A stretch of DNA of 64,000 nucleotides from Candidatus Gastranaerophilales bacterium. GTDB lineage: Bacteria; Cyanobacteriota; Vampirovibrionia; Gastranaerophilales; Gastranaerophilaceae. Where the stretch lies: NCBI GenBank assembly GCA_947594025.1, contig CANQDZ010000002.1:1-64000 (forward strand), in the 5' to 3' direction. Under the pieces are notes generated by a model. It was given only the letters and a program-made list of their open reading frames with translations. It was not told where the DNA came from and did not search any database. The translations under genes and the position numbers were made by a program. This document shows, piece by piece, positions 1 to 64,000 of the stretch (positions are counted from its first letter, which is position 1; each line of letters starts with the position of its first letter).

Positions 1-25
1 TTTGTGAGGTCATTGACCTCACAAA
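1..25. repeat. Perfect hairpin at window edge
   Basis: Bases 1-12 are the exact reverse complement of 14-25 around a single central T, giving a strong stem-loop. It may be a terminator for a gene left of the window or the outer end of the repeat array that follows. There is no T-run on the right side, and the left flank is not visible, so its role cannot be decided. Confidence 0.55.
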
Positions 26-32
26 ACTAGAA

Positions 33-289
33 GGCTTCGCCTTAACACTCGATAAATCTATCCCAAATTTAGATAACCTCCGATATCACTAGGAGGCTGA
101 GCCCCTAACACTTGATAGATTTATTATGGATAACCTTCAATATTAACTTAGCGGGCTTCGCCTTAACACTCGATAAATCTATCCCAAATTTAGATAACCT
201 CCGATATCACTAGGAGGCTGAGCCCCTAACACTTGATAGATTTATTATGGATAACCTTCAATATTAATTTAAGGGGCTTCGTCCTTAAC
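33..289. repeat. Higher-order tandem repeat, 121-bp period made of ~60-bp half-units
   Basis: Bases 33-146 recur without a change at 154-267, separated by a 7-base linker, giving a 121-bp period. A third copy starts at 275 and decays by 289. Each 121-bp unit is itself two diverged halves of about 60 bp (33-94 and 95-153). Each half opens with a mini hairpin, GGCTTCGCC or GGCTGAGCC, followed by TTAACACTCGATAAATCTAT or a close variant. The array is non-coding and fills most of the gap before coaD. It ends about 75 bases before the coaD promoter. No transposase or CRISPR-like spacer variation is seen. Confidence 0.85.
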
Positions 290-363
290 TTAACATTTAA
301 ATAAACCGTATGAAATGTTATAGTTTGAACCTTGAACTTTCTCAAAAAACGATTTTTCGCTAC

Positions 364-392
364 TTGAATTAAACATTTTTTTTCTTTATAAT
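364..392 (+). promoter_or_regulatory. coaD promoter, predicted leaderless
   Basis: A -35 box TTGAAT (364-369) and a consensus -10 TATAAT (387-392) are separated by exactly 17 bases. The ATG of coaD starts at 399, six bases after the -10 box, so the expected transcription start falls at or next to the A of ATG. No Shine-Dalgarno sequence is present. Confidence 0.7.
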
Positions 393-398
393 TTAGCC

Positions 399-896
399 AT
401 GGGGCATAAACAGAGAATTGCAATATATCCGGGGAGCTTTGATCCGATTACAAAAGGACATTTAGATGTTCTTGATAAAGCTTCAAACATGTTTGATAAG
501 GTAATTGTTGCCGTTTTAAAAAATAGTGCAAAAAAATCTTTTTTGCCTTTCAACGATAGGGTTTATCTTATTAAAGAGAGCACAAAAGAATACGAAAATG
601 TTGAAGTTATAAGCTTTGACGGGCTTACTGTTGATTGTGCGGAACAATACGGCGCAAAATTTATAATAAGAGGTTTGCGTGCAGTTTCAGATTTTGAATA
701 TGAAATGCAGTTATCTCAAACCAATTCTGCCTTAAAGCCTGATATATGTACTGTTTTCCTAACAACAAGGGCAAAATATAACTTTATTTCATCAAGTATT
801 GTTAAGGAAATTTCACAATTTAATGGGGATGTTTCTAAATTTGTTCCCGATGTTGTGGTAAAATATTTACAAGAGAATAAAAATAAGGAAGGATAA
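399..896 (+). CDS. coaD: Phosphopantetheine adenylyltransferase (CoaD)
   Basis: Cytoplasmic enzyme of coenzyme A synthesis that adenylylates 4'-phosphopantetheine to dephospho-CoA. The 165-residue length is normal for the family. The N-terminal IAIYPGSFDPITKGH carries the nucleotidyltransferase (T/H)xGH motif (TKGH). IIRGLRAVSDFEYE and the C-terminal ISSSIVKE signature are also intact. The start at 399 is fixed by family length, since the catalytic motif begins about ten residues in, and it sits six bases after a -10 box with no ribosome site. The gene for a coiled-coil protein follows 4 bases after the stop, so the two are probably co-transcribed. Identification is secure. Confidence 0.96.
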   Translation: MGHKQRIAIYPGSFDPITKGHLDVLDKASNMFDKVIVAVLKNSAKKSFLPFNDRVYLIKESTKEYENVEVISFDGLTVDCAEQYGAKFIIRGLRAVSDFEYEMQLSQTNSALKPDICTVFLTTRAKYNFISSSIVKEISQFNGDVSKFVPDVVVKYLQENKNKEG

Positions 897-900
897 TAAA

Positions 901-1470
901 ATGTCACAATCTGAGAAAAGTTGGGTTGATTTAGTTGATAAATTAAATGAATTATACGATAGCGGTTTTCCGTTAGTTCCGGGTCGTTTACTTATTAAAG
1001 CAAAAGAATTTGCATATGTGATAGATGAACTTCCTGAAGTAATCCCAAACGAAATTAAACAAGCAAGAGTTATCCTTCAACAAAGAGATGACATTTTACA
1101 AGCCGCAAAAAATAAAGCGGACAGAATTGTCGCAAGTGCAGAAAACGAACGCTACAGACTTTTGAGCGAATCAAGCATAATGAAAGACATTGAAGAAAAA
1201 GCAGAAGAATTTAAAAGGAATGTTATTGATGAATGCGAAGATATCAAAATGAAAGCGTTCAATGAGGCTGAAGGCTTAAGATTAAAAGCTATGCAAGAGG
1301 CTATTAAGATTAAAGAGGGCGCTCAAGAATACGCAAATCAAATCTTATCAAAGCTTGAAGGCGACTTAAGCCAGCTATATCAAGTTGTTTCAAACGGTAA
1401 ACAATACCTGAACGAAATGAAGGCAAACAGCGAAAATGAAGCTTTGCCGCCACTTCAAGAAAATAGATAA
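901..1470 (+). CDS. Coiled-coil DivIVA/ATP-synthase-b-like protein
   Basis: A soluble 189-residue protein with no signal peptide or membrane segment. An N-terminal segment of about 50 residues (LVPGRLLIKAKEFAYVIDEL) is followed by a long charged heptad region (about 60-170) rich in Ala, Glu and Lys, typical of DivIVA-like or ATP synthase b-like coiled coils. Cyanobacteria and Firmicutes encode similar proteins linked to cell division or scaffolding, but no residue proves that role here. A good AAGGAAGGA site lies about 8 bases before the ATG, and coaD ends 4 bases upstream, so it is the second gene of that operon. The family assignment is tentative. Confidence 0.75.
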   Translation: MSQSEKSWVDLVDKLNELYDSGFPLVPGRLLIKAKEFAYVIDELPEVIPNEIKQARVILQQRDDILQAAKNKADRIVASAENERYRLLSESSIMKDIEEKAEEFKRNVIDECEDIKMKAFNEAEGLRLKAMQEAIKIKEGAQEYANQILSKLEGDLSQLYQVVSNGKQYLNEMKANSENEALPPLQENR

Positions 1471-1476
1471 AAATAA

Positions 1477-3327
1477 ATGAAAAAGATTACGGCATTTATA
1501 CTGGGGATACTTAGTTTAACGTGTTTTGCTCTGCCTGCTTTGGGGCAAAATGCGAACATTCAGGCGGGTAAAAGCGGCACGCTCCGTCCGATTTCTTATA
1601 AAAGCACTACTCCGACTGTGCAGATAGATACACCAAAAATTCCATGTCCTGATAAAAACGGGGTTATTTCTTCATCTTCTTATAAAATTAATTATATTTA
1701 TCCGACCACACAGAAAAATACTTCGGGAATGCTTTATCCGGGCAGCAGAGGACCTAATCAACTCGTAATTTACAAAAGAGATTTTGGCAAAAATACGGGC
1801 ACAAATGAATATGGCAGGGAAGCAATCGTTGAAGGTGATATAGTTGTCAAAATTTCAGGCGCCAATTCAACAATCCCAAATAACGGTTATGTAATTAGCG
1901 GGCATGGAAATGCCAAAAAATGGATAAGCGATAATATTAAAATCGGTACAAAAATTAAAATTGATGAATTTAATAAGGTTATAACCGCTTATACAACGGT
2001 TGACAGCTACAGATTTTACGCAGAAGAAAATATAAAAGAGGTTGAAAGGATAATTAAAGCCTCAAAGACCAAAAATTCCTCCTCTGATGAAGACAAAGAG
2101 GTAAAAAAATATTTAAAGAAAGCAAAACAGTATGCCAAAAAAGCAAAAAACGGCAACGAAAAAAGTCTGCTCTATGCTCAAAAAGCGATAGAAATGGCAG
2201 ATTGTGCTTTGAATTATTCTCTCCCTTATATTGAAAATGAATTAAAAGGCGTATGGATAAGACCGACAGAAACAAGAAGGACAGAAATTGAACGAACTCT
2301 CGATGAAATGCAAAGAACGGGAATTAATGCCGTTTTCCTTGAAACATTTTTCCATGGGAAAACAATCTTCCCTTCAACTACAATGGCAAAATATAATTTC
2401 ATTGAGCAAAATGAAATTTTTAAAGGAATTGACCCTCTTGCAATATGGACTGAAGAAGCTCATAAAAGAGGGATAAAAGTACATATTTGGTTCCAATCTT
2501 TTTATGTAGGTAATAAGCCCATATATCAAAATGACAAAACAATTTTAAGTGTTAAACCGGAATGGGCAAATAAAGACAAGGCAAATTATAATTCTGAAGA
2601 TATTACGACACATAAAATCGAGCATAACGGATACTTTTTAGACCCTGCAAATTGTGAGGTAACAAACTTTTTAGAGGAATTGTTGTATGAAATATCAGCC
2701 CGTTACGCAATTGACGGTATAAATTTGGATTATGTAAGATATCCGACGAGTGCAAAACCAACATCCTCAAATTATGAAAATTCAAACTGGGGATACACTA
2801 AATATGCAAGAGAAGAATTTAAATCCATTTATAATGTTGACCCCGTTGATGTTGCATATAACACTCCCCTTTGGAATGAGTGGTCTAAGTACAGACAGCA
2901 AAAAATTGCAAATTACGTAAAATATGTTGCCAGTACATTTAAAAACCGCGGAATTACGGTTTCTGCAGTTGTATTTCCGGAACAGGAAAACGGTGTTGCA
3001 ACTAAACAGCAAAACTGGGAATACTGGACAAAAAACACGGAGCTAAGTGCGCTTACTCCTTTAATTTTAACGGCAGACCACGAATTATCGCTCATGATGA
3101 TAAAAGGCATTAAGAAAAATATTCCGACTGATATCAAAATCTATACAGGTTTGTTTGTTCCTTTTATGGAAGGCACCGGAGAGGACTTACTTAAACAAAT
3201 TCATATAACAAGATCTGAAAAACTTGACGGCGTTATAATTTTTGACTGGAGTCATTTCGATAATAAATACAAAGAAATTCTTAAGTCTTCAGCATTTTTG
3301 CCAGGTACAAACACAAATCAAAAGTAA
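1477..3327 (+). CDS. Secreted glycosyl-hydrolase-like GHL10 (DUF187) protein
   Basis: A 616-residue exported protein. Residues 1-23 form a signal peptide (lysines, then a hydrophobic core ending PALG). Residues about 60-180 form an N-terminal domain containing NNGYVISGHGNAKKW. A Lys/Asp/Glu-rich linker at about 190-240 leads into a GHL10 TIM barrel from about 256 (LKGVWIRPTETRR, then VHIWFQSF near 336 and INLDYVRYP near 411). GHL10 proteins are common in cyanobacteria and are presumed to act on envelope polysaccharide; the substrate is unknown. It lies 6 bases after the coiled-coil gene without a clear ribosome site. Its stop codon directly abuts that of the convergent CcdA gene, leaving no room for a terminator. 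Confidence 0.85.
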   Translation: MKKITAFILGILSLTCFALPALGQNANIQAGKSGTLRPISYKSTTPTVQIDTPKIPCPDKNGVISSSSYKINYIYPTTQKNTSGMLYPGSRGPNQLVIYKRDFGKNTGTNEYGREAIVEGDIVVKISGANSTIPNNGYVISGHGNAKKWISDNIKIGTKIKIDEFNKVITAYTTVDSYRFYAEENIKEVERIIKASKTKNSSSDEDKEVKKYLKKAKQYAKKAKNGNEKSLLYAQKAIEMADCALNYSLPYIENELKGVWIRPTETRRTEIERTLDEMQRTGINAVFLETFFHGKTIFPSTTMAKYNFIEQNEIFKGIDPLAIWTEEAHKRGIKVHIWFQSFYVGNKPIYQNDKTILSVKPEWANKDKANYNSEDITTHKIEHNGYFLDPANCEVTNFLEELLYEISARYAIDGINLDYVRYPTSAKPTSSNYENSNWGYTKYAREEFKSIYNVDPVDVAYNTPLWNEWSKYRQQKIANYVKYVASTFKNRGITVSAVVFPEQENGVATKQQNWEYWTKNTELSALTPLILTADHELSLMMIKGIKKNIPTDIKIYTGLFVPFMEGTGEDLLKQIHITRSEKLDGVIIFDWSHFDNKYKEILKSSAFLPGTNTNQK

Positions 3328-4053
3328 TTAAAAGAATTGAGAAAATACTCTTTGATATATATATAGCGCACAAAGCACCAATATGAAGCCTGCCGTTTTT
3401 ATTATAATTTCGCTTATTGCGGCAAATTTTTTCATATTAACAAGCATAGATGTAAACACACCTGCAAGTATTATAATAACCGCTTGTCCCATTGCAAACA
3501 TAAAAAGTAAAAGGATTGAATAAACAACACTTTTGCTCAACGACGCAAAACCTAAAATGCTTACAAGGATTGGGGTAGAACAGGGAGTTGCTGCAAGTGC
3601 AAAAAATACACCTATGATGAACGGGAAAATAAAAAGCCCGTTTTTACTGTTTGCAGGCATTTTTTTAATCAGTTGAGGATAATAAATATCCAAAACTCCA
3701 AGCAGGTTTAATCCAAGCACCAAGATTAAAGATGCAATAATTAAAACCCAAATGTCTCCGCCAAGCGCCACAAACACTTTACCCAAATAAACGGAAATAA
3801 TACCGACGATGCTTAAAATAAAGGATAATCCAAATGAGAATGACAACATCTGAATAAAAGTTTGAAGCACGTTGTTTTTTCCATAGCCTGCTATGTAGCT
3901 TATAATAAGAGGCAAAATGCCTAACGTACAAGGGGATATGGATGATATAACACCGCCTAAAAATGAAATACCAAGCAATAACAAACCGCTATTCCCTGTA
4001 ACCAAATGATGATTTAGTACTTCATTAAAGGTTGTGGCGATGTTTTCAAGCAT
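3328..4053 (-). CDS. CcdA/DsbD-type transmembrane disulfide reductase
   Basis: A 241-residue polytopic membrane protein, about six hydrophobic segments, of the CcdA/DsbD-core family. The family moves electrons from cytoplasmic thioredoxin across the inner membrane to periplasmic thiol proteins. The two functional cysteines lie in the expected places: SISPCTLG (Cys42) in the first helix and AATPCSTP (about Cys157) in the fourth. The start codon overlaps the stop of the upstream thioredoxin-like gene as TAATG, so the two are translationally coupled. The partner supplies the periplasmic acceptor. CcdA alone is also used for cytochrome c maturation, but no cytochrome genes are nearby. Confidence 0.88.
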   Translation of the reverse strand: MLENIATTFNEVLNHHLVTGNSGLLLLGISFLGGVISSISPCTLGILPLIISYIAGYGKNNVLQTFIQMLSFSFGLSFILSIVGIISVYLGKVFVALGGDIWVLIIASLILVLGLNLLGVLDIYYPQLIKKMPANSKNGLFIFPFIIGVFFALAATPCSTPILVSILGFASLSKSVVYSILLLFMFAMGQAVIIILAGVFTSMLVNMKKFAAISEIIIKTAGFILVLCALYIYQRVFSQFF

Positions 4054-4466
4054 TATTTATTTTCCTTGGGCGATATTTCATTCAGTGCGCTTCTTATTTC
4101 ATCTTCTGTCATATCAACTTCAAATTTTTTATGCATATGACCCGTATTATCTATAAAAATAAGAGTTGGCACAACTGTTACATCATATTTGCTGATTAAG
4201 TCTTTAACTTCTCTTTTTTTGGCATTATTGCCTGCAACATTTATTTCTTTAAAGGTTATGTCATCATAATCAGGCTGAATTTTTTCAAGCATTTTTTTTA
4301 CAACCTGACATTCAGAGCACATAGGGGATTCAAATTTATAAACCAGTGCATTGCCGTTGCTTGTTGTGGCAAAGCTTAAACTTGACTTGGTTCTTGCCTG
4401 AAAGAATAAATAAAATAAGACAGGAAGTACAAAAATAATTAAAATAATAATCAAACTTTTTTTCAT
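4053..4466 (-). CDS. Membrane-anchored thioredoxin-like protein
   Basis: A 137-residue protein with an N-terminal signal anchor (residues 4-22) and a periplasmic thioredoxin fold. The redox motif is C50-S-E-C53 in ESPMCSECQ, and the cis-proline loop is TVVPTLIF near residue 100. It probably takes electrons from the CcdA-like protein encoded immediately downstream (1-base overlap). A GGAG ribosome site precedes the ATG, and a TATAAT box lies about 23 bases upstream. The CSEC sequence is not the classic CGPC, so reductase or metal-reducing roles cannot be distinguished by eye. Confidence 0.85.
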   Translation of the reverse strand: MKKSLIIILIIFVLPVLFYLFFQARTKSSLSFATTSNGNALVYKFESPMCSECQVVKKMLEKIQPDYDDITFKEINVAGNNAKKREVKDLISKYDVTVVPTLIFIDNTGHMHKKFEVDMTEDEIRSALNEISPKENK

Positions 4467-4516
4467 AATTTCTCCAATTTTTAATTTGATTATAGAAAAA
4501 CATTTCTAAAATTTCA

Positions 4517-4815
4517 ATGTTTATTTGTGCTAGGTTGTGTGGGTGGTTAGAATTTGTTCTTCGTCAAAAAGCTTGCGCTTTTTGCCTCAAACGTCGCGTC
4601 TTGAAATTTGCTTCACTCGGGCAAGTATTCGCTTCGCATACGCTGTCGCTCATTTTGCCCTCGCTGCCGCGTGACTCCGCTCCGCTTCGCACTCCGCAAA
4701 TTCCGCTGGTACGCTTTCGGGCTGTCTAACAATGCTCAGCGCATTGTTATCACGCCCTCACACACCTGAGTCCCGCTCGTGAAATTAACAGCACACAAGT
4801 GCTGTAAAAATTTCG
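4517..4815. repeat. GC-rich island of nested inverted repeats
   Basis: This gap between pyrG and the thioredoxin gene holds no credible gene. It is far more GC-rich than its surroundings and full of short perfect stem-loops: AAAAAGC/GCTTTTT near 4567, GGGCAA/TTGCCC enclosing GTAT/ATAC (4617-4665), AACAATGC/GCATTGTT near 4728, and ACAGCAC/GTGCTGT near 4789. The words GCTTCGC and CGCTTCGC recur. The pattern resembles a composite intergenic repeat or a non-autonomous palindromic element. It lies downstream of pyrG and may also stop its transcript. A 70-codon plus-strand frame at 4517-4729 looks like a by-product of the composition. Confidence 0.6.
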
Positions 4816-4820
4816 CTTCG

Positions 4821-6425
4821 CTAAGATTTTCTTCTGAGGGCGGCTTTGATTAAACCGTTGAATAAAGGATGCGGTTTTTCGGGTCTTGATTTAAATTCGG
4901 GGTGGAATTGGCAAGCCACATGCCAGTCATTTGCAGGTATTTCAACAATTTCAGCTAAAAATCCGTCAGGTGATGTTCCTGATATTACAAGCCCTTTTTC
5001 TTCAAGAAGTTTTTTATATTCATTATTTACTTCGTATCTGTGTCTGTGTCTTTCTGAAATTATTTTAGAACCATAAGCGTTTCTTACCTTTGTGCCTGCT
5101 TTAAGTTCGCATTTATATTCGCCTAAACGCATTGTCGCACCGTATCCTTTAACGCTTTTTTGCTCTGCCATAAGGTCAACAACGGGATAATTTGTTCCTT
5201 CGTCAAATTCTGTTGAATTTGCACCCTCAAGCCCCACAACATTTCTTGCATATTCAATAACGGTGCATTGAAGTCCTAAACATAAACCTAAAAACGGCAA
5301 GTTGTTTTCTCTTGCATATCTTATGGCATTTAATTTGCCCTCTATACCTCGAACGCCAAATCCGCCCGGAACAACGAGGGCGTCAACATCTTTTAAAACT
5401 TCTTTTGCTTTTTTTAAATTTGTACACTCATCTGATACAACCCATTTAATTTCAACTTTTGCATCATTTGCATAACCTGCGTGTTTTAAGCTTTCAACAA
5501 CTGAAATGTAAGCGTCGCTTAATTTTGTATATTTGCCCGCAAGAGCCACTTTTAAAGTGTGTTTTGGGTTTTTAATTTTATCTACAAGATGAATCCAATC
5601 ATCAAGATTTGCCTTTTTAAGAGGCATATTTAATTTTTTAAGTACAACATTTGCAAAATTTTGTTTTTCAAGCGCTAAGGGTACTTCATAAATTGTTGAC
5701 ATATCTCTGCATTCAATTACACATTCGGGTGCAACGGAACAAAATAGCGCAAGTTTGTTCTTTTCTCCCTTAGGTATTGCCTTTTGTGTTCTGCAAACTA
5801 AGATTTCAGGCTGAATACCCTGACTTCTTAAAGTGTTTACGCTGTGTTGAGAAGGTTTTGTTTTAAGCTCGCCCGATGTGGGTAAAAAAGGAAGTAATGT
5901 AACATGGATTGATAATGTTTTGTCATATCCTTCTTCCACCCTAAATTGACGAATAGCTTCAATAAAAGGAAGACCTTCAATGTCGCCTACGGTACCTCCG
6001 ACTTCTGCAATTAAAAAGTCAGGTTTAAATTGTTTTGCAGCTTTTTGAAGTCTTGCTTTAATTTCATTTGTGATGTGAGGAATTGTTTGCACTGTAGCGC
6101 CAAGATATTCCCCTCTCCTTTCTTTTTCTATGACTGTCTGATAAACGCTCCCTGATGTTACGTTATTTATATGTCCTAAAGATGTATCCGTAAATCTTTC
6201 ATAATGTCCAAGGTCCAGGTCTGTTTCTGCTCCGTCATCGGTTACAAAAACCTCTCCATGCTGAAACGGGCTCATTGTTCCGGGGTCAACATTTATGTAA
6301 GGGTCAAACTTTTGATTTGCGACTGTATATCCTCGAGAACGCAATAGTTTACCTAAGCTGGCGGCTACTATCCCCTTACCTAATGAACTAACTACGCCGC
6401 CTGTTATAAAAATGTATTTTGTCAT
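4821..6425 (-). CDS. pyrG: CTP synthase
   Basis: Glutamine-dependent amination of UTP to CTP in the cytoplasm. The 534-residue length is normal. The N-terminal amidoligase domain opens with [13 protein letters not shown] (ATP site). The C-terminal class I glutamine amidotransferase domain has PGGFGVRG, the nucleophile-elbow Cys in GLCLGLQ, and HPEF of the catalytic triad. The ATG lies 9 bases after the stop of gatC, so gatC-pyrG is a two-gene operon. A GGGATAAG site precedes the start. Pairing of pyrG with a tRNA-amidotransferase subunit is unusual but has no evident functional meaning beyond glutamine use. Confidence 0.97.
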
Positions 6426-6434
6426 CTTATCCCC

Positions 6435-6716
6435 TTAGCTTATTTTAGGAACTTTAAAGAAATCGCCCTCTCTATCCGGTGCGTTCTGCATTAACTCCTC
6501 TTTGGTATGTTCATAGATTTCAACATCTTCACGCATAACATTATAAAATTCAATTGCTTGGCTCATAGGTTTAACATCGGATGTGTCAACTTCATTCATT
6601 TGCTCAATATATTTTAAAACGTCGCCAAGCTGTTTTGAAAATTTAATTTTTTCATCTTCAGTTAATTCAAGTCTTGCTAATTTTGCAACATGTTCTACGT
6701 CTTTTATTGTAATCAT
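6435..6716 (-). CDS. gatC: Aspartyl/glutamyl-tRNA amidotransferase subunit C
   Basis: The small stabilising subunit (93 residues) of the GatCAB complex, which converts Glu-tRNA(Gln) and Asp-tRNA(Asn) to Gln- and Asn-tRNA. The family core is clear: HVAKLARLELTEDE near the N-terminus, LGDVLKYIEQMNEVDT in the middle, and APDREGDFFKVPKI at the C-terminus. It is the first gene of the operon with pyrG. gatA and gatB are not in the window, so the subunits are encoded apart. An AGGGA-type site lies before the ATG, and a TGGTATCAT extended -10 is visible further upstream. Confidence 0.95.
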   Translation of the reverse strand: MITIKDVEHVAKLARLELTEDEKIKFSKQLGDVLKYIEQMNEVDTSDVKPMSQAIEFYNVMREDVEIYEHTKEELMQNAPDREGDFFKVPKIS

Positions 6717-6794
6717 TTTTAAATTCCCTTGCTAAAGATGATACCAAAAATAAAATTTTTTGTAAAATGTATTTTAATTCCAAAAAGAAAACTG

Positions 6795-6824
6795 TTGCCC
6801 TAACTCCTTAACATGTAATATAAT
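6795..6824 (+). promoter_or_regulatory. Promoter of first LuxR-type regulator, predicted leaderless
   Basis: TTGCCC (6795-6800) and a consensus TATAAT (6819-6824) are separated by 18 bases. The ATG follows six bases after the -10 box at 6831, and no ribosome-binding sequence is present. Confidence 0.65.
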
Positions 6825-6830
6825 CTTTGA

Positions 6831-7484
6831 ATGAAGAAGTATAATATACTAATAGTCGAAGACCATGCGCTTACAAGATTTGCACTTCTCACTTCGCTTA
6901 AGGAAGTCGATTTTATAAATGAAATTTTTGAGGCGGAAGATGCAATGAGCGCCTATGATATCTTAAACAAGAATAAAATAGATGTTGTGCTTATGGATTT
7001 AGGTCTTCCCGGTATAAACGGAGTTAAGGCAACAAAAGAGATTAAAAAAATACACCCTTATGTAAAAGTTATTGTTATAACTTCTCATAATGAAGAAAGC
7101 GAAGTTCTTGAATGTTTAGATGCAGGTATTAGCGCCTTTTGTTCAAAAGATATTAAACCCGATAAATTGATTGAACTTATGAAAGATATAATAAAGGGTT
7201 CAATCTGGTTTGATTCTTCGGTGTCTGAATATGTGTTAAAATCTGCAAGAGGCGGAAAAGTTTCCGTAAACAGCAAAAAACATGATAATTTTAACTTAAC
7301 AACGAAAGAACTTAAAGTGCTTGAACTTATTAAAAACGGTAACTCAAACAATGAAATTGCCAAGAAATTAAATATTTCAATAAACACAACCAAGGTTCAT
7401 GTCTGTTCAATTTTACAAAAACTTGAAGTTGACGACAGAACCCAAGCCGCCATAAAAGCTATAAAGGATAATATTACGGGATAA
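6831..7484 (+). CDS. NarL/LuxR-family response regulator
   Basis: Two-component transcription factor of 217 residues. Its receiver domain has the acid pocket (E10, D11), the phospho-acceptor Asp56 in VVLMDLGLPG, Thr in VITSH and the conserved Lys in CSKDIKP. A linker leads to a C-terminal LuxR helix-turn-helix (about 150-210): LTTKELKVLELIKNG, then NEIAKKLNISINTTKVHV. It should bind DNA when phosphorylated. No sensor kinase is nearby, so the partner is encoded elsewhere. The next regulator starts one base after this stop, which suggests translational coupling. Identification is secure; target genes are unknown, but the downstream pentapeptide and exported-protein genes are candidates. Confidence 0.93.
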   Translation: MKKYNILIVEDHALTRFALLTSLKEVDFINEIFEAEDAMSAYDILNKNKIDVVLMDLGLPGINGVKATKEIKKIHPYVKVIVITSHNEESEVLECLDAGISAFCSKDIKPDKLIELMKDIIKGSIWFDSSVSEYVLKSARGGKVSVNSKKHDNFNLTTKELKVLELIKNGNSNNEIAKKLNISINTTKVHVCSILQKLEVDDRTQAAIKAIKDNITG

Positions 7485-7485
7485 A

Positions 7486-8100
7486 ATGCCTCAAAAGATA
7501 TTAATAATAGATGATAATCCAAATGTTATAATCGAATCTCTGCCTGAATACGGTTTTGATGTTGATGTTGCGCTTGACGGGGCAGAAGGAATACAAAAAT
7601 TAAATCAAAATAATTATGATTTAGTAATATTAGAATTACTTTTGCCAAAAATGGACGGTTGGGAAACACTCAAATTTATAAGAGCAAACTCTAAGCAAAA
7701 AACCATTCCCATTATCATATTGACATCGGTTGATAATGAGGCTAAAATGGTGCTTGGATTAAAATTCGGGGCAGATGATTACATACTAAAACCTTGTTTT
7801 TTACCAAATCTTCTGGCAAGAATTGAAGCTTTGCTGAGACGCGAAAATTGGGCAAAAGAAAACAACAAACCAAAAGCGGTCAAATCAGTTCCAAAAAAAC
7901 CAATCAAAAATCTTACCAAAAGAGAAAAAGAAATATTACAATGTGTGTCTAAAGGTTATTCCAATAACGAAATTGCAAAAAAATTACTTCTTAGAAGCAC
8001 AACCGTTAAATCACATCTTAATAACATATACAAAAAACTCAAAGCAGAAAGCAGAGTGCAAGTCACACTAATTGCAATACAAAATGACCTTGTAGACTAA
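7486..8100 (+). CDS. LuxR-type regulator with Glu in place of phospho-Asp
   Basis: A 204-residue protein with a receiver domain (1-120) and a LuxR-type helix-turn-helix (about 140-200: LTKREKEILQCVSKGYSNNE, TTVKSHLNNIYKKL). The acid pocket (D9, D10), switch Thr (ILTSVD) and Lys (ILKPC) are all kept. The phospho-acceptor position reads VILELLLP, codon GAA at 7633-7635, so Glu50 replaces Asp. Asp-to-Glu changes often mimic phosphorylation, so this may be a constitutively active or phosphorylation-independent regulator. The receiver resembles OmpR-type rather than NarL-type domains, an unusual fusion to a LuxR output. It is coupled to the regulator upstream (1-base gap) and probably co-transcribed with the pentapeptide gene. 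Confidence 0.9.
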   Translation: MPQKILIIDDNPNVIIESLPEYGFDVDVALDGAEGIQKLNQNNYDLVILELLLPKMDGWETLKFIRANSKQKTIPIIILTSVDNEAKMVLGLKFGADDYILKPCFLPNLLARIEALLRRENWAKENNKPKAVKSVPKKPIKNLTKREKEILQCVSKGYSNNEIAKKLLLRSTTVKSHLNNIYKKLKAESRVQVTLIAIQNDLVD

Positions 8101-8124
8101 TAATTAAGGAGAACTTTAGAAAAA

Positions 8125-8646
8125 ATGACAAAAGAAGAATTAACAAGATTGATTACATCCGATCCTGCAGAATTTAAAGCAAGAAAAGGTGAAGTTCAAG
8201 ATTTGAGCGAAATTGAAGTTTTAGCGCGCGAAATTAAAGATATTGACCTTTCAAATATTGATTTTTCAGGCGCAAGTTTTGCGGAATCAAGCCTTACCAA
8301 TGTCAATTTTTCAGAATGTGATTTAACGGGTGTTGATTTTTCAAGAGCAACTATCGAAGAATGTGATTTTACTGAATGTATCCTTAATAACGCAGATTTT
8401 AGCTATGCAAGTGCTACATATTGTAACTTTAATGAAGCGGATGTTGCGGGCTGTATTTTTAATGAATGTGACTTAACATCAAGCGATTTATCAACTTGTG
8501 AAAATCTAAGCTCTTGCAGATTTGATGACGGTACAATTTGGCCCGACATGGAAAAATTGCCGGAAGACTTTGATTCTTCAACAAGTTATGATTTATCATC
8601 CCTTCAAGATGAAGAAGACAGAGAAGACTCTAACTACGAATATTAA
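8125..8646 (+). CDS. Pentapeptide-repeat protein
   Basis: A soluble 173-residue protein. Residues about 45-125 are a run of A(D/N)LXX-type pentapeptides in which Phe, Leu or Ile recurs at the central position (FSGAS, FAESS, LTNVN, FSECD, LTGVD and onward). These predict a right-handed quadrilateral beta helix of about 16-18 units. The last 35 residues are acidic (EEDREDSNYEY). Many Cys residues (about 9) punctuate the repeats, which is unusual. Function is unknown: related proteins protect gyrase or act as scaffolds. It follows the two response regulators by 24 bases, with an AAGGAG site about 13 bases before the ATG, so it is likely part of their operon. Confidence 0.85.
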   Translation: MTKEELTRLITSDPAEFKARKGEVQDLSEIEVLAREIKDIDLSNIDFSGASFAESSLTNVNFSECDLTGVDFSRATIEECDFTECILNNADFSYASATYCNFNEADVAGCIFNECDLTSSDLSTCENLSSCRFDDGTIWPDMEKLPEDFDSSTSYDLSSLQDEEDREDSNYEY

Positions 8647-8655
8647 ATTTTTCAT

Positions 8656-8663
8656 GCTATAAC
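8656..8663 (+). promoter_or_regulatory. Extended -10 box, predicted leaderless start
   Basis: TGCTATAAC (8655-8663) is a TGn-extended -10 element. The ATG of the next gene begins six bases later at 8670, with no ribosome site. The box lies within the 23-base gap after the pentapeptide gene. Confidence 0.55.
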
Positions 8664-8669
8664 ATTATT

Positions 8670-9536
8670 ATGAAATGTTTAGCCGGAATTTTGATATTGT
8701 TTTTTGTTCTGCTTAATATAAGCAGTTGTTTTGCTGACATTGAGCTTGAAAATCCTGAAAAAGTTGACATTAAATATACTGAAAGAGTTGACAGCTTAAA
8801 GGGAAACTTATTTATTGAAGATAAAGAAACTGCTCAAATTATTATTGACCAACAGCAGGAGAAAGACCTTGAAGATATTGAAAATCTTTGGAACGCAACT
8901 GTTGAAAATAACTCTGTTATTAAATTTTCAATCCAAAAGCTCTCAATTCCCGAAGAACAAAGAAGAATTCACTCCTCTTTAATGTCAAAAACAGCTTCCG
9001 CACTTATCTCGGGAGCGGCAATGCTGCCTTCTTTTATGGGTATGAATTACGGAATACAAAGTGCATCTTATGCAACTGCAAGGCTTGCAAACAATTTTTT
9101 AAATAAATCAAATTACGACAAATTGAAAGCAAATCCTCTGACAGATACCGAAGCGATTGAGCTTGCAACTTTAATCGAAGAATTACAAAACGAAATTATA
9201 TCAAGCTACTACGGATATAAAGGGGCTTTAAATAAATTAAAAGATTGTAAATCAAGACTTGCTCTATACAACAAAAACTACTCTAATGCTCTTAAAAGCG
9301 GAGATGAGCTTGAAATTGCAGTTTCATCTTCCTTATGGGATGAACAGGTAATTGAAGAATATAAGCTCACACAAGAGGTTAAAACTTATCAGATACTTCT
9401 TCAAAGGCTTGCAGGCGAAGAAACCATTGAAAAATTAAATATCGTCCAATATAACCTTGATACAAAAGATATCGATATAAACGAGCTTGATTTTAAAAAG
9501 GGAAAAGCAAGCACGGAGGTGAAAAGTGAGAAATAA
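8670..9536 (+). CDS. Exported protein of unknown function, paralogue 1
   Basis: Not recognised as a named family. The 288-residue protein has an N-terminal export signal (hydrophobic core about 5-19, then ISSCFAD), which could be a lipobox (ISS-C20) or a signal peptidase I site after CFA. The mature part has an N-terminal segment with LWNATVENNS, a Gly/Ala/Ser-rich hydrophobic middle (about 105-150) and a helical, coiled-coil-like C-terminus ending LQRLAGEETIEKL. The next gene encodes a paralogue with the same order of elements. The helical C-terminus vaguely recalls TolC-like or periplasmic adaptor helices, but no motif supports this. It overlaps the next gene by 11 bases. Confidence 0.7.
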   Translation: MKCLAGILILFFVLLNISSCFADIELENPEKVDIKYTERVDSLKGNLFIEDKETAQIIIDQQQEKDLEDIENLWNATVENNSVIKFSIQKLSIPEEQRRIHSSLMSKTASALISGAAMLPSFMGMNYGIQSASYATARLANNFLNKSNYDKLKANPLTDTEAIELATLIEELQNEIISSYYGYKGALNKLKDCKSRLALYNKNYSNALKSGDELEIAVSSSLWDEQVIEEYKLTQEVKTYQILLQRLAGEETIEKLNIVQYNLDTKDIDINELDFKKGKASTEVKSEK

Positions 9537-10410
9537 ACTTTTCATACTTTTTGTACTCCTATCTTGTTTTACATCTTGTTATGCAACAACAGTGAATGAA
9601 CTCAATGAGCCAAAACCTGCTGCTAACAGGATTGGGACAGGTGATAGCCCTGAAGAAATAATCACAATTAAAGTAAAAAAAGCAGATGAAGTTGAAAAAT
9701 CATCTAAGGACAAAGTTCAAAATAAAGAAATAACGGCTTATGATATAACTTACGGTGACTTATCCATAAAAAGGCTTGCACTTGATGTTATAGATGAATT
9801 TAATGATGAAAAAGAGGAAATACTGAGCGACTTAAGTGATATGTGGGTTGCAGTTGCAGGGAATAGCGAAACTATGCAATACACAATCTATAAGCTCTCA
9901 AATCCCGATGAAAATAAACCTGACGAAGGTATTTTAAAAAAGATTATAAAGCCTGTTGCAAGTATTTCAACCCTTGCAGGCACAGCCTTTAGTGCAAATC
10001 CGTTTATGGCAAGCGGAGCCATGATTGGAAGCAATCTGATTAGCGCTTTTACTTCTGATAGTAAAGAGCTCAACTATCAATTTACAAAAGTAAGTGATGC
10101 GGATATGGTTATTCTCGTCCGTAAAATTGATGACCTTCAAAAAAAGATGATGACTCTTTATATGGACTATCGAACAAAAAGAAAAGTTTACGAAATGGCA
10201 GTTGAAAATGTCCAAAAAAGAGAAAAAATATATAGGGAAATGCAGAGTAAATCAAGAGAACAGATTATAATTGCTGATGTGTATTTAAGAAATGCTCAAA
10301 ATTTTGAATTAAAAGCAAGAAGCGAATATCAGGCAAGCAGAAATATTCTTTCTCAGCTTGTTGGCGAAAAAACTCTTGAAGAAATAGAAAACAAAAAAGA
10401 GAGGCTTTAA
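9526..10410 (+). CDS. Exported protein of unknown function, paralogue 2
   Basis: A 294-residue relative of the preceding protein; not recognised. It shares MWVAVAGNS...YTIYKLS with LWNATVENN...FSIQKLS upstream, a small-residue hydrophobic middle (SISTLAGTAFSANPFMASG), and a long helical C-terminus ending ILSQLVGEKTLEEI. A signal peptide covers residues 1-20, ending in LLSCFTSCYA; lipidation at one of the Cys residues is possible. The start is GTG at 9526, chosen because a strong CGGAGGTG site lies 5 bases before it. It overlaps the upstream gene by 11 bases. The tandem pair, co-inherited and coupled, suggests two subunits of one envelope assembly. Confidence 0.7.
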   Translation: MRNKLFILFVLLSCFTSCYATTVNELNEPKPAANRIGTGDSPEEIITIKVKKADEVEKSSKDKVQNKEITAYDITYGDLSIKRLALDVIDEFNDEKEEILSDLSDMWVAVAGNSETMQYTIYKLSNPDENKPDEGILKKIIKPVASISTLAGTAFSANPFMASGAMIGSNLISAFTSDSKELNYQFTKVSDADMVILVRKIDDLQKKMMTLYMDYRTKRKVYEMAVENVQKREKIYREMQSKSREQIIIADVYLRNAQNFELKARSEYQASRNILSQLVGEKTLEEIENKKERL

Positions 10411-10458
10411 ATAAATGTTACTTGGCAAAAACATTAATCTTTTATCAAGAATACTAAT

Positions 10459-11379
10459 TTATTCTTTATAAAATGCCTCAATGAATCCGCCTAAAATTTT
10501 ACCCGCTAAAAGACCAAAGGAACAAACAGGACAAGATGTAAGCACCTTTTTTGCGCCTGTCTTTTTAATTTGTTTTCTTTTTTTCATCATAAGTTTTAAG
10601 GTAATAATCGGATGAGATAAGAAAAAATCTCCTCCAAATCCGCAGCATTCTTGTGCGGGCAGCGGTATATAATTTTCGCTCCGTTTTAGGGTTTCATTTA
10701 TCTTTGAATATGTCTCATCTGACATATGGCATGGTTTATGATAAGTAAAAGGTTTATTTGGTATTTTAAGTTCAGGCTCAAAGTATAACTTTTCTTCTAT
10801 TGTACGAGGAAGCGGATACTTTTTAAATGTGTCATAACATGTTGCACAGCTAAAAATTATTTTTTTAATTTTTGGGTCTGACGCCATTTTTATATTGTGA
10901 GTCATTAATTTTTCATATACATCAAGTCTGCCTTTTGACAGATATGGCATGGCACAACACTTAAAATCATTTTTATATGATGAAATACAGCCAAAAAAGT
11001 GTATTTCGCCCTCTTTTTCTTTGTATTTTCTTTTAAATACGTTAAACGGAAGCATTTTCAACTTAAAAATAAACTCACTTGATAAAAATCTTTCTAATTT
11101 TGATAAGTTTTTATATTTGAAGTTTGCAAAAATTTTAACAGCATCAATGTTTGAGGGGCAAAAAGATTGGCATTTTCCGCAATTTAAGCACAGGTTCAAA
11201 TTCTTTTTAATTTTTTTGGAAAATTTTAAATCACCGTTTAAAACACCTAAAAGCTGGGTAAATTTACCTCTTGTTAAACTTACTTCGTTTTTTTTAATAT
11301 GAAAAATCGGGCAAACCTCAGCACATATTGCACATCTTGAACATTTTCTTAAATTTTCTTTTAAGTGATTTGCTTCCAT
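10459..11379 (-). CDS. GlcF/HdrD-like Fe-S protein with CCG domains
   Basis: A 306-residue soluble electron-transfer protein. Two N-terminal 4Fe-4S motifs are present, CSRCAICAEVC near residue 13 and CLNCGKCQSFC near 65. Two CCG-like cysteine clusters follow (FSCATCYDT, then QECCGFGGDFF and SCPVCSFGL). This layout matches the Fe-S subunit of glycolate/lactate oxidases or heterodisulfide reductase subunits, which pass electrons between a flavoprotein and a quinone or thiol. No flavoprotein gene lies beside it. The ATG at 11379 is chosen over a frame opening at 11421 because it sits seven bases after a TATACT box and the extra residues overlap the divergent gene. Substrate unknown. Confidence 0.8.
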   Translation of the reverse strand: MEANHLKENLRKCSRCAICAEVCPIFHIKKNEVSLTRGKFTQLLGVLNGDLKFSKKIKKNLNLCLNCGKCQSFCPSNIDAVKIFANFKYKNLSKLERFLSSEFIFKLKMLPFNVFKRKYKEKEGEIHFFGCISSYKNDFKCCAMPYLSKGRLDVYEKLMTHNIKMASDPKIKKIIFSCATCYDTFKKYPLPRTIEEKLYFEPELKIPNKPFTYHKPCHMSDETYSKINETLKRSENYIPLPAQECCGFGGDFFLSHPIITLKLMMKKRKQIKKTGAKKVLTSCPVCSFGLLAGKILGGFIEAFYKE

Positions 11380-11386
11380 ACTTTGT

Positions 11387-11394
11387 AGTATAAT
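11387..11394. promoter_or_regulatory. Overlapping divergent -10 boxes of Fe-S protein and dehydrogenase genes
   Basis: TATAAT on the plus strand (11389-11394) lies six bases before the dehydrogenase ATG at 11401. TATACT on the minus strand (11392-11387) lies seven bases before the Fe-S protein ATG at 11379. The two start codons are only about 21 bases apart, and neither has a ribosome site. The same four central bases serve both promoters. Confidence 0.65.
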
Positions 11395-11400
11395 CCAAAT

Positions 11401-12342
11401 ATGAAAAGAGCTGTATACCAAAATGAAGAAATAAAAATCATTGAATGTAATGTTCCAAAACTAAAAGGACTTGGTGCCGTTATTAAAGTATATGGCTGCG
11501 GATTGTGCGGTTCTGATATTGTAAAAATCAGGGAAAAAAAAGATAATCCGATTTTAGGACACGAAGTTGTCGGCGAAATAATTGAAATAAATTCAAAAAC
11601 AAAATTTAAAGTCGGGGATAAAGTGGCACTCGGTCACCATTTCCCTTGTTTTAAGTGTGAATACTGCAAAAACGGAAGCTATTCAATGTGCGAAGGTTTT
11701 AAATCTACAAACATTGAGCCCTGCGGATTTTCGGAATATATTTATGTGACTGAAGGTCATCTTAAAAATACCGTTTTTAGTGTGCCAAAGAATTTAACGT
11801 ACGAAGAAATATCATTTCTGGAACCGTTATCTTGCGTTGTAAGAGCGGTTGAAAGAGCAGAAATAAAGAAAGGACAAAAGGTTCTTGTATTGGGGCTCGG
11901 TTCAATCGGCAATTTAATGGCGCAAACAACACGCGTTTATGGCGGAAAAGTTTACGGATATGACATAAATGAAGAAAGACAAAAATATTCTAAACTAAAG
12001 TTTGACCCAAATATAAGATATAATGTTATATTTATGACGTCAGGGGCCTCAGCTTCCATTGAAACTGCCCTAAAGTACGTACTTTCAGGCGGTAAAATTG
12101 TTGTATTTGCCTCAGTTAAAGATGAAACAGGTTACATAAATAACGATATTTACTACAGAGAACTAACCGTTCTCGGAAGTTATTCGCCGGCACCTTATGA
12201 TTATAAAATTTCTTATAACCTGTTAAAATCGGGAAAAGTAAAAGTTAAGGGAATGTCGATGAATTATAAGCTTGATGAATTATCTAAAGCTATTCAAGAT
12301 ACAATATCAAATAAAATTATGAAAGCATACATAGAATTATGA
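11401..12342 (+). CDS. Zinc-dependent medium-chain dehydrogenase, first of pair
   Basis: A 313-residue NAD(P)-dependent alcohol/polyol dehydrogenase of the MDR family. The catalytic zinc region is GCGLCGSDIVK with GHEVVGE. Four cysteines in CFKCEYCKNGSYSMC (about residues 81-95) form the structural zinc site. The Rossmann motif is VLGLGSIGN. It is somewhat shorter than the usual 340-350 residues, with a trimmed nucleotide-binding half. The start is leaderless, six bases after TATAAT. The stop overlaps the next dehydrogenase by ATGA. Threonine- or sorbitol-dehydrogenase-like activity is plausible; the actual substrate cannot be read from sequence. Confidence 0.86.
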   Translation: MKRAVYQNEEIKIIECNVPKLKGLGAVIKVYGCGLCGSDIVKIREKKDNPILGHEVVGEIIEINSKTKFKVGDKVALGHHFPCFKCEYCKNGSYSMCEGFKSTNIEPCGFSEYIYVTEGHLKNTVFSVPKNLTYEEISFLEPLSCVVRAVERAEIKKGQKVLVLGLGSIGNLMAQTTRVYGGKVYGYDINEERQKYSKLKFDPNIRYNVIFMTSGASASIETALKYVLSGGKIVVFASVKDETGYINNDIYYRELTVLGSYSPAPYDYKISYNLLKSGKVKVKGMSMNYKLDELSKAIQDTISNKIMKAYIEL

Positions 12343-13373
12343 AAATGAAGGCTGTAAGGTACTATAAACCGCAAGATATAAGATATGAAGAAGTTGAAAT
12401 TCCCGAGCTTAAAGACGGCGAAGTTTTAGTTAAGGTAGAAGCCGCTCTTACTTGCGGAACGGACATTAAAACATACAGGAGAGGTCACCCCGTTTTAATT
12501 AAGAAAACCCCCTCAGGCTTCGGGCATGAATTTTCAGGCGTTGTTGTCAAAACGGATAAAAACGTTAAAGGCTTTAAGGCAGGAGACAGAGTAGTTGCGG
12601 CAAATTCCGCACCTTGCGGTGAATGTTTCTTCTGCAAAAGAGGTGAAGAAAATTTGTGCGAAAATTTAGACCTTTTAAACGGAGCATATGCTGAATATAT
12701 AGTTGTCCCAAAAAGAATAGTCGAAAAAAATATGATTAAACTTCCCGATGAACTTGAATTTTCACGAGCGGCATTTTCTGAACCATTAGCAAATGTTGTA
12801 CACGGTGCAGATAGGACAGATATCAAAAAGGGTGATATAGTCGGTATTATGGGTATTGGTCCGATTGGACTTATGTTCTGCGCCGTTGCCAAATTAAAAG
12901 GAGCTCACGTTATTGCAATGGGCAGAAACCCTCTAAAGCTTAAGCTTGCAAAGGAATTTGCGCATGTTGATGAAGTTATTGATTTAAAAGAACATCCTGA
13001 CCCTGAAGAACTTATAAAATCAATGACAAACGGACGCGGTCTTGATATAGGGATAGAGTGTGTGGGTCTGCCTGAAATTTGGGAAAAAATGTTTAATATG
13101 GTAAGGCGCGGAGGAAAAGTGCATTTATTTGGCGGCTGTGCGTCAGGTACATCCGTTAATTTTGATACAAGAAGACTTCATTACGATGAAGTTAAAATTA
13201 TAAGCGTGTTTCATCACAATCCAAAATATTTTAGAGAAGCTTTAAGACTTATTTCCAAAAGGCAGATTGAGGTTGAAAAACTTATTACTAAAAAAATGAA
13301 AATGAAAGACGCCGAGGAAGCTCTTGAGATAGTAAGCCGCGGGGAAGCAATTAAGATTTTGCTTGAAAATTAA
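12339..13373 (+). CDS. Zinc-dependent medium-chain dehydrogenase, second of pair
   Basis: A 344-residue MDR-family dehydrogenase related to L-threonine 3-dehydrogenase and sorbitol dehydrogenase. Catalytic zinc ligands lie in ALTCGTDIKT and GHEFSGVV. The structural zinc site is CGECFFCKRGEENLC, and the cofactor motif is GIMGIGPIGLM. It overlaps the first dehydrogenase by four bases (ATGA), so the two are made together and may form a heteromer or act on successive polyol or keto-sugar substrates. A preceding GAAAATG offers little ribosome binding, consistent with coupling. No transporter or kinase for a sugar is adjacent, so the pathway is unknown. Confidence 0.88.
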   Translation: MKMKAVRYYKPQDIRYEEVEIPELKDGEVLVKVEAALTCGTDIKTYRRGHPVLIKKTPSGFGHEFSGVVVKTDKNVKGFKAGDRVVAANSAPCGECFFCKRGEENLCENLDLLNGAYAEYIVVPKRIVEKNMIKLPDELEFSRAAFSEPLANVVHGADRTDIKKGDIVGIMGIGPIGLMFCAVAKLKGAHVIAMGRNPLKLKLAKEFAHVDEVIDLKEHPDPEELIKSMTNGRGLDIGIECVGLPEIWEKMFNMVRRGGKVHLFGGCASGTSVNFDTRRLHYDEVKIISVFHHNPKYFREALRLISKRQIEVEKLITKKMKMKDAEEALEIVSRGEAIKILLEN

Positions 13374-13397
13374 CAAAAGTGCTTAAAGTATTTATAA

Positions 13398-13430
13398 AGA
13401 AAAAACCTTTATGTATGAAACATAAAGGTT
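13398..13430 (-). terminator. rplT terminator
   Basis: A perfect 10-base-pair stem (13404-13413 with 13421-13430) and a 7-base loop. On the minus strand it is followed by a T-rich tract (TTTTTTCTTT). It lies about 27 bases after the rplT stop. Confidence 0.85.
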
Positions 13431-13456
13431 AAATTGGATTTACTCTCTAATTATTT

Positions 13457-13807
13457 TTACTTTACAGAAAGTGCTAAATCAACGATAACTTTGAAAGCTT
13501 CAGGTTCGTTAACTGCAAGTTCTGCTAACATTTTGCGGTTCACGATAACTTCTGATTTTTTAAGCGCATTCATAAATTTTGAATAGCTTAAACCATATTC
13601 GCGAACTGCTGCATTAATTCTTACAATCCATAGACGGCGCATATTTCTTTTAAGAACTCTGCGGTCTCTGTATTGATATTTTAAGGCTTTCATAACTGCA
13701 GTATTTGCAACTTTAAATATTCTGCTTCTTGCACCAATAAAGCCTTTTGCTAACTTTAATATTTTTTTATGTCTTTTTCTTAAGACGTTACCACGTTTTA
13801 CTCTCAT
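13457..13807 (-). CDS. rplT: 50S ribosomal protein L20
   Basis: Early-assembly large-subunit protein of 116 residues, the usual length. It has the basic N-terminal tail ([20 protein letters not shown]) followed by [38 protein letters not shown] and the [12 protein letters not shown] segment, all family hallmarks. It follows rpmI by 12 bases with an AAGGTGA site. In many bacteria L20 represses its own operon by binding the mRNA leader; infC, normally first in that operon, is absent here. A strong terminator lies just downstream. Confidence 0.98.
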
Positions 13808-13819
13808 TGTTCACCTTCC

Positions 13820-14029
13820 TTATCTTGAATACTTAATGTAGGGCAATTCTTTCAAGATTAAGTCAATGTTACCCTTAAATACATCAACTAAACCTGTTAA
13901 TCTGTTTTTACGCGCTGTAGATTTATGCGCAAGAAGGTGGCCTTTTCCGGCTCTAAGGCGTTTAATTTTGCCGTTTGCAGTGACGCTGTAACGCTTTGCT
14001 GCTGATCTGTGTGTTTTCATTTTTGGCAT
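13820..14029 (-). CDS. rpmI: 50S ribosomal protein L35
   Basis: A small basic ribosomal protein of 69 residues, slightly longer than the usual 64-66. The conserved start MPKMKTHRSAAKRYSVTANG and central GKGHLLAHKSTARKNRLTG are present. It is the first gene of an rpmI-rplT operon, with an AAGGAGAT site 7 bases before the ATG. The 99-base stretch between it and the upstream terminator is the likely promoter and regulatory leader. infC is not upstream; a pilin-like gene takes that place. Confidence 0.97.
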   Translation of the reverse strand: MPKMKTHRSAAKRYSVTANGKIKRLRAGKGHLLAHKSTARKNRLTGLVDVFKGNIDLILKELPYIKYSR

Positions 14030-14128
14030 TTTATTATCTCCTTTTCTTTTAGGCTCTTACGGCATACCAAACCGTTTCAAAACCTTTGTTACATGCAATC
14101 CTAAATCAAACATAAAAAAAATGCAAAC
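14030..14128 (-). promoter_or_regulatory. rpmI-rplT leader region, possible L20 control site
   Basis: This 99-base stretch lies between the pilin-gene terminator and rpmI. It holds the operon's promoter and an untranslated leader with the AAGGAG site. A short ACGG/CCGT stem around GGTATG is visible. L20 leaders are known in other bacteria, but I cannot match the known consensus by eye. Confidence 0.3.
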
Positions 14129-14165
14129 AAAAAACGCTCATTATAATTTATAACAAGCGTTTTTT
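14129..14165 (-). terminator. Terminator of the pilin-like gene
   Basis: Stem AAAAAACGCT (14129-14138) with AGCGTTTTTT (14156-14165) and a 17-base loop. A T-run on either strand makes it potentially bidirectional. It lies 29 bases after the stop of the pilin-like gene and ahead of rpmI. Confidence 0.8.
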
Positions 14166-14193
14166 GTATTGTTAAACCGTATAGCTGATTAAA

Positions 14194-14841
14194 CTATTTT
14201 GCAAACATAACTTCTGCGCCGTAGCCTGCAGGTGTAACGGTTGTTCCGTTTGAACCTTTGAATACAAGAACGAAGCGGTCTTTTGGAGCTCCTGCATCGG
14301 TTGTAAGTTGGTTTGGATTTTTGTCTCCGTTAACATCAACCAATATGTAGCAAGGATAATCGTCCGTACAACCACCATTACTGAAGTCTGTTTGTTCAAT
14401 TTCTTGGTCAGTTGTAGCACCGCCCGTACCTGAACCGCTGCCTGAAGAAGCCTTTTCCATTGAGGCTGTATCAGCAAAGATGAATTGGATACCGTCAGTT
14501 GTTGTGAATGAACATTTGTCATAATCGGCAATACCTGTTAAAGCTGTACCGTCAGCAACCTTAAGAGCTTTTGAGCAATCGCTTGCTGCGCTGATTGTGT
14601 TCATTTGAGATTGAAGCATGTCTAAGAAAGTTTTTGTGTCAGTTGCTTCTGACGGTGACAAGTTTTCAATTGCAAGTTCAAGAGAAACTGCTTGGTTTAA
14701 AACTGAAACTGCTTTTTTAAGAGCTGTTTTATACTCTGTTTGGTTTGTATTAAGTATGACTGATGGAATAGTCAATGCCGCTACAACACCGATAATTGCC
14801 AAAGTGATAAGAACTTCAGCCAATGTAAAACCTTTTTTCAT
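14194..14841 (-). CDS. Type IV prepilin-like (pseudopilin) protein
   Basis: A 215-residue protein with a textbook class III prepilin leader: MKKG cleaved before FTLAEVLITLAIIGVVAAL, including Glu5 of the mature protein. The hydrophobic alpha-1 helix runs to about residue 25. The C-terminal globular part contains two likely disulfides (DCSKA, DKCSF, GGCTDDYPCY), a Gly/Ser-rich loop (SSGSGSGTGGATT) and LVDVNGDKNPNQL, a calcium-site-like Asp/Asn motif common in pseudopilins. It is probably a substrate of the secretin/ATPase/platform system encoded at 38721-45227. It stands alone with its own terminator. Confidence 0.88.
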   Translation of the reverse strand: MKKGFTLAEVLITLAIIGVVAALTIPSVILNTNQTEYKTALKKAVSVLNQAVSLELAIENLSPSEATDTKTFLDMLQSQMNTISAASDCSKALKVADGTALTGIADYDKCSFTTTDGIQFIFADTASMEKASSGSGSGTGGATTDQEIEQTDFSNGGCTDDYPCYILVDVNGDKNPNQLTTDAGAPKDRFVLVFKGSNGTTVTPAGYGAEVMFAK

Positions 14842-15022
14842 AATGTTTAACCTTTCATTTTTTTGTTTTATACCTCTAAGTGATTAAAGCCTAAAGACCC
14901 TAACCAGAATGTATATACTCATTATATCACTTTTTAAGTTCCATTTAAACTATGAGCAATGAATATATTTACAATTCTTATTATATATTTTTTAGAAAAA
15001 AATGCAACAATTTTCACAATAC

Positions 15023-15640
15023 TTAATTAAAATCAATTGTTTGAATTAAATCGCGCACAATCTTTTCTGAAAACTTGTTTGTTCCCCTAAAACTTAATAT
15101 TGCTATTTGATTTTTATTTTTGCTTTCCCCGACTATATTGTGAAACCCGATAAATCCTGATATTTCTTGCTTTAAGGGCTTTTCAATCGTGATTGTAAAA
15201 TCAGCAAAATGAATATCTTTACCTTTTATTTTTAAAGTTCCCAAGTTACTTATTTTAATGTTATTTATTGAAATACCTTTAATGTTATTGTTCTCCATAA
15301 AATTTTGAAGGTTTTCATTTGCAATTGTATTATTTAAGTCTTCTTCGGATATACCTTTATTTTCAGGCAATTTTACAAATCTGATTTTTTGTCCTGACGG
15401 TTTATGAGTAACCGTCATTTTACTGTAATTCGGAAGTTTTAGAGTTCTTCCGATTTGATAATCACTTTCAACACCGTTTAGGTCGCCAAAAACTTTTGCG
15501 GATTTAATTACAACCTCTCTTGGCGGATTTTGATATCTTTTATATAAATCGCTTACAATTTTTGCTCCCCCGAAATAGAAAAATGCGATAATAAGCGCCA
15601 GAGCAAATATCTTCATAAACAGCTTTTTTAAACAACCCAT
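15023..15640 (-). CDS. Membrane-anchored protein of unknown function
   Basis: Not recognised. A 205-residue protein with one N-terminal membrane segment (about 8-24) and a probably extracytoplasmic domain with alternating hydrophobic residues and few cysteines. The C-terminal region FIGFHNIVGESKNKNQIAIL is its most structured-looking part. The start at 15640 is chosen because AGGGG lies about 7 bases upstream and the hydrophobic segment begins soon after; the frame is open further upstream to 15673 but would run into the mutS start. It shares a divergent promoter with mutS. Confidence 0.65.
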   Translation of the reverse strand: MGCLKKLFMKIFALALIIAFFYFGGAKIVSDLYKRYQNPPREVVIKSAKVFGDLNGVESDYQIGRTLKLPNYSKMTVTHKPSGQKIRFVKLPENKGISEEDLNNTIANENLQNFMENNNIKGISINNIKISNLGTLKIKGKDIHFADFTITIEKPLKQEISGFIGFHNIVGESKNKNQIAILSFRGTNKFSEKIVRDLIQTIDFN

Positions 15641-15656
15641 TTCATGCCCCTTTTTT

Positions 15657-15666
15657 ATTATATAAT
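15657..15666. promoter_or_regulatory. Palindromic bidirectional -10 (ATTATATAAT) for mutS and divergent gene
   Basis: The 10-base palindrome ATTATATAAT contains TATAAT on the plus strand (15661-15666), seven bases before the mutS ATG. It also contains TATAAT on the minus strand (15662-15657), 16 bases before the divergent ATG at 15640. The identical palindrome recurs at 53134-53143 between dnaX and its divergent neighbour. Confidence 0.65.
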
Positions 15667-15673
15667 ATAACAA

Positions 15674-18034
15674 ATGATATCAATTTATCAAAATATTTTT
15701 GAATTAAAAAATATCAAATTGCCTGAAACTTTGGCAGATTATGTAAAAATTAAATTAGAAAATAAAGACTGCGTTGTTTTGTTTCAAATAGGCGAATTTT
15801 ATGAGGCATACTTGGAAGATGCAAAAATTTTATCCGAGGCATGCTCTATTTATCTGACGACAAAAAAGATAAAATCGGGCTCTTTAATTATGGCCGGTAT
15901 TCCTTCCAAAAGCTTGGAAGAATACGTGGTAAAACTTGTTGATTTTGATTATAAAGTTCTTGTTTGCAATCAAAAAGAAGAAAATAACAAAATAAAAAGA
16001 GAGATAAAAAGAATTTATTCAAAAGGAATGATTTTTGAAGATAACCTTTTAAATTCTTCGAAAAATAATTATATTGTTTCAATTTTTAAAGATAAAAACC
16101 TTGTGGGTCTTGCAAAAGCAGATATTTCGACGGGAGAATTCAGCACATGTGAAGGAAGTTTAAACGAAATTTTAAACGAACTCAAAATAATTGAGCCTTC
16201 CGAATTGCTTATCCCCGTTAAAACAAGGGAGACAAAGGCTTTTCAGGTTATAGATGAACCCAAGCCCGATATTGATGCCGATTTTTCAAATTTTAATGTC
16301 ACTCTGGTTAAAAAATCTTCCTTCAGCAGCTCTTTAATTAAGAGTGAAAATCTTGGATATAAATGCGTAAACGCGATATTAGAGTATTCAAAACTTACAA
16401 ATAAAGAATTTGCCCCAAAAATCGGAAAAATCAAAAGATATAACTTAAATGATTATTTAACAATTGATGAAACGGCTTCCTTAAATCTTGAACTTTTCAA
16501 AACGACGGATAATAAATACAAGGGCTCTTTTCTTTGGGCGATTGATAATACATTGACACCAATGGGAAAAAGACTTTTAATTAATTGGATAAAAAAACCT
16601 TTAAGGAATATTAAGAGGATAGAAACAAGGCAAAACGCGCTTGAAGAATATAAAAATTCAAACAATATTTCAAATATTCAAAATGCGCTTAAAAACTGTT
16701 ATGACATCAAACGACTGTGGGGTAAATTAACCGGCAAAACACTTTCAATAAAGGATTTTATATCTTTAAAAAATACAATTAAGCAATGTTTTATTCTTGG
16801 CGAATACACAAAAAACTTTAATAACGGCTTGATAAAATTTGATTTAGAGGTTTTGCAGAATTTAAAATCTCTCCTTGAAATTTTAGATAACAGTTTGCAG
16901 GATGAAGAAGACGGCGAAATATTTAAAGAGGGTGCAAACACTCATCTTGATTTGATAAAAAAAGATATCGAAAAATATTATTTGGAAATCAAAAAATATG
17001 AAGAAAAAGAAAAAGAAAAAACGGGAATTAAATCTCTAAAAATTATTGAAAATAAGATTTTAGGTTATTTTATTGAAGTGGGCAGCAAAAATATCTTAAA
17101 TGTTCCCGATTATTTTAAGATAAGACAAAATATGCTTAATTCTTCAAGATACACAACGGATGAACTTGTTATATTGAATGAAAAAATTAACTCTTTAATG
17201 TATCGAAAAATGAACGCCGAGAAAGAAATCTTAAACGGGCTAAAAGAATTTATACTCGGTTTTGCGGATGATATTTATGAACTCGGTAACAAGCTTGCTT
17301 CTCTTGATGTCATAAATTCATTTTACATAACTTCTGAGGGAAAAGATTTTGTAAAACCTGAATTTAATGACTTAAAAACCTTAAAATTTACAGCCTTAAA
17401 ACATCCTCTGTCCCCTATGATATTTGAAAATTATATTCCTAATGATTTTAAAGTTGAAGATCTAAGACGATTTAAGCTCTTAACGGGACCTAACATGGCA
17501 GGTAAGTCAACATATATGAAATCTATTGCACTAAATATTATATTGGCGCAAATGGGTTCTTATACTTGCGCTTCAAAGTTTGAGAGCATTTTATTTGACA
17601 GGATTTTCGTACATTCAAAATCGGAAGACTATATAAACAAAGGTAAGTCAACTTTTATGTCTGAAATGTGCGACGTCAAAGAAATTGTTGAAAATGCAAC
17701 CGACGAGAGCTTTATTATTTTTGACGAGCTTGCAAAGGGGACATCCACATCCGATGGTCTTAAACTTGCGTTTGGAATATCAAAATATGTTATTGACAAC
17801 ATAAATGCGATAACGATTTTTGCAACACATTTTCATAAATTAAAAGCCTTAAAGGAAAGGTATCCTGATAAAGTTCAAAATTTAATGATTGGTGAAAATT
17901 TCAATCTTGAAGAAAAAATATTTGACAGACATGTTAAAGAGGGCTTTTTAAACGAAAGTTACGGAATAAATGTCGCACGTGCGGTTAATCTGCCTTATGA
18001 AATAATTAAGCAGGCTTGCGATTTTGAGGTATAA
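15674..18034 (+). CDS. mutS: DNA mismatch repair protein MutS
   Basis: A 786-residue mismatch-recognition ATPase. The N-terminal clamp has LFQIGEFYEAY, carrying the Phe-x-Glu mismatch-reading motif of MutS1. The core and lever domains (about 250-550) lead into the ATPase: Walker A TGPNMAGKSTYMKS near 605, Walker B FIIFDELAKGTSTSDG near 685, then FATHFHKL. It ends soon after GINVARAVNLP and lacks the C-terminal tetramerisation extension of the 850-residue enzymes. The gene is predicted leaderless. Its stop codon lies inside the -10 box of queD. mutL is not in the window. Confidence 0.93.
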   Translation: MISIYQNIFELKNIKLPETLADYVKIKLENKDCVVLFQIGEFYEAYLEDAKILSEACSIYLTTKKIKSGSLIMAGIPSKSLEEYVVKLVDFDYKVLVCNQKEENNKIKREIKRIYSKGMIFEDNLLNSSKNNYIVSIFKDKNLVGLAKADISTGEFSTCEGSLNEILNELKIIEPSELLIPVKTRETKAFQVIDEPKPDIDADFSNFNVTLVKKSSFSSSLIKSENLGYKCVNAILEYSKLTNKEFAPKIGKIKRYNLNDYLTIDETASLNLELFKTTDNKYKGSFLWAIDNTLTPMGKRLLINWIKKPLRNIKRIETRQNALEEYKNSNNISNIQNALKNCYDIKRLWGKLTGKTLSIKDFISLKNTIKQCFILGEYTKNFNNGLIKFDLEVLQNLKSLLEILDNSLQDEEDGEIFKEGANTHLDLIKKDIEKYYLEIKKYEEKEKEKTGIKSLKIIENKILGYFIEVGSKNILNVPDYFKIRQNMLNSSRYTTDELVILNEKINSLMYRKMNAEKEILNGLKEFILGFADDIYELGNKLASLDVINSFYITSEGKDFVKPEFNDLKTLKFTALKHPLSPMIFENYIPNDFKVEDLRRFKLLTGPNMAGKSTYMKSIALNIILAQMGSYTCASKFESILFDRIFVHSKSEDYINKGKSTFMSEMCDVKEIVENATDESFIIFDELAKGTSTSDGLKLAFGISKYVIDNINAITIFATHFHKLKALKERYPDKVQNLMIGENFNLEEKIFDRHVKEGFLNESYGINVARAVNLPYEIIKQACDFEV

Positions 18035-18035
18035 T
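18030..18035 (+). promoter_or_regulatory. queD -10 box containing the mutS stop codon
   Basis: TATAAT at 18030-18035 includes the TAA stop of mutS (18032-18034). It lies six bases before the queD ATG at 18042, with no ribosome site. The -35 region is not clear. Confidence 0.55.
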
Positions 18036-18041
18036 GATTTT

Positions 18042-18398
18042 ATGTTTGAAGTAAGAGTAGAAACACAATTTTCGTCAGCACATCACCTTTTAAATTACAA
18101 AGGTAAATGCGAAAACCAACACGGACACAACTGGATTGTAGAAGTTTGTGTGACGGGAGAGGAACTTGATAAATCAAATATTTTGGTTGATTTTAAAGTT
18201 CTTAAAAAAGAAGTAAACGAAATTGTTGATTATCTTGACCACAAAGATATTAACGAACTTCCCGAATTTAAGGGAATTTCGCCGAGTTCCGAGATGATAT
18301 CTAAATATATCTATCAAAAAGTGAAAAAAAAATTTAAGGGTGTTTCAAGCGTCAGCGTCTACGAAACCCCAACTTCAAAAGCCACATATAGGGAGTAA
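18042..18398 (+). CDS. queD: 6-carboxytetrahydropterin synthase QueD
   Basis: A 118-residue enzyme of the 6-pyruvoyl-tetrahydropterin synthase family, which converts dihydroneopterin triphosphate to 6-carboxytetrahydropterin for queuosine/7-deazaguanine synthesis. Zinc ligands are His in FSSAHHL and HGHNW. The catalytic Cys is in GKCENQHGH, and the C-terminal Glu motif is SVYETPTSKATY. The ATG at 18042 is chosen over an upstream in-frame TTG (18024) because the family begins directly before xFEVRVETQFSSAHH, and a -10 box sits six bases upstream. uppP follows one base after the stop. queC, queE and queF are not nearby. Confidence 0.93.
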   Translation: MFEVRVETQFSSAHHLLNYKGKCENQHGHNWIVEVCVTGEELDKSNILVDFKVLKKEVNEIVDYLDHKDINELPEFKGISPSSEMISKYIYQKVKKKFKGVSSVSVYETPTSKATYRE

Positions 18399-18399
18399 A

Positions 18400-19242
18400 A
18401 TGGATACAATTCAAGCTGTTATCATGGGTTTTGTTCAGGGATTAAGTGAGTTTTTGCCCGTTTCAAGCTCTGCTCATATAGTATTTGCATCTGCTATTTA
18501 TAAACTTGTAATAGGACAAAGCTTAAGCGCGGGGGTTGAATCGGAAGAAATATTTTTTGATATCTTAATTCACCTTTCAACTTTGCTTGCAATACTTATA
18601 TTTTTCAGAAGTGAAATTTTAGGTATCTTAAAAGGTTTTTTTGGCGGACTTTTTAACAAAGAAAAGAGAAACGAAGATTTTAAGATTGGTTTGTTTATAA
18701 TAATTGCAACATTTTTTACGGGGGTAATAGGCTTTTTGATTAAAGACGCCGCACATACCCTTGTTGAAACACCCGTTATTGTGAGCTTATTGCTTATAGT
18801 TACGGGATGTGTTTTATTTTTTAGTGAAAAATTTAAAAAAGGAAATAAAGAAATTGACTTAAAAACAGCTATTTTGATAGGTATAGCACAAGGTTTTGCG
18901 GTTTTCCCCGGACTTTCAAGGTCAGGTCTTACAATTTCTGCGGCAATATTTAACGGAATAGACAGGGTAAAAGCTGCAAAATTTTCATTTTTGCTCAGTG
19001 CGCCTATTATACTTTTAGCTTCAACGGTTTACCCTCTTATGGAAACGGATTTTAAAGAAGCCGCCTCATTTAATATGAAAGCAATGATTTTAGGCGCGTT
19101 TACAGCCTTTGTTGTCGGATATTTCTGCATAAAATATTTTATGCGGTTTTTATCAAAATCCACACTTAAAGGTTTTGCATATTATTGCTTTATAACAGGC
19201 ATGGCAATGACTATACTATTTGTATTCTGCCGTCATCTTTAA
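18400..19242 (+). CDS. uppP: Undecaprenyl-diphosphatase UppP (BacA)
   Basis: A 280-residue polytopic membrane protein that recycles undecaprenyl diphosphate to the carrier lipid for peptidoglycan and LPS sugars. The signature motifs are complete: GFVQGLSEFLPVSSSAH at the N-terminus and FPGLSRSGLTISAA in the second half. The ATG at 18400 follows a GGGAG site by 4 bases and overlaps nothing. A longer frame opening at 18340 lies inside queD and is rejected. The 3' end overlaps the convergent nucleotidase-like gene by 32 bases. Confidence 0.96.
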   Translation: MDTIQAVIMGFVQGLSEFLPVSSSAHIVFASAIYKLVIGQSLSAGVESEEIFFDILIHLSTLLAILIFFRSEILGILKGFFGGLFNKEKRNEDFKIGLFIIIATFFTGVIGFLIKDAAHTLVETPVIVSLLLIVTGCVLFFSEKFKKGNKEIDLKTAILIGIAQGFAVFPGLSRSGLTISAAIFNGIDRVKAAKFSFLLSAPIILLASTVYPLMETDFKEAASFNMKAMILGAFTAFVVGYFCIKYFMRFLSKSTLKGFAYYCFITGMAMTILFVFCRHL

Positions 19243-20704
19243 TTTCTAAAGCTTGTTTTTGTTGTTCTGGCATTTTTGAAATATAGCTTGCAGTTACTTG
19301 GTCTTTAAGGAGGTCAAATTTTTGAACCTCTTTTCCCGTTGTATCAAATACGGGATATTCTCTGCCGTCAGCTAAGAAACTGTCATATGCTACTTTATAT
19401 GTTTTTGTTGTGCTCGGGTTTTGTATATCAATCGGTTTTTCTTTCCCCTTTTTATCCACAAAAGATAATTCAAGCAAATTGCCTTGTCTGTCCGCTTTAT
19501 ACTTAAGTCCGCTTACTTGCACAATACCCGGAACTCCGTCTTTTGCATTTAGAGATTGAGCACCGAATTTTATTGCATCAACAACCTCTTTTTCCGTCAT
19601 TGTTCTTGTTAATAAGGTATTTTTAAACGGGGTTGTTTCCGTAATCGCACGTTCCGTAAGAACGCCCAATTCAGGTATCTTTCTGATATTTGCGGCATTC
19701 ATAAATGCAATATCAACATTCATTTCTGATTTTACCGCGTCACAGATAAAATTTGACCATCCGCAAGGGTCTGTTCTTTTATTTTGAGGGAACGGGTCAA
19801 TGCTTACAATTTTGCCGACTACGGGAGATTTTCCCATAACCGAATCTTTTAGAAAGTTAACGGTCGGGCTTTTTACATCTGAAGTTTTAAATACTTCATT
19901 GTTAATTTTGGTAAGGACACCATTTGGATTAAACTCAACATCCAAAACACCGAAATTTTGTCCATTTTCACCTGTTTGGACAACAATTGTAGGATTACCA
20001 TCTTTATCATAAACAACATTTTTATTATTATTTGCCCCTTGTACAACGGTATGAGAGTGACCGCCGATAATTATATCCACGCCTGATAATTTTTTGGCTG
20101 TTTCTACGTCTTCATCGTACCCGCAGTGCGATAAAAGTATTATTTTATTTATACCTTGATTTTTAAGTTCATCTATTTTGGCTTGAACAAGTTGAATTGC
20201 CTTGTCGCCTCCTTCAACATTTATGCCTTGAATTGCCTCTTCCGATGAGGCGCATTTTTTAAGTTCGTCTGTTGTAAGACCTACTATACCGTATTTTTCA
20301 CCGTTAATTTCTTCAACGGCAACATTTTTAATAAGTGATGAAAGTTCGTTTGAAGCGTCTATGTTTAAATTTGTAGAAACAAAATTTACACCGTTAGTTT
20401 TAATAGTTTTTGAAAAATTTGGCGACATTTCGTCAAATTCATGGTTTCCGACAGCAGAGTATTTTATGCCCATTTGAGTAAACATAGACATAACAAAATC
20501 ATTTTTTTTAACGTCTGCTCCTGAATAATTATCGCCAGCCGACAATTTGAGAGAAGGAGTTCCTTCCGTGCTTACTTTTTTATCAAACGTTTTTGACGCA
20601 ACATAAAGCCCGTCCATATTATCAGTATTGCCATGGGTGTCATTTACATAAAATATGGATAATTTGTTGTTATTTGGATATGACGGTGAAATGCTGTTTA
20701 TCAT
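19211..20704 (-). CDS. 5'-nucleotidase/UshA-like metallophosphoesterase
   Basis: A 497-residue two-domain enzyme. The N-terminal calcineurin-like metal site includes FYVNDTHGN, SAGDNYSG, VGNHEFDEM and IGGHSHTV. The C-terminal 5'-nucleotidase domain follows from about 300 (FMNAANIRKIPE, then NAKDGVPGIVQVSGLKY). Family members hydrolyse nucleotides, UDP-sugars or 2',3'-cyclic nucleotides, normally in the periplasm. No signal peptide is visible: the protein starts MINSISPSYPNNNK and reaches the first metal motif by residue 17. The active site is near the N-terminus, so an upstream start is unlikely. It may act in the cytoplasm or be exported without a classical signal. Confidence 0.88.
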   Translation of the reverse strand: MINSISPSYPNNNKLSIFYVNDTHGNTDNMDGLYVASKTFDKKVSTEGTPSLKLSAGDNYSGADVKKNDFVMSMFTQMGIKYSAVGNHEFDEMSPNFSKTIKTNGVNFVSTNLNIDASNELSSLIKNVAVEEINGEKYGIVGLTTDELKKCASSEEAIQGINVEGGDKAIQLVQAKIDELKNQGINKIILLSHCGYDEDVETAKKLSGVDIIIGGHSHTVVQGANNNKNVVYDKDGNPTIVVQTGENGQNFGVLDVEFNPNGVLTKINNEVFKTSDVKSPTVNFLKDSVMGKSPVVGKIVSIDPFPQNKRTDPCGWSNFICDAVKSEMNVDIAFMNAANIRKIPELGVLTERAITETTPFKNTLLTRTMTEKEVVDAIKFGAQSLNAKDGVPGIVQVSGLKYKADRQGNLLELSFVDKKGKEKPIDIQNPSTTKTYKVAYDSFLADGREYPVFDTTGKEVQKFDLLKDQVTASYISKMPEQQKQALEIKDDGRIQIV

Positions 20705-20740
20705 ACACGGGGATAAAACTTGTGAATGGAAAAATGTGCT

Positions 20741-20777
20741 AAAAAATAAAAACCCTGTAACAAAATGTTAAACAGGG
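20741..20777 (-). terminator. Terminator downstream of rph
   Basis: Stem CCCTGT/ACAGGG (20753-20758 with 20772-20777), extendable with a bulge. On the minus strand it is followed by TTTTTATTTTTT. It lies about 130 bases after the rph stop and just before the nucleotidase gene. Confidence 0.75.
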
Positions 20778-20796
20778 GAGATAAAAGGCAATCAGA

Positions 20797-20855
20797 AGAA
20801 TTGAGGATTATATTTTTATTGTACTTAATTTAAAAGTTATATAATCCTCAATTCT
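20797..20855. repeat. 17-bp perfect inverted repeat
   Basis: AGAATTGAGGATTATAT (20797-20813) and its exact reverse complement (20839-20855) flank a 25-base AT-rich spacer. The arms are too long to be chance. It sits in the rph-nucleotidase gap just upstream (minus sense) of the terminator. It may be a small RNA hairpin, an mRNA-stabilising stem or a tiny palindromic repeat element. Confidence 0.75.
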
Positions 20856-20909
20856 GTTAATCTTTATTTTTATTATTATCCTTTTGGGCGATATGCTTTA
20901 ATTTAAGTT

Positions 20910-21605
20910 TTAATACATTTGAATTATTTGATTGATTGCATTTTTTGCATATTCAAAAATCTTATCTAATTCAGTTTTTGTAAATGTTCCGCCCTCTGCC
21001 GTTGTTTGGAATTCAACAATTTTACCGCTTTTTGTAAGAACAATATTACCGTCGACTTCAGCCGTACAATCTTCATCATAATTTAAATCGACAACAACCT
21101 CGCCGTCAACAATTCCTGCGGAAATTGCAGCAATAGGCTCTATTATGGGGTTTTCAATCAGTTCTCCGTCTTTTCTTAATTTTTCTATAACATCACATAG
21201 TGCAATGTAACCTCCGCAAATAGAGGCAACTCTTGTTCCGCCGTCTGCCTGTATTACGTCAGCATCAATTGTGATAGTTCTTTCTCCAAGTTTTTCAAGG
21301 TCAACACAGGCTCTTAAACTTCTTCCGATTAATCTTTGAATTTCTTGGGTTCTTCCTGAAACCTTTGTCCGTTCTCTTGTGCAGCGAACATTTGTTGATG
21401 CGGGAAGAAGCGAATATTCCGCCGTAACCCAGCCTGACGTACTTGATTTGTCCATCCATTTTGGTTTTACATTTTCAACGGTTGCACAGACTAAAACTTT
21501 TGTATCGCCAAATTCAACTAAAACTGAACCTGGAGCGTATTTTGTATAATTTCTTGTAAAATTTATTTTTCTTGTTTCGTTATTTAATCTGCCGTTTTTT
21601 CTCAT
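20910..21605 (-). CDS. rph: Ribonuclease PH
   Basis: A 231-residue phosphorolytic 3'-to-5' exoribonuclease that trims tRNA 3' ends. The family core is clear: LVEFGDTKVLVCATVE, GWVTAEYSLLPAST, RTQEIQRLIGRSLRA and ITIDADVIQADGGTR with its active-site Asp residues. The C-terminal EFQTTAEGGTFTK is also conserved. It begins 3 bases after the stop of cimA and has an AAGGAA-type site inside the cimA end, so it is co-transcribed with it. Identification is secure. Confidence 0.97.
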   Translation of the reverse strand: MRKNGRLNNETRKINFTRNYTKYAPGSVLVEFGDTKVLVCATVENVKPKWMDKSSTSGWVTAEYSLLPASTNVRCTRERTKVSGRTQEIQRLIGRSLRACVDLEKLGERTITIDADVIQADGGTRVASICGGYIALCDVIEKLRKDGELIENPIIEPIAAISAGIVDGEVVVDLNYDEDCTAEVDGNIVLTKSGKIVEFQTTAEGGTFTKTELDKIFEYAKNAINQIIQMY

Positions 21606-21608
21606 TTT

Positions 21609-23177
21609 TTATTCCTTGTTTAAAAGTAATCCATATAAAATACTGTCTACAATTGCGACATAAGATGCTTCTATAATGTTTGCGCTGACGCCAACCGTAT
21701 CCCACTTGTTTATTCCGTCAGTGCTTTCAATTGTTACACGTACTTTTGCGGCAGTTCCTTGTTTTGAATCTAAAATTCTGACTTTAAAGTCGCTAAGTTT
21801 AATTTTTTCAATTACGGGATATGAATCAACAAGCGCTTTTTTAAGTGCTATATTTAAAGCGTTAACAGGTCCGTCGCCTTCTGAAACCGTGTGAATTATA
21901 CGGTCTTGAATTTTGATTTTTACACTTGCTTCTGTAACTGTTGTGCCTATATTAACCGTATCGCCAATAACCCTAAAACCCAAAACTTCAAAGAAATTAG
22001 GGAGCATTTCCAGTGTTCTTAACGCTAAAATTTCAAAAGAAGCATCTGAGCCCTCAAAAGCAAAGCCTTCCCACTCAAGTTCTTTAATCTTGTTTGTGAT
22101 TTTACTTATATCTTCATCCGTAACATTTTTTATGCTTTTAAGGTTTTGAAATTTTTCTTTTATGTTTGAAACACCGGCTTGGTCGGATATTAAAAATCTT
22201 CTCATATTACCGATAGAGGAGGGGTCTATGTGTTCATAAGTTTGAGAATTTTTTCTGACTCCCGATGCGTGAATTCCGGCTTTATGAGCAAAAGCGGATT
22301 TACCTACAAAAGGCGCATTTGATTTAGGAATAACGTTTGCGATTTCTGCTATTTCATTTGAAATAACCGAAAGTTTTTTAATATTTTCGCCTATAACTTC
22401 AAAATTTCTTTTAATTTGAAGGTTTGGGATAATGGAACATAAATTTGCATTCCCGCATCTTTCGCCCCATCCGTTTATTGTTCCTTGAACTTGTCTTGCG
22501 CCTGCGTCAACTCCCGCAAGGGCGTTTGCAACAGCAAGGTCTGAATCGTTATGAGTGTGAATTCCGATTATTATCTCGTTATGTACATAATCAACAATTG
22601 CTTTTGTGATTTTATAAATTTCACCGTTTATGGAGCCGCCGTTTGTATCGCAAAGGATAATTCTTTCTGCCCCTGCATTTTTAGCGGTTTTTACAACTTC
22701 AAGAGCATAAGATTTATTGTTTTTATAACCGTCAAAAAAGTGTTCCGCGTCAAAAAATACTCTAATCCCCTTTGATTTAAGATATCTTATACTTCCGTCA
22801 ATCATTGCAAGATTTTCATCAAGGGTTGTGTTTAAAGCATCGGTTACATGGAAATCCCAGCTTTTTCCAAACAGAGTCACGATTTTTGCTCCCGATTTAA
22901 CAAGCATTTCCATGACTTTGTCATTTTCTTCTTTTGTGTTTGGTTTTCTTGTTGAGCCAAATGCCGTTATTTGCGCATTTTTAAGCTCTATATTCTTTAT
23001 TGCTTGAAATACTTCCTCATCAATAGGATTAGCCCCCGGCCAACCGGCTTCAATAAAATGAACGCCCAAACTGTCAAGCTTTTTAATTATTTTAATTTTG
23101 TCGCTTGTTGAATAGTTTATGCCTTCAGTTTGTCCGCCATCTCTTAATGTTGTATCGTAAATTTCAATTTGCGTCAT
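21609..23177 (-). CDS. cimA: (R)-citramalate synthase
   Basis: Condenses pyruvate with acetyl-CoA to citramalate, the first step of the threonine-independent route to isoleucine. The 522-residue length matches CimA. The N-terminal TIM barrel carries IYDTTLRDGGQTEG with the metal Asp and catalytic Arg, ILCDTNGGS and GIHTHNDSDLAVAN with the metal-binding His pair. The C-terminal part (about 390-520) is the LeuA-type regulatory domain that usually gives isoleucine feedback inhibition. It could be confused with 2-isopropylmalate synthase, but the length and the ilvC neighbour favour CimA. A terminator-like hairpin sits immediately before its ribosome site. Confidence 0.93.
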   Translation of the reverse strand: MTQIEIYDTTLRDGGQTEGINYSTSDKIKIIKKLDSLGVHFIEAGWPGANPIDEEVFQAIKNIELKNAQITAFGSTRKPNTKEENDKVMEMLVKSGAKIVTLFGKSWDFHVTDALNTTLDENLAMIDGSIRYLKSKGIRVFFDAEHFFDGYKNNKSYALEVVKTAKNAGAERIILCDTNGGSINGEIYKITKAIVDYVHNEIIIGIHTHNDSDLAVANALAGVDAGARQVQGTINGWGERCGNANLCSIIPNLQIKRNFEVIGENIKKLSVISNEIAEIANVIPKSNAPFVGKSAFAHKAGIHASGVRKNSQTYEHIDPSSIGNMRRFLISDQAGVSNIKEKFQNLKSIKNVTDEDISKITNKIKELEWEGFAFEGSDASFEILALRTLEMLPNFFEVLGFRVIGDTVNIGTTVTEASVKIKIQDRIIHTVSEGDGPVNALNIALKKALVDSYPVIEKIKLSDFKVRILDSKQGTAAKVRVTIESTDGINKWDTVGVSANIIEASYVAIVDSILYGLLLNKE

Positions 23178-23195
23178 AAAATTCCTTGTTTAAAC

Positions 23196-23224
23196 AAAAA
23201 GGGTGCCCAAAAAGCACCCCTTTT
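23196..23224 (-). terminator. Terminator or attenuator between ilvC and cimA
   Basis: Stem GGGTGC/GCACCC (23201-23206 with 23214-23219) with A/T runs on both sides. On the minus strand the stem is followed by TTTTTGTTT, and the cimA ribosome site (AAGGAA) begins only about 9 bases further on. cimA expression would need read-through or regulated anti-termination. Confidence 0.75.
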
Positions 23225-23233
23225 ATATTTCTT

Positions 23234-24259
23234 TTAGTTTTTATTCCTGTTTATGATTTTGTTTTCTTTTATCCAAGAGAACATTGAACGAAGTTTTTCG
23301 CCGACTTTTTCAATTAAATGTTCTTCCGTTTCTTTTCTTAAAGCGTTGAATTTAGGACATCCTGATTCCATTTCGTTTAAGAATTCGTTTGCAAAAGTAC
23401 CGTCTTGAATTTCTTTTAAAACTTTTTTCATTTCTTCTTTTGTTTGAGCATTGATTAAACGAGGACCGCGAGTTAAATCACCGTATTCTGCAGTATTTGA
23501 GATTGAATAATGCATATCTGAAATACCGCCTTGATTCATAAGGTCAACAATAAGTTTTAATTCATGGAAGCATTCAAAATATGCCATGTATGGTGAATAT
23601 CCTGCTTCAACAAGAGTTTCAAAACCTGCTTTTACAAGGGCAACGGCGCCGCCGCATAAAACTGCTTGTTCGCCGAATAAGTCAGTTTCAGTTTCTTCTC
23701 TGAATGTTGTTTCAATAATACCTGATCTTCCTGCTCCGATTGCACCTGCATAAGCAAGAGCAACCTCTTTAGAATCTCCTGAAGGGTCTTTTTCAACGGC
23801 GATAAGACAAGGAACCCCTTTGCCTTGTTGATATTCTGAACGAACCGTATGTCCCGGTCCTTTTGGGGCAACCATGATTACATTAACACCTTCCTTTGGA
23901 ACAATTTTATTGAAGTGAATATTGAAACCATGAGAAAACATTAAGTATTGTCCTTCTCTCATATTAGGTTCAATTTTTTCTTTATAAACTTTAGCTTGAA
24001 TTTCATCGGGGATAAGGATTTGTACAATATCTGCCCATTTAACCGCATCTTCAATACTCATAACTCGAAGACCTTCAGTAGAAGCTTTTTTTGCGGAAGG
24101 ACCGTCAGGTCTTACACCGATTACAACCTCTACGCCTGAATCTTTCAAATTATTTGATTGTCCGTATCCTTGTGAACCATAACCGATAACTGCGACTTTT
24201 TTGTCTAAGATTTTTGATTTGTCAATGTCTTTGTCTAAATAGATTTTTAATTCTTTCAT
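23234..24259 (-). CDS. ilvC: Ketol-acid reductoisomerase
   Basis: NADP(H)- and Mg-dependent enzyme of valine, leucine and isoleucine synthesis. The 341-residue class I form begins with [12 protein letters not shown] and the Rossmann motif [27 protein letters not shown] and [20 protein letters not shown] carry the Mg-binding acidic residues, and the C-terminal [15 protein letters not shown] is present. A GAAGGAAGG site precedes the ATG, and a TGTTACAAT extended -10 is visible upstream. It is followed by an intrinsic terminator, then cimA and rph on the same strand. With cimA it covers two steps of isoleucine synthesis. Confidence 0.97.
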
Positions 24260-24389
24260 TTTATGCCTTCCTTCTTTCTGTTAAGCTTATTGTAACATAA
24301 ATTTTACAAAATAAATCATTTTTAGCAATTATTAAAACGTGAATTTTTTTATATTAATGTAAGGATTAGTTAGAAGGTTAAATAGGTTT

Positions 24390-24872
24390 ATGGGATTATT
24401 AGAATTTTGCAAAATTATTGCATCAGAAATTAGCAATATTGAAAACAAAATTACGGAATGTCAAAAATTTACCGCAAGAGAAATGAACGAAATCTTACAA
24501 AATGCAAGAAAAGAAAACGTTCAGTATTTTCAATCTCTTTCAAAAATTAAAAAAATCAGTGCATTTGACATAAGTTTTCTTTTAAGCTCAGTTAAACTTG
24601 ATGAGAAACGTGTGGAAATTATTAAACATGCAGCCGAAATGTATGACGAAAGAGAATTCCAAGGTCAAGGACAGACCTTCTCCGATTTCATTTTCAGAGT
24701 TGCCTCTAACATTGAATTATTAAGCGAACAAAATCTTGAATTATTCAAAGATTTGGCTCAAAATAAAAATGATGTTTACGATTTTTCAAAAATATTGAAA
24801 AATCCTGCCAAATATCTCGAACAAAATAAAACAAGCGAATTAAAATTCGCATTTCAAAGAGTTTTTTACTAA
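24390..24872 (+). CDS. Hypothetical soluble helical protein
   Basis: Not recognised. A 160-residue protein with no signal peptide or membrane helix and with predicted mostly helical, charged sequence (NKITECQKFTAREMNEILQN near 18-38). It stands alone between the divergent ilvC and the convergent lplA, overlapping lplA by 4 bases at the 3' ends. The leader contains AAATAGG close to the ATG, a weak ribosome site. Its composition and codon use match its neighbours, so it is probably a real host gene rather than a chance frame. Confidence 0.65.
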   Translation: MGLLEFCKIIASEISNIENKITECQKFTAREMNEILQNARKENVQYFQSLSKIKKISAFDISFLLSSVKLDEKRVEIIKHAAEMYDEREFQGQGQTFSDFIFRVASNIELLSEQNLELFKDLAQNKNDVYDFSKILKNPAKYLEQNKTSELKFAFQRVFY

Positions 24873-25807
24873 TTAATCCCGACTAATGATAATATATCCC
24901 GAGTAATAGCGGTCGGACAACTTAATTGTTGTCCGTTTATTATTTTTTGAGCGTCTTGTATTGATTTAATATCAAGTCCGTCTGAAAATATTTTATATTC
25001 ACCTTTTTTATTCCGCTTAATTATGCAAAGCCCCCAGTCAAACTTTTTCTTTTTGGCAAGGTATGAAAACTTAAAATCCTCTCCATACAGCCATTTTTTT
25101 GATTTATAAATTCTTTTTTGTTTTATTATTTGTGCTTTATGGTTTTTAATTTTAAACGGCTTTATAACAGGCTCTTGAATGTAATCTTTACAATAATTTA
25201 AAAATTCTTTTTCAATCGCTTTTTCAATTTCCTTAATTGAAATATTCCTTATTTCTTTTAAATTTAAAACCCTTGATTTAACTGATTTTACACATCCGGT
25301 TTGAAGTTTCGAAATATCAGGAGTTAAAACACTTTCCATTTTTTTAAAATCTGTATCTATTAAGATTGTGCCGTGGTGAAGAACGGAGTCTTTACTTTTA
25401 TAATAAGCGTTTCCTGAAATTTTTTTCCCGTTTATCAAGATATCATTTCTGCCTGAAATTTCTGCTTCAAAATTGAGAGTTTTTATCGCATTTTTTATAA
25501 TTTCCATTGATTTTAGGGTATTATAAGCATTTTTTGGCACAATAAAAGAGAAATTCAAATTATTTTTATCATGGAAAACGGCGCCTCCTCCGGTTTCTCT
25601 CCTTAAAAGAAGTATATTTTTTTCTTTCATTAAATCTAAATTGCATTCGACTTTAGCCTCTTGATTTCTGCCAATCACGACAGTGTCCGAGTTTTGCCAG
25701 AAATATAAAATAAAGGCGCCTTCTTTTTTAGAATATTCAAGAAAAAATTTTTCAAGCGCAAGATTGTAATAAGGGTTAAGGGATTTTGTTTTATATTTAT
25801 ATATCAA
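24869..25807 (-). CDS. lplA: Lipoate-protein ligase A family
   Basis: A 312-residue ligase of the biotin/lipoyl transferase fold, which attaches free lipoate to lipoyl domains of 2-oxoacid dehydrogenases or glycine cleavage H protein. Conserved motifs are NPYYNLALEKF, RRETGGGAVFHDKNNLNFSF (the RRxxGGGxVxHD core) and NGKKISGNAYY with the catalytic Lys. The start is TTG at 25807, overlapping the upstream TGA as TTGA, with an AAGAAGG site about 9 bases before it. The same frame is open up to a GTG at 25825, but that lies inside the upstream gene's end. The C-terminal accessory domain is present. It is coupled to a radical SAM gene. Confidence 0.88.
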   Translation of the reverse strand: MIYKYKTKSLNPYYNLALEKFFLEYSKKEGAFILYFWQNSDTVVIGRNQEAKVECNLDLMKEKNILLLRRETGGGAVFHDKNNLNFSFIVPKNAYNTLKSMEIIKNAIKTLNFEAEISGRNDILINGKKISGNAYYKSKDSVLHHGTILIDTDFKKMESVLTPDISKLQTGCVKSVKSRVLNLKEIRNISIKEIEKAIEKEFLNYCKDYIQEPVIKPFKIKNHKAQIIKQKRIYKSKKWLYGEDFKFSYLAKKKKFDWGLCIIKRNKKGEYKIFSDGLDIKSIQDAQKIINGQQLSCPTAITRDILSLVGIN

Positions 25808-26421
25808 TAACCGCCTTCTTCCCACTTTCTTACCCTGAATTTTGCCCCTATATTTTCCGTAATTTTTTCACATTCATCAGTATTTATCTTAAAATTTTTA
25901 TACCCGACAACAACACTCATGGTTGTCTTTATGCCATTTTTAACACATTCTTTTGCAAAATCAAGCATATGTTCGTAAGCATTTTCTATTTGAGGTTTGG
26001 AGATTTCGTTGTATAAATTTTCATTTTCTCCGTTTAAGCTTATGGATATTTCATCAATTAAGCCCGCCATTTCCGGCACAATATTTTTTTTATTTGCGAA
26101 TGAGCCATGCCCGTTTGTGTTCAGTCTGACTTTTGAGCCTTTAAAATTTTCTTTGATATATTTTGCGGTTTTAATCAAAACATCAAAACGCAAAGTGGGC
26201 TCTCCGTATCCGCAAAAAGTTATTTCTCCTTGTATTTTATCTCTGTTTTCTTCAAGCTGTTTTTTAACATCTTCAAAAGTAATATTATCAGAGTCGAGCC
26301 AAAGGTCTTTACCTTTAACATCCTTTTTAATATCTCTTACACAAAACAAACACCTGTTTGTGCAGGCGTTTGTTAAGTTAATATACGTTTTGCCTTCTAA
26401 AAAATATACAATGTTGTTCAT
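25804..26421 (-). CDS. Small radical SAM protein (TatD-associated type)
   Basis: A 205-residue radical SAM enzyme with the 4Fe-4S motif CTNRCLFC at about residues 20-27, ITFCGYGEPTLR (the GGE-like SAM-binding motif) and IDEISISLNGEN. The C-terminal FRVRKWEEGGY is very short. The size and C-terminus resemble the TatD-associated radical SAM family of unknown function; NrdG-type activases are an alternative. Its stop overlaps the lplA start, so it may act in the same lipoylation-related step. The start is predicted leaderless: a TGTTAAAAT extended -10 lies six bases upstream. Confidence 0.82.
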   Translation of the reverse strand: MNNIVYFLEGKTYINLTNACTNRCLFCVRDIKKDVKGKDLWLDSDNITFEDVKKQLEENRDKIQGEITFCGYGEPTLRFDVLIKTAKYIKENFKGSKVRLNTNGHGSFANKKNIVPEMAGLIDEISISLNGENENLYNEISKPQIENAYEHMLDFAKECVKNGIKTTMSVVVGYKNFKINTDECEKITENIGAKFRVRKWEEGGY

Positions 26422-26427
26422 ATCTAA

Positions 26428-26436
26428 ATTTTAACA
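26428..26436 (-). promoter_or_regulatory. Extended -10 of radical SAM gene, predicted leaderless
   Basis: On the minus strand TGTTAAAAT (26436-26428) ends six bases before the ATG at 26421. No ribosome site is present. Confidence 0.5.
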
Positions 26437-26461
26437 CAAAGTATATCTGTAAAGAAAAATA

Positions 26462-26836
26462 TTATTCAGCGTTTTCAACTTCATTAAGATAATCTGTTTT
26501 TGCAAGCAAGGCTGCTTCATATGCTTCTTCCTCAGAAGCTCCGTTTGCAATTGCATTATCATAAGCGTTCTCAAATTCCCAGTTTGCTACCATAACTTTG
26601 TCGGCATTTTTATTGAAAAAGTCGGTACTTCTTTGAACACATTCTTTTGTTCCGCTAACATCTTTTGCAGATTTAATACCAACTCTACCGTATAAAGCAC
26701 CCGGCGCTTTATCTAAGTTTGTTTCTTCCGTTTGTTTTCCACTTACTTCTTCTTTTTTTGCACCAGCTTTTTTGCCGTGCTTTAATCCCTCAAAACTTAA
26801 ACCGTTTACTGATAAATTCTTGTTAATCTCTGTCAT
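26462..26836 (-). CDS. Small hypothetical protein
   Basis: Not recognised. A 124-residue soluble protein with no export signal. It has a Lys/Glu-rich N-terminal half (KKAGAKKEEVSGKQTEE) and a C-terminal half with NGASEEEAYEAALLAKTDYL, which looks like a short helical hairpin. The start at 26836 is chosen because a GAGGAAAG site lies 4 bases before it; the frame continues upstream to 26959 but without a site. It stands alone, with its 3' end 40 bases from the radical SAM start. Confidence 0.7.
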   Translation of the reverse strand: MTEINKNLSVNGLSFEGLKHGKKAGAKKEEVSGKQTEETNLDKAPGALYGRVGIKSAKDVSGTKECVQRSTDFFNKNADKVMVANWEFENAYDNAIANGASEEEAYEAALLAKTDYLNEVENAE

Positions 26837-27015
26837 TTTCTTTCCTCGTGTAATTTTATTCCTTATGTATAAAACATGAAAAAAATTTTTTTTGCTAGCT
26901 TCTTTTAAAAATGCACCAAAAATTCCGTTAAATGGTGCATATGCGTCTAAAAAGCGCATAAATTAAGGGTATTTAAATATATATTTATTTTAACATATCT
27001 TAATACATGCAGGCG

Positions 27016-27041
27016 CAAAAAAAATCCCCAAAACAGGGGAT
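27016..27041 (-). terminator. Terminator of the 55-residue gene
   Basis: Stem ATCCCC/GGGGAT (27024-27029 with 27036-27041). On the minus strand it is followed by eight T. It lies 35 bases after the stop of the small gene at 27076. Confidence 0.8.
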
Positions 27042-27075
27042 AAATACAATTTTTAAATAAAACTCTCTCTTGTCA

Positions 27076-27243
27076 TTACTTCACGTGGAAGTTTAGCATT
27101 TCTTTATTATTTATGGCGATAAGTTCCATAGAGCTCCAAAATTCATCAGGAGTCATTGAGGACTTAGAATCAAGATTTACCGTAACTTTTTCGCTGTAAA
27201 TTTCTCTTAATTGTTCTTCAATTGATTCTGTAACTTGTGCCAT
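27076..27243 (-). CDS. Small 55-residue protein
   Basis: A short gene with the complete apparatus of a real transcription unit. A strong TAAGGAG site lies 8 bases before the ATG at 27243. A plausible promoter (TTGAAA, 16 bases, TATAAA) lies upstream, and its own terminator follows at 27016-27041. The product, starting MAQVTESIEEQLREIYSEKV, is soluble and mildly acidic, with two methionine-rich helical stretches (SMTPDEFWSSMELIAI) and a HVK end. No family is recognised. Nothing suggests a toxin: there is no hydrophobic helix and no partner gene. Confidence 0.75.
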   Translation of the reverse strand: MAQVTESIEEQLREIYSEKVTVNLDSKSSMTPDEFWSSMELIAINNKEMLNFHVK

Positions 27244-27339
27244 TTTATATTCTCCTTAAAGCTTACATTTATATAAACAATATATACTCTTTCAAATTTC
27301 AAAAATTTTTTATTTTTTTACATTTCTTAATATTAAAAT

Positions 27340-27384
27340 AAAACATAAAACAAAACCCCTGAAATTGTTGAGTTTCAAGGGTTT
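27340..27384 (-). terminator. tsf terminator
   Basis: Stem of about 12 bases with one bulge (27353-27364 with 27373-27384). On the minus strand it is followed by a long T-rich tract (TTTTGTTTTATGTTTTATTTT). It lies about 50 bases after the tsf stop and ends the rpsB-tsf operon. Confidence 0.85.
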
Positions 27385-27433
27385 GTTTTATTATGAAAAT
27401 GTAAGACTAATTCTTTTAATGGGGTAATATGTC

Positions 27434-28318
27434 TTATCCTTTTATTTGTTTCATAACTTCATCTGCGAAGTTTTCTTCTCTTTTTTCAAGACCTTCGCCT
27501 AAAACATATCTTTCATATCTAACGATATCAAGTTTACCTTCAATAAGTTTTTCAATTGTTAATTCAGGATTTTTAACAAACGGTTGTTCAAGTAAACATC
27601 TTTGAGACATAAGTTTGTTAACTCTGCCTTCAACAATTTTCGCTCTGATATTTTCAGGTTTCTTAGCTAAGTCCTCTTTACCCATTTCAATTCTTGTTTC
27701 TTCTTCAATTACGTCTTGAGGAATTTCGCTTCTTGAAATGAATTCCGGAGAGCAAGATGTGATATGTAAGCATATATCTTTTGCAATTGCCGTATTCTCT
27801 TCTTTTGAAGAACCTTCTTTGCATTTTGTTTCGAGCATAACTGCAATTTTACCGTTATGTACGTATGAATTTACACAGCACGGAACTTCATATCTTGAAA
27901 AACGTCTTACGGTGATTTTTTCACCGATTGTTGCAATTTTACCTTTGATGTATTCTTCAACGGTTGAACCGTTAATGTTTGCTTTAAGCAGTTCATCAAC
28001 ATCTGCAGGATTTTCTTTAATAACAACTTTTGCAATATCTTCAACTAAAGCTTTAAAGTCGTCATTTTTTGCAACAAAGTCAGTTTCGCAGTTTACTTCA
28101 ATAATTGCGCCGACTTTATTTTCAATTACAACATCAACAAGACCTTCTGCTGCAATTCTGTTCATTTTTTTATCTGCTGAAGCAATACCTTTTTGTCTTA
28201 AATGTTCAATTGCCTGCTCCATGTTGCCGTCTGCTTCAACAAGAGCTTTTTTGGCGTCCATCATGCCGGCGCCTGTTTTATCTCTCAATTCTTTTACCAT
28301 TGAGGCTGTTATTTCCAT
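27434..28318 (-). CDS. tsf: Elongation factor Ts
   Basis: Guanine-nucleotide exchange factor for EF-Tu; the 294 residues are typical. The N-terminal UBA-like domain MVKELRDKTGAGMMDAKKAL and NMEQAIEHLRQKG are followed by the TDFVAKNDDF core motif that pushes the Mg ion out of EF-Tu. The C-terminal coiled-coil and dimerisation regions are present. It follows rpsB by 26 bases with an AAAGGAG site, in the widespread rpsB-tsf order, and ends at a clear terminator. Confidence 0.98.
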   Translation of the reverse strand: MEITASMVKELRDKTGAGMMDAKKALVEADGNMEQAIEHLRQKGIASADKKMNRIAAEGLVDVVIENKVGAIIEVNCETDFVAKNDDFKALVEDIAKVVIKENPADVDELLKANINGSTVEEYIKGKIATIGEKITVRRFSRYEVPCCVNSYVHNGKIAVMLETKCKEGSSKEENTAIAKDICLHITSCSPEFISRSEIPQDVIEEETRIEMGKEDLAKKPENIRAKIVEGRVNKLMSQRCLLEQPFVKNPELTIEKLIEGKLDIVRYERYVLGEGLEKREENFADEVMKQIKG

Positions 28319-28344
28319 TTTTTTCTCCTTTAAATTTATTGTAA

Positions 28345-29124
28345 TTATTCTGCTGCAACGACGTCTTCGCTTTTTTCTTCAACGCCTGCATCTTTAGCTT
28401 GGATTTTTTCAACTTTTTCTTTGCTGTTTGCTTTGTTTTGTCTTAGTTCTTTACCTTCTAAGATAGCGTCAGCTAATTTTGATGCAACTAATTTGATTGA
28501 ACGAATAGCGTCATCATTTCCCGGAATTAAGTACTCAATACCGTCAGGGTCAGCATTTGTATCAGCTAAACAAATAACGGGGATGTTTAATTTGTTTGCT
28601 TCTTGGATTGCAATAAGTTCTTTCTTTTGATCAACTACAAAAAGAATGTCGGGCATGCCTTTCATTTCTTTGATACCGCCTAATGTTTTTGATAATTTTG
28701 CAATTTGGTGGTTAAGTTGAGCAATTTCTTTTTTTGGTAATTTACCTGCTGCGCCGGATTCAACAAATGCTTCAAGTTCGCGAAGTTTGTTAACTCTGCC
28801 CCTGATTGTTTCAAAGTTAGTCATCATACCGCCTAACCAACGTCTGTTTACCCAGTATGAACCGGCTCTTGATGCTTCTTCTTCGATAACGTCAGCAGCT
28901 TGTTTTTTTGTACCGACGAATACAACGTTTTTGCCGTGTGCTGCAGCGTCTCTAACAGCGTTGCATGCAACTTCAAGCATGTCTAATGTTTTTCTTAAAT
29001 CTAAAATATAGATACCATTTTTTGCCCCGAAAATGTATTCTTTCATTTTTGGGTTCCATTTTTGTGTTTGGTGACCAAAGTGCAAACCTGCATCTAATAA
29101 GTCAACAAGTGTTGTTTCTGCCAT
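28345..29124 (-). CDS. rpsB: 30S ribosomal protein S2
   Basis: A 259-residue small-subunit protein with the classic LLDAGLHFGHQTQKWNPKM start, IYILDLRKT, VGTKKQA and the CLADTNADPDGIEYLIPGNDD region. A C-terminal tail of about 30 residues is rich in Lys, Glu and Ala. The ATG at 29124 is chosen over 29139 because AAAGGAAA lies six bases before it and family members begin here; the longer frame would include that site as coding. It is the first gene of the rpsB-tsf operon and has a structured leader upstream. Confidence 0.97.
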   Translation of the reverse strand: MAETTLVDLLDAGLHFGHQTQKWNPKMKEYIFGAKNGIYILDLRKTLDMLEVACNAVRDAAAHGKNVVFVGTKKQAADVIEEEASRAGSYWVNRRWLGGMMTNFETIRGRVNKLRELEAFVESGAAGKLPKKEIAQLNHQIAKLSKTLGGIKEMKGMPDILFVVDQKKELIAIQEANKLNIPVICLADTNADPDGIEYLIPGNDDAIRSIKLVASKLADAILEGKELRQNKANSKEKVEKIQAKDAGVEEKSEDVVAAE

Positions 29125-29153
29125 AGTTTTTCCTTTCATTTCTTATAACCTTC

Positions 29154-29220
29154 TTGAAAATCGGCCTCCTATCCCTATGACCGGACTGGGCTAACACCAT
29201 ACGGAGAAAATGATTTTCAA
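29154..29220 (-). promoter_or_regulatory. Structured rpsB leader, candidate autoregulatory RNA
   Basis: Nine perfect base pairs (29154-29162 with 29212-29220) close a 49-base GC-rich interior that holds further pairings (CTCC 29166-29169 with GGAG 29203-29206, and CCC/GGG inside). The structure ends about 20 bases before the rpsB ribosome site. S2 regulates its own operon through leader RNA in some bacteria. I cannot match this to a named motif. Confidence 0.5.
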
Positions 29221-29341
29221 TACTTACATCATAATACAAACAAAATTAAAGTAAACATCAATCATTTGATGTCTCAAAAATAGTTCTTAAGGTTGATAAG
29301 TATTTTTTTCTAAAAGTCTAAACTTATATTCAGAGGAAATT

Positions 29342-30070
29342 ATGGCAATAGAATTCAGACTTAGAGAAAAAAATAAAGAGGGGACTTCAACATCAATTGT
29401 TAAATCTCCCATAAGCAAAGACAAAGCGGAACTTGAGCAAAAAATTATAGACATCATGAAAAACGGTGCTGATGCTAACCGCTATTTAGAACTTGCAAAA
29501 TCATATAAAAAACTCAAAAAGTATGATAAAGCCATAAACAATCTAAATAAGGCAAAATCTATTTCAAGTTTTAATTCTGAAATATATTATGAGCTTGGAA
29601 TTAACTATCTTTTTAAAGACGAAATGGATATTGCGCGTAAAAATTTCATAAGAACAATTAAACTTGATGACGATAATCTTAGAGCCCAGCTTCAACTTGC
29701 GGTATCCCATGAACTTATGGGCGAAGATTTTATGGCAATAGATATATATAAAACAATTATTGAGAAAAAACCCGATTACTTTATGGCATATAATCATCTC
29801 GCAAGTCTTTACATGGACTCTGAAATGTTTGAAGATGCAGCAAAATTATTCTATAAGATGCTTGATATGAACCCCGAAAATTACAGGGCAAATCTTGGTC
29901 TTGGACTTTGTTTCGATAAAATGAAAAAGTATTCCGTTGCAGTCAGATTTTATAAAAAATATATTGCAAGAAAGCCTAAAAGCGAAACCTCACGCGTACT
30001 TGCTTCAAGAATATATGATATTTACACAAAACATACATCCCAAAATAAAAACGGCTTAAAACTTGTGTAA
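29342..30070 (+). CDS. TPR-repeat protein
   Basis: A soluble 242-residue protein made of about five tetratricopeptide repeats (from about residue 45: LELAKSYKKLKKYDKAINNL, YYELGINYLFKDEMDIARK, LQLAVSHELMGEDFMAID and so on). An N-terminal charged segment of about 30 residues comes first. No signal peptide or catalytic domain is seen, so it is probably a protein-protein interaction scaffold. A GAGGAAAT site precedes the ATG. It stands alone between divergent rpsB and the convergent VTT gene. The partner is unknown; two other TPR genes are in this window. Confidence 0.85.
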   Translation: MAIEFRLREKNKEGTSTSIVKSPISKDKAELEQKIIDIMKNGADANRYLELAKSYKKLKKYDKAINNLNKAKSISSFNSEIYYELGINYLFKDEMDIARKNFIRTIKLDDDNLRAQLQLAVSHELMGEDFMAIDIYKTIIEKKPDYFMAYNHLASLYMDSEMFEDAAKLFYKMLDMNPENYRANLGLGLCFDKMKKYSVAVRFYKKYIARKPKSETSRVLASRIYDIYTKHTSQNKNGLKLV

Positions 30071-30075
30071 AGCTT

Positions 30076-30687
30076 TTATTTTTTGATGATTGAATGTCTT
30101 TTTTTGTACAGAACTATAAAGAAGACTAAAACAATTCCGGATAGTGCTATTATGGTGAGTTCAAGATTTTTCTTAACACTTTCTCCAAATAACATAAGAC
30201 AAATGCTTACAAAGAAAAATCTGCCGCCCCTGCCTATTAATGAAGCAACAAAGAATTTCCACAAATTCATTCTTAAAATACCTGAAGCAATAGTGAATAA
30301 TTTATAAGGAATTGGAGTAAATGCCGCAAAAAACACTGCCCATGAACCATATTGGCTGTATAGTGCTTCAATTTTTTCAAAATTTTCTTGTGCTTTACCG
30401 TCCCCGCCTTTTGATTTAAATAACTTAAAAAACCAATTAAATGCGGGTCTTCCTGCAAAAAGACCGATTGCATAACCTGTAATTCCGCCGAGAGCGGAGG
30501 CGATTGTGCCTATAAATGCATAAAACAGTGCTTTTGAAGGAAGTGCCAAATCCATTAATACTAAAAGCGCATCCGGAGGAGGAACTATAAAAAAACTTTC
30601 AAAAAACGAGTTTAAAAACAGACCCCATACCCCGTATTGAGCAAAAAATCGGGTTGTTTCTTTTAATATTGCTATTATTGTGTTCAT
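30076..30687 (-). CDS. VTT-domain (DedA/YqaA-like) membrane protein
   Basis: A 203-residue polytopic inner-membrane protein of the VTT/SNARE-associated family. It contains FFESFFIVPPPDALLVLM near the N-terminus, a Gly-rich re-entrant region (ALGGITGYAIGLFAGRPA) and FFAAFTPIPYKLFTIASG with the conserved Pro residues, followed by IGRGGRFFF. DedA-type proteins are now linked to flipping lipid carriers such as undecaprenyl phosphate. It is the last gene of the lptB envelope operon and overlaps the preceding gene by 4 bases. The VTT assignment is firm; the lipid role is inferred from the family. Confidence 0.85.
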   Translation of the reverse strand: MNTIIAILKETTRFFAQYGVWGLFLNSFFESFFIVPPPDALLVLMDLALPSKALFYAFIGTIASALGGITGYAIGLFAGRPAFNWFFKLFKSKGGDGKAQENFEKIEALYSQYGSWAVFFAAFTPIPYKLFTIASGILRMNLWKFFVASLIGRGGRFFFVSICLMLFGESVKKNLELTIIALSGIVLVFFIVLYKKRHSIIKK

Positions 30688-31094
30688 TTTTCTTCTCTTT
30701 CATACGTTACGAATGACGGCGGCTTAACGATTGTTCTGCAAAGTATTTGCAGGTTTTTATCATATCCTGTGATATTGAGGCTTTGGGTGTTATCATCAAA
30801 TATAACGCTCACGCAGCCCATACATTTTTTATCTGTTGTAAAAGCATTTTCCTTTTTGGTAACAGGATTTGTATACGTTTCATTATATTTTTTAACAAGT
30901 TCAAAGGATTTATCTTTGAGGGTTTTAATATCTTTTATATCCATAATATCCTGAACCGCTGTTTTACAATTATTTTTTACAATTTGATTGCTTTTAATCT
31001 CATATTCTTTCAAAATTTTAGGGATGCATGCAAGCAGCACGACTAAAGCTGTGAAAACTATTATACAAGCTGTTATTATTGCATTTTTTCTCAT
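30684..31094 (-). CDS. Single-pass membrane protein of unknown function
   Basis: Not recognised. A 136-residue protein with one N-terminal signal-anchor helix (about 6-26), a helical stretch, and a small C-terminal domain containing DKKCMGCVSVIFDDN (a CxxC pair) and ILCRTIVKPP. The cysteines face the periplasm if the anchor orientation is typical, so a disulfide is possible. It starts one base before the NAGPA-like gene ends and overlaps the VTT gene by ATGA, so it belongs to the envelope operon. Confidence 0.65.
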   Translation of the reverse strand: MRKNAIITACIIVFTALVVLLACIPKILKEYEIKSNQIVKNNCKTAVQDIMDIKDIKTLKDKSFELVKKYNETYTNPVTKKENAFTTDKKCMGCVSVIFDDNTQSLNITGYDKNLQILCRTIVKPPSFVTYEREEK

Positions 31095-31897
31095 TATTTT
31101 TCATCCTCAATAACTAAAAATGATTTTACTTTTCTGCCATTTTTACCTTCTGAAAATATTTTAATATCCTCATAATTTATAGCGGTTGAACCGCCTCCGT
31201 CAAGAGCCATTAATTTATCAACTTTTATTTTTTTTATTACATACGTTCGAGCTTCGTTTAAAGATACGGGATGATTTTTAGAAAATACTATTATATAAAG
31301 ATTTTTGCCCTTTATACCTAAAAGTGTTCTCGGACGTTTTTTTGTAACATTGCAGGATTCAAATAAAACTCTTCCGATATTATCAAAAGTTACAAAACTT
31401 TCTTCCTCCCATTTGAGTTGAGGGTAAAGGAGAGGGCCGCCTTGGAGAGAATGTTTTATTGTCATGTCTTTCTCGGCTTTTTTAAAGTGAGGTGCAATGT
31501 CATAAGATAACTCACCTTTTTTATTTTCTAAAATCCTAAATTCAGTTCTGTTTAAAACAGCTTCTTCTCTTTCATTTTTCATAAGTTCAGACATAAGTTT
31601 TTGATTATCGGAAGGTGTTTCAATTGTTTCTTTATCAATTACGACGTATGAAACAGGGTTTCCGTTCTCCATATCAAAAAATCCGCCGTTTACAACAAGG
31701 GTGTACCCCCCTTTCTTATATAGCTCATCAGGTGTTACGTATTCAACGTGAGGCTTAATTCTGTTTTTATATTTACTTGTGTCTATTTTAAATATCCAAA
31801 CGCCTGATTCAACTCTTGCAGCCCTAATTCCTTCGCGTGCAAAAGACGGGCATGAAAACATCAAAAGAACTATTAAAATAAGAATTTTTTTATACAC
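31094..31897 (-). CDS. Secreted NAGPA-type phosphodiester glycosidase domain protein
   Basis: A 267-residue exported protein with a signal peptide (1-20, ending PSFA). The body matches the NAGPA/DUF2233 domain: LVVNGGFFDMENG, SLQGGPLLYP, RPRTLLGIKG and the C-terminal MALDGGGSTAINYE. The family removes sugars from phosphodiesters and is often linked to exopolysaccharide or cell-wall glycans. Located directly downstream of LptF/G (4 bases), it may edit a glycan in the outer envelope, possibly on LPS. The substrate is an inference. Confidence 0.85.
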   Translation of the reverse strand: MYKKILILIVLLMFSCPSFAREGIRAARVESGVWIFKIDTSKYKNRIKPHVEYVTPDELYKKGGYTLVVNGGFFDMENGNPVSYVVIDKETIETPSDNQKLMSELMKNEREEAVLNRTEFRILENKKGELSYDIAPHFKKAEKDMTIKHSLQGGPLLYPQLKWEEESFVTFDNIGRVLFESCNVTKKRPRTLLGIKGKNLYIIVFSKNHPVSLNEARTYVIKKIKVDKLMALDGGGSTAINYEDIKIFSEGKNGRKVKSFLVIEDEK

Positions 31898-31901
31898 TTT
31901 T

Positions 31902-33005
31902 TTACAAATCCTTTATCTTTTTGGTTGCAAAAATTACTCCTATAAAACACACAAAAGGAATAAGCGCAGTTACAAGCGGATTTAATACGCTTTTTTCTGC
32001 AATCATATCAAAAAACGGAAGGGTAATATAATATGCAAATAAAAGAGCCGCCGCCACTAAAAAACCAATCATTCTCTGCGAACGCGGCGGAGAATATCCT
32101 GATAAACAGCCTATAATTGCAAATAAAATGCATGTTATGGGATGTAAAAATCTTTGATATAGTTTCATAAGGTAATAATTACATTTATCCGTGTAGTTGT
32201 GTTTCTTTAAAAGAGAAATATATTTTCTGAGCTGACTGCCGGTGAAGCTCCTGTCCCTTCTTGTTGCATTTTTCATAAGCTCATAAACTTCATCCGAACT
32301 CTCTTTATTTAAAAGCTTATAATCTTTGACGTTTACAATTTCCGTATAAATTCCGCTGTCATCTATTTGATATTTTTTTGCCTCGGGCAATATCCACTCA
32401 TTTTCCTTTTTGAGAGCATAAGGCGCGGTTATAATACTGTCAAATTTAACTATATCTTCATAATTATCTTTGGAGAAATTTACAACCACAAGGTTTTTTA
32501 TCTCCCCGGGTGTATAGTTTGAAATTATAATTCCCTGTTCAAGCCTGTCATCATCATCTTTTACGATATATACAAAATGCTTGTTATAATCCGCATTTTC
32601 TCTTGTCACGACGGATACGTAAGGAACAAGCTTGTCGCCTATGAAATAGCAGGCAAACATAAACACAACACCTAATAATATTGCGGGATACATAAGCCTT
32701 GTAAATGATATTCCGCAGCTTCTTATAACTATAAGCTCGCTGTTTTTGGACAAACTGTCAAAAGTGTAAACACACCCTATAAGAATTGATATAGGTAAAA
32801 CCATGTTAAACACTTTGGGAAGTTCATAAAAGAGGTTTAACCCCGCTTGTTTTAAACCTATATGCTGCATAAAAATTTGTCTTATGATTTTAACTAAAAT
32901 TTCAGGCGCAATCCAGACAATTACAATCAAGAATAAACAGACAATAGTCGCTGTTAAAACTTGAGAAAACATATATTTATCAACAATAGGTATTTTAAAT
33001 TTCAT
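31902..33005 (-). CDS. LptF/LptG-family LPS export permease
   Basis: A 367-residue YjgP/YjgQ permease of the LPS extraction complex LptB2FG. Three membrane helices lie in the first 115 residues, then comes a periplasmic beta-jellyroll domain (about 130-260), then three C-terminal helices with CILFAIIGCLSGYSPPRSQR, the cytoplasmic coupling region. It begins with a TAATG overlap with lptB, so the ATPase and permease are coupled. Only one permease is encoded here; the usual second may be elsewhere, or a homodimer may form. Confidence 0.88.
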   Translation of the reverse strand: MKFKIPIVDKYMFSQVLTATIVCLFLIVIVWIAPEILVKIIRQIFMQHIGLKQAGLNLFYELPKVFNMVLPISILIGCVYTFDSLSKNSELIVIRSCGISFTRLMYPAILLGVVFMFACYFIGDKLVPYVSVVTRENADYNKHFVYIVKDDDDRLEQGIIISNYTPGEIKNLVVVNFSKDNYEDIVKFDSIITAPYALKKENEWILPEAKKYQIDDSGIYTEIVNVKDYKLLNKESSDEVYELMKNATRRDRSFTGSQLRKYISLLKKHNYTDKCNYYLMKLYQRFLHPITCILFAIIGCLSGYSPPRSQRMIGFLVAAALLFAYYITLPFFDMIAEKSVLNPLVTALIPFVCFIGVIFATKKIKDL

Positions 33006-33745
33006 TATAGTGTAAAGTCCTTACCTAAGTAGAATTCTTTTGCTATAGGGTCATTTGCGACGTCAACGCTCTTGCCTGCAATCTTAATTTTTCCGTCAAA
33101 TATAACGTATGCTCTGTCTGTGATTGAAAGAGTGGCTTTTGGATTGTGGTCAGTGATTAAAATGCCGATACCTTTTTCTTTTGCAAGCTTATAAATATTA
33201 TCTTTAATTTCGCCTATTGCAATAGGGTCAATACCCGTAAAAGGTTCGTCAAGAAGAATAAATTTCGGGCTTGCGGCAAGGGCGCGTGCAATTTCAACAC
33301 GTCTTCTTTCTCCGCCTGATAACTTAACGGCATTATATTTTCTTAATTTTTGAACACCAAACTCATCTAAAAGTGTTTCAAGCAAATCTTTTTTTTCTTG
33401 TTCATTCAGTTTATTATTCATTTCAAGAACAAGTTTTAAATTGTCTTCAACAGATAATTTTCTAAAAATAGAAGCTTCTTGAGGTAAGTATCCGAGTCCT
33501 TCTTCTGCGCGCTTATTCATTGTCATTAAGGTCATATCAAGTTGTTCGCCGTTGTCTTTTTCAAGAATAATTCTGCCTTGATTTGCCCTGACAAGACCGA
33601 CAACCATATAAAATGTTGTCGTTTTGCCTGCTCCGTTAGGACCTAAAAGACCGACTACTTCACCTTGGTTTACATCTATTGAAATATCGTTTACAACAGA
33701 GCGGTCCCCGTATATTTTAACAAGATTTTCTGCAATAATTTTCAT
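33005..33745 (-). CDS. lptB: LPS export ABC ATPase LptB
   Basis: A 246-residue ABC ATPase that powers LPS extraction from the inner membrane. All motifs are intact: Walker A LLGPNGAGKTTTF near 36-48, Q-loop YLPQEASIF, signature LSGGERRRVEIARAL, Walker B FILLDEPFTGIDP and the switch His in ITDHN. It is the first gene of a five-gene envelope operon (lptB, LptF/G, NAGPA-like, unknown, VTT). An AGAGGAAAA site precedes the ATG, and TTGTTGTATAAT is visible on the minus strand about 20 bases upstream. It is evidence for an outer membrane. Confidence 0.95.
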   Translation of the reverse strand: MKIIAENLVKIYGDRSVVNDISIDVNQGEVVGLLGPNGAGKTTTFYMVVGLVRANQGRIILEKDNGEQLDMTLMTMNKRAEEGLGYLPQEASIFRKLSVEDNLKLVLEMNNKLNEQEKKDLLETLLDEFGVQKLRKYNAVKLSGGERRRVEIARALAASPKFILLDEPFTGIDPIAIGEIKDNIYKLAKEKGIGILITDHNPKATLSITDRAYVIFDGKIKIAGKSVDVANDPIAKEFYLGKDFTL

Positions 33746-33838
33746 ATACTTTTCCTCTTAAAAGGATTATACAACAAATCCCGTTAAAATCATAAACATA
33801 TCTTTTGCTAAAACATTTTTTGCGATATACTTAATGGT

Positions 33839-35632
33839 ATGACGTTTAATAATCTTATAAATGATGCAGTAAATTTAATAACAAAAAAAAAATTTAAAAA
33901 AGCAAAAGAAACTCTTGCAAAACTCTTGAAAGAAGACGGAGAGAATCGCGAAGCACTTAAAAATTACGGTTTGTGCTGCATAAATCTTGAAGATTACATA
34001 GAGGGTGAAAAAACATTTAATAAGCTTGTAAAACTTGATAAAGAGGATGCAAGCGCACTTTACTATCTCGGAAACTGTCTTGAGCATAACGAAAAAATTG
34101 AACTTGCAGAAAAGAAATATCTTAAAGTCATAAAACTCAGAGAGGAATTTATAGACGCATATAAAAATCTGGGTTTTATATATATGCGCCAAGGTCAATT
34201 TGAAAAAGTTATAGAATATATTGATAAGGCATTATTATATGACACATCCGACTATCAGCTTTATTACTTTAAAGGCACGGCTTATCTTGCCATGAAAAAT
34301 ATCAACTATGCCATAAATATGTTTGAAAAGGCATATGAACTAAATATGGAGCATGAGCAGATTTTAAATAACTTGGGCGCGTGTTATCTGGCTCTCGGCA
34401 ATGTTGAAAAATCAAAAGAATATTTCTTAAAAGCTTATGATTTAAACCATGAAAATCCTACAACCTTATACAATATAGGCGTTATTTATCAGCTCTTATC
34501 AGAGGAGAAAATGGCTTATAAATATTTCGAAGAAGCCTATAAATATGATAAAAGCGACAATATCTTAAATTCTTACGCGCTCTCCGCAATGAGAATTGAA
34601 AAATATGACGTTGCATCAAAAATGTATGAAAAATTATATCTTAGAAATCCTTACAGAGCTGATTTGAAAACATATTTAATGGTTTGTTTGACCGAAAACG
34701 GAGAATATATGCGCGCTCTCCAACATGCAAAAGAACTTTATGAGCTTCAGCCAAATTCAAACGAGCTAAAAAAACATTTAGTCAAATTATACAGGCTTGT
34801 AGGTCAATATGATTATGCCCTTGAAATTGTTGAATCCATTATAAGAAAAGGGTGTATAAATGATGATATATTAAACGAAAAAGCTATGTGCGCCATAAGA
34901 ATAGGCGATTTTGAAATGGCAAAAAGCAGTTTGAAAAAAGCGGTTGATTTAAATCCGAATAACGCAACTGTGAGAAAAAACTTAGGTCTTACCTATCTTC
35001 ATTTAAATTATGCGGATTGGGCAAAAGATGAGCTTACCAAGGCGCTTGAGCTTGAACCCGACAATCATGATATTATATTCGCTTATGCAACATTTTTAAG
35101 CGATACTTTAGAATTTAAAGAAGCGGAAAAATATTATTTAAAAGCAATCAGGCTTAATCCGAAAAGCGATTTTTATCTCGGTACTTTGGGCGGCAATTAT
35201 TTACTCGAAAATGATATTGAAAACGCGGCAAAATATTTAAAAAAAGCGTACACAATAAATCCTAAAAATGCTGATGTATGTTTAAAACTTGCAAATGTTT
35301 ACTACAAGCAGGGAAAATATAACCTTGCAAGAAATATTCTGGAAGATGTTTGGAACACGCCAAATAATGCAGAAATTGTTAATCTTCTGGGGTTATGCTA
35401 CATTAAATTAAAAGATTACAAGAAGGCAAAAGCAATATTTAAAAAATTGGAAGCTTCTTATCCTCATAATCATCTGGTCATGATAAATATTGCAGAATGC
35501 GCATTATCATTGGGAGAGTTAGACGAAGCTCAAGAATATGCTTTAAAAGCAGTTGAGATTTTCCCTGATTTTAAAGGCGCAATCAAAATTTTAGGCAAAA
35601 TAAAAAAGGCAAAGGAACAAAATAATGAATAA
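33839..35632 (+). CDS. Large TPR-repeat protein
   Basis: A 597-residue soluble protein that is almost entirely tetratricopeptide repeats, at least 14 by eye (for example YYLGNCLEHNEKIELAEKKY, LNNLGACYLALGNVEKSKEY, VCLKLANVYYKQGKYNLARN). No signal peptide, kinase or transferase domain is present. It may organise a complex or bind a glycosyltransferase or secretion component. A TATACT box lies seven bases before the ATG, so it is predicted leaderless. It is followed by trpS with an 8-base overlap. Function is not readable from sequence. Confidence 0.88.
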   Translation: MTFNNLINDAVNLITKKKFKKAKETLAKLLKEDGENREALKNYGLCCINLEDYIEGEKTFNKLVKLDKEDASALYYLGNCLEHNEKIELAEKKYLKVIKLREEFIDAYKNLGFIYMRQGQFEKVIEYIDKALLYDTSDYQLYYFKGTAYLAMKNINYAINMFEKAYELNMEHEQILNNLGACYLALGNVEKSKEYFLKAYDLNHENPTTLYNIGVIYQLLSEEKMAYKYFEEAYKYDKSDNILNSYALSAMRIEKYDVASKMYEKLYLRNPYRADLKTYLMVCLTENGEYMRALQHAKELYELQPNSNELKKHLVKLYRLVGQYDYALEIVESIIRKGCINDDILNEKAMCAIRIGDFEMAKSSLKKAVDLNPNNATVRKNLGLTYLHLNYADWAKDELTKALELEPDNHDIIFAYATFLSDTLEFKEAEKYYLKAIRLNPKSDFYLGTLGGNYLLENDIENAAKYLKKAYTINPKNADVCLKLANVYYKQGKYNLARNILEDVWNTPNNAEIVNLLGLCYIKLKDYKKAKAIFKKLEASYPHNHLVMINIAECALSLGELDEAQEYALKAVEIFPDFKGAIKILGKIKKAKEQNNE

Positions 35633-36641
35633 AAAAATTATTGTTTCAGGTATGAGACCAACAGGCAAATTGCATATAGGACACTATTTTGGTGTTATTC
35701 AAAATTGGGTAAAATTGCAAGATGAATTTGACTGCTATTATTTTGTTGCCGACTGGCATGCTCTGACAACTAAATATAATCAAACGGAATATTTAAGACA
35801 AAACGTTATAGATGTTGCAGCCGATTGGCTTGCATCCGGTTTGGACCCTTTAAAATCAACAATATATGTCCAATCTCATATTCCGCAAGTTGCTCAGCTG
35901 CATTTGCTTTTAAGTATGATAACTCCTCAAAATTGGGTAGAGCGCGACCCTACCTTAAAAGACATGACAAAAATTCTTCGCCTTCAAAAAGAAGAAGGCA
36001 ATAATGAATCTTCATCAGTATCATACGGTCTTTTAGGTTATCCTGTTTTAATGACCGCAGATGTTATGATGATGAATGCAAACTTTATTCCCGTGGGAAT
36101 TGACCAAGTTGCTCATATTGAAATATCAAGAGATATCATAAGACGTTTTAATAATATGTATAATACGGATTTCTTTGTTGAACCCGAGCCAAAACTCACT
36201 CAAATTCCGTTGTTAAAAGGTTTAGACGGAAATAAAATGGGTAAAAGTTTCAACAATGATATTAAAATATCAGATGACGAAGAAACAACAGCCAAAAAAA
36301 TCATGACAGGTATTACGGACAGGTCAAGACTCAGAAAAACGGATATAGGTCATCCGGATGAATGCGAAGTAATCTACGACTACTGGAAGATTTTCGGATG
36401 TGAAGAAGAAATAAACGAAATAAATTCAATGTGCTCAAAAGGGCTTATAGGGTGCGCCGATTGCAAAAGAAAACTTGCGCAAAAGGTAAATGAATACTTT
36501 GCCCCGATTAGAGAAAAACGCAGGGAATACGAAAAAAACCCTGACCTTGTGGTTGAAATTCTAAACGAGGGTAATAAAAAGGCGGAAAAAAGAGCGCAAG
36601 AAGTTCTTGATAAAGCTAAAGAAGTTATGAAAATGTACTAA
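35625..36641 (+). CDS. trpS: Tryptophanyl-tRNA synthetase
   Basis: Class I aminoacyl-tRNA synthetase of 338 residues, typical for the bacterial enzyme. It has GMRPTGKLHIGHYFG (HIGH motif), the tryptophan-pocket region and GNKMGKSFNN (KMSKS-type loop, KMGKS). The tRNA-binding C-terminal half includes LAQKVNEYFAPIREKR. The ATG overlaps the TPR gene by 8 bases, with an AAAGGAACA site before it. The stop at 36641 is immediately adjacent to the convergent PEBP gene, with no terminator visible. Confidence 0.97.
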   Translation: MNKKIIVSGMRPTGKLHIGHYFGVIQNWVKLQDEFDCYYFVADWHALTTKYNQTEYLRQNVIDVAADWLASGLDPLKSTIYVQSHIPQVAQLHLLLSMITPQNWVERDPTLKDMTKILRLQKEEGNNESSSVSYGLLGYPVLMTADVMMMNANFIPVGIDQVAHIEISRDIIRRFNNMYNTDFFVEPEPKLTQIPLLKGLDGNKMGKSFNNDIKISDDEETTAKKIMTGITDRSRLRKTDIGHPDECEVIYDYWKIFGCEEEINEINSMCSKGLIGCADCKRKLAQKVNEYFAPIREKRREYEKNPDLVVEILNEGNKKAEKRAQEVLDKAKEVMKMY

Positions 36642-37103
36642 TTATCTTTGATATGTTGCAGTAATTGCGGCACTGTCAACAGAATGGCTTTTTATAATAT
36701 CTTCTGCTTGTTTTGGCGGGGTATTTTTGTCTATCTCTAATTTTTCGATATCAAGGGCATAAATTGTGAAATTATAATGATGTATTCCATGCCCGACAGG
36801 CGGTGCTGCGCCGTCGTAGCCTGATTTACCAAAATCAGTCAAGGTTTCCATGTACTTAATATTTTCACCTTCCGTAAAATGGACTACATCTTTTGGTATG
36901 TTAATTACAAGCCAATGATACCAGCCGTTTTCTTTTGGTGCATCAGGGTCATGGCACACAAGGGCAAATGATTTTGTACAAACAGGATAATCTTCCCAGC
37001 TTAAATCAGGCGACATATTACCACCCGTACATCCGTGTCCGCAGTATACCTGAGCGCTTGGAAGCGTGTCCATATTTTTAAAGGATGTGCTTGTAATTTT
37101 CAT
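36642..37103 (-). CDS. YbhB/YbcL family (PEBP) protein
   Basis: A 153-residue phosphatidylethanolamine-binding-protein homologue. The conserved ligand-pocket motifs are MSPDLSWEDYP, ALVCHDPDAPKENGWYHWLVI and APPVGHGIHHYNFTIYALD, with the characteristic His residues. No signal peptide is present. PEBPs bind anionic ligands and sometimes modulate kinases or proteases; the function in bacteria is unclear. An AAGGAGAAT site precedes the ATG. An orphan terminator lies about 50 bases upstream on its own strand. Confidence 0.9.
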   Translation of the reverse strand: MKITSTSFKNMDTLPSAQVYCGHGCTGGNMSPDLSWEDYPVCTKSFALVCHDPDAPKENGWYHWLVINIPKDVVHFTEGENIKYMETLTDFGKSGYDGAAPPVGHGIHHYNFTIYALDIEKLEIDKNTPPKQAEDIIKSHSVDSAAITATYQR

Positions 37104-37155
37104 AAATTCTCCTTATCTTAAACGGATGATACCAATTTCAGATAAATATTGCAAT

Positions 37156-37227
37156 AAAAAAAGAGGAAACAAAAGTCTCCTCGTTGGAATTAAGAATAGC
37201 TGGAAGTATGAAAAAGATTTAATTATA
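37156..37227 (-). ncRNA. Candidate small RNA ending at an intrinsic terminator
   Basis: On the minus strand TATAAT (37227-37222) is followed, about 40 bases on, by an 8-pair stem with one mismatch (37163-37170 with 37175-37182) and seven T. No ATG frame lies between, and PEBP starts only after the terminator. A short transcript of roughly 60 bases would fit. The promoter has a poor -35 region, so the RNA is a guess; the terminator is solid. Confidence 0.35.
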
Positions 37228-37316
37228 TATAACCTTGTTTCTTCTGAGGATACAATTGCTTAACTGGGTAATATTTTTTATTTATTCGATTTAGCCTAAG
37301 AGTTTAATATTTGTGA

Positions 37317-37322
37317 TATAAT
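37317..37322 (+). promoter_or_regulatory. obgE extended -10 box, predicted leaderless
   Basis: TGATATAAT (37314-37322) is a TGn-extended consensus -10. The obgE ATG begins six bases later at 37329, and there is no ribosome site. Confidence 0.65.
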
Positions 37323-37328
37323 TTGAAT

Positions 37329-38609
37329 ATGACATCATTTATTGACAGAGCGAAAATTAAAGTCATTTCAGGTCATGGCGGAAACGGTATGGTTGCTTGG
37401 CGCAGAGAAAAATACGTTGATAAGGGAGGCCCTGCAGGCGGAGACGGCGGACACGGGGGCGATGTTTACCTTATGGGCGATGAAGGAATGTCTACCCTTA
37501 TGGATTTTAAGCATAAATCTGTTTTTAAAGCTCAAGCAGGCGAAAACGGCAGAGGTAAAACGCAGCATGGGGCATGCGCCGAGGACTTAATAATAAAAGT
37601 GCCTGTGGGTGTCGTTGTAACAGATATATCAACGGGCAAAATTATTGCGGATATTAAAGAAAACGGTCAAAAGGTTTTAATTGCAAAAGGAGGCCGCGGA
37701 GGAAGGGGTAATGCAAGATTTGCAACCGCCCAAAAAAGAGCACCTCAATTTTGCGAACCGGGTGAACCTTCAATTGAAAGAGAATTATCTCTTGAACTAA
37801 AACTTATAGCCGATGTCGGGCTTGTCGGTTTTCCTAATGCGGGTAAATCTACTCTTATAAGCATTATAAGCTCAGCTAAACCAAAAATCGCAGATTATCC
37901 TTTTACAACCCTTGTTCCAAATTTAGGAGTTGTTGAAAAACCGGACGGAAATACTTTTGTTGTTGCCGATATTCCGGGTCTTATCGAGGGTGCTTCTGAC
38001 GGAGTTGGTTTAGGGTATGAATTTTTGCGTCATGTCCAAAGATGCAAGTTTTTAATTCATCTTGTTGATATGAGCGTTGAAGATCCTGTAGGCAATTACA
38101 AAAAAATAAATAAAGAACTTGAAAAGTTTGATGTTGAACTTTCAAAAAGATACCAATTTTTAGTTTTAAACAAAGCAGATATTGTAGATGACAAAACAAA
38201 AGAAAAACTTTATAAAGATTTTAAAAAATTAAACAGCGATTTGTGTATAATATCATGTGCTGTTAAAAGCGGATTTGATGAATTTTTACAAAGAATTTAT
38301 CAATTAACGGAATCAATTGAAGCTCCGATTATAGAGGTTGAAGTTGATGACGACAATGATGCCTTCAACAATGACGATAGTGAATTTGAAGTTATTAAAC
38401 TTGACAAGAACACTTACTATGTTGACGGCGGAAAAATCAGAAGACTTGCTTCCGTGACAGATGAAAGAAATCTGCAGCAAATGAGAAGATTTTCCAATAT
38501 TCTTGATTCAATGGGAGTATGGGAAAAGCTTAAGGAAACGGGAGCACAGCAAGAAGATACAATCATTGCGGGCGGAATAGAAACCATTTACGTTGAAAAA
38601 TATTTCTGA
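37329..38609 (+). CDS. obgE: GTPase Obg (ObgE/CgtA)
   Basis: A 426-residue ribosome-associated GTPase. The glycine-rich Obg fold fills residues 1-160 (ISGHGGNGMVAWRREK, GPAGGDGGHGGDVY). The G domain has GFPNAGKSTLIS (G1), DIPGLIEGA (G3) and LNKAD (G4). A C-terminal OCT domain follows, with an acidic insert (EVDDDNDAFNNDDSE) just before it. The ATG at 37329 is chosen over an in-frame TTG at 37323 because the -10 box ends at 37322, leaving no leader for the TTG. Obg links GTP level to 50S assembly and growth control. Confidence 0.97.
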   Translation: MTSFIDRAKIKVISGHGGNGMVAWRREKYVDKGGPAGGDGGHGGDVYLMGDEGMSTLMDFKHKSVFKAQAGENGRGKTQHGACAEDLIIKVPVGVVVTDISTGKIIADIKENGQKVLIAKGGRGGRGNARFATAQKRAPQFCEPGEPSIERELSLELKLIADVGLVGFPNAGKSTLISIISSAKPKIADYPFTTLVPNLGVVEKPDGNTFVVADIPGLIEGASDGVGLGYEFLRHVQRCKFLIHLVDMSVEDPVGNYKKINKELEKFDVELSKRYQFLVLNKADIVDDKTKEKLYKDFKKLNSDLCIISCAVKSGFDEFLQRIYQLTESIEAPIIEVEVDDDNDAFNNDDSEFEVIKLDKNTYYVDGGKIRRLASVTDERNLQQMRRFSNILDSMGVWEKLKETGAQQEDTIIAGGIETIYVEKYF

Positions 38610-38720
38610 ATGTAATATGTTTGCCAATAATCTCATATGATTGTATGATATGTAATATAGCTAACAATTGTAAAATACTTGTGGTATATAATATTATTAT
38701 AAAATATCGGAAGCACATAT

Positions 38721-39878
38721 ATGTTTGATGATGAAAAAGAAATAGAAAACTGGGATAATATAAACGCGGATGTTAATTCATCCGGCGATGAACAAAGCTG
38801 GGATGATATATTAGATAACGCTGTTATACATGACGATAACCTTGAAGATGAAAATGACGCTCCTTCTCAATCATCTTATTATGAAGAAGAAGCTTATCCG
38901 CAAGGTGCGTCAGCACCTAACTATGTAGACGGTCAAGTATATGACTTAATGGAAGATGATGAGCCTGTTGTTGAAACAACAAGCCAAAGCGTAGGAATGG
39001 ACGAAGCTCAAAACATGTATACCGACGAGCAAACTCAGCAAGCTGAAAATTACAATAATTACAAAGCTGATGTGTATGAGGAGGAGGAGGCTAACGCTCC
39101 CCAAAATTATCAGCAAAATTATGCTAATCAATCAGCTCAAGTAAATGTTAACCCAAGGCCAATCGGTATAAGACAAGAAAAAAGTTCTTCCAAAACGCCG
39201 GTTATTTTAGGTATAGTTGTTGCTATTCTTTTTGCGCTTGCGGGTTATATGGGTTATACCTATTTAAAGGATAATGATTTAATCCCTGCAAACGGCGCAA
39301 GTACAACAGACAGCAGTTTAACAAATACAGAAACACAAAATGACGAAAATTTATTTGACGATGTTAATCAAAATCAAAATCAAAATGAAGCGCCTCAAAT
39401 GAATGAACAAGCACAGCCTTCACCAAATGATAAAGTTGTGGTGACCGTTGTGAACACGGGTCGTACTAATCCTTTTACACCTACGGGGAACTTTAGCGAA
39501 GCGGGCTACACTATCCCAAGAGGTCTGGATATTATGGCTCCCCCTTCATACGATGAAAATGTAACGCCAAACAAAATTGTTGATATTGTTGTTTCAGGTA
39601 TTTTGTATGACCAATACAAGCCTTCTGCAATTATTACAATCGGCGGAATTGACCACTTTGTTCAAAGAGGTGACTCAATTGATGATTATGTTGTTTCATA
39701 TATCGGACCTACAAGTGTTACGATTAGAACGGGTAAAAACACATATACCGCATCTATCGGACAACAATTCAATGTAAATAGCAGAATTGGCGGCGAAACA
39801 ACTTATGTAAGAGGTAAAAACGGTACTACAAGACAGTACTTTACACCGTCTGAAGAAGACATATCTAATGATTATTAA
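38721..39878 (+). CDS. Secretion/pilus assembly protein, PilP/GspC-like
   Basis: A 385-residue bitopic inner-membrane protein. An acidic, Asn/Gln-rich cytoplasmic N-terminal part (1-155) is followed by one membrane helix (about 162-182, VILGIVVAILFALAGYMGY), a second low-complexity stretch (NQNQNQNEAP), then a periplasmic domain starting VVNTGRTNPFTPTG. That last part resembles the homology region of PilP/GspC that docks onto the secretin. It is the first gene of an operon with secretin, ATPase and platform. A GGAAG site lies before the ATG, and a TATAAT about 28 bases upstream gives a normal leader. The exact family is tentative. Confidence 0.75.
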   Translation: MFDDEKEIENWDNINADVNSSGDEQSWDDILDNAVIHDDNLEDENDAPSQSSYYEEEAYPQGASAPNYVDGQVYDLMEDDEPVVETTSQSVGMDEAQNMYTDEQTQQAENYNNYKADVYEEEEANAPQNYQQNYANQSAQVNVNPRPIGIRQEKSSSKTPVILGIVVAILFALAGYMGYTYLKDNDLIPANGASTTDSSLTNTETQNDENLFDDVNQNQNQNEAPQMNEQAQPSPNDKVVVTVVNTGRTNPFTPTGNFSEAGYTIPRGLDIMAPPSYDENVTPNKIVDIVVSGILYDQYKPSAIITIGGIDHFVQRGDSIDDYVVSYIGPTSVTIRTGKNTYTASIGQQFNVNSRIGGETTYVRGKNGTTRQYFTPSEEDISNDY

Positions 39879-39901
39879 GAAGAAAAATAATGGAGTAGAA
39901 A

Positions 39902-41701
39902 ATGCTTAAAGAAATTAGAAAAACAGGTTACAGATACATACTGGCTTTGATTATACTTTTATCAGTCAACCAAAATACTATGGCTGTGACGAATAATATC
40001 GGTCTGAGCGGTTCAGCTTCAATATTGGATTTGAGCACATCAGCTCCCGATGTTGAAACAAATGTTAAGTTGAAAAATTCAAACAATATAACGAATTCTA
40101 AACGCACCATAACAATTTCTTTAAGAGATTCCGATATTAAACAAGTTTTGAGAATGATTGCCGATAAGGCAGGAATGAATATCATTTTCCACGAATCAGT
40201 ATCCGATAAAAAGGTTACGTTGGATTTAAAAAATGTAACTCTTGATGAAGCATTTAACTTCGTGCTTTCAACAGGCGAATTAAACTACTACGTTGAAGAT
40301 AAAACAATTATTGTAGCATCAGCCGATGCCACCCAGACATCAAGTTTTGCAAAACAATATTTGACAACATTCCCCATTAAATATGTAAACGCATCAAGTG
40401 TCGCATCTTTCCTTAATGACAACGTTTATTCAAGCGGTTTAAAAGGTCTTTCTAATATCAAGATTGCAACAAGCAACCCAAGAACAAACGAAGTTATGAT
40501 TTTTGGTACAAAAACCGACTCCGATGTTGCAAGAAAGGTCATCGCAAAACTTGATACAAAACCATTAATGAACAACTTCAAAGTTGTTCACACAACACCA
40601 AAACAAATGGCTGATTTTATTTGTAAATCTTTATTTGCAGATCAAGATTCTCCTGAAGGTGAAGACGAAGCCGATTCAGACAGCGAAGTACTTGAATTAA
40701 GTATCGGCGGCGGTTCAGTTGCTTGTAAAGCAAAAATAGAAGATGAAGGCGGTTCTGATGACGGAAACGCTATCTTCAAATCTCAACCCGCAACAATCAT
40801 TTATATGGAACAAGCGGGTGAAGTCGGTATCTACGGCGGTTCATACGAACAAGCCAAAATGGTTGAAGACTTCATTGCAAGACATGATAAAAAACAAACA
40901 ATGGCATTCATTGAGTTAAATATCATTGAACTTAATGAAACAGGTTCAAACGAATTTAACACGGCTTGGAATATTGCAACACCATTTGCAAATCTTAATT
41001 TCACAAAAGACGGCGGTTTAGGATTTGGTACAATCAATGTTCTATCTGCCTCAAGTGCAGGCTGGAACTGGCTTCAAACCAATGAAGGCGGTGTGAATGC
41101 TGCTCTTACATTGAACTGGTTAATTAAAGACGGTAAAGGAAGAAGCATTGCAAATCCTAAGATTATGACAACAAACGGTCAAAAATCTACTATCGACTTA
41201 ACATCTGACTACGTTTCAAAGGTTACAACTCAAACAAGTACAAACACTTTGACTTCACAACCAATCATCACCAAAACTTATGATGTTGCAAACGATAACG
41301 GTTTAAAAATCGAAATTACTCCGTTTATAAGTCCGGAAGGATATGTTTCAATGAACATTAAACCTGAATATGCTGCAATCAAACAAAAGATTTACGGTAC
41401 GTCAAGCGCATCTCCCGATGATAGCGACTTGGTTGCAACATTACTTCAAAGAAGAGACTTAGAATTAAATAATATCAGAATTAAAGACGGAGAAACACTT
41501 ATCCTTGCAGGTTTTGTAAGTGAGGCAGAAACTCAAACAAGCACAAAATTCCCAATTCTTGGTGACTTGCCTTTGATTGGCTCATTATTTAGAAGCTCAA
41601 ACAAAGAATTAACAAAAGAAGAAATGGTAATTATGATTACTCCTCATATTGTTTATGGTGACGATCACTACGATTCATCAAATTCAAATATCCAACTATA
41701 A
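39902..41701 (+). CDS. Secretin (PilQ/GspD family)
   Basis: A 599-residue outer-membrane channel protein with an N-terminal export signal (about 1-28). The N0/STN domain is near 75-140 (LRDSDIKQVLRMIADKAG), then come N1-like domains, an acidic insert (about 250-270) and the C-terminal beta-barrel domain: IANPKIMTTNGQKS, LILAGFVSEAE, FPILGDLPLIGSLFRS and MVIMITPHIV. It forms the gate for pili or type II secretion. It lies 23 bases after the PilP/GspC-like gene and 12 before the ATPase. Pilus and secretion systems cannot be told apart by the secretin alone. Confidence 0.92.
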   Translation: MLKEIRKTGYRYILALIILLSVNQNTMAVTNNIGLSGSASILDLSTSAPDVETNVKLKNSNNITNSKRTITISLRDSDIKQVLRMIADKAGMNIIFHESVSDKKVTLDLKNVTLDEAFNFVLSTGELNYYVEDKTIIVASADATQTSSFAKQYLTTFPIKYVNASSVASFLNDNVYSSGLKGLSNIKIATSNPRTNEVMIFGTKTDSDVARKVIAKLDTKPLMNNFKVVHTTPKQMADFICKSLFADQDSPEGEDEADSDSEVLELSIGGGSVACKAKIEDEGGSDDGNAIFKSQPATIIYMEQAGEVGIYGGSYEQAKMVEDFIARHDKKQTMAFIELNIIELNETGSNEFNTAWNIATPFANLNFTKDGGLGFGTINVLSASSAGWNWLQTNEGGVNAALTLNWLIKDGKGRSIANPKIMTTNGQKSTIDLTSDYVSKVTTQTSTNTLTSQPIITKTYDVANDNGLKIEITPFISPEGYVSMNIKPEYAAIKQKIYGTSSASPDDSDLVATLLQRRDLELNNIRIKDGETLILAGFVSEAETQTSTKFPILGDLPLIGSLFRSSNKELTKEEMVIMITPHIVYGDDHYDSSNSNIQL

Positions 41702-41713
41702 AAATTAAAAACT

Positions 41714-43990
41714 ATGCAAAATGATAATCCTTTATTAACAAAATTATTAAGTAAAGTTGACTTTGAGCTTCTTGGTAAGTTCAAAGTCACTGACATAAAG
41801 GAATATTTTTTCGTTCCGATAAATGTTCAAGTGAATGCCGTATTTGTTGCAATATGCGCAAAGACAAATAAAGAACTTGCGGAAATGCTCATCAGAAGCG
41901 TTTGCGATAAAAAAATCGAGTACATCTCTTTAACGGCCCAACGCTTTGAAGCTTTCTTTAAGCTTTTAGAAACAAAGCTTAAAATGGATGAATATATTGA
42001 AACAACTTCTGCTTTGCCCCATGAGCCCGTGGAGATAAAAAACGAAGTGCCTGAAGGTGAAGCACCTAATCCTCTTGATTTATTTTCCGAGGAAGACATA
42101 GAAGAAGATGAAATTGAATATAATACTCAAACAACCGACAACGAACTTGAACCAATTGAAATTGAGGAACCCAAGCTTGAACCTGTTGAAGATACGGACA
42201 GTTATTCAGACTCACACCCTCATAAACATTTATTAAAAATTGAACAAATTGAATCACCTAAAACAAAAAAAATCGGTGAAATTCTTATTGAAGAAGGAAT
42301 AATAAGCACAAAACAATTGGATATTGCACTTGCAGAATCCAAAGCGCAAGGCATTCCGTTGGGTTCTGCCTTAGTTAAACTTAATTACGTTAAGATAGAA
42401 GATTTAAAAGAGGCACTTGGCGCTCAGCAAGGTGTTACCCTTGCAACTCAGGAACAGTTAAAGGTGCTTCCTAATGCAATTTCAATCTTACCTGAAGATT
42501 TCGTCAGAATAAATAAAGTAATACCTCTAAGTGTTACAAACAAGTCGCTTGTGGTTGGTATGGTAAATCCGGGTGATACAAAAACAATAAATGAAATTGT
42601 GTATCAAACGGGCTTAAAACCCACGGTTATGATGATTACTCACTATGAGTATGAAAACTTTATTAAAACATATTATGAAACAGGCGAGAAAAAAGCTACC
42701 CAAATCATGGAGGAGGTTGAAAACGCCGCCGATACCGATGAACTTGAAAGTAACGAAGATAATCTTTGGGAGCAAGTTGAAAAAGAAATTCAAGATGCAA
42801 CGGGTTCTGTTTCTAAATTTGCATACAACGTAATCACACTCGGTATTGACCAGAAAGCCAGCGACATTCATATCGAACCGCGTCTTGACGGATACATTGT
42901 CCGTTACCGTATTGACGGTATCTTAAGAGAAATATTTAAAATCCCTTCAAAGATTGAATCTCAGGTTATTTCACGTTTTAAAGTCTTGGCGCGTATGAAC
43001 ATTGCGGAGCACAGAAGATGTCAGGACGGTAACTTTACTATTGCATACAAAAATTTAAAATATGACTTCCGTATTAACACGCTTCCCGTTGCGGGCAAAG
43101 AAAAAATGGTAATAAGAATTTTGGCGCCCGCAGTAACCGTTGCCGAAAGGAAAACGGAAATTACTCTCCAAGGGGCGCAGAAAGATGATATTGAAAAAAT
43201 AAGAAATATGATTTCAACTCCAAACGGAATTATATTAACGTCAGGTCCTACAGGTTCAGGTAAAACGACTACACTGTATTCTTTAATTTCATATTTGAAC
43301 TCTCCGGAAGTTAACATTACAACAATTGAGGACCCTGTCGAAATTAAATTAGACGGTGTTAACCAATCAGCTGTTAACCCAAAAGCAGGTGTTACGTTTG
43401 CGACATCGCTTCGTGCGATATTAAGACAAGACCCTGATATTATACTTGTAGGTGAAATTCGTGACTTTGAAACTCTTGAAGTTGCAATTTCCGCATCGCT
43501 TACAGGTCACTTGGTGTTATCTACAATCCACACGAACTCAGCTGCAGCTACAATTACCCGTTTAATCGAAATGGGCGCAAAAGATTACTTAGTATCTTCA
43601 ACACTTACGGGCGTTCTTGCGCAAAGACTTGTAAGAAAACTTTGTCCTCATTGCAGAGTTCCTTATAAACCCACAATTGAAGAAGCTAAAAAGGTTTATT
43701 TAGACCCGTTGGATATTGCAGACTTTACAAAACAAACAATATATAAGCCGGGTGGTTGTTCCGCTTGCAATAACACAGGTTATGCAGGTCGTGTCGGCAT
43801 ATACGAGATACTTCCTGTCAATAAAGAAGTCAAGAAACTTATTGCTCAGCGTGCGCACGACGTAGTTATTGAAGACTATGCCGTTTCAAACGGCATGAAG
43901 ACTTTAAGAACGGCTTGCTTGGAGCATATTAAAAATGGTGTTACAACAATAGATGAATACGTGAGAGTATTGGGTCTTATAAGTGAATAG
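41714..43990 (+). CDS. GspE/PilB-type assembly ATPase
   Basis: A 758-residue traffic ATPase, long for the family because of an extra N-terminal region. Residues 1-90 are a distinct domain, about 95-165 an acidic linker, about 180-320 an MshEN domain (IGEILIEEGIISTKQLD, then LSVTNKSLVVGMVNP). The ATPase core has GPTGSGKTTTLYS (Walker A), ILVGEIRDFETLE (Walker B) and STIHTNSAAATITR. A zinc site is formed by CPHC and CSAC. MshEN domains in GspE/PilB often bind cyclic di-GMP, so the motor may be so regulated. It starts 12 bases after the secretin gene. No PilT retraction ATPase is adjacent. Confidence 0.93.
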   Translation: MQNDNPLLTKLLSKVDFELLGKFKVTDIKEYFFVPINVQVNAVFVAICAKTNKELAEMLIRSVCDKKIEYISLTAQRFEAFFKLLETKLKMDEYIETTSALPHEPVEIKNEVPEGEAPNPLDLFSEEDIEEDEIEYNTQTTDNELEPIEIEEPKLEPVEDTDSYSDSHPHKHLLKIEQIESPKTKKIGEILIEEGIISTKQLDIALAESKAQGIPLGSALVKLNYVKIEDLKEALGAQQGVTLATQEQLKVLPNAISILPEDFVRINKVIPLSVTNKSLVVGMVNPGDTKTINEIVYQTGLKPTVMMITHYEYENFIKTYYETGEKKATQIMEEVENAADTDELESNEDNLWEQVEKEIQDATGSVSKFAYNVITLGIDQKASDIHIEPRLDGYIVRYRIDGILREIFKIPSKIESQVISRFKVLARMNIAEHRRCQDGNFTIAYKNLKYDFRINTLPVAGKEKMVIRILAPAVTVAERKTEITLQGAQKDDIEKIRNMISTPNGIILTSGPTGSGKTTTLYSLISYLNSPEVNITTIEDPVEIKLDGVNQSAVNPKAGVTFATSLRAILRQDPDIILVGEIRDFETLEVAISASLTGHLVLSTIHTNSAAATITRLIEMGAKDYLVSSTLTGVLAQRLVRKLCPHCRVPYKPTIEEAKKVYLDPLDIADFTKQTIYKPGGCSACNNTGYAGRVGIYEILPVNKEVKKLIAQRAHDVVIEDYAVSNGMKTLRTACLEHIKNGVTTIDEYVRVLGLISE

Positions 43991-43997
43991 GTGATAA

Positions 43998-45227
43998 ATG
44001 GCATTTTTTTCGTATACAGCACTAAAAGATAATAAAAATATAGTTAAAGGCAGAGTTGAAGCCGATAACATAAGGGAAGCACGTGAAGCAATCAGGAAGC
44101 AGGGGCTTCTTCCCACACGTGTTGTTGACGAGTCAAATCAGGCTAATAAAAACTCAAATGTTAACAAATCAAGAGCAAGAGGACCTCAACTTCCCGTATT
44201 GTCTTTGAAAGACAAAATAGACTTTACTCAAACACTTCAAACATTATCTTCAACCGGTATTCCGATTATTGAATCTCTGGTATTCTTGGAAAACAACGCA
44301 GAATCAAAGAAGATAAGAAATATCTCATACGAATTAAGACGTAACATTATTGCAGGTTCAACTCTTGCAGAAACCGTTGAAAAATTTAAAAGAGTATTTG
44401 GCAGAGTGTTTATAGGTCTTGTAAAAGCCGGTGAAGATTCAGGTGAATTGGATAAAACTCTAGAGCGTATGCTTCACTTATTCAAGAAACAAGATGCCAC
44501 TAAAGCAAAAGTTGTAGGCGCCTTGATTTATCCGGTTTTTGTTATATTGATTGCAATTCTTGTTGTAATCGTCATGTTGGTTTTTGTATTCCCCGCCTTT
44601 CAGGATATGTTTTCAAGCCTTGGTGCGGAACTGCCTGTTGCAACAAGAATATGTATTAATATGGGAACATTCATGAAGCAATTCTGGTATTGTATTCCTG
44701 TATTTTTTGCTCTTTTGATATTTGGTATCAGACAAATGTTTGTTGTCCCTGTCATCAAAAGACAGCTGGATAAATTTGTGTTAAAAGTACCTCTTTTAGA
44801 CAAACTTATTGAGTTTTCAAACTTTTCAAACTTTATTGCGGTTATGCAGGTTGCATATGATGCAGGTATTCCGATTATTGACTGTTTATATCTTGCAAAC
44901 TTGACGATTGACAACTTTATTTTGAAAGATGCGATTATTAAAGCAGCTTCAAAAGTTCAACAAGGTACACACTTATCCGTTGCCTTAAGGTCAACCGACA
45001 AAATACCTCCCATGGTTCTGTTTATGATTGCAACAGGTGAACAATCAGGTCGTTTGGGTGAATTGTTATATCACTGCGCCGAATATATCGACAGAAAACT
45101 TGATGCCGTAATTGATACGTTTACAAAAATGATGGAACCTATAATGTTGATTGTAATCGGCGGTATCGTATTATTCTTGGCATTGGCTCTTTATATGCCT
45201 CTATTTGGATTATATTCAAATATTTAA
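43998..45227 (+). CDS. GspF/PilC-type inner-membrane platform protein
   Basis: A 409-residue polytopic protein with two copies of the T2SSF domain. The first (about 70-195) contains DFTQTLQTLSSTGIPIIES and FIGLVKAGEDSGELDKTLER. The second (about 270-400) contains FIAVMQVAYDAGIPIIDCL and MIATGEQSGRLGELL, with membrane helices between and at the end. It forms the platform turned by the ATPase encoded 7 bases upstream. An N-terminal soluble region starts MAFFSYTALKDNKN, typical of GspF. Together with the pilin-like gene at 14194, this gives most of a secretion/pilus machine. Confidence 0.94.
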   Translation: MAFFSYTALKDNKNIVKGRVEADNIREAREAIRKQGLLPTRVVDESNQANKNSNVNKSRARGPQLPVLSLKDKIDFTQTLQTLSSTGIPIIESLVFLENNAESKKIRNISYELRRNIIAGSTLAETVEKFKRVFGRVFIGLVKAGEDSGELDKTLERMLHLFKKQDATKAKVVGALIYPVFVILIAILVVIVMLVFVFPAFQDMFSSLGAELPVATRICINMGTFMKQFWYCIPVFFALLIFGIRQMFVVPVIKRQLDKFVLKVPLLDKLIEFSNFSNFIAVMQVAYDAGIPIIDCLYLANLTIDNFILKDAIIKAASKVQQGTHLSVALRSTDKIPPMVLFMIATGEQSGRLGELLYHCAEYIDRKLDAVIDTFTKMMEPIMLIVIGGIVLFLALALYMPLFGLYSNI

Positions 45228-45248
45228 GCAAGAAAGGAAATAAAACAC

Positions 45249-45686
45249 TTGAAAATTCTTGTTATAAATGGTCCAAACTTGAATATGCTGGGTATAAGAG
45301 AACCCGAGATATACGGGCATTTAACCCTGTCTGATATAGAAAACAATCTAAGAAATTTTGCAAAAAGTTTTGATAATCTTGAACTTGAATTTTATCAATC
45401 AAATCATGAAGGAGATATTGTAGATAAAATTCAGGAAAGTTACAAAAAAATTGACGGTATTGTTATAAATCCCGCAGCTTATACACACACATCCGTTGCA
45501 ATAGCAGATGCAATAGCTGCAGTTGATATTCCGACAGTTGAAGTGCATATATCCGATATAAATTCAAGAGAAGATTTTAGAAAAATATCATATATTGCGC
45601 CAAAATGTATATCGCAAATAAAAGGTCTTGGAGAAAAAGGCTATGCCAATGCTGTTACTCTCCTTTATAAACATTTATCAAAATGA
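45249..45686 (+). CDS. aroQ: 3-Dehydroquinate dehydratase, type II
   Basis: A 145-residue enzyme of the shikimate pathway that dehydrates 3-dehydroquinate. Signature motifs are INGPNLNMLGIREPEIYG, YQSNHEGDIVD, NPAAYTHTSVAI and VEVHISDINSREDFRK, including the catalytic Tyr and His. The start is TTG at 45249, with an AAAGGAA site about 9 bases upstream; no ATG is available. It begins 21 bases after the GspF-like gene and overlaps thiL by ATGA, so it may ride on the secretion operon. Confidence 0.96.
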   Translation: MKILVINGPNLNMLGIREPEIYGHLTLSDIENNLRNFAKSFDNLELEFYQSNHEGDIVDKIQESYKKIDGIVINPAAYTHTSVAIADAIAAVDIPTVEVHISDINSREDFRKISYIAPKCISQIKGLGEKGYANAVTLLYKHLSK

Positions 45687-46561
45687 GTATTTTAAATACA
45701 GATGAAAATATTTTTTTAAATATAATATCAAAAACGCTTACCAATTCTTCTTTTTTAGGCGATGATTGCGCACATTTAAAAAATGAAAAAATAACTCTTT
45801 CTCAAGATACTTTAATTGAGGATGTCCATTTTGATTTTTCCTTTATATCTCCTAAAGAACTGGGTTATAAATCGGTCGTTGTGAATATAAGCGATATTTT
45901 ATCCAGCGGCGCAAAACCTAAATACATAACGGTTTCTCTTTCAGGGAAGCTTAATTCCGACTTTGTTAAAGAATTTTATAAAGGGATAAACATTGCCTGC
46001 GAAAAATATAAAGTCAAAGTTATAGGCGGCGACCTTACGGGCGGAGAAAAGGTTGTTGTTTCCATTTGTGCAATAGGAGACGGAAAAAACCGCAAAATAT
46101 CGTCAAGAAAAAATGCTAAAGTCGGGTATATGGTTTGTACTTTAGGACAATTTGGGGCAAGCGCATATTATCTGAAAACTAAAGACAAAAAATACAGAAA
46201 GTATCATATTGAGCCAAAACTATATCCCGGCATACTAAAAAAGATTGCATTAACGGCAAAAAAACCTTATGCCGCAATGGATAGTTCAGACGGACTTTTA
46301 GATTGTTTATCTAAAATATCAGCTGAAAGTGATATCGGTTTCCAAATAGAATATGATAAAATTCCAAAAATAATTGACGATAAAGAACTTGTTTTATTTG
46401 GCGGAGAAGACTATTCCCCTGTTATTTGTTTAGACAAAAACGATTTTAAAAGAGTAAAGGGCTTAATTCCAATAGGATATGTTATAGCCAAAAAAGGAAT
46501 TTTCGTAGACAATGAAGATTACTTAAATGAAGATTGGAGGGGTTTTGAGCACTTTAAGTAA
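45683..46561 (+). CDS. thiL: Thiamine-monophosphate kinase
   Basis: A 292-residue ATP-dependent kinase making thiamine diphosphate from the monophosphate. The PurM-like fold is shown by SFLGDDCAHL, SQDTLIEDVHFDFSF, GYKSVVVNISDILSSGAKP and VKVIGGDLTGGEKVV, with metal Asp residues at the usual places. The C-terminal half has AMDSSDGLLD and LFGGEDYSPVICL. It overlaps aroQ by 4 bases and ispD by up to 35, forming an aroQ-thiL-ispD operon of unrelated vitamin, aromatic and isoprenoid steps. Confidence 0.95.
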   Translation: MSILNTDENIFLNIISKTLTNSSFLGDDCAHLKNEKITLSQDTLIEDVHFDFSFISPKELGYKSVVVNISDILSSGAKPKYITVSLSGKLNSDFVKEFYKGINIACEKYKVKVIGGDLTGGEKVVVSICAIGDGKNRKISSRKNAKVGYMVCTLGQFGASAYYLKTKDKKYRKYHIEPKLYPGILKKIALTAKKPYAAMDSSDGLLDCLSKISAESDIGFQIEYDKIPKIIDDKELVLFGGEDYSPVICLDKNDFKRVKGLIPIGYVIAKKGIFVDNEDYLNEDWRGFEHFK

Positions 46562-47183
46562 AATATCCGTTATAATAACAGGGGGCGGAACTTCCTCAAG
46601 ATTTGGCGAAAATAAACTTCTTTACGAATTAAACGGAAAACCCTTAATTATAAACACTATTGAAAAATTTATAAATATTGCAGACGAAATAGTTATCCCG
46701 ACTTCGGATGAGGTAAAAGATGTAATTAAAAAATATTATCCTGATATTGTATTTGCACCTTCAGGCAAATGCCGCCAAAAATCGGTTTTAAATGCCCTAA
46801 ATAAGCTTAAATACAAAGATTATGTCTTAATTCATGACGGAGCAAGACCTTTTATATCCGTTGATATTATAAAAAAAGTCATAGAGGAAGTGAAAGTGAA
46901 AAAGGCTGTCATTGTAGGTGTCAGAGCAATAGACACTGTCAAAATCTGTGATGAGAAAGGTCAAATTATAAATACTCCAAACAGAAGCACTTTATTCTAC
47001 GCTCAAACTCCGCAGGCATTTGATTTTAAAATAATATATGATGCTCATAAAATGTATGAAAACGAGCTTGAAACTTTCACCGATGACGCAGGTCTTATTG
47101 AAAAACAAAAAAAATCCGTTTATATTGTTGAAGGTGATTACGGTAACAAAAAAATTACAACAAAATATGATGTAAACTGTTAA
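46545..47183 (+). CDS. ispD: 2-C-methyl-D-erythritol 4-phosphate cytidylyltransferase
   Basis: MEP-pathway enzyme that activates methylerythritol phosphate with CTP. It has ITGGGTSSRFGENKLL (nucleotide-binding loop), CRQKSVLNALN, HDGARPFIS and AQTPQAFDFK. The start is uncertain: TTG at 46545 has a GGAGG four bases before it and gives 212 residues, matching the family. An in-frame ATG at 46527 has no ribosome site and lies inside thiL. It is the last gene of the aroQ-thiL-ispD operon. Other MEP genes are not in the window. Confidence 0.93.
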   Translation: MSTLSKISVIITGGGTSSRFGENKLLYELNGKPLIINTIEKFINIADEIVIPTSDEVKDVIKKYYPDIVFAPSGKCRQKSVLNALNKLKYKDYVLIHDGARPFISVDIIKKVIEEVKVKKAVIVGVRAIDTVKICDEKGQIINTPNRSTLFYAQTPQAFDFKIIYDAHKMYENELETFTDDAGLIEKQKKSVYIVEGDYGNKKITTKYDVNC

Positions 47184-47259
47184 GATACTTTGTTTAGAGG
47201 GTTTAATATTTACAGATAACATATAGAATGTTGTTAGGGTAAAATATAAGGAGAATGTT

Positions 47260-47547
47260 ATGTCTTTTAATATTTCCGGTCCTGTCCCAAGCAGAAAGCC
47301 TGTAATAAGGGAAGCTCAGTCCATGGAAAACAATGGAGGCGGCGGCAATTTAGGATATATGAAACAAGAAAAGAAGAAGGAAAAAGAAGACGAATTCGAA
47401 GCCGAGCTTCAAATCTTTGAAGAAGACAGTGAAAATGCAGATTCCTTTAAAAAAGCTTCAAACTCAAAAAAAGAAGATAATACTAAAAATAAACCCACTA
47501 TTTTAGAGAAGGTTAAAAAATTTTTAAACGGAGAAAAAGAAAACTAA
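47260..47547 (+). CDS. Small charged protein of unknown function
   Basis: Not recognised. A 95-residue, highly charged, probably disordered protein: an N-terminal Pro/Gly-rich part (SGPVPSRKPV, NNGGGGNLGYM), then long Lys/Glu runs (KQEKKKEKEDEFEAELQ) and a basic C-terminal helix (TILEKVKKFLNGEKEN). A strong TAAGGAGAA site precedes the ATG. It stands alone, 76 bases after ispD and convergent with trkH 3 bases apart. Confidence 0.7.
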   Translation: MSFNISGPVPSRKPVIREAQSMENNGGGGNLGYMKQEKKKEKEDEFEAELQIFEEDSENADSFKKASNSKKEDNTKNKPTILEKVKKFLNGEKEN

Positions 47548-47550
47548 AAT

Positions 47551-49014
47551 TTAGCTTTTCTTCCAAGCATCAGGATGTAAAAGGGCTAAAAACGGTATAA
47601 GTTCAAGCCTTCCTATAAGCATATTGAATGAAAATATGAGTTTTGTTGCATTTGTAAGGCCGGAAAATCCGTTATGACTTGAAAGTGCATGCCCCATTGT
47701 AAGACCGATGTTGCCAAGTGTTGTAACGGTACCGAACAACGATATTATAAAATCTTTTTCAATAAGACATACAATAAAACTTGAAATACCCATAACGGCA
47801 ACATAAAAGCATACAAACGCCAGCATTTGATGTACAATATTTTGCTGAATTGTGCTGCCTGAGATTTTTATGGGTGTTACCGCATTAGGATGTATTATTT
47901 TAACAATTTCACCTTTAAGGTATTTAAATATAAAAATCCACCTTGTAACTTTTATACCGCCGCTTGTTGATGTTGCACAACCGCCTATAAGCATAACGGC
48001 AAAAAGAATTGTTTTAGCTGTTATCCCCCAATATAGGTTATAATTTACATCTACACTTCCCGTTGATGTAATGGCGCTTGTAACCGTAAAGAAAGCGTTT
48101 GTTATTGCAACGTAGAGGGAAATATTTTGTGAACTTGTTAAAATGCCCGCAATAACTAATGATGCAATACAGATGACGCCTAAATATACCCTAAATTCCT
48201 CATTTTTAATAAATGATTGAAATTTTCTTTGGATAAAAGCTTTGTATAATAAAACGTAGTTGCATCCGGTTAAGAACATAAATGTTGTTATAATCCAGTG
48301 GATTTTATAATTTGTGAACAATGCGATACCATATTCATCATATGCAAAACCGCCTGATGACAATGTAGAGAAGGCAATACATATTGCGTGATAAAAACTT
48401 GTTTTTCCTATTAACATAAGTAATGCGGTTTGAAGGAGAGTTAATCCGCCATATATCGCCCATAATCTTATTGCGGTTTGTCTTATTCTCGGAGTCAATT
48501 TTTCTTCAACCGGTCCCGGAGATTCAGCAAAAAACATTTGTCTTCCGGCAACTGCAAATTGCGGTAAAACGCCTATAAATAATACGATAATACCCATACC
48601 GCCTATCCACTGCGTAAGTGAACGGTAGAAAAATAATGTCTTAGGGTAAATCGAAAAATTTGTTATAATCGTGGCACCTGTTGTTGTGATACCTGAAAAT
48701 GACTCAAATATAGAGTCAACAAATGAAAGATTGTACATTAAGTATGGAATTGTGCATATGAAACCTATTAAAAGCCAAGCAAAAAATACTATTCCGAGTG
48801 CTTCGCTTTTTTTAATGTCATTTAATTCTTTGACATCGGTTTTTTTAATTGTACACAAAAAACCTAAAATTATTGTGACCGCAAGAGATACCAAAAAAGG
48901 CAAAATGTGGCTTGTTTCTTTATATGCTATTGCAAATATAACGGGCAAAAGAAGCAAAATACCAAAATATTTTAAAATTATACCTATTGAGTTTAATACA
49001 ACATGAAATCTCAT
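47551..49014 (-). CDS. trkH: Trk potassium uptake protein TrkH
   Basis: A 487-residue membrane channel with the fourfold pore repeat. The selectivity-loop segments are GITTTGATII, STLSSGGFAYDE, TSTGSVDV and LGNIGLTMGHA. About ten membrane helices are present, and HPDAWKKS is the cytoplasmic end. It transports K+ (or Na+) under control of the TrkA regulator encoded immediately upstream, with a 4-base ATGA overlap. The two genes form a complete Trk system. Confidence 0.95.
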   Translation of the reverse strand: MRFHVVLNSIGIILKYFGILLLLPVIFAIAYKETSHILPFLVSLAVTIILGFLCTIKKTDVKELNDIKKSEALGIVFFAWLLIGFICTIPYLMYNLSFVDSIFESFSGITTTGATIITNFSIYPKTLFFYRSLTQWIGGMGIIVLFIGVLPQFAVAGRQMFFAESPGPVEEKLTPRIRQTAIRLWAIYGGLTLLQTALLMLIGKTSFYHAICIAFSTLSSGGFAYDEYGIALFTNYKIHWIITTFMFLTGCNYVLLYKAFIQRKFQSFIKNEEFRVYLGVICIASLVIAGILTSSQNISLYVAITNAFFTVTSAITSTGSVDVNYNLYWGITAKTILFAVMLIGGCATSTSGGIKVTRWIFIFKYLKGEIVKIIHPNAVTPIKISGSTIQQNIVHQMLAFVCFYVAVMGISSFIVCLIEKDFIISLFGTVTTLGNIGLTMGHALSSHNGFSGLTNATKLIFSFNMLIGRLELIPFLALLHPDAWKKS

Positions 49015-50348
49015 TTCTGTATATATTCCCTCACAGCTTCAGCATCCTGCGTTTTAACAAATATTATAAGCTTGTCTCCCCCTCTTATAAGAGTCATACC
49101 GTTTGGTACGATGACCTTATTTTGGCGCATAATAACCGCAATGACGGCTTTTGCGGGAAGTTTTAAATCCATAACCTTTATATCGAGATGATTTGGATTT
49201 ATTTCAATTTCCGTGATTTCCCCGAGACCTCTTTCGACAGTTGCAATAATTGTGTGTTTGGCATCTATTATCTTATTTTTAATCTCATTTACCGCAGCAA
49301 CTTTAGCTGAAATTGCAACATCAACACCGACTTTTTCAAATAAATTTGCGGTTATCGAGTTTGTAACTCTGGTAATTACACGTTTTGTACCCATTTGTTT
49401 AAGAAGCAGAGAACATAACAAATTTTTTTCATCATTGTTTGTAACACAAACAGCGACGTCGCATTCACCTATTGATTCCTGCATTAATAAATTTGCATCT
49501 GTTCCGTTTCCGTTTAAAACGAGGGTATTTTTTAAATTTTCCGATAAAAATTCGCATCTCGGATAATCTTTTTCAATCACTTTAACTTTAATGTTTGCTT
49601 TTTCAATTATTTTTGCGAGTTCAAAACCAACCGTTCCTCCGCCTATTATAGCAACGGATTTGACGGAGTTTTCTTTTGAAATAAGTCTTGCATAATTTTC
49701 TCTTAAACTTTTTGGAGTACCCATAAAGATTATTTTGTCATTTAGCTGAATGTCGCTTAAACCGTTTGGAATATCCAGTTCATCATTTCTTACTATGCCG
49801 ACAACAAGAGTACCCTCTTTAATGTCGCAGTCTTTTATTTGTTTTCCGATAAGAGTAGAATTTTCTTTTACTCTGTATTCTAAAAGTTTTACCTCATCAT
49901 TTGCAAAACTTTCAACATCGATTGCTTCAGGAATGGTTATAATTTCAAAAATCTCTTTTGTGAGGAGCTTTTCCGGCCAAATAATATCATCTACAAAACA
50001 TTGTTGTGTTCTTGATTCTTCTTTTAATGTTTCAAGTGATTTAACGCAATCCTTTTTAGACACAAAACAAACAGTTCTCGTATTGGATAATGATTTTGCG
50101 GTCATACAGGCAACAATATTTGATTCATCATCCGTTGTGCAAGCAATGAATAAATCACAATATTTAATGTCTGCTTCCTTTAAAACATCAGTATTGCTTC
50201 CTGAACCGCACATAGTTGATATATCAAGTTTAGTAAAGCTGGATAGGTTTTCTTGCTCAGGGTCCAGCACAATTATGTCGTGGTCTTCAAAAAATTCTGT
50301 TGCTATCAAAGAGCCTGTTTCATTTGCTCCGTATATGATGATTTTCAT
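49011..50348 (-). CDS. trkA: Trk potassium uptake regulator TrkA
   Basis: A 445-residue cytoplasmic regulator with two RCK/TrkA-N plus TrkA-C units in tandem. The nucleotide motifs are IIYGANETGSLIATEF near the N-terminus and VAIIGGGTVGFELAKI near 225. Each is followed by a TrkA-C domain (DIQLNDKIIFMG and LIRGGDKLIIFV ends). It binds NAD(H)/ATP and gates TrkH. The promoter region upstream has TTGTGT, 16 bases, TAAAAT. Coupled to trkH by ATGA. Confidence 0.95.
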   Translation of the reverse strand: MKIIIYGANETGSLIATEFFEDHDIIVLDPEQENLSSFTKLDISTMCGSGSNTDVLKEADIKYCDLFIACTTDDESNIVACMTAKSLSNTRTVCFVSKKDCVKSLETLKEESRTQQCFVDDIIWPEKLLTKEIFEIITIPEAIDVESFANDEVKLLEYRVKENSTLIGKQIKDCDIKEGTLVVGIVRNDELDIPNGLSDIQLNDKIIFMGTPKSLRENYARLISKENSVKSVAIIGGGTVGFELAKIIEKANIKVKVIEKDYPRCEFLSENLKNTLVLNGNGTDANLLMQESIGECDVAVCVTNNDEKNLLCSLLLKQMGTKRVITRVTNSITANLFEKVGVDVAISAKVAAVNEIKNKIIDAKHTIIATVERGLGEITEIEINPNHLDIKVMDLKLPAKAVIAVIMRQNKVIVPNGMTLIRGGDKLIIFVKTQDAEAVREYIQK

Positions 50349-50426
50349 AATTTTTAATCCGCAATTTTATCTTAACAATATTTTAACACAATTCTTTTAA
50401 AAATATGATATTATTTTTACTATCTT

Positions 50427-51530
50427 ATGAAAAAGAATTTTTTGTTTGCTCTTATAATTCTATTTTTATGCGTAATTAAAGCATTTGCCATTGAAGAAAT
50501 TGTGCCCGACTTTTCTGATGAAGAAATCCATTCTCTTCGCATAGAGGAGAATAAAACATTCACGGAAAAAGTTTTTGGTCAAAAGGAAATCCATATAGGA
50601 AACGAGCTTTTAGACAGAATTGAATACGGGGTAAATTACAGGGGAACATTAAATTTTACCCATTACGACGAAGAAAACAGTTTGAGTACAAGCTATCCCT
50701 TCACAATTGAACCTTACATTCATATGTATTCCAAAGAAGATAAAAATCAATTCAGATTATCTATTTTGCCCACAGGCAGCCATTCCGTTTATGATCACGA
50801 GTTTAGCAGTTATTTAAATGATATTTATTTCATAAGAAAATTTAATGAAAATCATCTGGTTTTAATCGGTAATTCAAGAACGCCCGTTGGTTTTGAAGGC
50901 GGAGAAGGAGCGTATCAAATTAAATTTGCCAAACGTTCTCAAATAGCGGCAAATTTTGGCGATACAAGAGCTTTAGGTATCAGATTTAAAGGCAATGTGA
51001 AGATGTTTGATTATGATTTGGGCTTTTATTCAAGCACAAGGAAGCTTCAACACATAGATGACGGTCCGGAGTTAGTCGGTTTTTTAACATATAACCCGTT
51101 TTATAATAAAAAAGAAAGCGCTCTTAAAAGCTTAAGGATTGGCTCAGGAATTGATTACGGAAGACGCTTTGATAACAATTATACCGTTTTAAGCACGGGT
51201 GTTAACTGGGAGCATAAAAAATGGTATTTAGGTGCCGAATACGGTTTTGCACAAAATTATAACGGTTCTCGGGGTTATCAATTAGGAAAAGCCCAAGGTG
51301 CAAATGCAACGGTAGGATATAAAATAACGGAAAAACTTCAAATTTTAGGAAGATATGATGCATTTAACCCTGATATGGGACATGGTTCATCTTATAAGAC
51401 TCAATATACGGCAGGTTTAAATTATTATTTGGTTGAAGATAGAGTAAAATTTATTTTAAACTATATATTTGAACAAAATAAACATAACAATAAAAATATG
51501 GTTATGTTCTACACTCAATTTATGATTTAA
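50427..51530 (+). CDS. Outer-membrane beta-barrel porin-like protein
   Basis: A 367-residue exported protein with a signal peptide (1-21, ending KAFA) and a long C-terminal part of alternating hydrophobic/polar strands rich in Tyr, Gly and Asn (YGVNYRGTLNFTHYDEEN, RYDAFNPDMGHGSS). The last strand is aromatic and ends MVMFYTQFMI, like OprP/OprO-type barrels. Residues about 25-55 may form a short periplasmic helix. It stands alone after the divergent trkA. A TGATATTAT extended -10 lies about 12 bases before the ATG, giving a very short leader. The substrate is unknown. Confidence 0.8.
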   Translation: MKKNFLFALIILFLCVIKAFAIEEIVPDFSDEEIHSLRIEENKTFTEKVFGQKEIHIGNELLDRIEYGVNYRGTLNFTHYDEENSLSTSYPFTIEPYIHMYSKEDKNQFRLSILPTGSHSVYDHEFSSYLNDIYFIRKFNENHLVLIGNSRTPVGFEGGEGAYQIKFAKRSQIAANFGDTRALGIRFKGNVKMFDYDLGFYSSTRKLQHIDDGPELVGFLTYNPFYNKKESALKSLRIGSGIDYGRRFDNNYTVLSTGVNWEHKKWYLGAEYGFAQNYNGSRGYQLGKAQGANATVGYKITEKLQILGRYDAFNPDMGHGSSYKTQYTAGLNYYLVEDRVKFILNYIFEQNKHNNKNMVMFYTQFMI

Positions 51531-51531
51531 G

Positions 51532-51750
51532 CTATTTTGAAATGTATTCCAAAAATTCTTCAACAAGAAGATGATTTTTCTTTAAGAACAATACAAAGTT
51601 TTCATTTGTTTTAATGTCATTTTTGTTAATTTCAAAGTTTAAAACTTTTAAAACTTCAATTAATTTTTCGATGCAGATTTTGTAATTAATATTTCCATGT
51701 TTAAGAGTAAAATCACATAATGTTTTAATTTTAGGTTTGTTTTCTGTCAT
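51532..51750 (-). CDS. Small hypothetical protein
   Basis: Not recognised. A 72-residue basic, helical, soluble protein (KICIEKLIEVLKVLNFEINK). The start at 51750 has a GGAAG site 8 bases upstream; a longer frame from 51765 has none. It lies between the convergent porin and the CGCAxxGCC-family gene. Composition resembles neighbouring genes, but evidence for expression is thin. Confidence 0.55.
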   Translation of the reverse strand: MTENKPKIKTLCDFTLKHGNINYKICIEKLIEVLKVLNFEINKNDIKTNENFVLFLKKNHLLVEEFLEYISK

Positions 51751-51826
51751 TTTCTTATCTTCCATAAAATCGGCTAAGAAAATAATAAAACATTTTTTTT
51801 AAAAAAACTCCACATATTTTCCGCAT

Positions 51827-52231
51827 CTAAATTTTTATTTGAATTTTTTCTTGAACCAGTTCAAATAAAATTTTTGCTGCATCTCCTACCATTTTATGGC
51901 AGTGGAGTTTTCTTTCCGGACTGTGAAATTCTTCAAAATCTTTAGTTAAAATCCTGCAGCAAGCAGCTTTATTTATTTCTTTAAAGTTATCAATAAATTT
52001 TTTTGCAATTGTACGGGAGTCTTTTTCATATATAGCGCCTAAAACCATTTGCGCACCCGCAACTGCTCCGCACAGGCAACCTGAGCTCATACCGCCTGAG
52101 AAAACAGTTGAAGCACGGAATAATGCTTCATGTACCAAACCAAAGTCAACAGCAGTTTTTACTATACTTTCAGAACATGAAAGTCCGTTTTTAAAATGCT
52201 CTATTGCCGTATTTATAAATTTTTCTTTCAT
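51827..52231 (-). CDS. C_GCAxxG_C_C family redox/split-Soret-like protein
   Basis: A 134-residue cytoplasmic protein with the family's cysteine pattern: GLSCSESI near residue 19, SSGCLCGAVAGAQMVLG in the middle, and KAACCRILT plus HCHKMV towards the end. The family is common in anaerobes and thought to bind metal or take part in electron transfer. It is only 8 bases downstream of the LD-carboxypeptidase gene, with an AGGAGAAAG site before the ATG, so they are probably co-transcribed without an obvious shared function. Confidence 0.82.
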   Translation of the reverse strand: MKEKFINTAIEHFKNGLSCSESIVKTAVDFGLVHEALFRASTVFSGGMSSGCLCGAVAGAQMVLGAIYEKDSRTIAKKFIDNFKEINKAACCRILTKDFEEFHSPERKLHCHKMVGDAAKILFELVQEKIQIKI

Positions 52232-52239
52232 ACTTTCTC

Positions 52240-53115
52240 CTAATCAAAATAAATAATCATGTCATCCGTATTAAAGTGAGCTTTTTTACCTACGGGGACC
52301 GTTGTATTTGTTTTAAGATGCGTGATTGGATAACCAAAAATACAAGGTACGTCAACTTTTTTTGCAAAATCACTTAATACATCTTGAAGTTTATTTTTAT
52401 CATCAACATACAAGAAATCGCCTAAAATAATGCCTTTTATCCTTCTTTTTAAACGTTCATTTCTATATATTTGAGTAAGCATTCTGTCTATTTTATATAC
52501 AGGTTCATTCAAATCTTCCAAGAATAAGATAATATCCTCGGAGGGAATATAGGAACCCGATAAGGAACCGAACAGGGACACGAGAGTGGATAAATTTCCG
52601 CCCCAAAGGATGCCTTTTGCTTCTCCTTCTTTTAAAACAATTGCGTTTTTCTTTGGTTTTATTTCTTTTTTATTGTTATTTACGGTTTTTACAAAATCTT
52701 CAAATGTTTTTTTATTAAATTTACCGTCGCCTGAAAGCATAGGTGAATGAAAGGTTTCAAACCCGACTATTCTGTTTATTTGTAAAAGAAGTGCGGTTAT
52801 GTCAGAACTTCCCGCAAAAATTTTAGGGTTTTTGATTAATTTTTGATAGCTTATCTCATCCAAAATCCGTATACTTCCATATCCGCCTCTAACGCAGATT
52901 ATTGCTTTTACACAGGGGTCTTCAAAGGCTTGTTCCAGTTCTAAAACCTTGTGTTTATCGGTTTGTTCATTAAAATAACAACCGTCAAATATTTTGACGT
53001 TATAACCCATATTTTTTATAAAATCTTTAACTTCGTCTAATTCTTTTACGTCTTTAATCTGGCTTGAAGGCGAGATGACGCCGATTGTGTCGTTTTTGTT
53101 AAGCATAAATCTCAT
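52240..53115 (-). CDS. LD-carboxypeptidase (S66 family)
   Basis: A 291-residue cytoplasmic serine carboxypeptidase that trims the terminal D-alanine of murein tetrapeptides during recycling. The catalytic Ser lies in FAGSSDITALLLQ, Glu in LFLEDLNEPVYKIDRML and His in FGYPITHLKTN, as in LdcA. Additional conserved elements are GVISPSS at the N-terminus and CVRGGYGSIRILD. The ATG at 53115 has an AAAGGAAAA site. It shares a palindromic -10 with the divergent dnaX. Confidence 0.92.
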   Translation of the reverse strand: MRFMLNKNDTIGVISPSSQIKDVKELDEVKDFIKNMGYNVKIFDGCYFNEQTDKHKVLELEQAFEDPCVKAIICVRGGYGSIRILDEISYQKLIKNPKIFAGSSDITALLLQINRIVGFETFHSPMLSGDGKFNKKTFEDFVKTVNNNKKEIKPKKNAIVLKEGEAKGILWGGNLSTLVSLFGSLSGSYIPSEDIILFLEDLNEPVYKIDRMLTQIYRNERLKRRIKGIILGDFLYVDDKNKLQDVLSDFAKKVDVPCIFGYPITHLKTNTTVPVGKKAHFNTDDMIIYFD

Positions 53116-53133
53116 AGCATTTTCCTTTGTTTT

Positions 53134-53143
53134 ATTATATAAT
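53134..53143. promoter_or_regulatory. Palindromic bidirectional -10 (ATTATATAAT) for dnaX and LD-carboxypeptidase gene
   Basis: ATTATATAAT gives TATAAT on both strands (plus 53138-53143, minus 53139-53134). It is the same decamer as at 15657-15666. The divergent start codons are 53154 and 53115, only 38 bases apart. The plus start comes 10 bases after its -10, so the leader would be only a few bases. Confidence 0.65.
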
Positions 53144-53153
53144 ATCTCTTAAG

Positions 53154-54950
53154 ATGATACAAGAATATTTACCGTTTTTCAGAAAATACAGACCTCAATC
53201 CTTCAAGGATATCGTTGGGCAAGAAAGCCTTGTAAAAACGCTTACGGGTGCAATTGAACTGAATAGAATTTCCCATGCATACCTTTTTTGCGGTCCGAGA
53301 GGAACAGGAAAGACTTCAACCGCAAGAATTTTTGCAAAATCCTTAAATTGCGAACATGGTCCCACAATTGAACCATGCCAGACATGCTCAAGCTGTGTGG
53401 AAATTACAAACGGTAACGGCATGGATGTTATAGAAATTGATGCTGCAACCAATCGCGGGATAGAAGATGCTAAAAATTTAATCGAACAAACTCAATATGC
53501 CCCAATCAAAGGTAAATATAAAATCTTTATTATAGACGAAGTTCATATGCTTTCAAAAGAAGCCTTCAATGCTCTTTTAAAAACAATCGAAGAACCGCCT
53601 AAAAATGTAATCTTCATTCTTGCAACGACGGAACCTCATAAAGTGCTTGAAACAATCGTGAGCCGTTGTCAGAGATTTGATTTAAGAAGAATTACAACAA
53701 AAGACATCGTAAAAAAATTAAGAGAAGTTTCTGACCTTGAAAAAATCAAAATAACGGATGATGCTCTTTTCATGATTGCAAATAATGTTTCAGGCGGGCT
53801 GAGAGATTCTTTGGCGCTTTTGGATCAGGTAAGCATTTTAGGTTTAAAAGAAGAAATTACAAAAGAAACAATTGAAAATATAATAGGTAAAATCACGTTT
53901 AATACCTTGTTTGAAATTTTATCCGCAATATATGATAAAGACCTTAACAGAACAATGGATTTAATAAATAATGTATATTCAAATGGGGCAGAGCCGAGAA
54001 ATTTTACTGAAAATTTCATTGAATTTTTAAGAAACGTAATTATCGTTTTAAATACAAAAAACACATCAAAGCTTGATTATGTAAACCTTAATGAAAACGA
54101 AACGGAAAAGCTTAAAAGTCTTAATTATGATAAAAATACAATTGTTAAATACATTGAAAAAACAACGGAGCTTTATAAGGATATAAGATATTCCAAGAAT
54201 CCTTATTTAATGCTTGAAATCCTGCTTGTAGAGTTATGCGGAATTGACGCACTTTCAAATAACGGCGGTGCGGTTAAAAGCGAACCCATGAAAAAAGAAG
54301 ATATCAAAAAGCCGGAAATAAAGAAAACTGAAGAAACTGCTGTTAAAAAACAAGAAACAACGGAAGAAAAAGAAACTGAAATTAAAGCTGTTAATGAACC
54401 TATTATACACGAAGAAGAAAAACAGAAAGAACCCCGGGCAAGAGATGATATTAAACCACAAGTGACGGTTAGTCCGACAGCTTCCGATAAGCAGGAATTG
54501 TGGGATACAATTATAAATTCGATTTCAAGCATGCCTGCAAAATGCTTCTTTGCAAACCTTGCAAGGCTTGTTGAAATAAATGAAAAATATGTTAAAATCG
54601 GATTTTTACATCAGACAGGCATTAAACAAGCAGAATCAGCACTTAAGATAAATCCTTTAAAAGCGGCGCTAAGTGCGCATTTTGACCATGAGGTTGAAGT
54701 GAGATATATTTTCTTAGCTCAAGATAGCAACGAATATATCAAGGGAAATCTTCAAAGAGGACAATATGCGCCAAAACCAAAAAAGACATTTGAACCTAAA
54801 ATGCAAACGGCACCCGCTTTTGAAGAAAACAATGTTAATACGGAAAATGAAGAAGATGAAAAAGAAAAAAAGTCTAATGACAGTTACAGCTTTTTAACGG
54901 GAAAAACCAAGGAAATTGTGGAGAGCTTCAACGGTAAAGTTATAGACTAA
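53154..54950 (+). CDS. dnaX: DNA polymerase III subunit gamma/tau
   Basis: A 598-residue clamp-loader ATPase. Walker A FCGPRGTGKTSTARIF, a zinc module CEHG...CQTCSSC, Walker B IFIIDEVHMLSKEAF and the SRC sensor (TIVSRCQRFD) define the AAA+ core (1-220). The middle and C-terminal parts include a Lys/Glu-rich region (about 385-455) and a tau-like domain. The ATG at 53154 matches the family start (YLPFFRKYRPQSF); a longer frame from 53127 spans the promoter and is rejected. The gene lies opposite an LD-carboxypeptidase gene across a palindromic -10. Confidence 0.95.
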   Translation: MIQEYLPFFRKYRPQSFKDIVGQESLVKTLTGAIELNRISHAYLFCGPRGTGKTSTARIFAKSLNCEHGPTIEPCQTCSSCVEITNGNGMDVIEIDAATNRGIEDAKNLIEQTQYAPIKGKYKIFIIDEVHMLSKEAFNALLKTIEEPPKNVIFILATTEPHKVLETIVSRCQRFDLRRITTKDIVKKLREVSDLEKIKITDDALFMIANNVSGGLRDSLALLDQVSILGLKEEITKETIENIIGKITFNTLFEILSAIYDKDLNRTMDLINNVYSNGAEPRNFTENFIEFLRNVIIVLNTKNTSKLDYVNLNENETEKLKSLNYDKNTIVKYIEKTTELYKDIRYSKNPYLMLEILLVELCGIDALSNNGGAVKSEPMKKEDIKKPEIKKTEETAVKKQETTEEKETEIKAVNEPIIHEEEKQKEPRARDDIKPQVTVSPTASDKQELWDTIINSISSMPAKCFFANLARLVEINEKYVKIGFLHQTGIKQAESALKINPLKAALSAHFDHEVEVRYIFLAQDSNEYIKGNLQRGQYAPKPKKTFEPKMQTAPAFEENNVNTENEEDEKEKKSNDSYSFLTGKTKEIVESFNGKVID

Positions 54951-54978
54951 AATGCTTTTTTAGGATAAAATAAGAAGT

Positions 54979-55677
54979 ATGCCAATCAACAACATAAATT
55001 TTAAAGAAACAAAAACGCACGAAGTTACGGTTGACGTTGTTATTATGACAATCGTCAAGGATGAGCTTCAAGTTTTGCTTGTAAAACGTGTCAATGAACC
55101 CTTTAAGGGACGATGGGCTATCCCGGGCGGTTTCATCCGTTTGTCCGAGAATTTGGATGATGCGGCATTACGTATTTTGAAAGAAAAAACCAGCGTACAA
55201 AATATTTATTTAGAACAGCTTTATACATTTGGCGATCCGCTTCGTTATCCGAACTCAAGGGTAATAACATGTGCATATTATGCGCTTATAAGAGCGGAAG
55301 ATATTAATATTCAAGTTACAAATAAAGAAGAAGTTTCCGAAGTTCAATGGCACAGCGTTTCAAAACTTCCCCCTCTTGCATTTGACCACAAAGAAATCAT
55401 TGAATACTCCTTAAAAAGAACAAGAGAAAGACTTGAACTATGCCCTGTCGCATTTCAATTACTGCCTAAAAAATTCACATTAACAGAACTTCAAAAATCA
55501 TACGAACTAATATTAAAAACAGAGCTGGACAAGAGAAATTTCAGAAAGAAAATGTTATCTCAAAATATTTTAAGGGAATTAAACGAATACACAAAAACAA
55601 ATTCAAAACGCCCTGCTCAGCTGTACAGCTTTGATACAATTACTCTTGATTCAAAAAGAGGACATTTTTTCAGCTGA
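54979..55677 (+). CDS. NrtR-like regulator with degenerate Nudix domain
   Basis: A 232-residue protein: a Nudix-fold domain (about 15-145) followed by a winged-helix C-terminus (FTLTELQKSYELILKTELDK), the layout of NrtR-type transcription regulators that sense ADP-ribose-related ligands. The Nudix box is damaged: GGFIRLSE keeps Gly and Glu, but the catalytic REUxEExGU run reads RILKEKTSV, so the first Glu is Ile and the last Glu is Lys. Hydrolysis is therefore unlikely, which fits a pure ligand sensor. A TAAAAT lies seven bases before the ATG, with AAGAAG just before the start. No NAD-biosynthesis gene is adjacent, so its targets are unknown. Confidence 0.88.
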   Translation: MPINNINFKETKTHEVTVDVVIMTIVKDELQVLLVKRVNEPFKGRWAIPGGFIRLSENLDDAALRILKEKTSVQNIYLEQLYTFGDPLRYPNSRVITCAYYALIRAEDINIQVTNKEEVSEVQWHSVSKLPPLAFDHKEIIEYSLKRTRERLELCPVAFQLLPKKFTLTELQKSYELILKTELDKRNFRKKMLSQNILRELNEYTKTNSKRPAQLYSFDTITLDSKRGHFFS

Positions 55678-55711
55678 TTTTTGAAATATTAATTTTTTAT
55701 TTATTTTTTAA

Positions 55712-57613
<1,902 letters not shown>

Positions 57614-57622
57614 CCGAAATAA

Positions 57623-57650
57623 AAGCCCCGTATTAAAGACGGGGCTTCTT
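57623..57650 (+). terminator. dnaK terminator
   Basis: Stem AAGCCCCGT/ACGGGGCTT (57623-57631 with 57639-57647) and a 7-base loop. It is followed by TTCTTTATA on the plus strand, 10 bases after the dnaK stop. Confidence 0.85.
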
Positions 57651-57660
57651 TATAACATAA

Positions 57661-57692
57661 AAAAGCCTTGGGATTGAGCCAAGGCTTTTTGT
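57661..57692 (-). terminator. min operon terminator (bidirectional)
   Basis: Stem AAAAGCCTTGG/CCAAGGCTTTT (57661-57671 with 57679-57689). It has a T-run on each strand. On the minus strand it ends the minC-minD-minE operon; on the plus strand it backs up the dnaK terminator. Confidence 0.85.
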
Positions 57693-57697
57693 TTTAA

Positions 57698-58306
57698 TCA
57701 GTTATTTTTCTTTTTCTTTGATTTTTCTTTATTTTCAGCATCTTCTAAAACTTTTTCATCTTCTTTTAAAGTTTCTTCGATGTCTTCTTCAATTGCTTCG
57801 TTTACTTCCTCAACAACTTCTTCTTCCTTTATTTCTTCACTAATTTCTTCTTCATTAACTTCTTCTTCCTCTTTGATTTCTTCATTTTCTTCATTTTCAG
57901 AAGTTAACTCTTGAACTTTTTCTTCCACTATATCTTTTAATTGTTCAACAATTTCTTTTGCTTTTTCTTTTTGTCTTTCTTCATCTTGTTTAATTGCTTC
58001 ATCGATTTCTTCATCCGTTTTTGCTCTTAATACGGGAATTGAAAGCTCAAGAACTGTTTTATCTTCATTAGGGCTGATTTCGAGTTCAAAAGCATCTTCT
58101 TCTATATCCATATATTTTGAAATACATAGAAGCATATCATCTTTTAACATTTGGATAGCACGTTCTGAAAAACCTGCTCTGTCTTGTAAAAGAACTGTTT
58201 TTAAACGGTTTTTAGCGGCAATTTTAGATTGTTCTGCGGTTTCTTCGTTTGATACAAAGAAGCTTATTACCTTATTGTATAAATCAGCAAAAATATTTTC
58301 TCTCAT
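57698..58306 (-). CDS. minE: MinE-like protein with long acidic C-terminal tail
   Basis: The N-terminal ~105 residues match MinE: a membrane/MinD-contact helix, SKIAAKNRLKTVLLQDRAG, MLKDDMLLCISKYMDIE and the beta strand VLELSIPVL. MinE normally ends near 90; here it continues to 202 residues with a Lys/Glu-dense tail (EKAKEIVEQLKDIVEEKVQE, then EEEVNEEEISEEIKEEE). The tail is unusual and could modulate ring formation or oligomerisation. It follows minD by one base, in the normal minC-minD-minE order, so its identity is well supported by context and motif. Confidence 0.87.
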   Translation of the reverse strand: MRENIFADLYNKVISFFVSNEETAEQSKIAAKNRLKTVLLQDRAGFSERAIQMLKDDMLLCISKYMDIEEDAFELEISPNEDKTVLELSIPVLRAKTDEEIDEAIKQDEERQKEKAKEIVEQLKDIVEEKVQELTSENEENEEIKEEEEVNEEEISEEIKEEEVVEEVNEAIEEDIEETLKEDEKVLEDAENKEKSKKKKNN

Positions 58307-58307
58307 A

Positions 58308-59120
58308 TTATGCCTTCGCTTTCAAGTTTGCAAAAAACTTTTTGATTTTATCAATTAAAGTTTTCGGTTCGTCTAAATCAAGAAATTCAACATTTTCACC
58401 TTGAATTCTTTTTGCAACATTCAAATAAGCCTTTCCCGCAAGTGATTTTTCATCATTTACAATAGGTTCGCCTTTGTTTGTTGAGGTTATAATTCCCGTA
58501 TCTTCAGGAATAATACCGATTAATTCGCAGGATAAGATTTCAACAACATCATCAACGCTCATCATATCATTTGTTTTAATCATATTTGGGCGCACCCTGT
58601 TGATTAAAAGTTTATAATCGTCAATTCCTTCCTTTGCTTCCAAAAGACCGATAATTCTGTCTGCATCACGTATAGCAGACATTTCCGGAGTTGTTACGAT
58701 AATTGCTCTGTCTGCGCCGGCAATTGCGTTTTGAAATCCTTGCTCAATACCTGCAGGACAGTCTATTAAAACGTAGTCAAAATCTTCTTTAAGTTTGTCG
58801 CAAATATCTTTTAATTGGTCGGCATTAAGGGCTGATTTATCTCTTGTTTGAGCTGCCGCAAGCAAGCAAAGGTTTGGATTTTTCTTATCTTTAACAAGCG
58901 CTTGTTTTAGTTTGCAGCGTTCTTCAACAACATCTACAATTGTGTAAACAATTCTGTTTTCAAGACCAAGTAAAAGGTCAAGGTTACGAAGTCCTATATC
59001 CGTATCAATTAGGACAACTTTCATTCCTGATCTTGCAAGGGCTGTACCAATATTCGCAGAAGTAGTAGTTTTGCCTACTCCGCCTTTCCCTGATGTAATT
59101 ACTATTGTTGTGCCTGCCAT
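58308..59120 (-). CDS. minD: Septum site-determining ATPase MinD
   Basis: A 270-residue deviant-Walker ATPase. The motif is TSGKGGVGKTTTSANIG with the signature Lys, followed by LIDTDIGLRNLDLLLG, VLIDCPAGIEQGF and the C-terminal amphipathic membrane-targeting helix (LIDKIKKFFANLKAK). It recruits MinC and drives oscillation with MinE. The start lies 3 bases after the minC stop, with an AAAGAGGAT site. All three min genes are together, as in cyanobacteria and proteobacteria. Confidence 0.97.
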   Translation of the reverse strand: MAGTTIVITSGKGGVGKTTTSANIGTALARSGMKVVLIDTDIGLRNLDLLLGLENRIVYTIVDVVEERCKLKQALVKDKKNPNLCLLAAAQTRDKSALNADQLKDICDKLKEDFDYVLIDCPAGIEQGFQNAIAGADRAIIVTTPEMSAIRDADRIIGLLEAKEGIDDYKLLINRVRPNMIKTNDMMSVDDVVEILSCELIGIIPEDTGIITSTNKGEPIVNDEKSLAGKAYLNVAKRIQGENVEFLDLDEPKTLIDKIKKFFANLKAKA

Positions 59121-59123
59121 ATA

Positions 59124-60221
59124 TCAATCCTCTTTCTGATATGTTTTGTATAGAACTATTCCGTTATCAACAATTCTTGCTTCTTCCGGAGTGAATGTTG
59201 ATGACTTAATTATGTACGGGATATTAGTACCGTCAGGACGTCTTGAATAACAATCCGCTATTCTTAATTGAACGGCATTCATCTTAAGTGCCCTTATTTT
59301 TGCACTTCTGTCGCCCCTTATTCCCGCATGTGCAATTGAACCAAGCACGCCCCAAATTGTGATGTCGCCTGTCGCCTTAATTTCACTTCCGGGGTGGCAA
59401 TCACCTATAATTACAACGTGACCGTCAAATTCAACTGTTTGTCCGCTTCTTAAAGTTTGATGAACGTATAAAGTTTGCATATTGTCAAGCTTTACGGGTT
59501 CATTTGTCGGGGGTTTGTATGAAATTTCTTCTATTGTTTCATCGTTTTCATTTTCATCGTAGCCTTTTGTGTATGTAGGCATATCGTCTTCATCGGGGAT
59601 TTCGATGATTTCTTCTTCTTTTTCTTCTTCCGTTTTTTCTTCCAATTCTTCTGCGTTTTCTTTTTCTTCCTCAGGGGAAGCTGTTTGTTCAACAGGTGAA
59701 ACAGCTTCTTCTTTAATTTCCTCCTGAACTTCGCTAACCGTTTTTTCAGCAGGTTTAACATCTTCAATTATTTCTTTGAAGTCATTACCTTGAAAAAGTT
59801 GAAATTCGCCCGCAGCTTCAGAATTTTCTTCTTGTTTTCCGTAAATTACATCTAAACTTTTATCTATAATAGGTGCTGTTTCAACAGGAGTTAAAGCTTC
59901 TTCTTCAACAACCTTATTTTCTTCTTCAATTGATTTTGAAATCTTATCAACTTCATCCGGGGTTATAACTTGAATACTCATATTTTCACATAATTGCTTT
60001 GTGATAAGAGATGTTGTTTCAATTCCATACAAAGTTGAACCATAGCTTATAATTAATGATTTAATGCTTAGCATTTGGGATTGACTAAGCTGAAAATCTT
60101 TTAATTTGAGGACAATCTGTTTCCCTTTGGCGTCTGATGTATTAAACGCATTTGAAATGCCGTTTATCATCTCAGGTGTCGTTAAACATGGAGTCAAATC
60201 AATAACAAAATTTTCATTCAT
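59124..60221 (-). CDS. minC: Septum inhibitor MinC with long acidic linker
   Basis: A 365-residue division inhibitor. The N-terminal FtsZ-interacting domain covers about 1-110 (IVLKLKDFQLSQSQMLSIKS), and the C-terminal beta-helix covers about 245-335 (YVHQTLRSGQTVEFDGHV, WGVLGSIAHAG, RIADCYSRRP). The linker between them (about 110-240) is unusually long and acidic (EEKEEEIIEIPDEDDMPTY). It is first in the minC-minD-minE operon, with an AGGA site before the ATG. The same acidic style appears in the MinE tail. Confidence 0.92.
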   Translation of the reverse strand: MNENFVIDLTPCLTTPEMINGISNAFNTSDAKGKQIVLKLKDFQLSQSQMLSIKSLIISYGSTLYGIETTSLITKQLCENMSIQVITPDEVDKISKSIEEENKVVEEEALTPVETAPIIDKSLDVIYGKQEENSEAAGEFQLFQGNDFKEIIEDVKPAEKTVSEVQEEIKEEAVSPVEQTASPEEEKENAEELEEKTEEEKEEEIIEIPDEDDMPTYTKGYDENENDETIEEISYKPPTNEPVKLDNMQTLYVHQTLRSGQTVEFDGHVVIIGDCHPGSEIKATGDITIWGVLGSIAHAGIRGDRSAKIRALKMNAVQLRIADCYSRRPDGTNIPYIIKSSTFTPEEARIVDNGIVLYKTYQKED

Positions 60222-60318
60222 CTTTTTGTCCTAACCATTTCCTACTATAATCAAAAAGATATCTCAAATCAGGGGTAATTTCAATTTAAAATTACATAAT
60301 ATAAATTAAGAATTGTAA

Positions 60319-60353
60319 CAAAAAATAAGGTCGGGTAAACTCCTCCCCCGACC
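60319..60353 (-). terminator. Orphan terminator upstream of minC
   Basis: Perfect 7-pair stem GGTCGGG/CCCGACC (60329-60335 with 60347-60353). On the minus strand it is followed by TTATTTTTTG. There is no minus-strand gene between it and the permease start at 60448. It may end a short RNA starting in 60354-60447 or block stray transcription into the min operon. Nothing else is seen in the 226-base gap except the permease -10. Confidence 0.7.
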
Positions 60354-60447
60354 AAGTAGCAAATACGGCATATATTCTATAAGACGATAGGATAATCTCT
60401 TTGTTCCAAAAAAAAAGAAACATTGTTCATGATAAAATTAAATCGGA

Positions 60448-61818
60448 ATGGCAAAGCTTGAAAGAACTTTAAATTTAACTGATGCAATATCAATCGTTGC
60501 AGGCTCTATGATAGGAAGCGGTATTTTCATAGTTTCTGCGGATATATCACGTCAGGTAAATAATTCCCTGCTTCTTTTAATTGTTTGGATTATTGCAGGT
60601 GTAATAACGTTCACCGGTGCTTTGTGCTACGGCGAGTTATCATCTTCTATCCCAAGTGAAGGGGGACAATACATTTATCTTAAAAATATATTTTCACAAC
60701 GCCTCGCCTTTGTTTACGGCTGGACACTTTTTCTTGTAATTCAAACGGGAACGCTTGCTGCGGTAAATATTGCGTTTGCTAAGTTTTTAGGTATTATTTT
60801 TCCGTATTTAAGTTCAACAAACTATGTTTTTTATACAATTTCAACTCAGAAATTATTTGCGGTCTTGGTTGTAATTATGCTTACATACATAAACTCAAGA
60901 GGAGTAAAGGAAGGCATTCTTGTTCAGAATATATTTACCGCAACAAAAATACTGTCAATTGTTGCAATAATTTTATGCGGATTATTTTTTGGAGTTAATT
61001 TAAACGCAATTACAAGCAATTTTTCACTTCAAAGTGCAGATATTACCTTTGATTTTAATCTTATAAAAACTATTTTGGTTGCGGTTGTGGGTGCATTGTT
61101 TGCATCCATTACATGGAACAACGTTACATTTATCACATCCGAAATAAAAAAACCGAAAAGGAACATACCAAAAGCTTTAATTATAGGAACGCTGTGCACC
61201 ATAAGCCTTTATTTTTTAATAAATCTTATTTATTTGGGAACAATGCCTCTGGATTTAATCAAAAATGCAAACGAAGACATTGTGGCGGTTGCCCTTATTA
61301 ATCAAATACTCGGCGAAAAAGGGGTGGTGATAATTGCGATAATTATTGCAATATCCGCATTTGGATGTTCAAACGGCATGATTTTAACAGGCTCAAGAGT
61401 ATATTACAAAATGGCAAAAGACAGAATATTTTTTAGAAAACTTGCCTATATAAACAGAAGAACCAAGGTTCCGGAAAATTCTCTCTGGCTTCAATGTTTT
61501 TGGATATGCGTTTTAATATTGTGGGGAAGTTACAGCCAGCTTTTAGATTATGTTTTATACTCATCTCTTATTTTCTATATAATTACAATTTTTGGGATTT
61601 TTAAATTAAGAAAACAAAGAGAAAATTCAAAAAGAGTTTTTAAGGTGCCGACGTTTGTTCCCGTTTTATTTTTAGCAGTCAGTATTCCTGTTATTATAGC
61701 ACTTACTTTTTATAAACCTATGTATACGGTGCCGGGTCTTTTTGTATCGGCTCTGGGTTTTCCCGTTTATAATATGTGGAAAAATCACAAAAACAAAAAT
61801 AATAAATTTTTTGTATAA
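60448..61818 (+). CDS. APC-family amino-acid permease
   Basis: A 456-residue inner-membrane transporter with twelve predicted helices. The N-terminal signature TDAISIVAGSMIGSGIFIVS is typical of the amino-acid/polyamine/organocation family, with GALCYGELSSSIPSEGGQYIYLK next. Substrates may be amino acids or polyamines; the sequence does not decide. A TGATAAAAT extended -10 lies nine bases before the ATG. The last codon and stop (GTA TAA) overlap the folP -10 box. Confidence 0.88.
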   Translation: MAKLERTLNLTDAISIVAGSMIGSGIFIVSADISRQVNNSLLLLIVWIIAGVITFTGALCYGELSSSIPSEGGQYIYLKNIFSQRLAFVYGWTLFLVIQTGTLAAVNIAFAKFLGIIFPYLSSTNYVFYTISTQKLFAVLVVIMLTYINSRGVKEGILVQNIFTATKILSIVAIILCGLFFGVNLNAITSNFSLQSADITFDFNLIKTILVAVVGALFASITWNNVTFITSEIKKPKRNIPKALIIGTLCTISLYFLINLIYLGTMPLDLIKNANEDIVAVALINQILGEKGVVIIAIIIAISAFGCSNGMILTGSRVYYKMAKDRIFFRKLAYINRRTKVPENSLWLQCFWICVLILWGSYSQLLDYVLYSSLIFYIITIFGIFKLRKQRENSKRVFKVPTFVPVLFLAVSIPVIIALTFYKPMYTVPGLFVSALGFPVYNMWKNHKNKNNKFFV

Positions 61819-61819
61819 T
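61814..61819 (+). promoter_or_regulatory. folP -10 box containing the permease stop codon
   Basis: TATAAT (61814-61819) includes the TAA stop of the permease (61816-61818). The start codon ATG at 61827 follows seven bases later, and no ribosome site is present. This is the same arrangement as at queD. Confidence 0.55.
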
Positions 61820-61826
61820 GTTTCAT

Positions 61827-62957
61827 ATGGACTTTGTTATTAAAAAAATTGAAAATAATGACATAGAAAAAGAACTCAAAGACATAGGTTTTGATAAAAA
61901 TTATGTTGGAACGGGCTCTTTAAAGCATAAATTTTTGAATTTAAAAATTTATAATGTAACCCCAATTCAAGCAACAATTTTAAAAGAAACCGCACTGTCC
62001 GCCGGTTGCGATGTCGGAGTTCACAGAGATGTTCTGACTCATAAAATTGAACGTTCTAACTGCATTTTATCGGGCACAATTCAACAAATTAAGCAGACGG
62101 CTTCAAAACTTAAAAATCAGCAGTTTTCAATGAATAAACTCGGCGTTTTAATTGAAGAAAATTTAGATAAAAAGTATTCTTTGCCTCAAATTATGGGAAT
62201 AATAAATTTAAGCGAGAATTCTTTTTCAAACGATTTTGAAGAACCGATTAAAAAGATAAATTCATATTTATCTCAAAACGTTGATATCATCGATATTGGT
62301 GCAGAAAGCACGTCACCAAATAAAGAAGATGTTGACCCGACCGTTCAAATAAATAAAATCATACCCGTTCTTGATTATCTCAAAGATAAACATGTAACCG
62401 TAAGTGTTGACACAAGGTCTTATGAAGTTGCGCGCGAGGTCTTAAAACACAAGGTTGATATTATAAATGATGTTTCATTCCTAAGCGATGAAAAAATAGC
62501 CGAATGTGTTTTAGAAAATAATAAAAAGTACGTTTTAACGCACTCTAAGGGTACTCCGAAAACTATGAACCTTTTGTGCGAATATGAAAACACGGTTGAT
62601 GAAGTTTATTTGTCTTTATCTGAAAAATTAAACCGTCTTCAAGAAATGGGGATGAACAGAGAAAATATTATATTAGATGTCGGTTTTGGCTTTGCCAAAA
62701 ATATTGAACAAAATCTTGAAATTATGCGTCATACAGAAGAATTTAAAAGCCTGAACTGCACCTTGCTTGCGGGAATTTCAAGGAAAAGAACAATACAGAG
62801 TTTTTCAAACACTAAAGAAAATAACGAACTCGATTTTATAACGGCACTTTCTTCTTTTTATTTTGTGCTTAAAAATGTCGATATTTTAAGAGTTCATAAC
62901 CCCTATATGACAAAGATTGCCGTTGACTTTGCAAAATCTTTAAAAGACAGATATTAA
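61827..62957 (+). CDS. folP: Dihydropteroate synthase with N-terminal extension
   Basis: A 376-residue folate enzyme joining p-aminobenzoate to the pterin. The C-terminal ~260 residues are the TIM barrel: IMGIINLSENSFSND, IIDIGAESTSP, VTVSVDTRSYEVAR, IINDVSFL and AGISRKRTIQ. Deviations include the classic MGILNVTPDSFSDGG and DPGIGFGK loops reading GIINLSENSFSND and DVGFGFAK. About 115 residues precede the barrel (PIQATILKETALSAGCDVGV), an extension seen in some bacterial lineages. The start at 61827 is chosen over 61818 because the latter overlaps the -10. It overlaps the convergent rsmG by 18 bases. Confidence 0.85.
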   Translation: MDFVIKKIENNDIEKELKDIGFDKNYVGTGSLKHKFLNLKIYNVTPIQATILKETALSAGCDVGVHRDVLTHKIERSNCILSGTIQQIKQTASKLKNQQFSMNKLGVLIEENLDKKYSLPQIMGIINLSENSFSNDFEEPIKKINSYLSQNVDIIDIGAESTSPNKEDVDPTVQINKIIPVLDYLKDKHVTVSVDTRSYEVAREVLKHKVDIINDVSFLSDEKIAECVLENNKKYVLTHSKGTPKTMNLLCEYENTVDEVYLSLSEKLNRLQEMGMNRENIILDVGFGFAKNIEQNLEIMRHTEEFKSLNCTLLAGISRKRTIQSFSNTKENNELDFITALSSFYFVLKNVDILRVHNPYMTKIAVDFAKSLKDRY

Positions 62958-63566
62958 ACATCTTTTATGCCGTTCATCGGTCGGCAGCATATAATTAATA
63001 ATTTTCACTTCTTTTTTATGTTTTTTTCTAAATTCATCAAGTTCCCCCTGATAATTTGAAGATTTGTAGAAGATAAATTCTCCGCCCTCTTTAAGATGTT
63101 TTGCGGATAAATCATATATTTTTAAAATTCTGCCAACTGCCCTTGTTACAATAAAATCGGTATTTAACGGCTTGATATTTTCAATTCTGTCATTTATAAC
63201 TTCAAGGTTTTGAAGATTTAACCTTTCTTTCACCATTTTTATGAAGTTTATTTTTTTACCTATGCTGTCAACTGCCGTAATCTTTAAATTTTCAAAAAAT
63301 ATTGCAAGAATAACAGAAGGAAATCCCCCGCCTGTCCCGACGTCAACTATTGTATAATTTTTATTCAAATCCAGATATTTTGTAAGAGCAAGACTGTCAA
63401 ATATATGTTTTTCAAAAATAAAATTCATATCATTCTTGCTTATGAGGTTTGTATGAGAGTTATATTCATTAAATAATTCAAGCCAAAGATTAAGCTTGGT
63501 TTGAATTTTATCTTCAACCCTGATATTTAATTCTTCTTCCAGAATTTTAATTTTTTGTTTGTTCAT
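62940..63566 (-). CDS. rsmG: 16S rRNA (guanine-N7) methyltransferase RsmG
   Basis: A 208-residue SAM-dependent methyltransferase (GidB) that makes m7G527 in 16S rRNA. It contains NLISKNDMNFIFEKHIFDSL, the SAM motif VDVGTGGGFPSVILAIFF, TAVDSIGKKINFIK and IVTRAVGRI. It overlaps the TPR gene upstream by 20 bases and folP at its 3' end by 18. A TATAGT lies about 8 bases before the ATG inside the TPR gene, so some independent expression is possible. The gid partner mnmG is not nearby. Confidence 0.95.
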   Translation of the reverse strand: MNKQKIKILEEELNIRVEDKIQTKLNLWLELFNEYNSHTNLISKNDMNFIFEKHIFDSLALTKYLDLNKNYTIVDVGTGGGFPSVILAIFFENLKITAVDSIGKKINFIKMVKERLNLQNLEVINDRIENIKPLNTDFIVTRAVGRILKIYDLSAKHLKEGGEFIFYKSSNYQGELDEFRKKHKKEVKIINYMLPTDERHKRCLISVF

Positions 63567-64000
63567 ATTCTTTAACTATATCAATAAAATCTGTTCCGAG
63601 CTTATATTTCATATCTTCAATTCTTGAAGATATCATTCTGTGGTTTTGAGAATTTTTATCCTCATTTAAGCTGTCTTTTGCCCTTAAATAGTTTAAAAGC
63701 GCCTCTTTGTTTGAGCTTAGATTGTAATAATAATCGCCAAGCGCAATATAGCTTGTTGCAATTTCAAACATGTCATTTGTCATGCTTGCCCATTTCAGTG
63801 CTTCTTTCAGATACTTTTCTTCTTTATCGGAGCCCATCGCCTTAAAAATGTAAGCCAAATTTATATTTGCATTATAGAGAGATGTTGCTTTTGGTTTTTT
63901 ATCTTGTTCATATTTTGAAATTGCCATTTCATAATTATAAACAGCATCTTTTGTATTGTTTTCGTCAAATAATAAAGATGCAAGCGCAAGGTAAGAATCC
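63547..64000 (-). CDS. TPR-repeat protein, cut by the window edge
   Basis: The reading frame runs off the right edge without a start, so this is the C-terminal part only; an internal ATG at 63927 is not the start because the frame continues upstream as SYLALASLLFDENN and then AVYNYEMAIS. At least three tetratricopeptide repeats are visible (NANINLAYIFKAMGSDKEEK, IATSYIALGDYYYNLSSNKE), ending FIDIVKEYEQTKN. It overlaps rsmG by 20 bases, so the two are coupled. Function unknown. Confidence 0.8.
   Translation of the reverse strand, partial: DSYLALASLLFDENNTKDAVYNYEMAISKYEQDKKPKATSLYNANINLAYIFKAMGSDKEEKYLKEALKWASMTNDMFEIATSYIALGDYYYNLSSNKEALLNYLRAKDSLNEDKNSQNHRMISSRIEDMKYKLGTDFIDIVKEYEQTKN

Follow-up and report, generated by a model that had tools for sequence, protein, structure and literature searches.

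A class of genes in this Gastranaerophilales genome is very probably transcribed from sigma-70-type promoters whose start point lies on the A of the start codon, an arrangement read from box positions that would produce leaderless mRNAs and leaderless translation restricted to AUG. The source genome (G000; 1.51 Mb in 52 contigs, 34% GC) belongs to the Melainabacteria, non-photosynthetic Cyanobacteriota; the nearest matches of its DnaK are Candidatus Gastranaerophilales MAGs (86-87% identity). The window is the whole stretch of 64,000 nucleotides analysed, positions 1 to 64,000 of contig CANQDZ010000002.1. Box distances were determined in 442 kb sampled from the genome, in which our own ORF scorer called 396 ORFs, 394 of them usable, and 208 unit-first genes were scored. 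Because the scorer takes the first ATG as start, some of the called starts are wrong. A box was defined as TAnnnT with at most one mismatch and distance as the number of bases between the end of the box and the first ATG; the chance level was derived from 100 runs of dinucleotide shuffling. For wider comparison seven close-family genomes were pooled, and family f6 was added in some tests.

In this sample a box was found at distance 6 in 26 of the 208 unit-first genes and at distance 7 in 12, whereas the shuffled upstream regions gave 2.6 and 3.0, respectively, and the largest bin in any of the 100 shuffles held 10. Chance alone would account for about 3 of the 26 genes and for 3 of the 12, and any single gene is to that extent uncertain. 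When exact spacings were counted in the whole genome, TATAATN6ATG occurred 76 times, compared with 45, 35 and 30 for N4, N8 and N12. In the seven pooled genomes, first genes lacking an SD site had 82 boxes at distance 6 and 24 at distance 7; other distances mostly had about 4-11, except for 24 at 9, 18 at 11 and counts of 13-15 in a few bins. In a genome of 34% GC, TATAAT-like strings could stand before many ATGs by chance, and the shuffles do yield about 3 matches at each distance for the 208 genes. This explanation does not account for the 26 and 12 genes at distances 6 and 7 or for the much lower numbers at other distances; moreover, the rate of boxes at distance 6 was 9.3% at gene starts but 0.6% at internal in-frame ATGs (family pool plus f6), and the photosynthetic genome G126, which is similarly AT-rich, had no peak. 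Taken together, these controls refute chance for the class and leave it a negligible probability, and they bear out the preliminary description, which had called the arrangement far more regular than chance.

The same description had listed genes of the window with a -10 box 6-7 bases before the start codon, and in every one of them such a box precedes a plausible ATG. The clearest case is coaD (TIGR01510, E=4e-60), where TATAAT at 387..392 on the plus strand ends 6 bases before the ATG at 399..401, where a leaderless mRNA is predicted to begin; the box and its spacing recur in the same-genus genome G001. Farther upstream, near the contig end, positions 33-289 hold a tandem array of 2.1 copies of a 121 bp unit (97%). 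Plus-strand boxes ending 6 bases before the ATG were also found at the response regulator (TATAAT 6819..6824, ATG 6831), the dehydrogenase (TATAAT 11389..11394, ATG 11401) and obgE (TATAAT 37317..37322 with extended TG, ATG 37329); obgE orthologues in G001, G016 and G008 likewise have the box at 6. On the minus strand, the radical SAM gene with ATG at 26421 has TAAAAT with extended TG at 26428..26433, 6 bases away and conserved in G001. A distance of 7 was found for mutS (TATAAT 15661..15666, plus strand, ATG 15674; same box and spacing in G001), the TPR gene (TATACT 33826..33831, plus strand, ATG 33839) and the Fe-S protein (TATACT 11387..11392, minus strand, ATG 11379), whose box interlocks with the plus-strand box of the gene at 11401. 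Two plus-strand cases are weak. The exported protein has a weaker -10-like box, tentatively assigned (TATAAC 8658..8663, 6 bases before ATG 8670), and a gene on the same strand ends 23 nt before it. The box of queD (TIGR03367; TATAAT 18030..18035, 6 bases before ATG 18042) overlaps the end of mutS; since the start lies 7 nt past the mutS stop and an SD-like GAGGT stands upstream, this tentative match may be due to chance or the gene may be SD-led. The listing of folP (DHPS, TIGR01496) is conditional on its start: TATAAT at 61814..61819 (plus strand) covers the first bases of the upstream ATG 61818, and the gene fits the pattern, at distance 7, only if translation starts at ATG 61827. The G001 orthologue, whose Met1 aligns to codon 61827 and is preceded by a box at 6 bases, supports the latter start. 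Over all 65 genes of the window a box was at distance 6 in 6 and at distance 7 in 4, and most other distances had 0-3.

The genes with a box at 6 or 7 lack SD sites: in G000 one of 39 had an SD, compared with 96/185 (Fisher p about 6e-10), and the corresponding numbers in relatives were 0/22 (G010, same family), 0/12 (G002), 1/25 (G001) and 0/12 (G022 of family f6). As the 16S gene was not found in the source MAG, the anti-SD was read in relatives; it is intact in six of them, including G010. SD-positive first genes of the seven-genome pool had hardly any boxes between distances 4 and 11, their boxes forming a broad hump at 14-40, the median leader of SD-led genes being about 26 nt. As predictions from sequence, both the class without a ribosome site and the second, SD-led class that had been proposed for this genome were recovered. 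About 310 SD-negative first genes of the family sample have neither signal. Mycobacteria use GTG, too, as a leaderless start. Here, GTG and TTG starts of the pooled close-family genomes had no box peak, the peak being confined to ATG, and in this respect we see no sign of leaderless GTG starts.

Genes with a box at 6 have a common motif, TTG-17-TGnTATAAT, the TTG standing about 17 bp before the box, and the same -35 and -10 motif precedes SD-led genes. In 73 of 90 box-6 genes (81%) the base at -1 is T, against a background of 0.49-0.55. With a box 6-7 bases before the ATG, the mRNA should begin at the ATG: the extended -10 and the weak -35 17 bp upstream would set +1 seven bases past the box, and the T at -1 may help to focus initiation on the A of the ATG. 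The ribosome would then begin at the AUG at the very 5' end without pairing to an SD, presumably taking the known 70S leaderless route. Units without the box-at-ATG arrangement mostly have an SD and a short leader of about 26 nt. Alternatively, the boxes may be active and the transcription starts spread over several bases, so that the mRNAs carry very short leaders (1-5 nt) and are not truly leaderless. The 12 boxes at distance 7 in G000, whose genes might carry leaders 1-2 nt long, are in line with such spreading. So is a lesser excess at distance 9: of the 26 SD-negative genes with a box there, 22 have none at 6 or 7 (family pool plus f6). These boxes would correspond to leaders about 3 nt long or to start calls in error by 3 bases. 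This alternative, which we consider unlikely, is opposed by the sharp maximum at 6, which places the A of the ATG on the expected +1, and by the enrichment of T at -1.

A further possibility is that transcription begins near these ATGs but the called starts are wrong, the ribosomes beginning at a downstream, SD-preceded codon. First-ATG calls are indeed incorrect for some genes, as folP (61818 versus 61827) illustrates. However, an SD-preceded start within the next 40 codons was found in just 7 of 116 leaderless candidates, compared with 32 of 323 SD-led genes; the in-frame coding signal of the candidates sets in at the ATG, being seen in codons 2-6; and most orthologues, including SD-led ones, keep the same start position. 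In coaD, obgE and others a conserved motif is reached within a few residues of the ATG. On these grounds wrong starts were rejected for the class and appear very unlikely. At class level the start codon thus behaves as the true translation start, which for individual genes is a prediction.

Spacing 6 was the commonest of the four spacings in all seven close-family genomes (whole-genome counts). Histograms made directly from gene samples had a peak in G000, G001, G009, G010, G002 and G022, weakest in G002, and none in G028 or the photosynthetic G126; in G006, G017, G018 and G020 gene numbers were too small to tell. For all other genomes the signal consists of whole-genome pattern counts. The ratio of TATAATN6ATG to the in-phase N12 control was 1.4-3.9 in family f1, whose weakest member was G001 (76 at N6, 71 at N4), 1.6 in f6, 1.4 and 2.0 in f7, 1.1-2.8 in f8, 1.8-3.9 in f11 and 8 in f15, the last from small numbers (24 versus 3). 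No excess was seen in other families of the order (f2-f4, 0.9-1.3) or in most photosynthetic genomes (mostly 0.8-1.6). Since both ratios and histograms differ among families, the signal is patchy.

Genes also differ in mode between close relatives. Of the orthologue pairs that include a leaderless gene, 9 were leaderless in both members, 25 combined leaderless with SD-led and 33 combined leaderless with neither signal. In coaD the leaderless arrangement was found only in the source genus, and most other family members checked have an SD; compared with most SD-led orthologues, coaD here starts 4 codons farther upstream. Such capture of a leader was rejected as a general route, because offsets between leaderless and SD-led starts are mostly 0-2 and do not reveal a trend. 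It seems to us about an even call that the non-photosynthetic Cyanobacteriota possess a patchy, fast-evolving, AUG-restricted leaderless system, marked by T at -1, in which genes switch between leaderless and SD-led modes over short evolutionary distances and sometimes convert the former leader into an N-terminal extension. Orthologues that switched mode recently offer a set for studying gain and loss of initiation signals.

The arrangement resembles the TA-led genes of Zheng et al. 2011 (PMC3160421), in which TAnnnT/TATAAT lies about 12 bp before the start codon and which coexist with SD-led genes: here, too, the box stands at about that position, significantly above dinucleotide shuffles, an SD is missing upstream, and SD-led genes occur alongside. 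That study found leaderless genes abundant in Actinobacteria and Deinococcus-Thermus, and many Cyanobacteria using neither signal, unlike the non-photosynthetic cyanobacterial lineage described here, which uses both. Predicted leaderless genes make up about 17% of the unit-first genes of G000 and 5-13% in those other sampled genomes whose signal is clear, and a smaller share when all genes are counted. This is below the more than 20% taken to mark leaderless-rich phyla (Actinobacteria, Deinococcus-Thermus). The suggestion that leaderless initiation is a routine mode is fair for this share of first genes, as a minority mode. In Deinococcus-Thermus (PMC12340547) a -10 motif adjoining the ORF likewise drives transcription of leaderless mRNA and depends on its spacing; the present genes differ in their full extended TGnTATAAT, weak -35, 34% GC and lower fraction. 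Start codons at many mRNA 5' ends, beside SD-led genes, are also known from the leaderless transcriptome of M. tuberculosis (PMC3898074); here they are predicted. No report of leaderless genes in Melainabacteria was found in the literature searched, which included few subscription papers. The mechanism is known from other bacteria and, provisionally, seems unreported for this lineage. An uncultured gut lineage would thereby be added to those bacteria in which leaderless and SD-led initiation occur side by side, and this in a phylum many of whose members are said to use neither; annotators should allow leaderless starts in Gastranaerophilales.

The genes at 11379 and 11401 form a divergent, predicted leaderless pair. 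Their start codons are separated by 22 bp, their -10 boxes interlock (AGTATAAT), and each -35 would fall inside the coding sequence of the opposite gene. Overlapping -10 elements on opposite strands recall the bidirectional promoters treated in the passages of PMC10268837 that cite Warman et al. 2021, where -10 symmetry, a typical separation of 18 bp and an often non-coding product are described; here the distance between the predicted starts is 22 bp, and each of them opens a protein gene. Among 200 divergent pairs there was no peak at 18 bp. Pairs in G002 and G009 were considered as evidence for a conserved 22 bp spacing and rejected, because the minus-strand gene probably starts at a later Met in both. 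A separate observation concerns mutS (15674-18034), which is unusually divergent, with 55% identity to the congener and 35-39% to other relatives; the corresponding values for coaD are 81% and 53-70%.

Follow-up and report, generated by a model that had tools for sequence, protein, structure and literature searches.

The palindromic decamer ATTATATAAT occurs exactly twice in the window, i.e., in the whole 64-kb stretch of DNA analyzed here, at positions 15657-15666 and 53134-53143, and both copies lie in divergent intergenic gaps. We consider it probable that these decamers are the cores of sigma70-type bidirectional promoters, and that they represent one solution in a genome-wide packing of leaderless-type divergent genes. 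The decamer would be one of several ways in which Gastranaerophilales fit two back-to-back genes on a tiny piece of DNA, the tightest taking 14 bases. This last form, CATGnTAnnATnnTAnCATG, is one that we are slightly inclined to regard as a minimal 14-bp bidirectional leaderless promoter, organized around one dyad, in which each start codon would be the extended -10 of the divergent gene on the opposite strand. It would be widespread in the Gastranaerophilales family and account for about one tenth of the divergent pairs sampled in one species.

The first copy separates mutS (15674-18034, plus strand; NCBIfam NF003810, 644.8 bits) from ORF205 (15023-15640, minus strand), an open reading frame of 205 amino acids with its start ATG at 15640, for which no match was found in Pfam or NCBIfam. 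The product of ORF205 has a hydrophobic N-terminus (MGCLKKLFMKIFALALIIAFFYFGG); the frame is divergent to mutS here, and relatives of it lie beside mutS in several genomes of the family. The second copy separates dnaX (53154-54950, plus strand; identified as DnaX) from ldcA (52240-53115, minus strand), which encodes an LD-carboxypeptidase (peptidase S66; Pfam PF02016 and PF17676). The preliminary description had both the coordinates and the gene names right, and its reading of TATAAT on both strands is exact: at each site two perfect hexamers of opposite orientation overlap, with the central TATA in common. Moreover, the identity between the two sites extends beyond the decamer to a 16-mer, TTTTATTATATAATAT, at 15653-15668 and 53130-53145. 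Reciprocal overlap of -10 elements on opposite strands, by which Warman et al. recognize bidirectional promoters, is found at both.

If +1 is taken to lie 7 nt after the -10, the geometry of ATTATATAAT places the two predicted start sites 23 bp apart. On the plus strand, the predicted -10 of mutS (15661-15666) ends 7 nt before the ATG, with a predicted +1 at 15673 and a leader of 1 nt, while that of ORF205 (15657-15662, minus strand) would direct initiation at 15650, leaving a leader of about 10 nt. Likewise, the predicted -10 of dnaX (53138-53143, plus strand) lies 10 nt before the ATG and would give a leader of 4 nt, an alternative -10, TAATAT, being present at 53140-53145 on the same strand. 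For ldcA, the TATAAT at 53134-53139 (minus strand) predicts a +1 at 53127 and a leader of about 12 nt, in which AAGGAAA would be the Shine-Dalgarno sequence, and TTGTAT at 53162-53157 on the minus strand is a possible -35, with a spacing of 17 bp. The short or absent leaders proposed beforehand are in line with these predictions. On this basis dnaX would be near-leaderless, whereas ldcA and ORF205 would not be leaderless, so that the decamer appears to pair one gene that is leaderless or nearly so with another that has a leader; the gap at recA, described below, looks alike. Two features count against a shared promoter: neither mutS nor dnaX shows a clear -35, and the TG of an extended -10 is absent at both decamers of the window.

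Compact arrangements of this kind are not restricted to the decamer. A divergent gap of 21 bp (11380-11400), tighter than either decamer gap, contains overlapping -10 elements at 11387-11394, with TATAAT at 11389-11394 on the plus strand, 6 nt before the ATG at 11401, and TATACT at 11392-11387 on the minus strand, 7 nt before the ATG at 11379. Furthermore, TATAAT stands exactly 6 nt before the start codon of three leaderless-type genes of the plus strand, at 387-392, 6819-6824 and 37317-37322 (start codons at 399, 6831 and 37329, respectively).

These genes would belong to a large leaderless-type class in the lineage, in which 6 nt separate the end of the -10 from the start codon, so that +1 would fall on the A of the ATG. 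In the host genome (G000, 1.51 Mb), the start codon is preceded by TANNAT at a distance of exactly 6 nt in 55 of 397 lead genes and of 7 nt in 20, against about nine per position elsewhere, and no comparable peak exists inside operons. Shine-Dalgarno-like sites are found in only 3 of the 82 genes with a -10 at 5-8 nt but in 168 of the 315 other lead genes. Genomes G001 and G006 present the same pattern. In G063, a genome of 47% GC, TANNAT lies at exactly 6 nt in 56 of 329 lead genes, and Shine-Dalgarno-like sites occur in 1 of 71 genes versus 120 of the 258 other lead genes. A TANNNT motif that precedes the start codon by about 10-12 bp, without a Shine-Dalgarno site, is an accepted sequence signature of leaderless genes (PMC3160421), and in Deinococcus the -10 adjoins the open reading frame in leaderless genes (PMC12340547). 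The TATAAT of mutS, ending at 7 nt, and the class, with its peak at 6 nt, have their -10-like signal at this distance, and the Shine-Dalgarno site is absent from the class as such in both G000 and G063. Many genes of the Gastranaerophilales family would therefore seem, judging by their sequence, to be of the leaderless type. The assignment to Candidatus Gastranaerophilales follows the named relatives in a DnaX alignment, Vampirovibrio coming next. In the literature searched, we found no paper reporting leaderless genes in Gastranaerophilales.

The decamer itself is enriched where such packing would be expected. By itself the window is weak evidence, as its dinucleotide shuffles contain a mean of 0.32 copies of ATTATATAAT and 5 out of 100 reach two or more, which makes chance a possibility. 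Over the whole host genome, 17 copies are counted versus 6 of the reversed palindrome of equal composition, and in 146 genomes of the family 3792 versus 2487. Genes were called over 807 kb of the host genome, a sample that takes in all 17 copies, by means of a simple in-house caller that relies on codon usage and start-codon type only and is blind to promoter and Shine-Dalgarno signals. Eight copies are located in divergent gaps, seven in coding sequence and two in tandem gaps; five of the eight are in gaps longer than 100 bp, where sharing is not forced, which counts against the shared promoter. In the 20 divergent gaps shorter than 60 bp there are three copies, compared with 0.04 expected from gap-wise dinucleotide shuffles, so that the enrichment anticipated for divergent gaps of less than 60 bases is borne out, albeit with small numbers. 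The degenerate register ATNNTANNAT is present in 14 of these 20 gaps against 2.0 expected. In addition, an antisense -10 in the register of the decamer is found in 26 of 34 cases in short divergent gaps versus 40 of 87 beside other leaderless genes (p = 0.004). The third short-gap copy lies between recA and a gene of the DAHP-synthase family (L080:9089-9136), the latter presumably KdsA-like; the three copies in gaps below 60 bp thus adjoin mutS, dnaX and recA.

The comparison with relatives bears on whether the decamer is an inherited entity. Within the genus the comparison involves one genome, G001. In its dnaX gap ATTATATAAT is kept whole, while in its mutS gap the plus-strand TATAAT and the 7-nt spacing are kept and the minus half is altered (GTAATATAAT). 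The divergent ldcA-dnaX pair is present in 16 of the 17 other genomes of the order for which the dnaX start could be placed, a pairing kept without evident functional reason. Among the relatives examined other than G001, ATTATATAAT was not seen upstream of dnaX, and the divergent gap carries -10 elements arranged differently. A single conserved decamer type was accordingly considered and rejected, since half of the palindrome is broken at mutS in G001 and the dnaX copy is kept in G001 only. The exact decamer appears, from this comparison, to be one of several packing registers and no discrete inherited type. As for the recurring compact divergent-promoter type put forward in the preliminary description, its first half stands, in that compact shared -10 elements recur in the genome and in the family; the decamer as the conserved form of that type does not. 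Also in this order, the sample of G017 is of 17% GC, yielded hardly any callable genes under table 11 and a weak MutS match, and was uninformative as a further relative; the genetic code or the gene content of this genome may depart from the usual.

For two divergent genes to be served over a very short gap, their -10 elements would have to overlap, and only certain registers would fit, namely those with start sites 23 bp apart (that of the decamer, corresponding to a gap of 22 bp when neither gene has a leader), 18 bp apart or 15 bp apart (a 14-bp gap). Across the 146 genomes of the family, one pattern was counted for each register, all three having the same number of fixed bases and each being controlled by its reverse: the 14-bp gap pattern occurs 196 times versus 38, the 22-bp pattern of the decamer's register 153 versus 22, and the 17-bp pattern 84 versus 32, ratios that are approximate because the reversed controls turn ATG into GTA. 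Outside the family, in about 160 genomes of the same phylum, the 14-bp pattern is counted 16 times against 20 for the control, and in 21 further genomes, nearly all unrelated, it is likewise at control level. If one strand had a TG extended -10 in the 23-bp register, the opposite hexamer would become TANCAT, and a symmetric TATAAT/TATAAT would thus give up the TG on both sides. The decamer would be the symmetric solution devoid of an extended -10, while no such conflict would arise in the 15-bp register.

The 14-bp unit is best illustrated by G063, in which 21 sites have exactly 14 bp between divergent start codons, all of them different in sequence. Their gene pairs (L180-L199, e.g., L193:2001-2020) include tsaD/obgE and radical-SAM/uvrC. 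At 15 of the 21 sites the gene caller, which uses no promoter information, placed the starts of both neighbours precisely at the site. Furthermore, 19 of 20 proteins from ten of these pairs match Pfam, and several domains begin no more than seven residues into the called protein (residue 1 for GltX, 3 for both Obg and HMGL-like, 7 for PGM), which lends support to those gene starts. In about 600 kb of contigs from this genome, 8 of 81 divergent gaps measure exactly 14 bp, and every other length under 45 bp occurs at most twice; the fraction is approximate, because contigs C26 and C41 were partly picked for holding sites and the rest mostly by number.

Promoters of the extended -10 (TGn) kind carry TG at -15/-14. 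The leaderless promoter consensus in G063, TTYATGnTAnAATn6ATG, is an extended -10 of this kind, and the TG is present in 12 of the 16 tandem leaderless cases from that genome. CATG is found at both ends of 17 of the 21 sites. At a distance of 14 bp, positions -17 to -15 are occupied by the CAT of the neighbour and position -14 by the G that follows, which means that the start codon of one gene forms the YAT and TG of the other's promoter. TG precedes TANNAT at -15/-14 both in extended -10 promoters and in the 14-bp gaps; unlike in the former generally, in the latter the TG arises from the neighbour's start codon, read as its complement, together with one G. In mechanistic terms, the extended -10 TG of each gene would come from the CAT of the opposite start codon and the G after it, and 14 bp plus the genes' own start codons would serve both. 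We found no published description of this 14-bp register.

The pair formed by rarA (mgsA) and a solute-binding-protein gene carries the 14-bp unit both in G000 (L093:13715-13734) and in G001 (L111 17746-17765), the two versions differing by four substitutions, all at free positions. The rarA of G063 has another partner (eIF2B-like) at the same 14-bp distance. When RarA orthologues were picked by protein and not by pattern, about 24 of 30 were found to have TANNAT at the 6-nt distance, 14 of them through pattern matching and the others through reading by eye, and CATG or TATG lies upstream even where the neighbour seems to start farther off. The sequences suggest a history in which the extended -10 would have arisen first, a divergent gene having later taken its antisense ATG as start.

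Other explanations deserve to be weighed. At 34% GC, palindromic TATA-like decamers occur anyway, preferentially in intergenic regions, and the decamers might be a product of this AT-rich background alone. The shuffles of the window that reach two copies and the seven of 17 copies in coding sequence are compatible with such a view. It nevertheless accounts poorly for the excess of ATTATATAAT over its reversed counterpart in the host and in the family, for its accumulation in short divergent gaps and, above all, for a 14-bp register that is strongest in a genome of 47% GC and at control level in the rest of the phylum and in unrelated genomes; we thus regard it as improbable for the decamers, and as largely refuted for the promoter class as a whole. 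That the palindrome is the operator of a dimeric regulator of the DNA-repair and replication genes mutS, dnaX and recA seems very unlikely to us. The company of these three genes and the perfect dyad would suit an operator, but the dyad is already accounted for by two TATAATs, and the remaining copies are found beside unrelated genes or within coding sequence. Such a regulon was rejected as the primary reading on the grounds that degenerate versions retain the positions of the -10 elements and not the dyad.

More serious, although still unlikely, is a promoter working in one direction, in which TATAAT would drive mutS and dnaX only, the palindrome being a by-product, and ORF205 and ldcA would depend on other -10 elements. 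The altered minus half at mutS in G001, where the plus -10 is kept, is what such a promoter would leave, and an antisense TANNNT at the same offset is also frequent beside tandem leaderless genes (51%). Yet the gaps are too small to leave much room for another minus-strand -10, the dnaX decamer is whole in G001, and short divergent gaps more often hold antisense elements matching at least 5/6 (14 of 34 versus 15 of 87, p = 0.009). The bidirectional promoter core remains our preferred reading: RNA polymerase would bind the decamer in either orientation, with transcripts starting about 23 bp apart.

Two known and separate themes, symmetric bidirectional promoters and leaderless mRNAs, would thereby be merged into a minimal unit with almost no room for other control. 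One prediction is that changing one start codon would alter the promoter of the other gene, promoter and coding sequence constraining each other. The data also point to leaderless expression as a common trait of the non-photosynthetic sisters of cyanobacteria, and suggest that the distance from -10 to ATG should be used when start sites are annotated in them.

With respect to known systems, the TA-led genes of the literature, including those of Deinococcus, resemble those of Gastranaerophilales in the distance of the -10 and in the lack of a Shine-Dalgarno signal; that literature is silent on Melainabacteria and on divergent arrangements, whereas divergent pairs are seen here (PMC3160421; PMC12340547). 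The bidirectional promoters of Warman et al. (2021), as relayed in PMC10268837 and PMC12825309, have near-symmetric -10 elements on both strands and start sites 7-25 bp apart. In Escherichia coli, divergent starts are most often 18 bp apart, 10 and 23 bp being also common (PMC12825309; see also PMC10268837). That symmetric bidirectional promoters were known in prokaryotes, as the preliminary description stated, is thus correct even for the 23-bp spacing, and principle and spacing are not new. As far as the relayed account goes, the decamer shares with these promoters a symmetric -10 serving both strands, and its predicted 23 bp is among the published preferred spacings; taken alone, it is a further example of a known promoter kind. 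Nor should it be assumed that two genes are locked together by one melting site, given that in E. coli basal transcription in one direction hardly affects the other, with competition only when one side is strongly activated (PMC12825309). No title joining leaderless genes with bacterial bidirectional promoters was found in our literature search, and PMC12825309 makes no mention of leaderless mRNAs. In Gastranaerophilales, pattern counts are higher for the 15-bp and 23-bp registers than for the 18-bp one, whereas 18 bp is the commonest in E. coli (PMC12825309). Finally, and in contrast to the promoters of Warman et al. as relayed in those two papers, both mRNAs are here predicted to be able to be leaderless and the start codons would be part of the unit, so that the family-wide leaderless bidirectional architecture, above all in its 14-bp form, would constitute a new variant.
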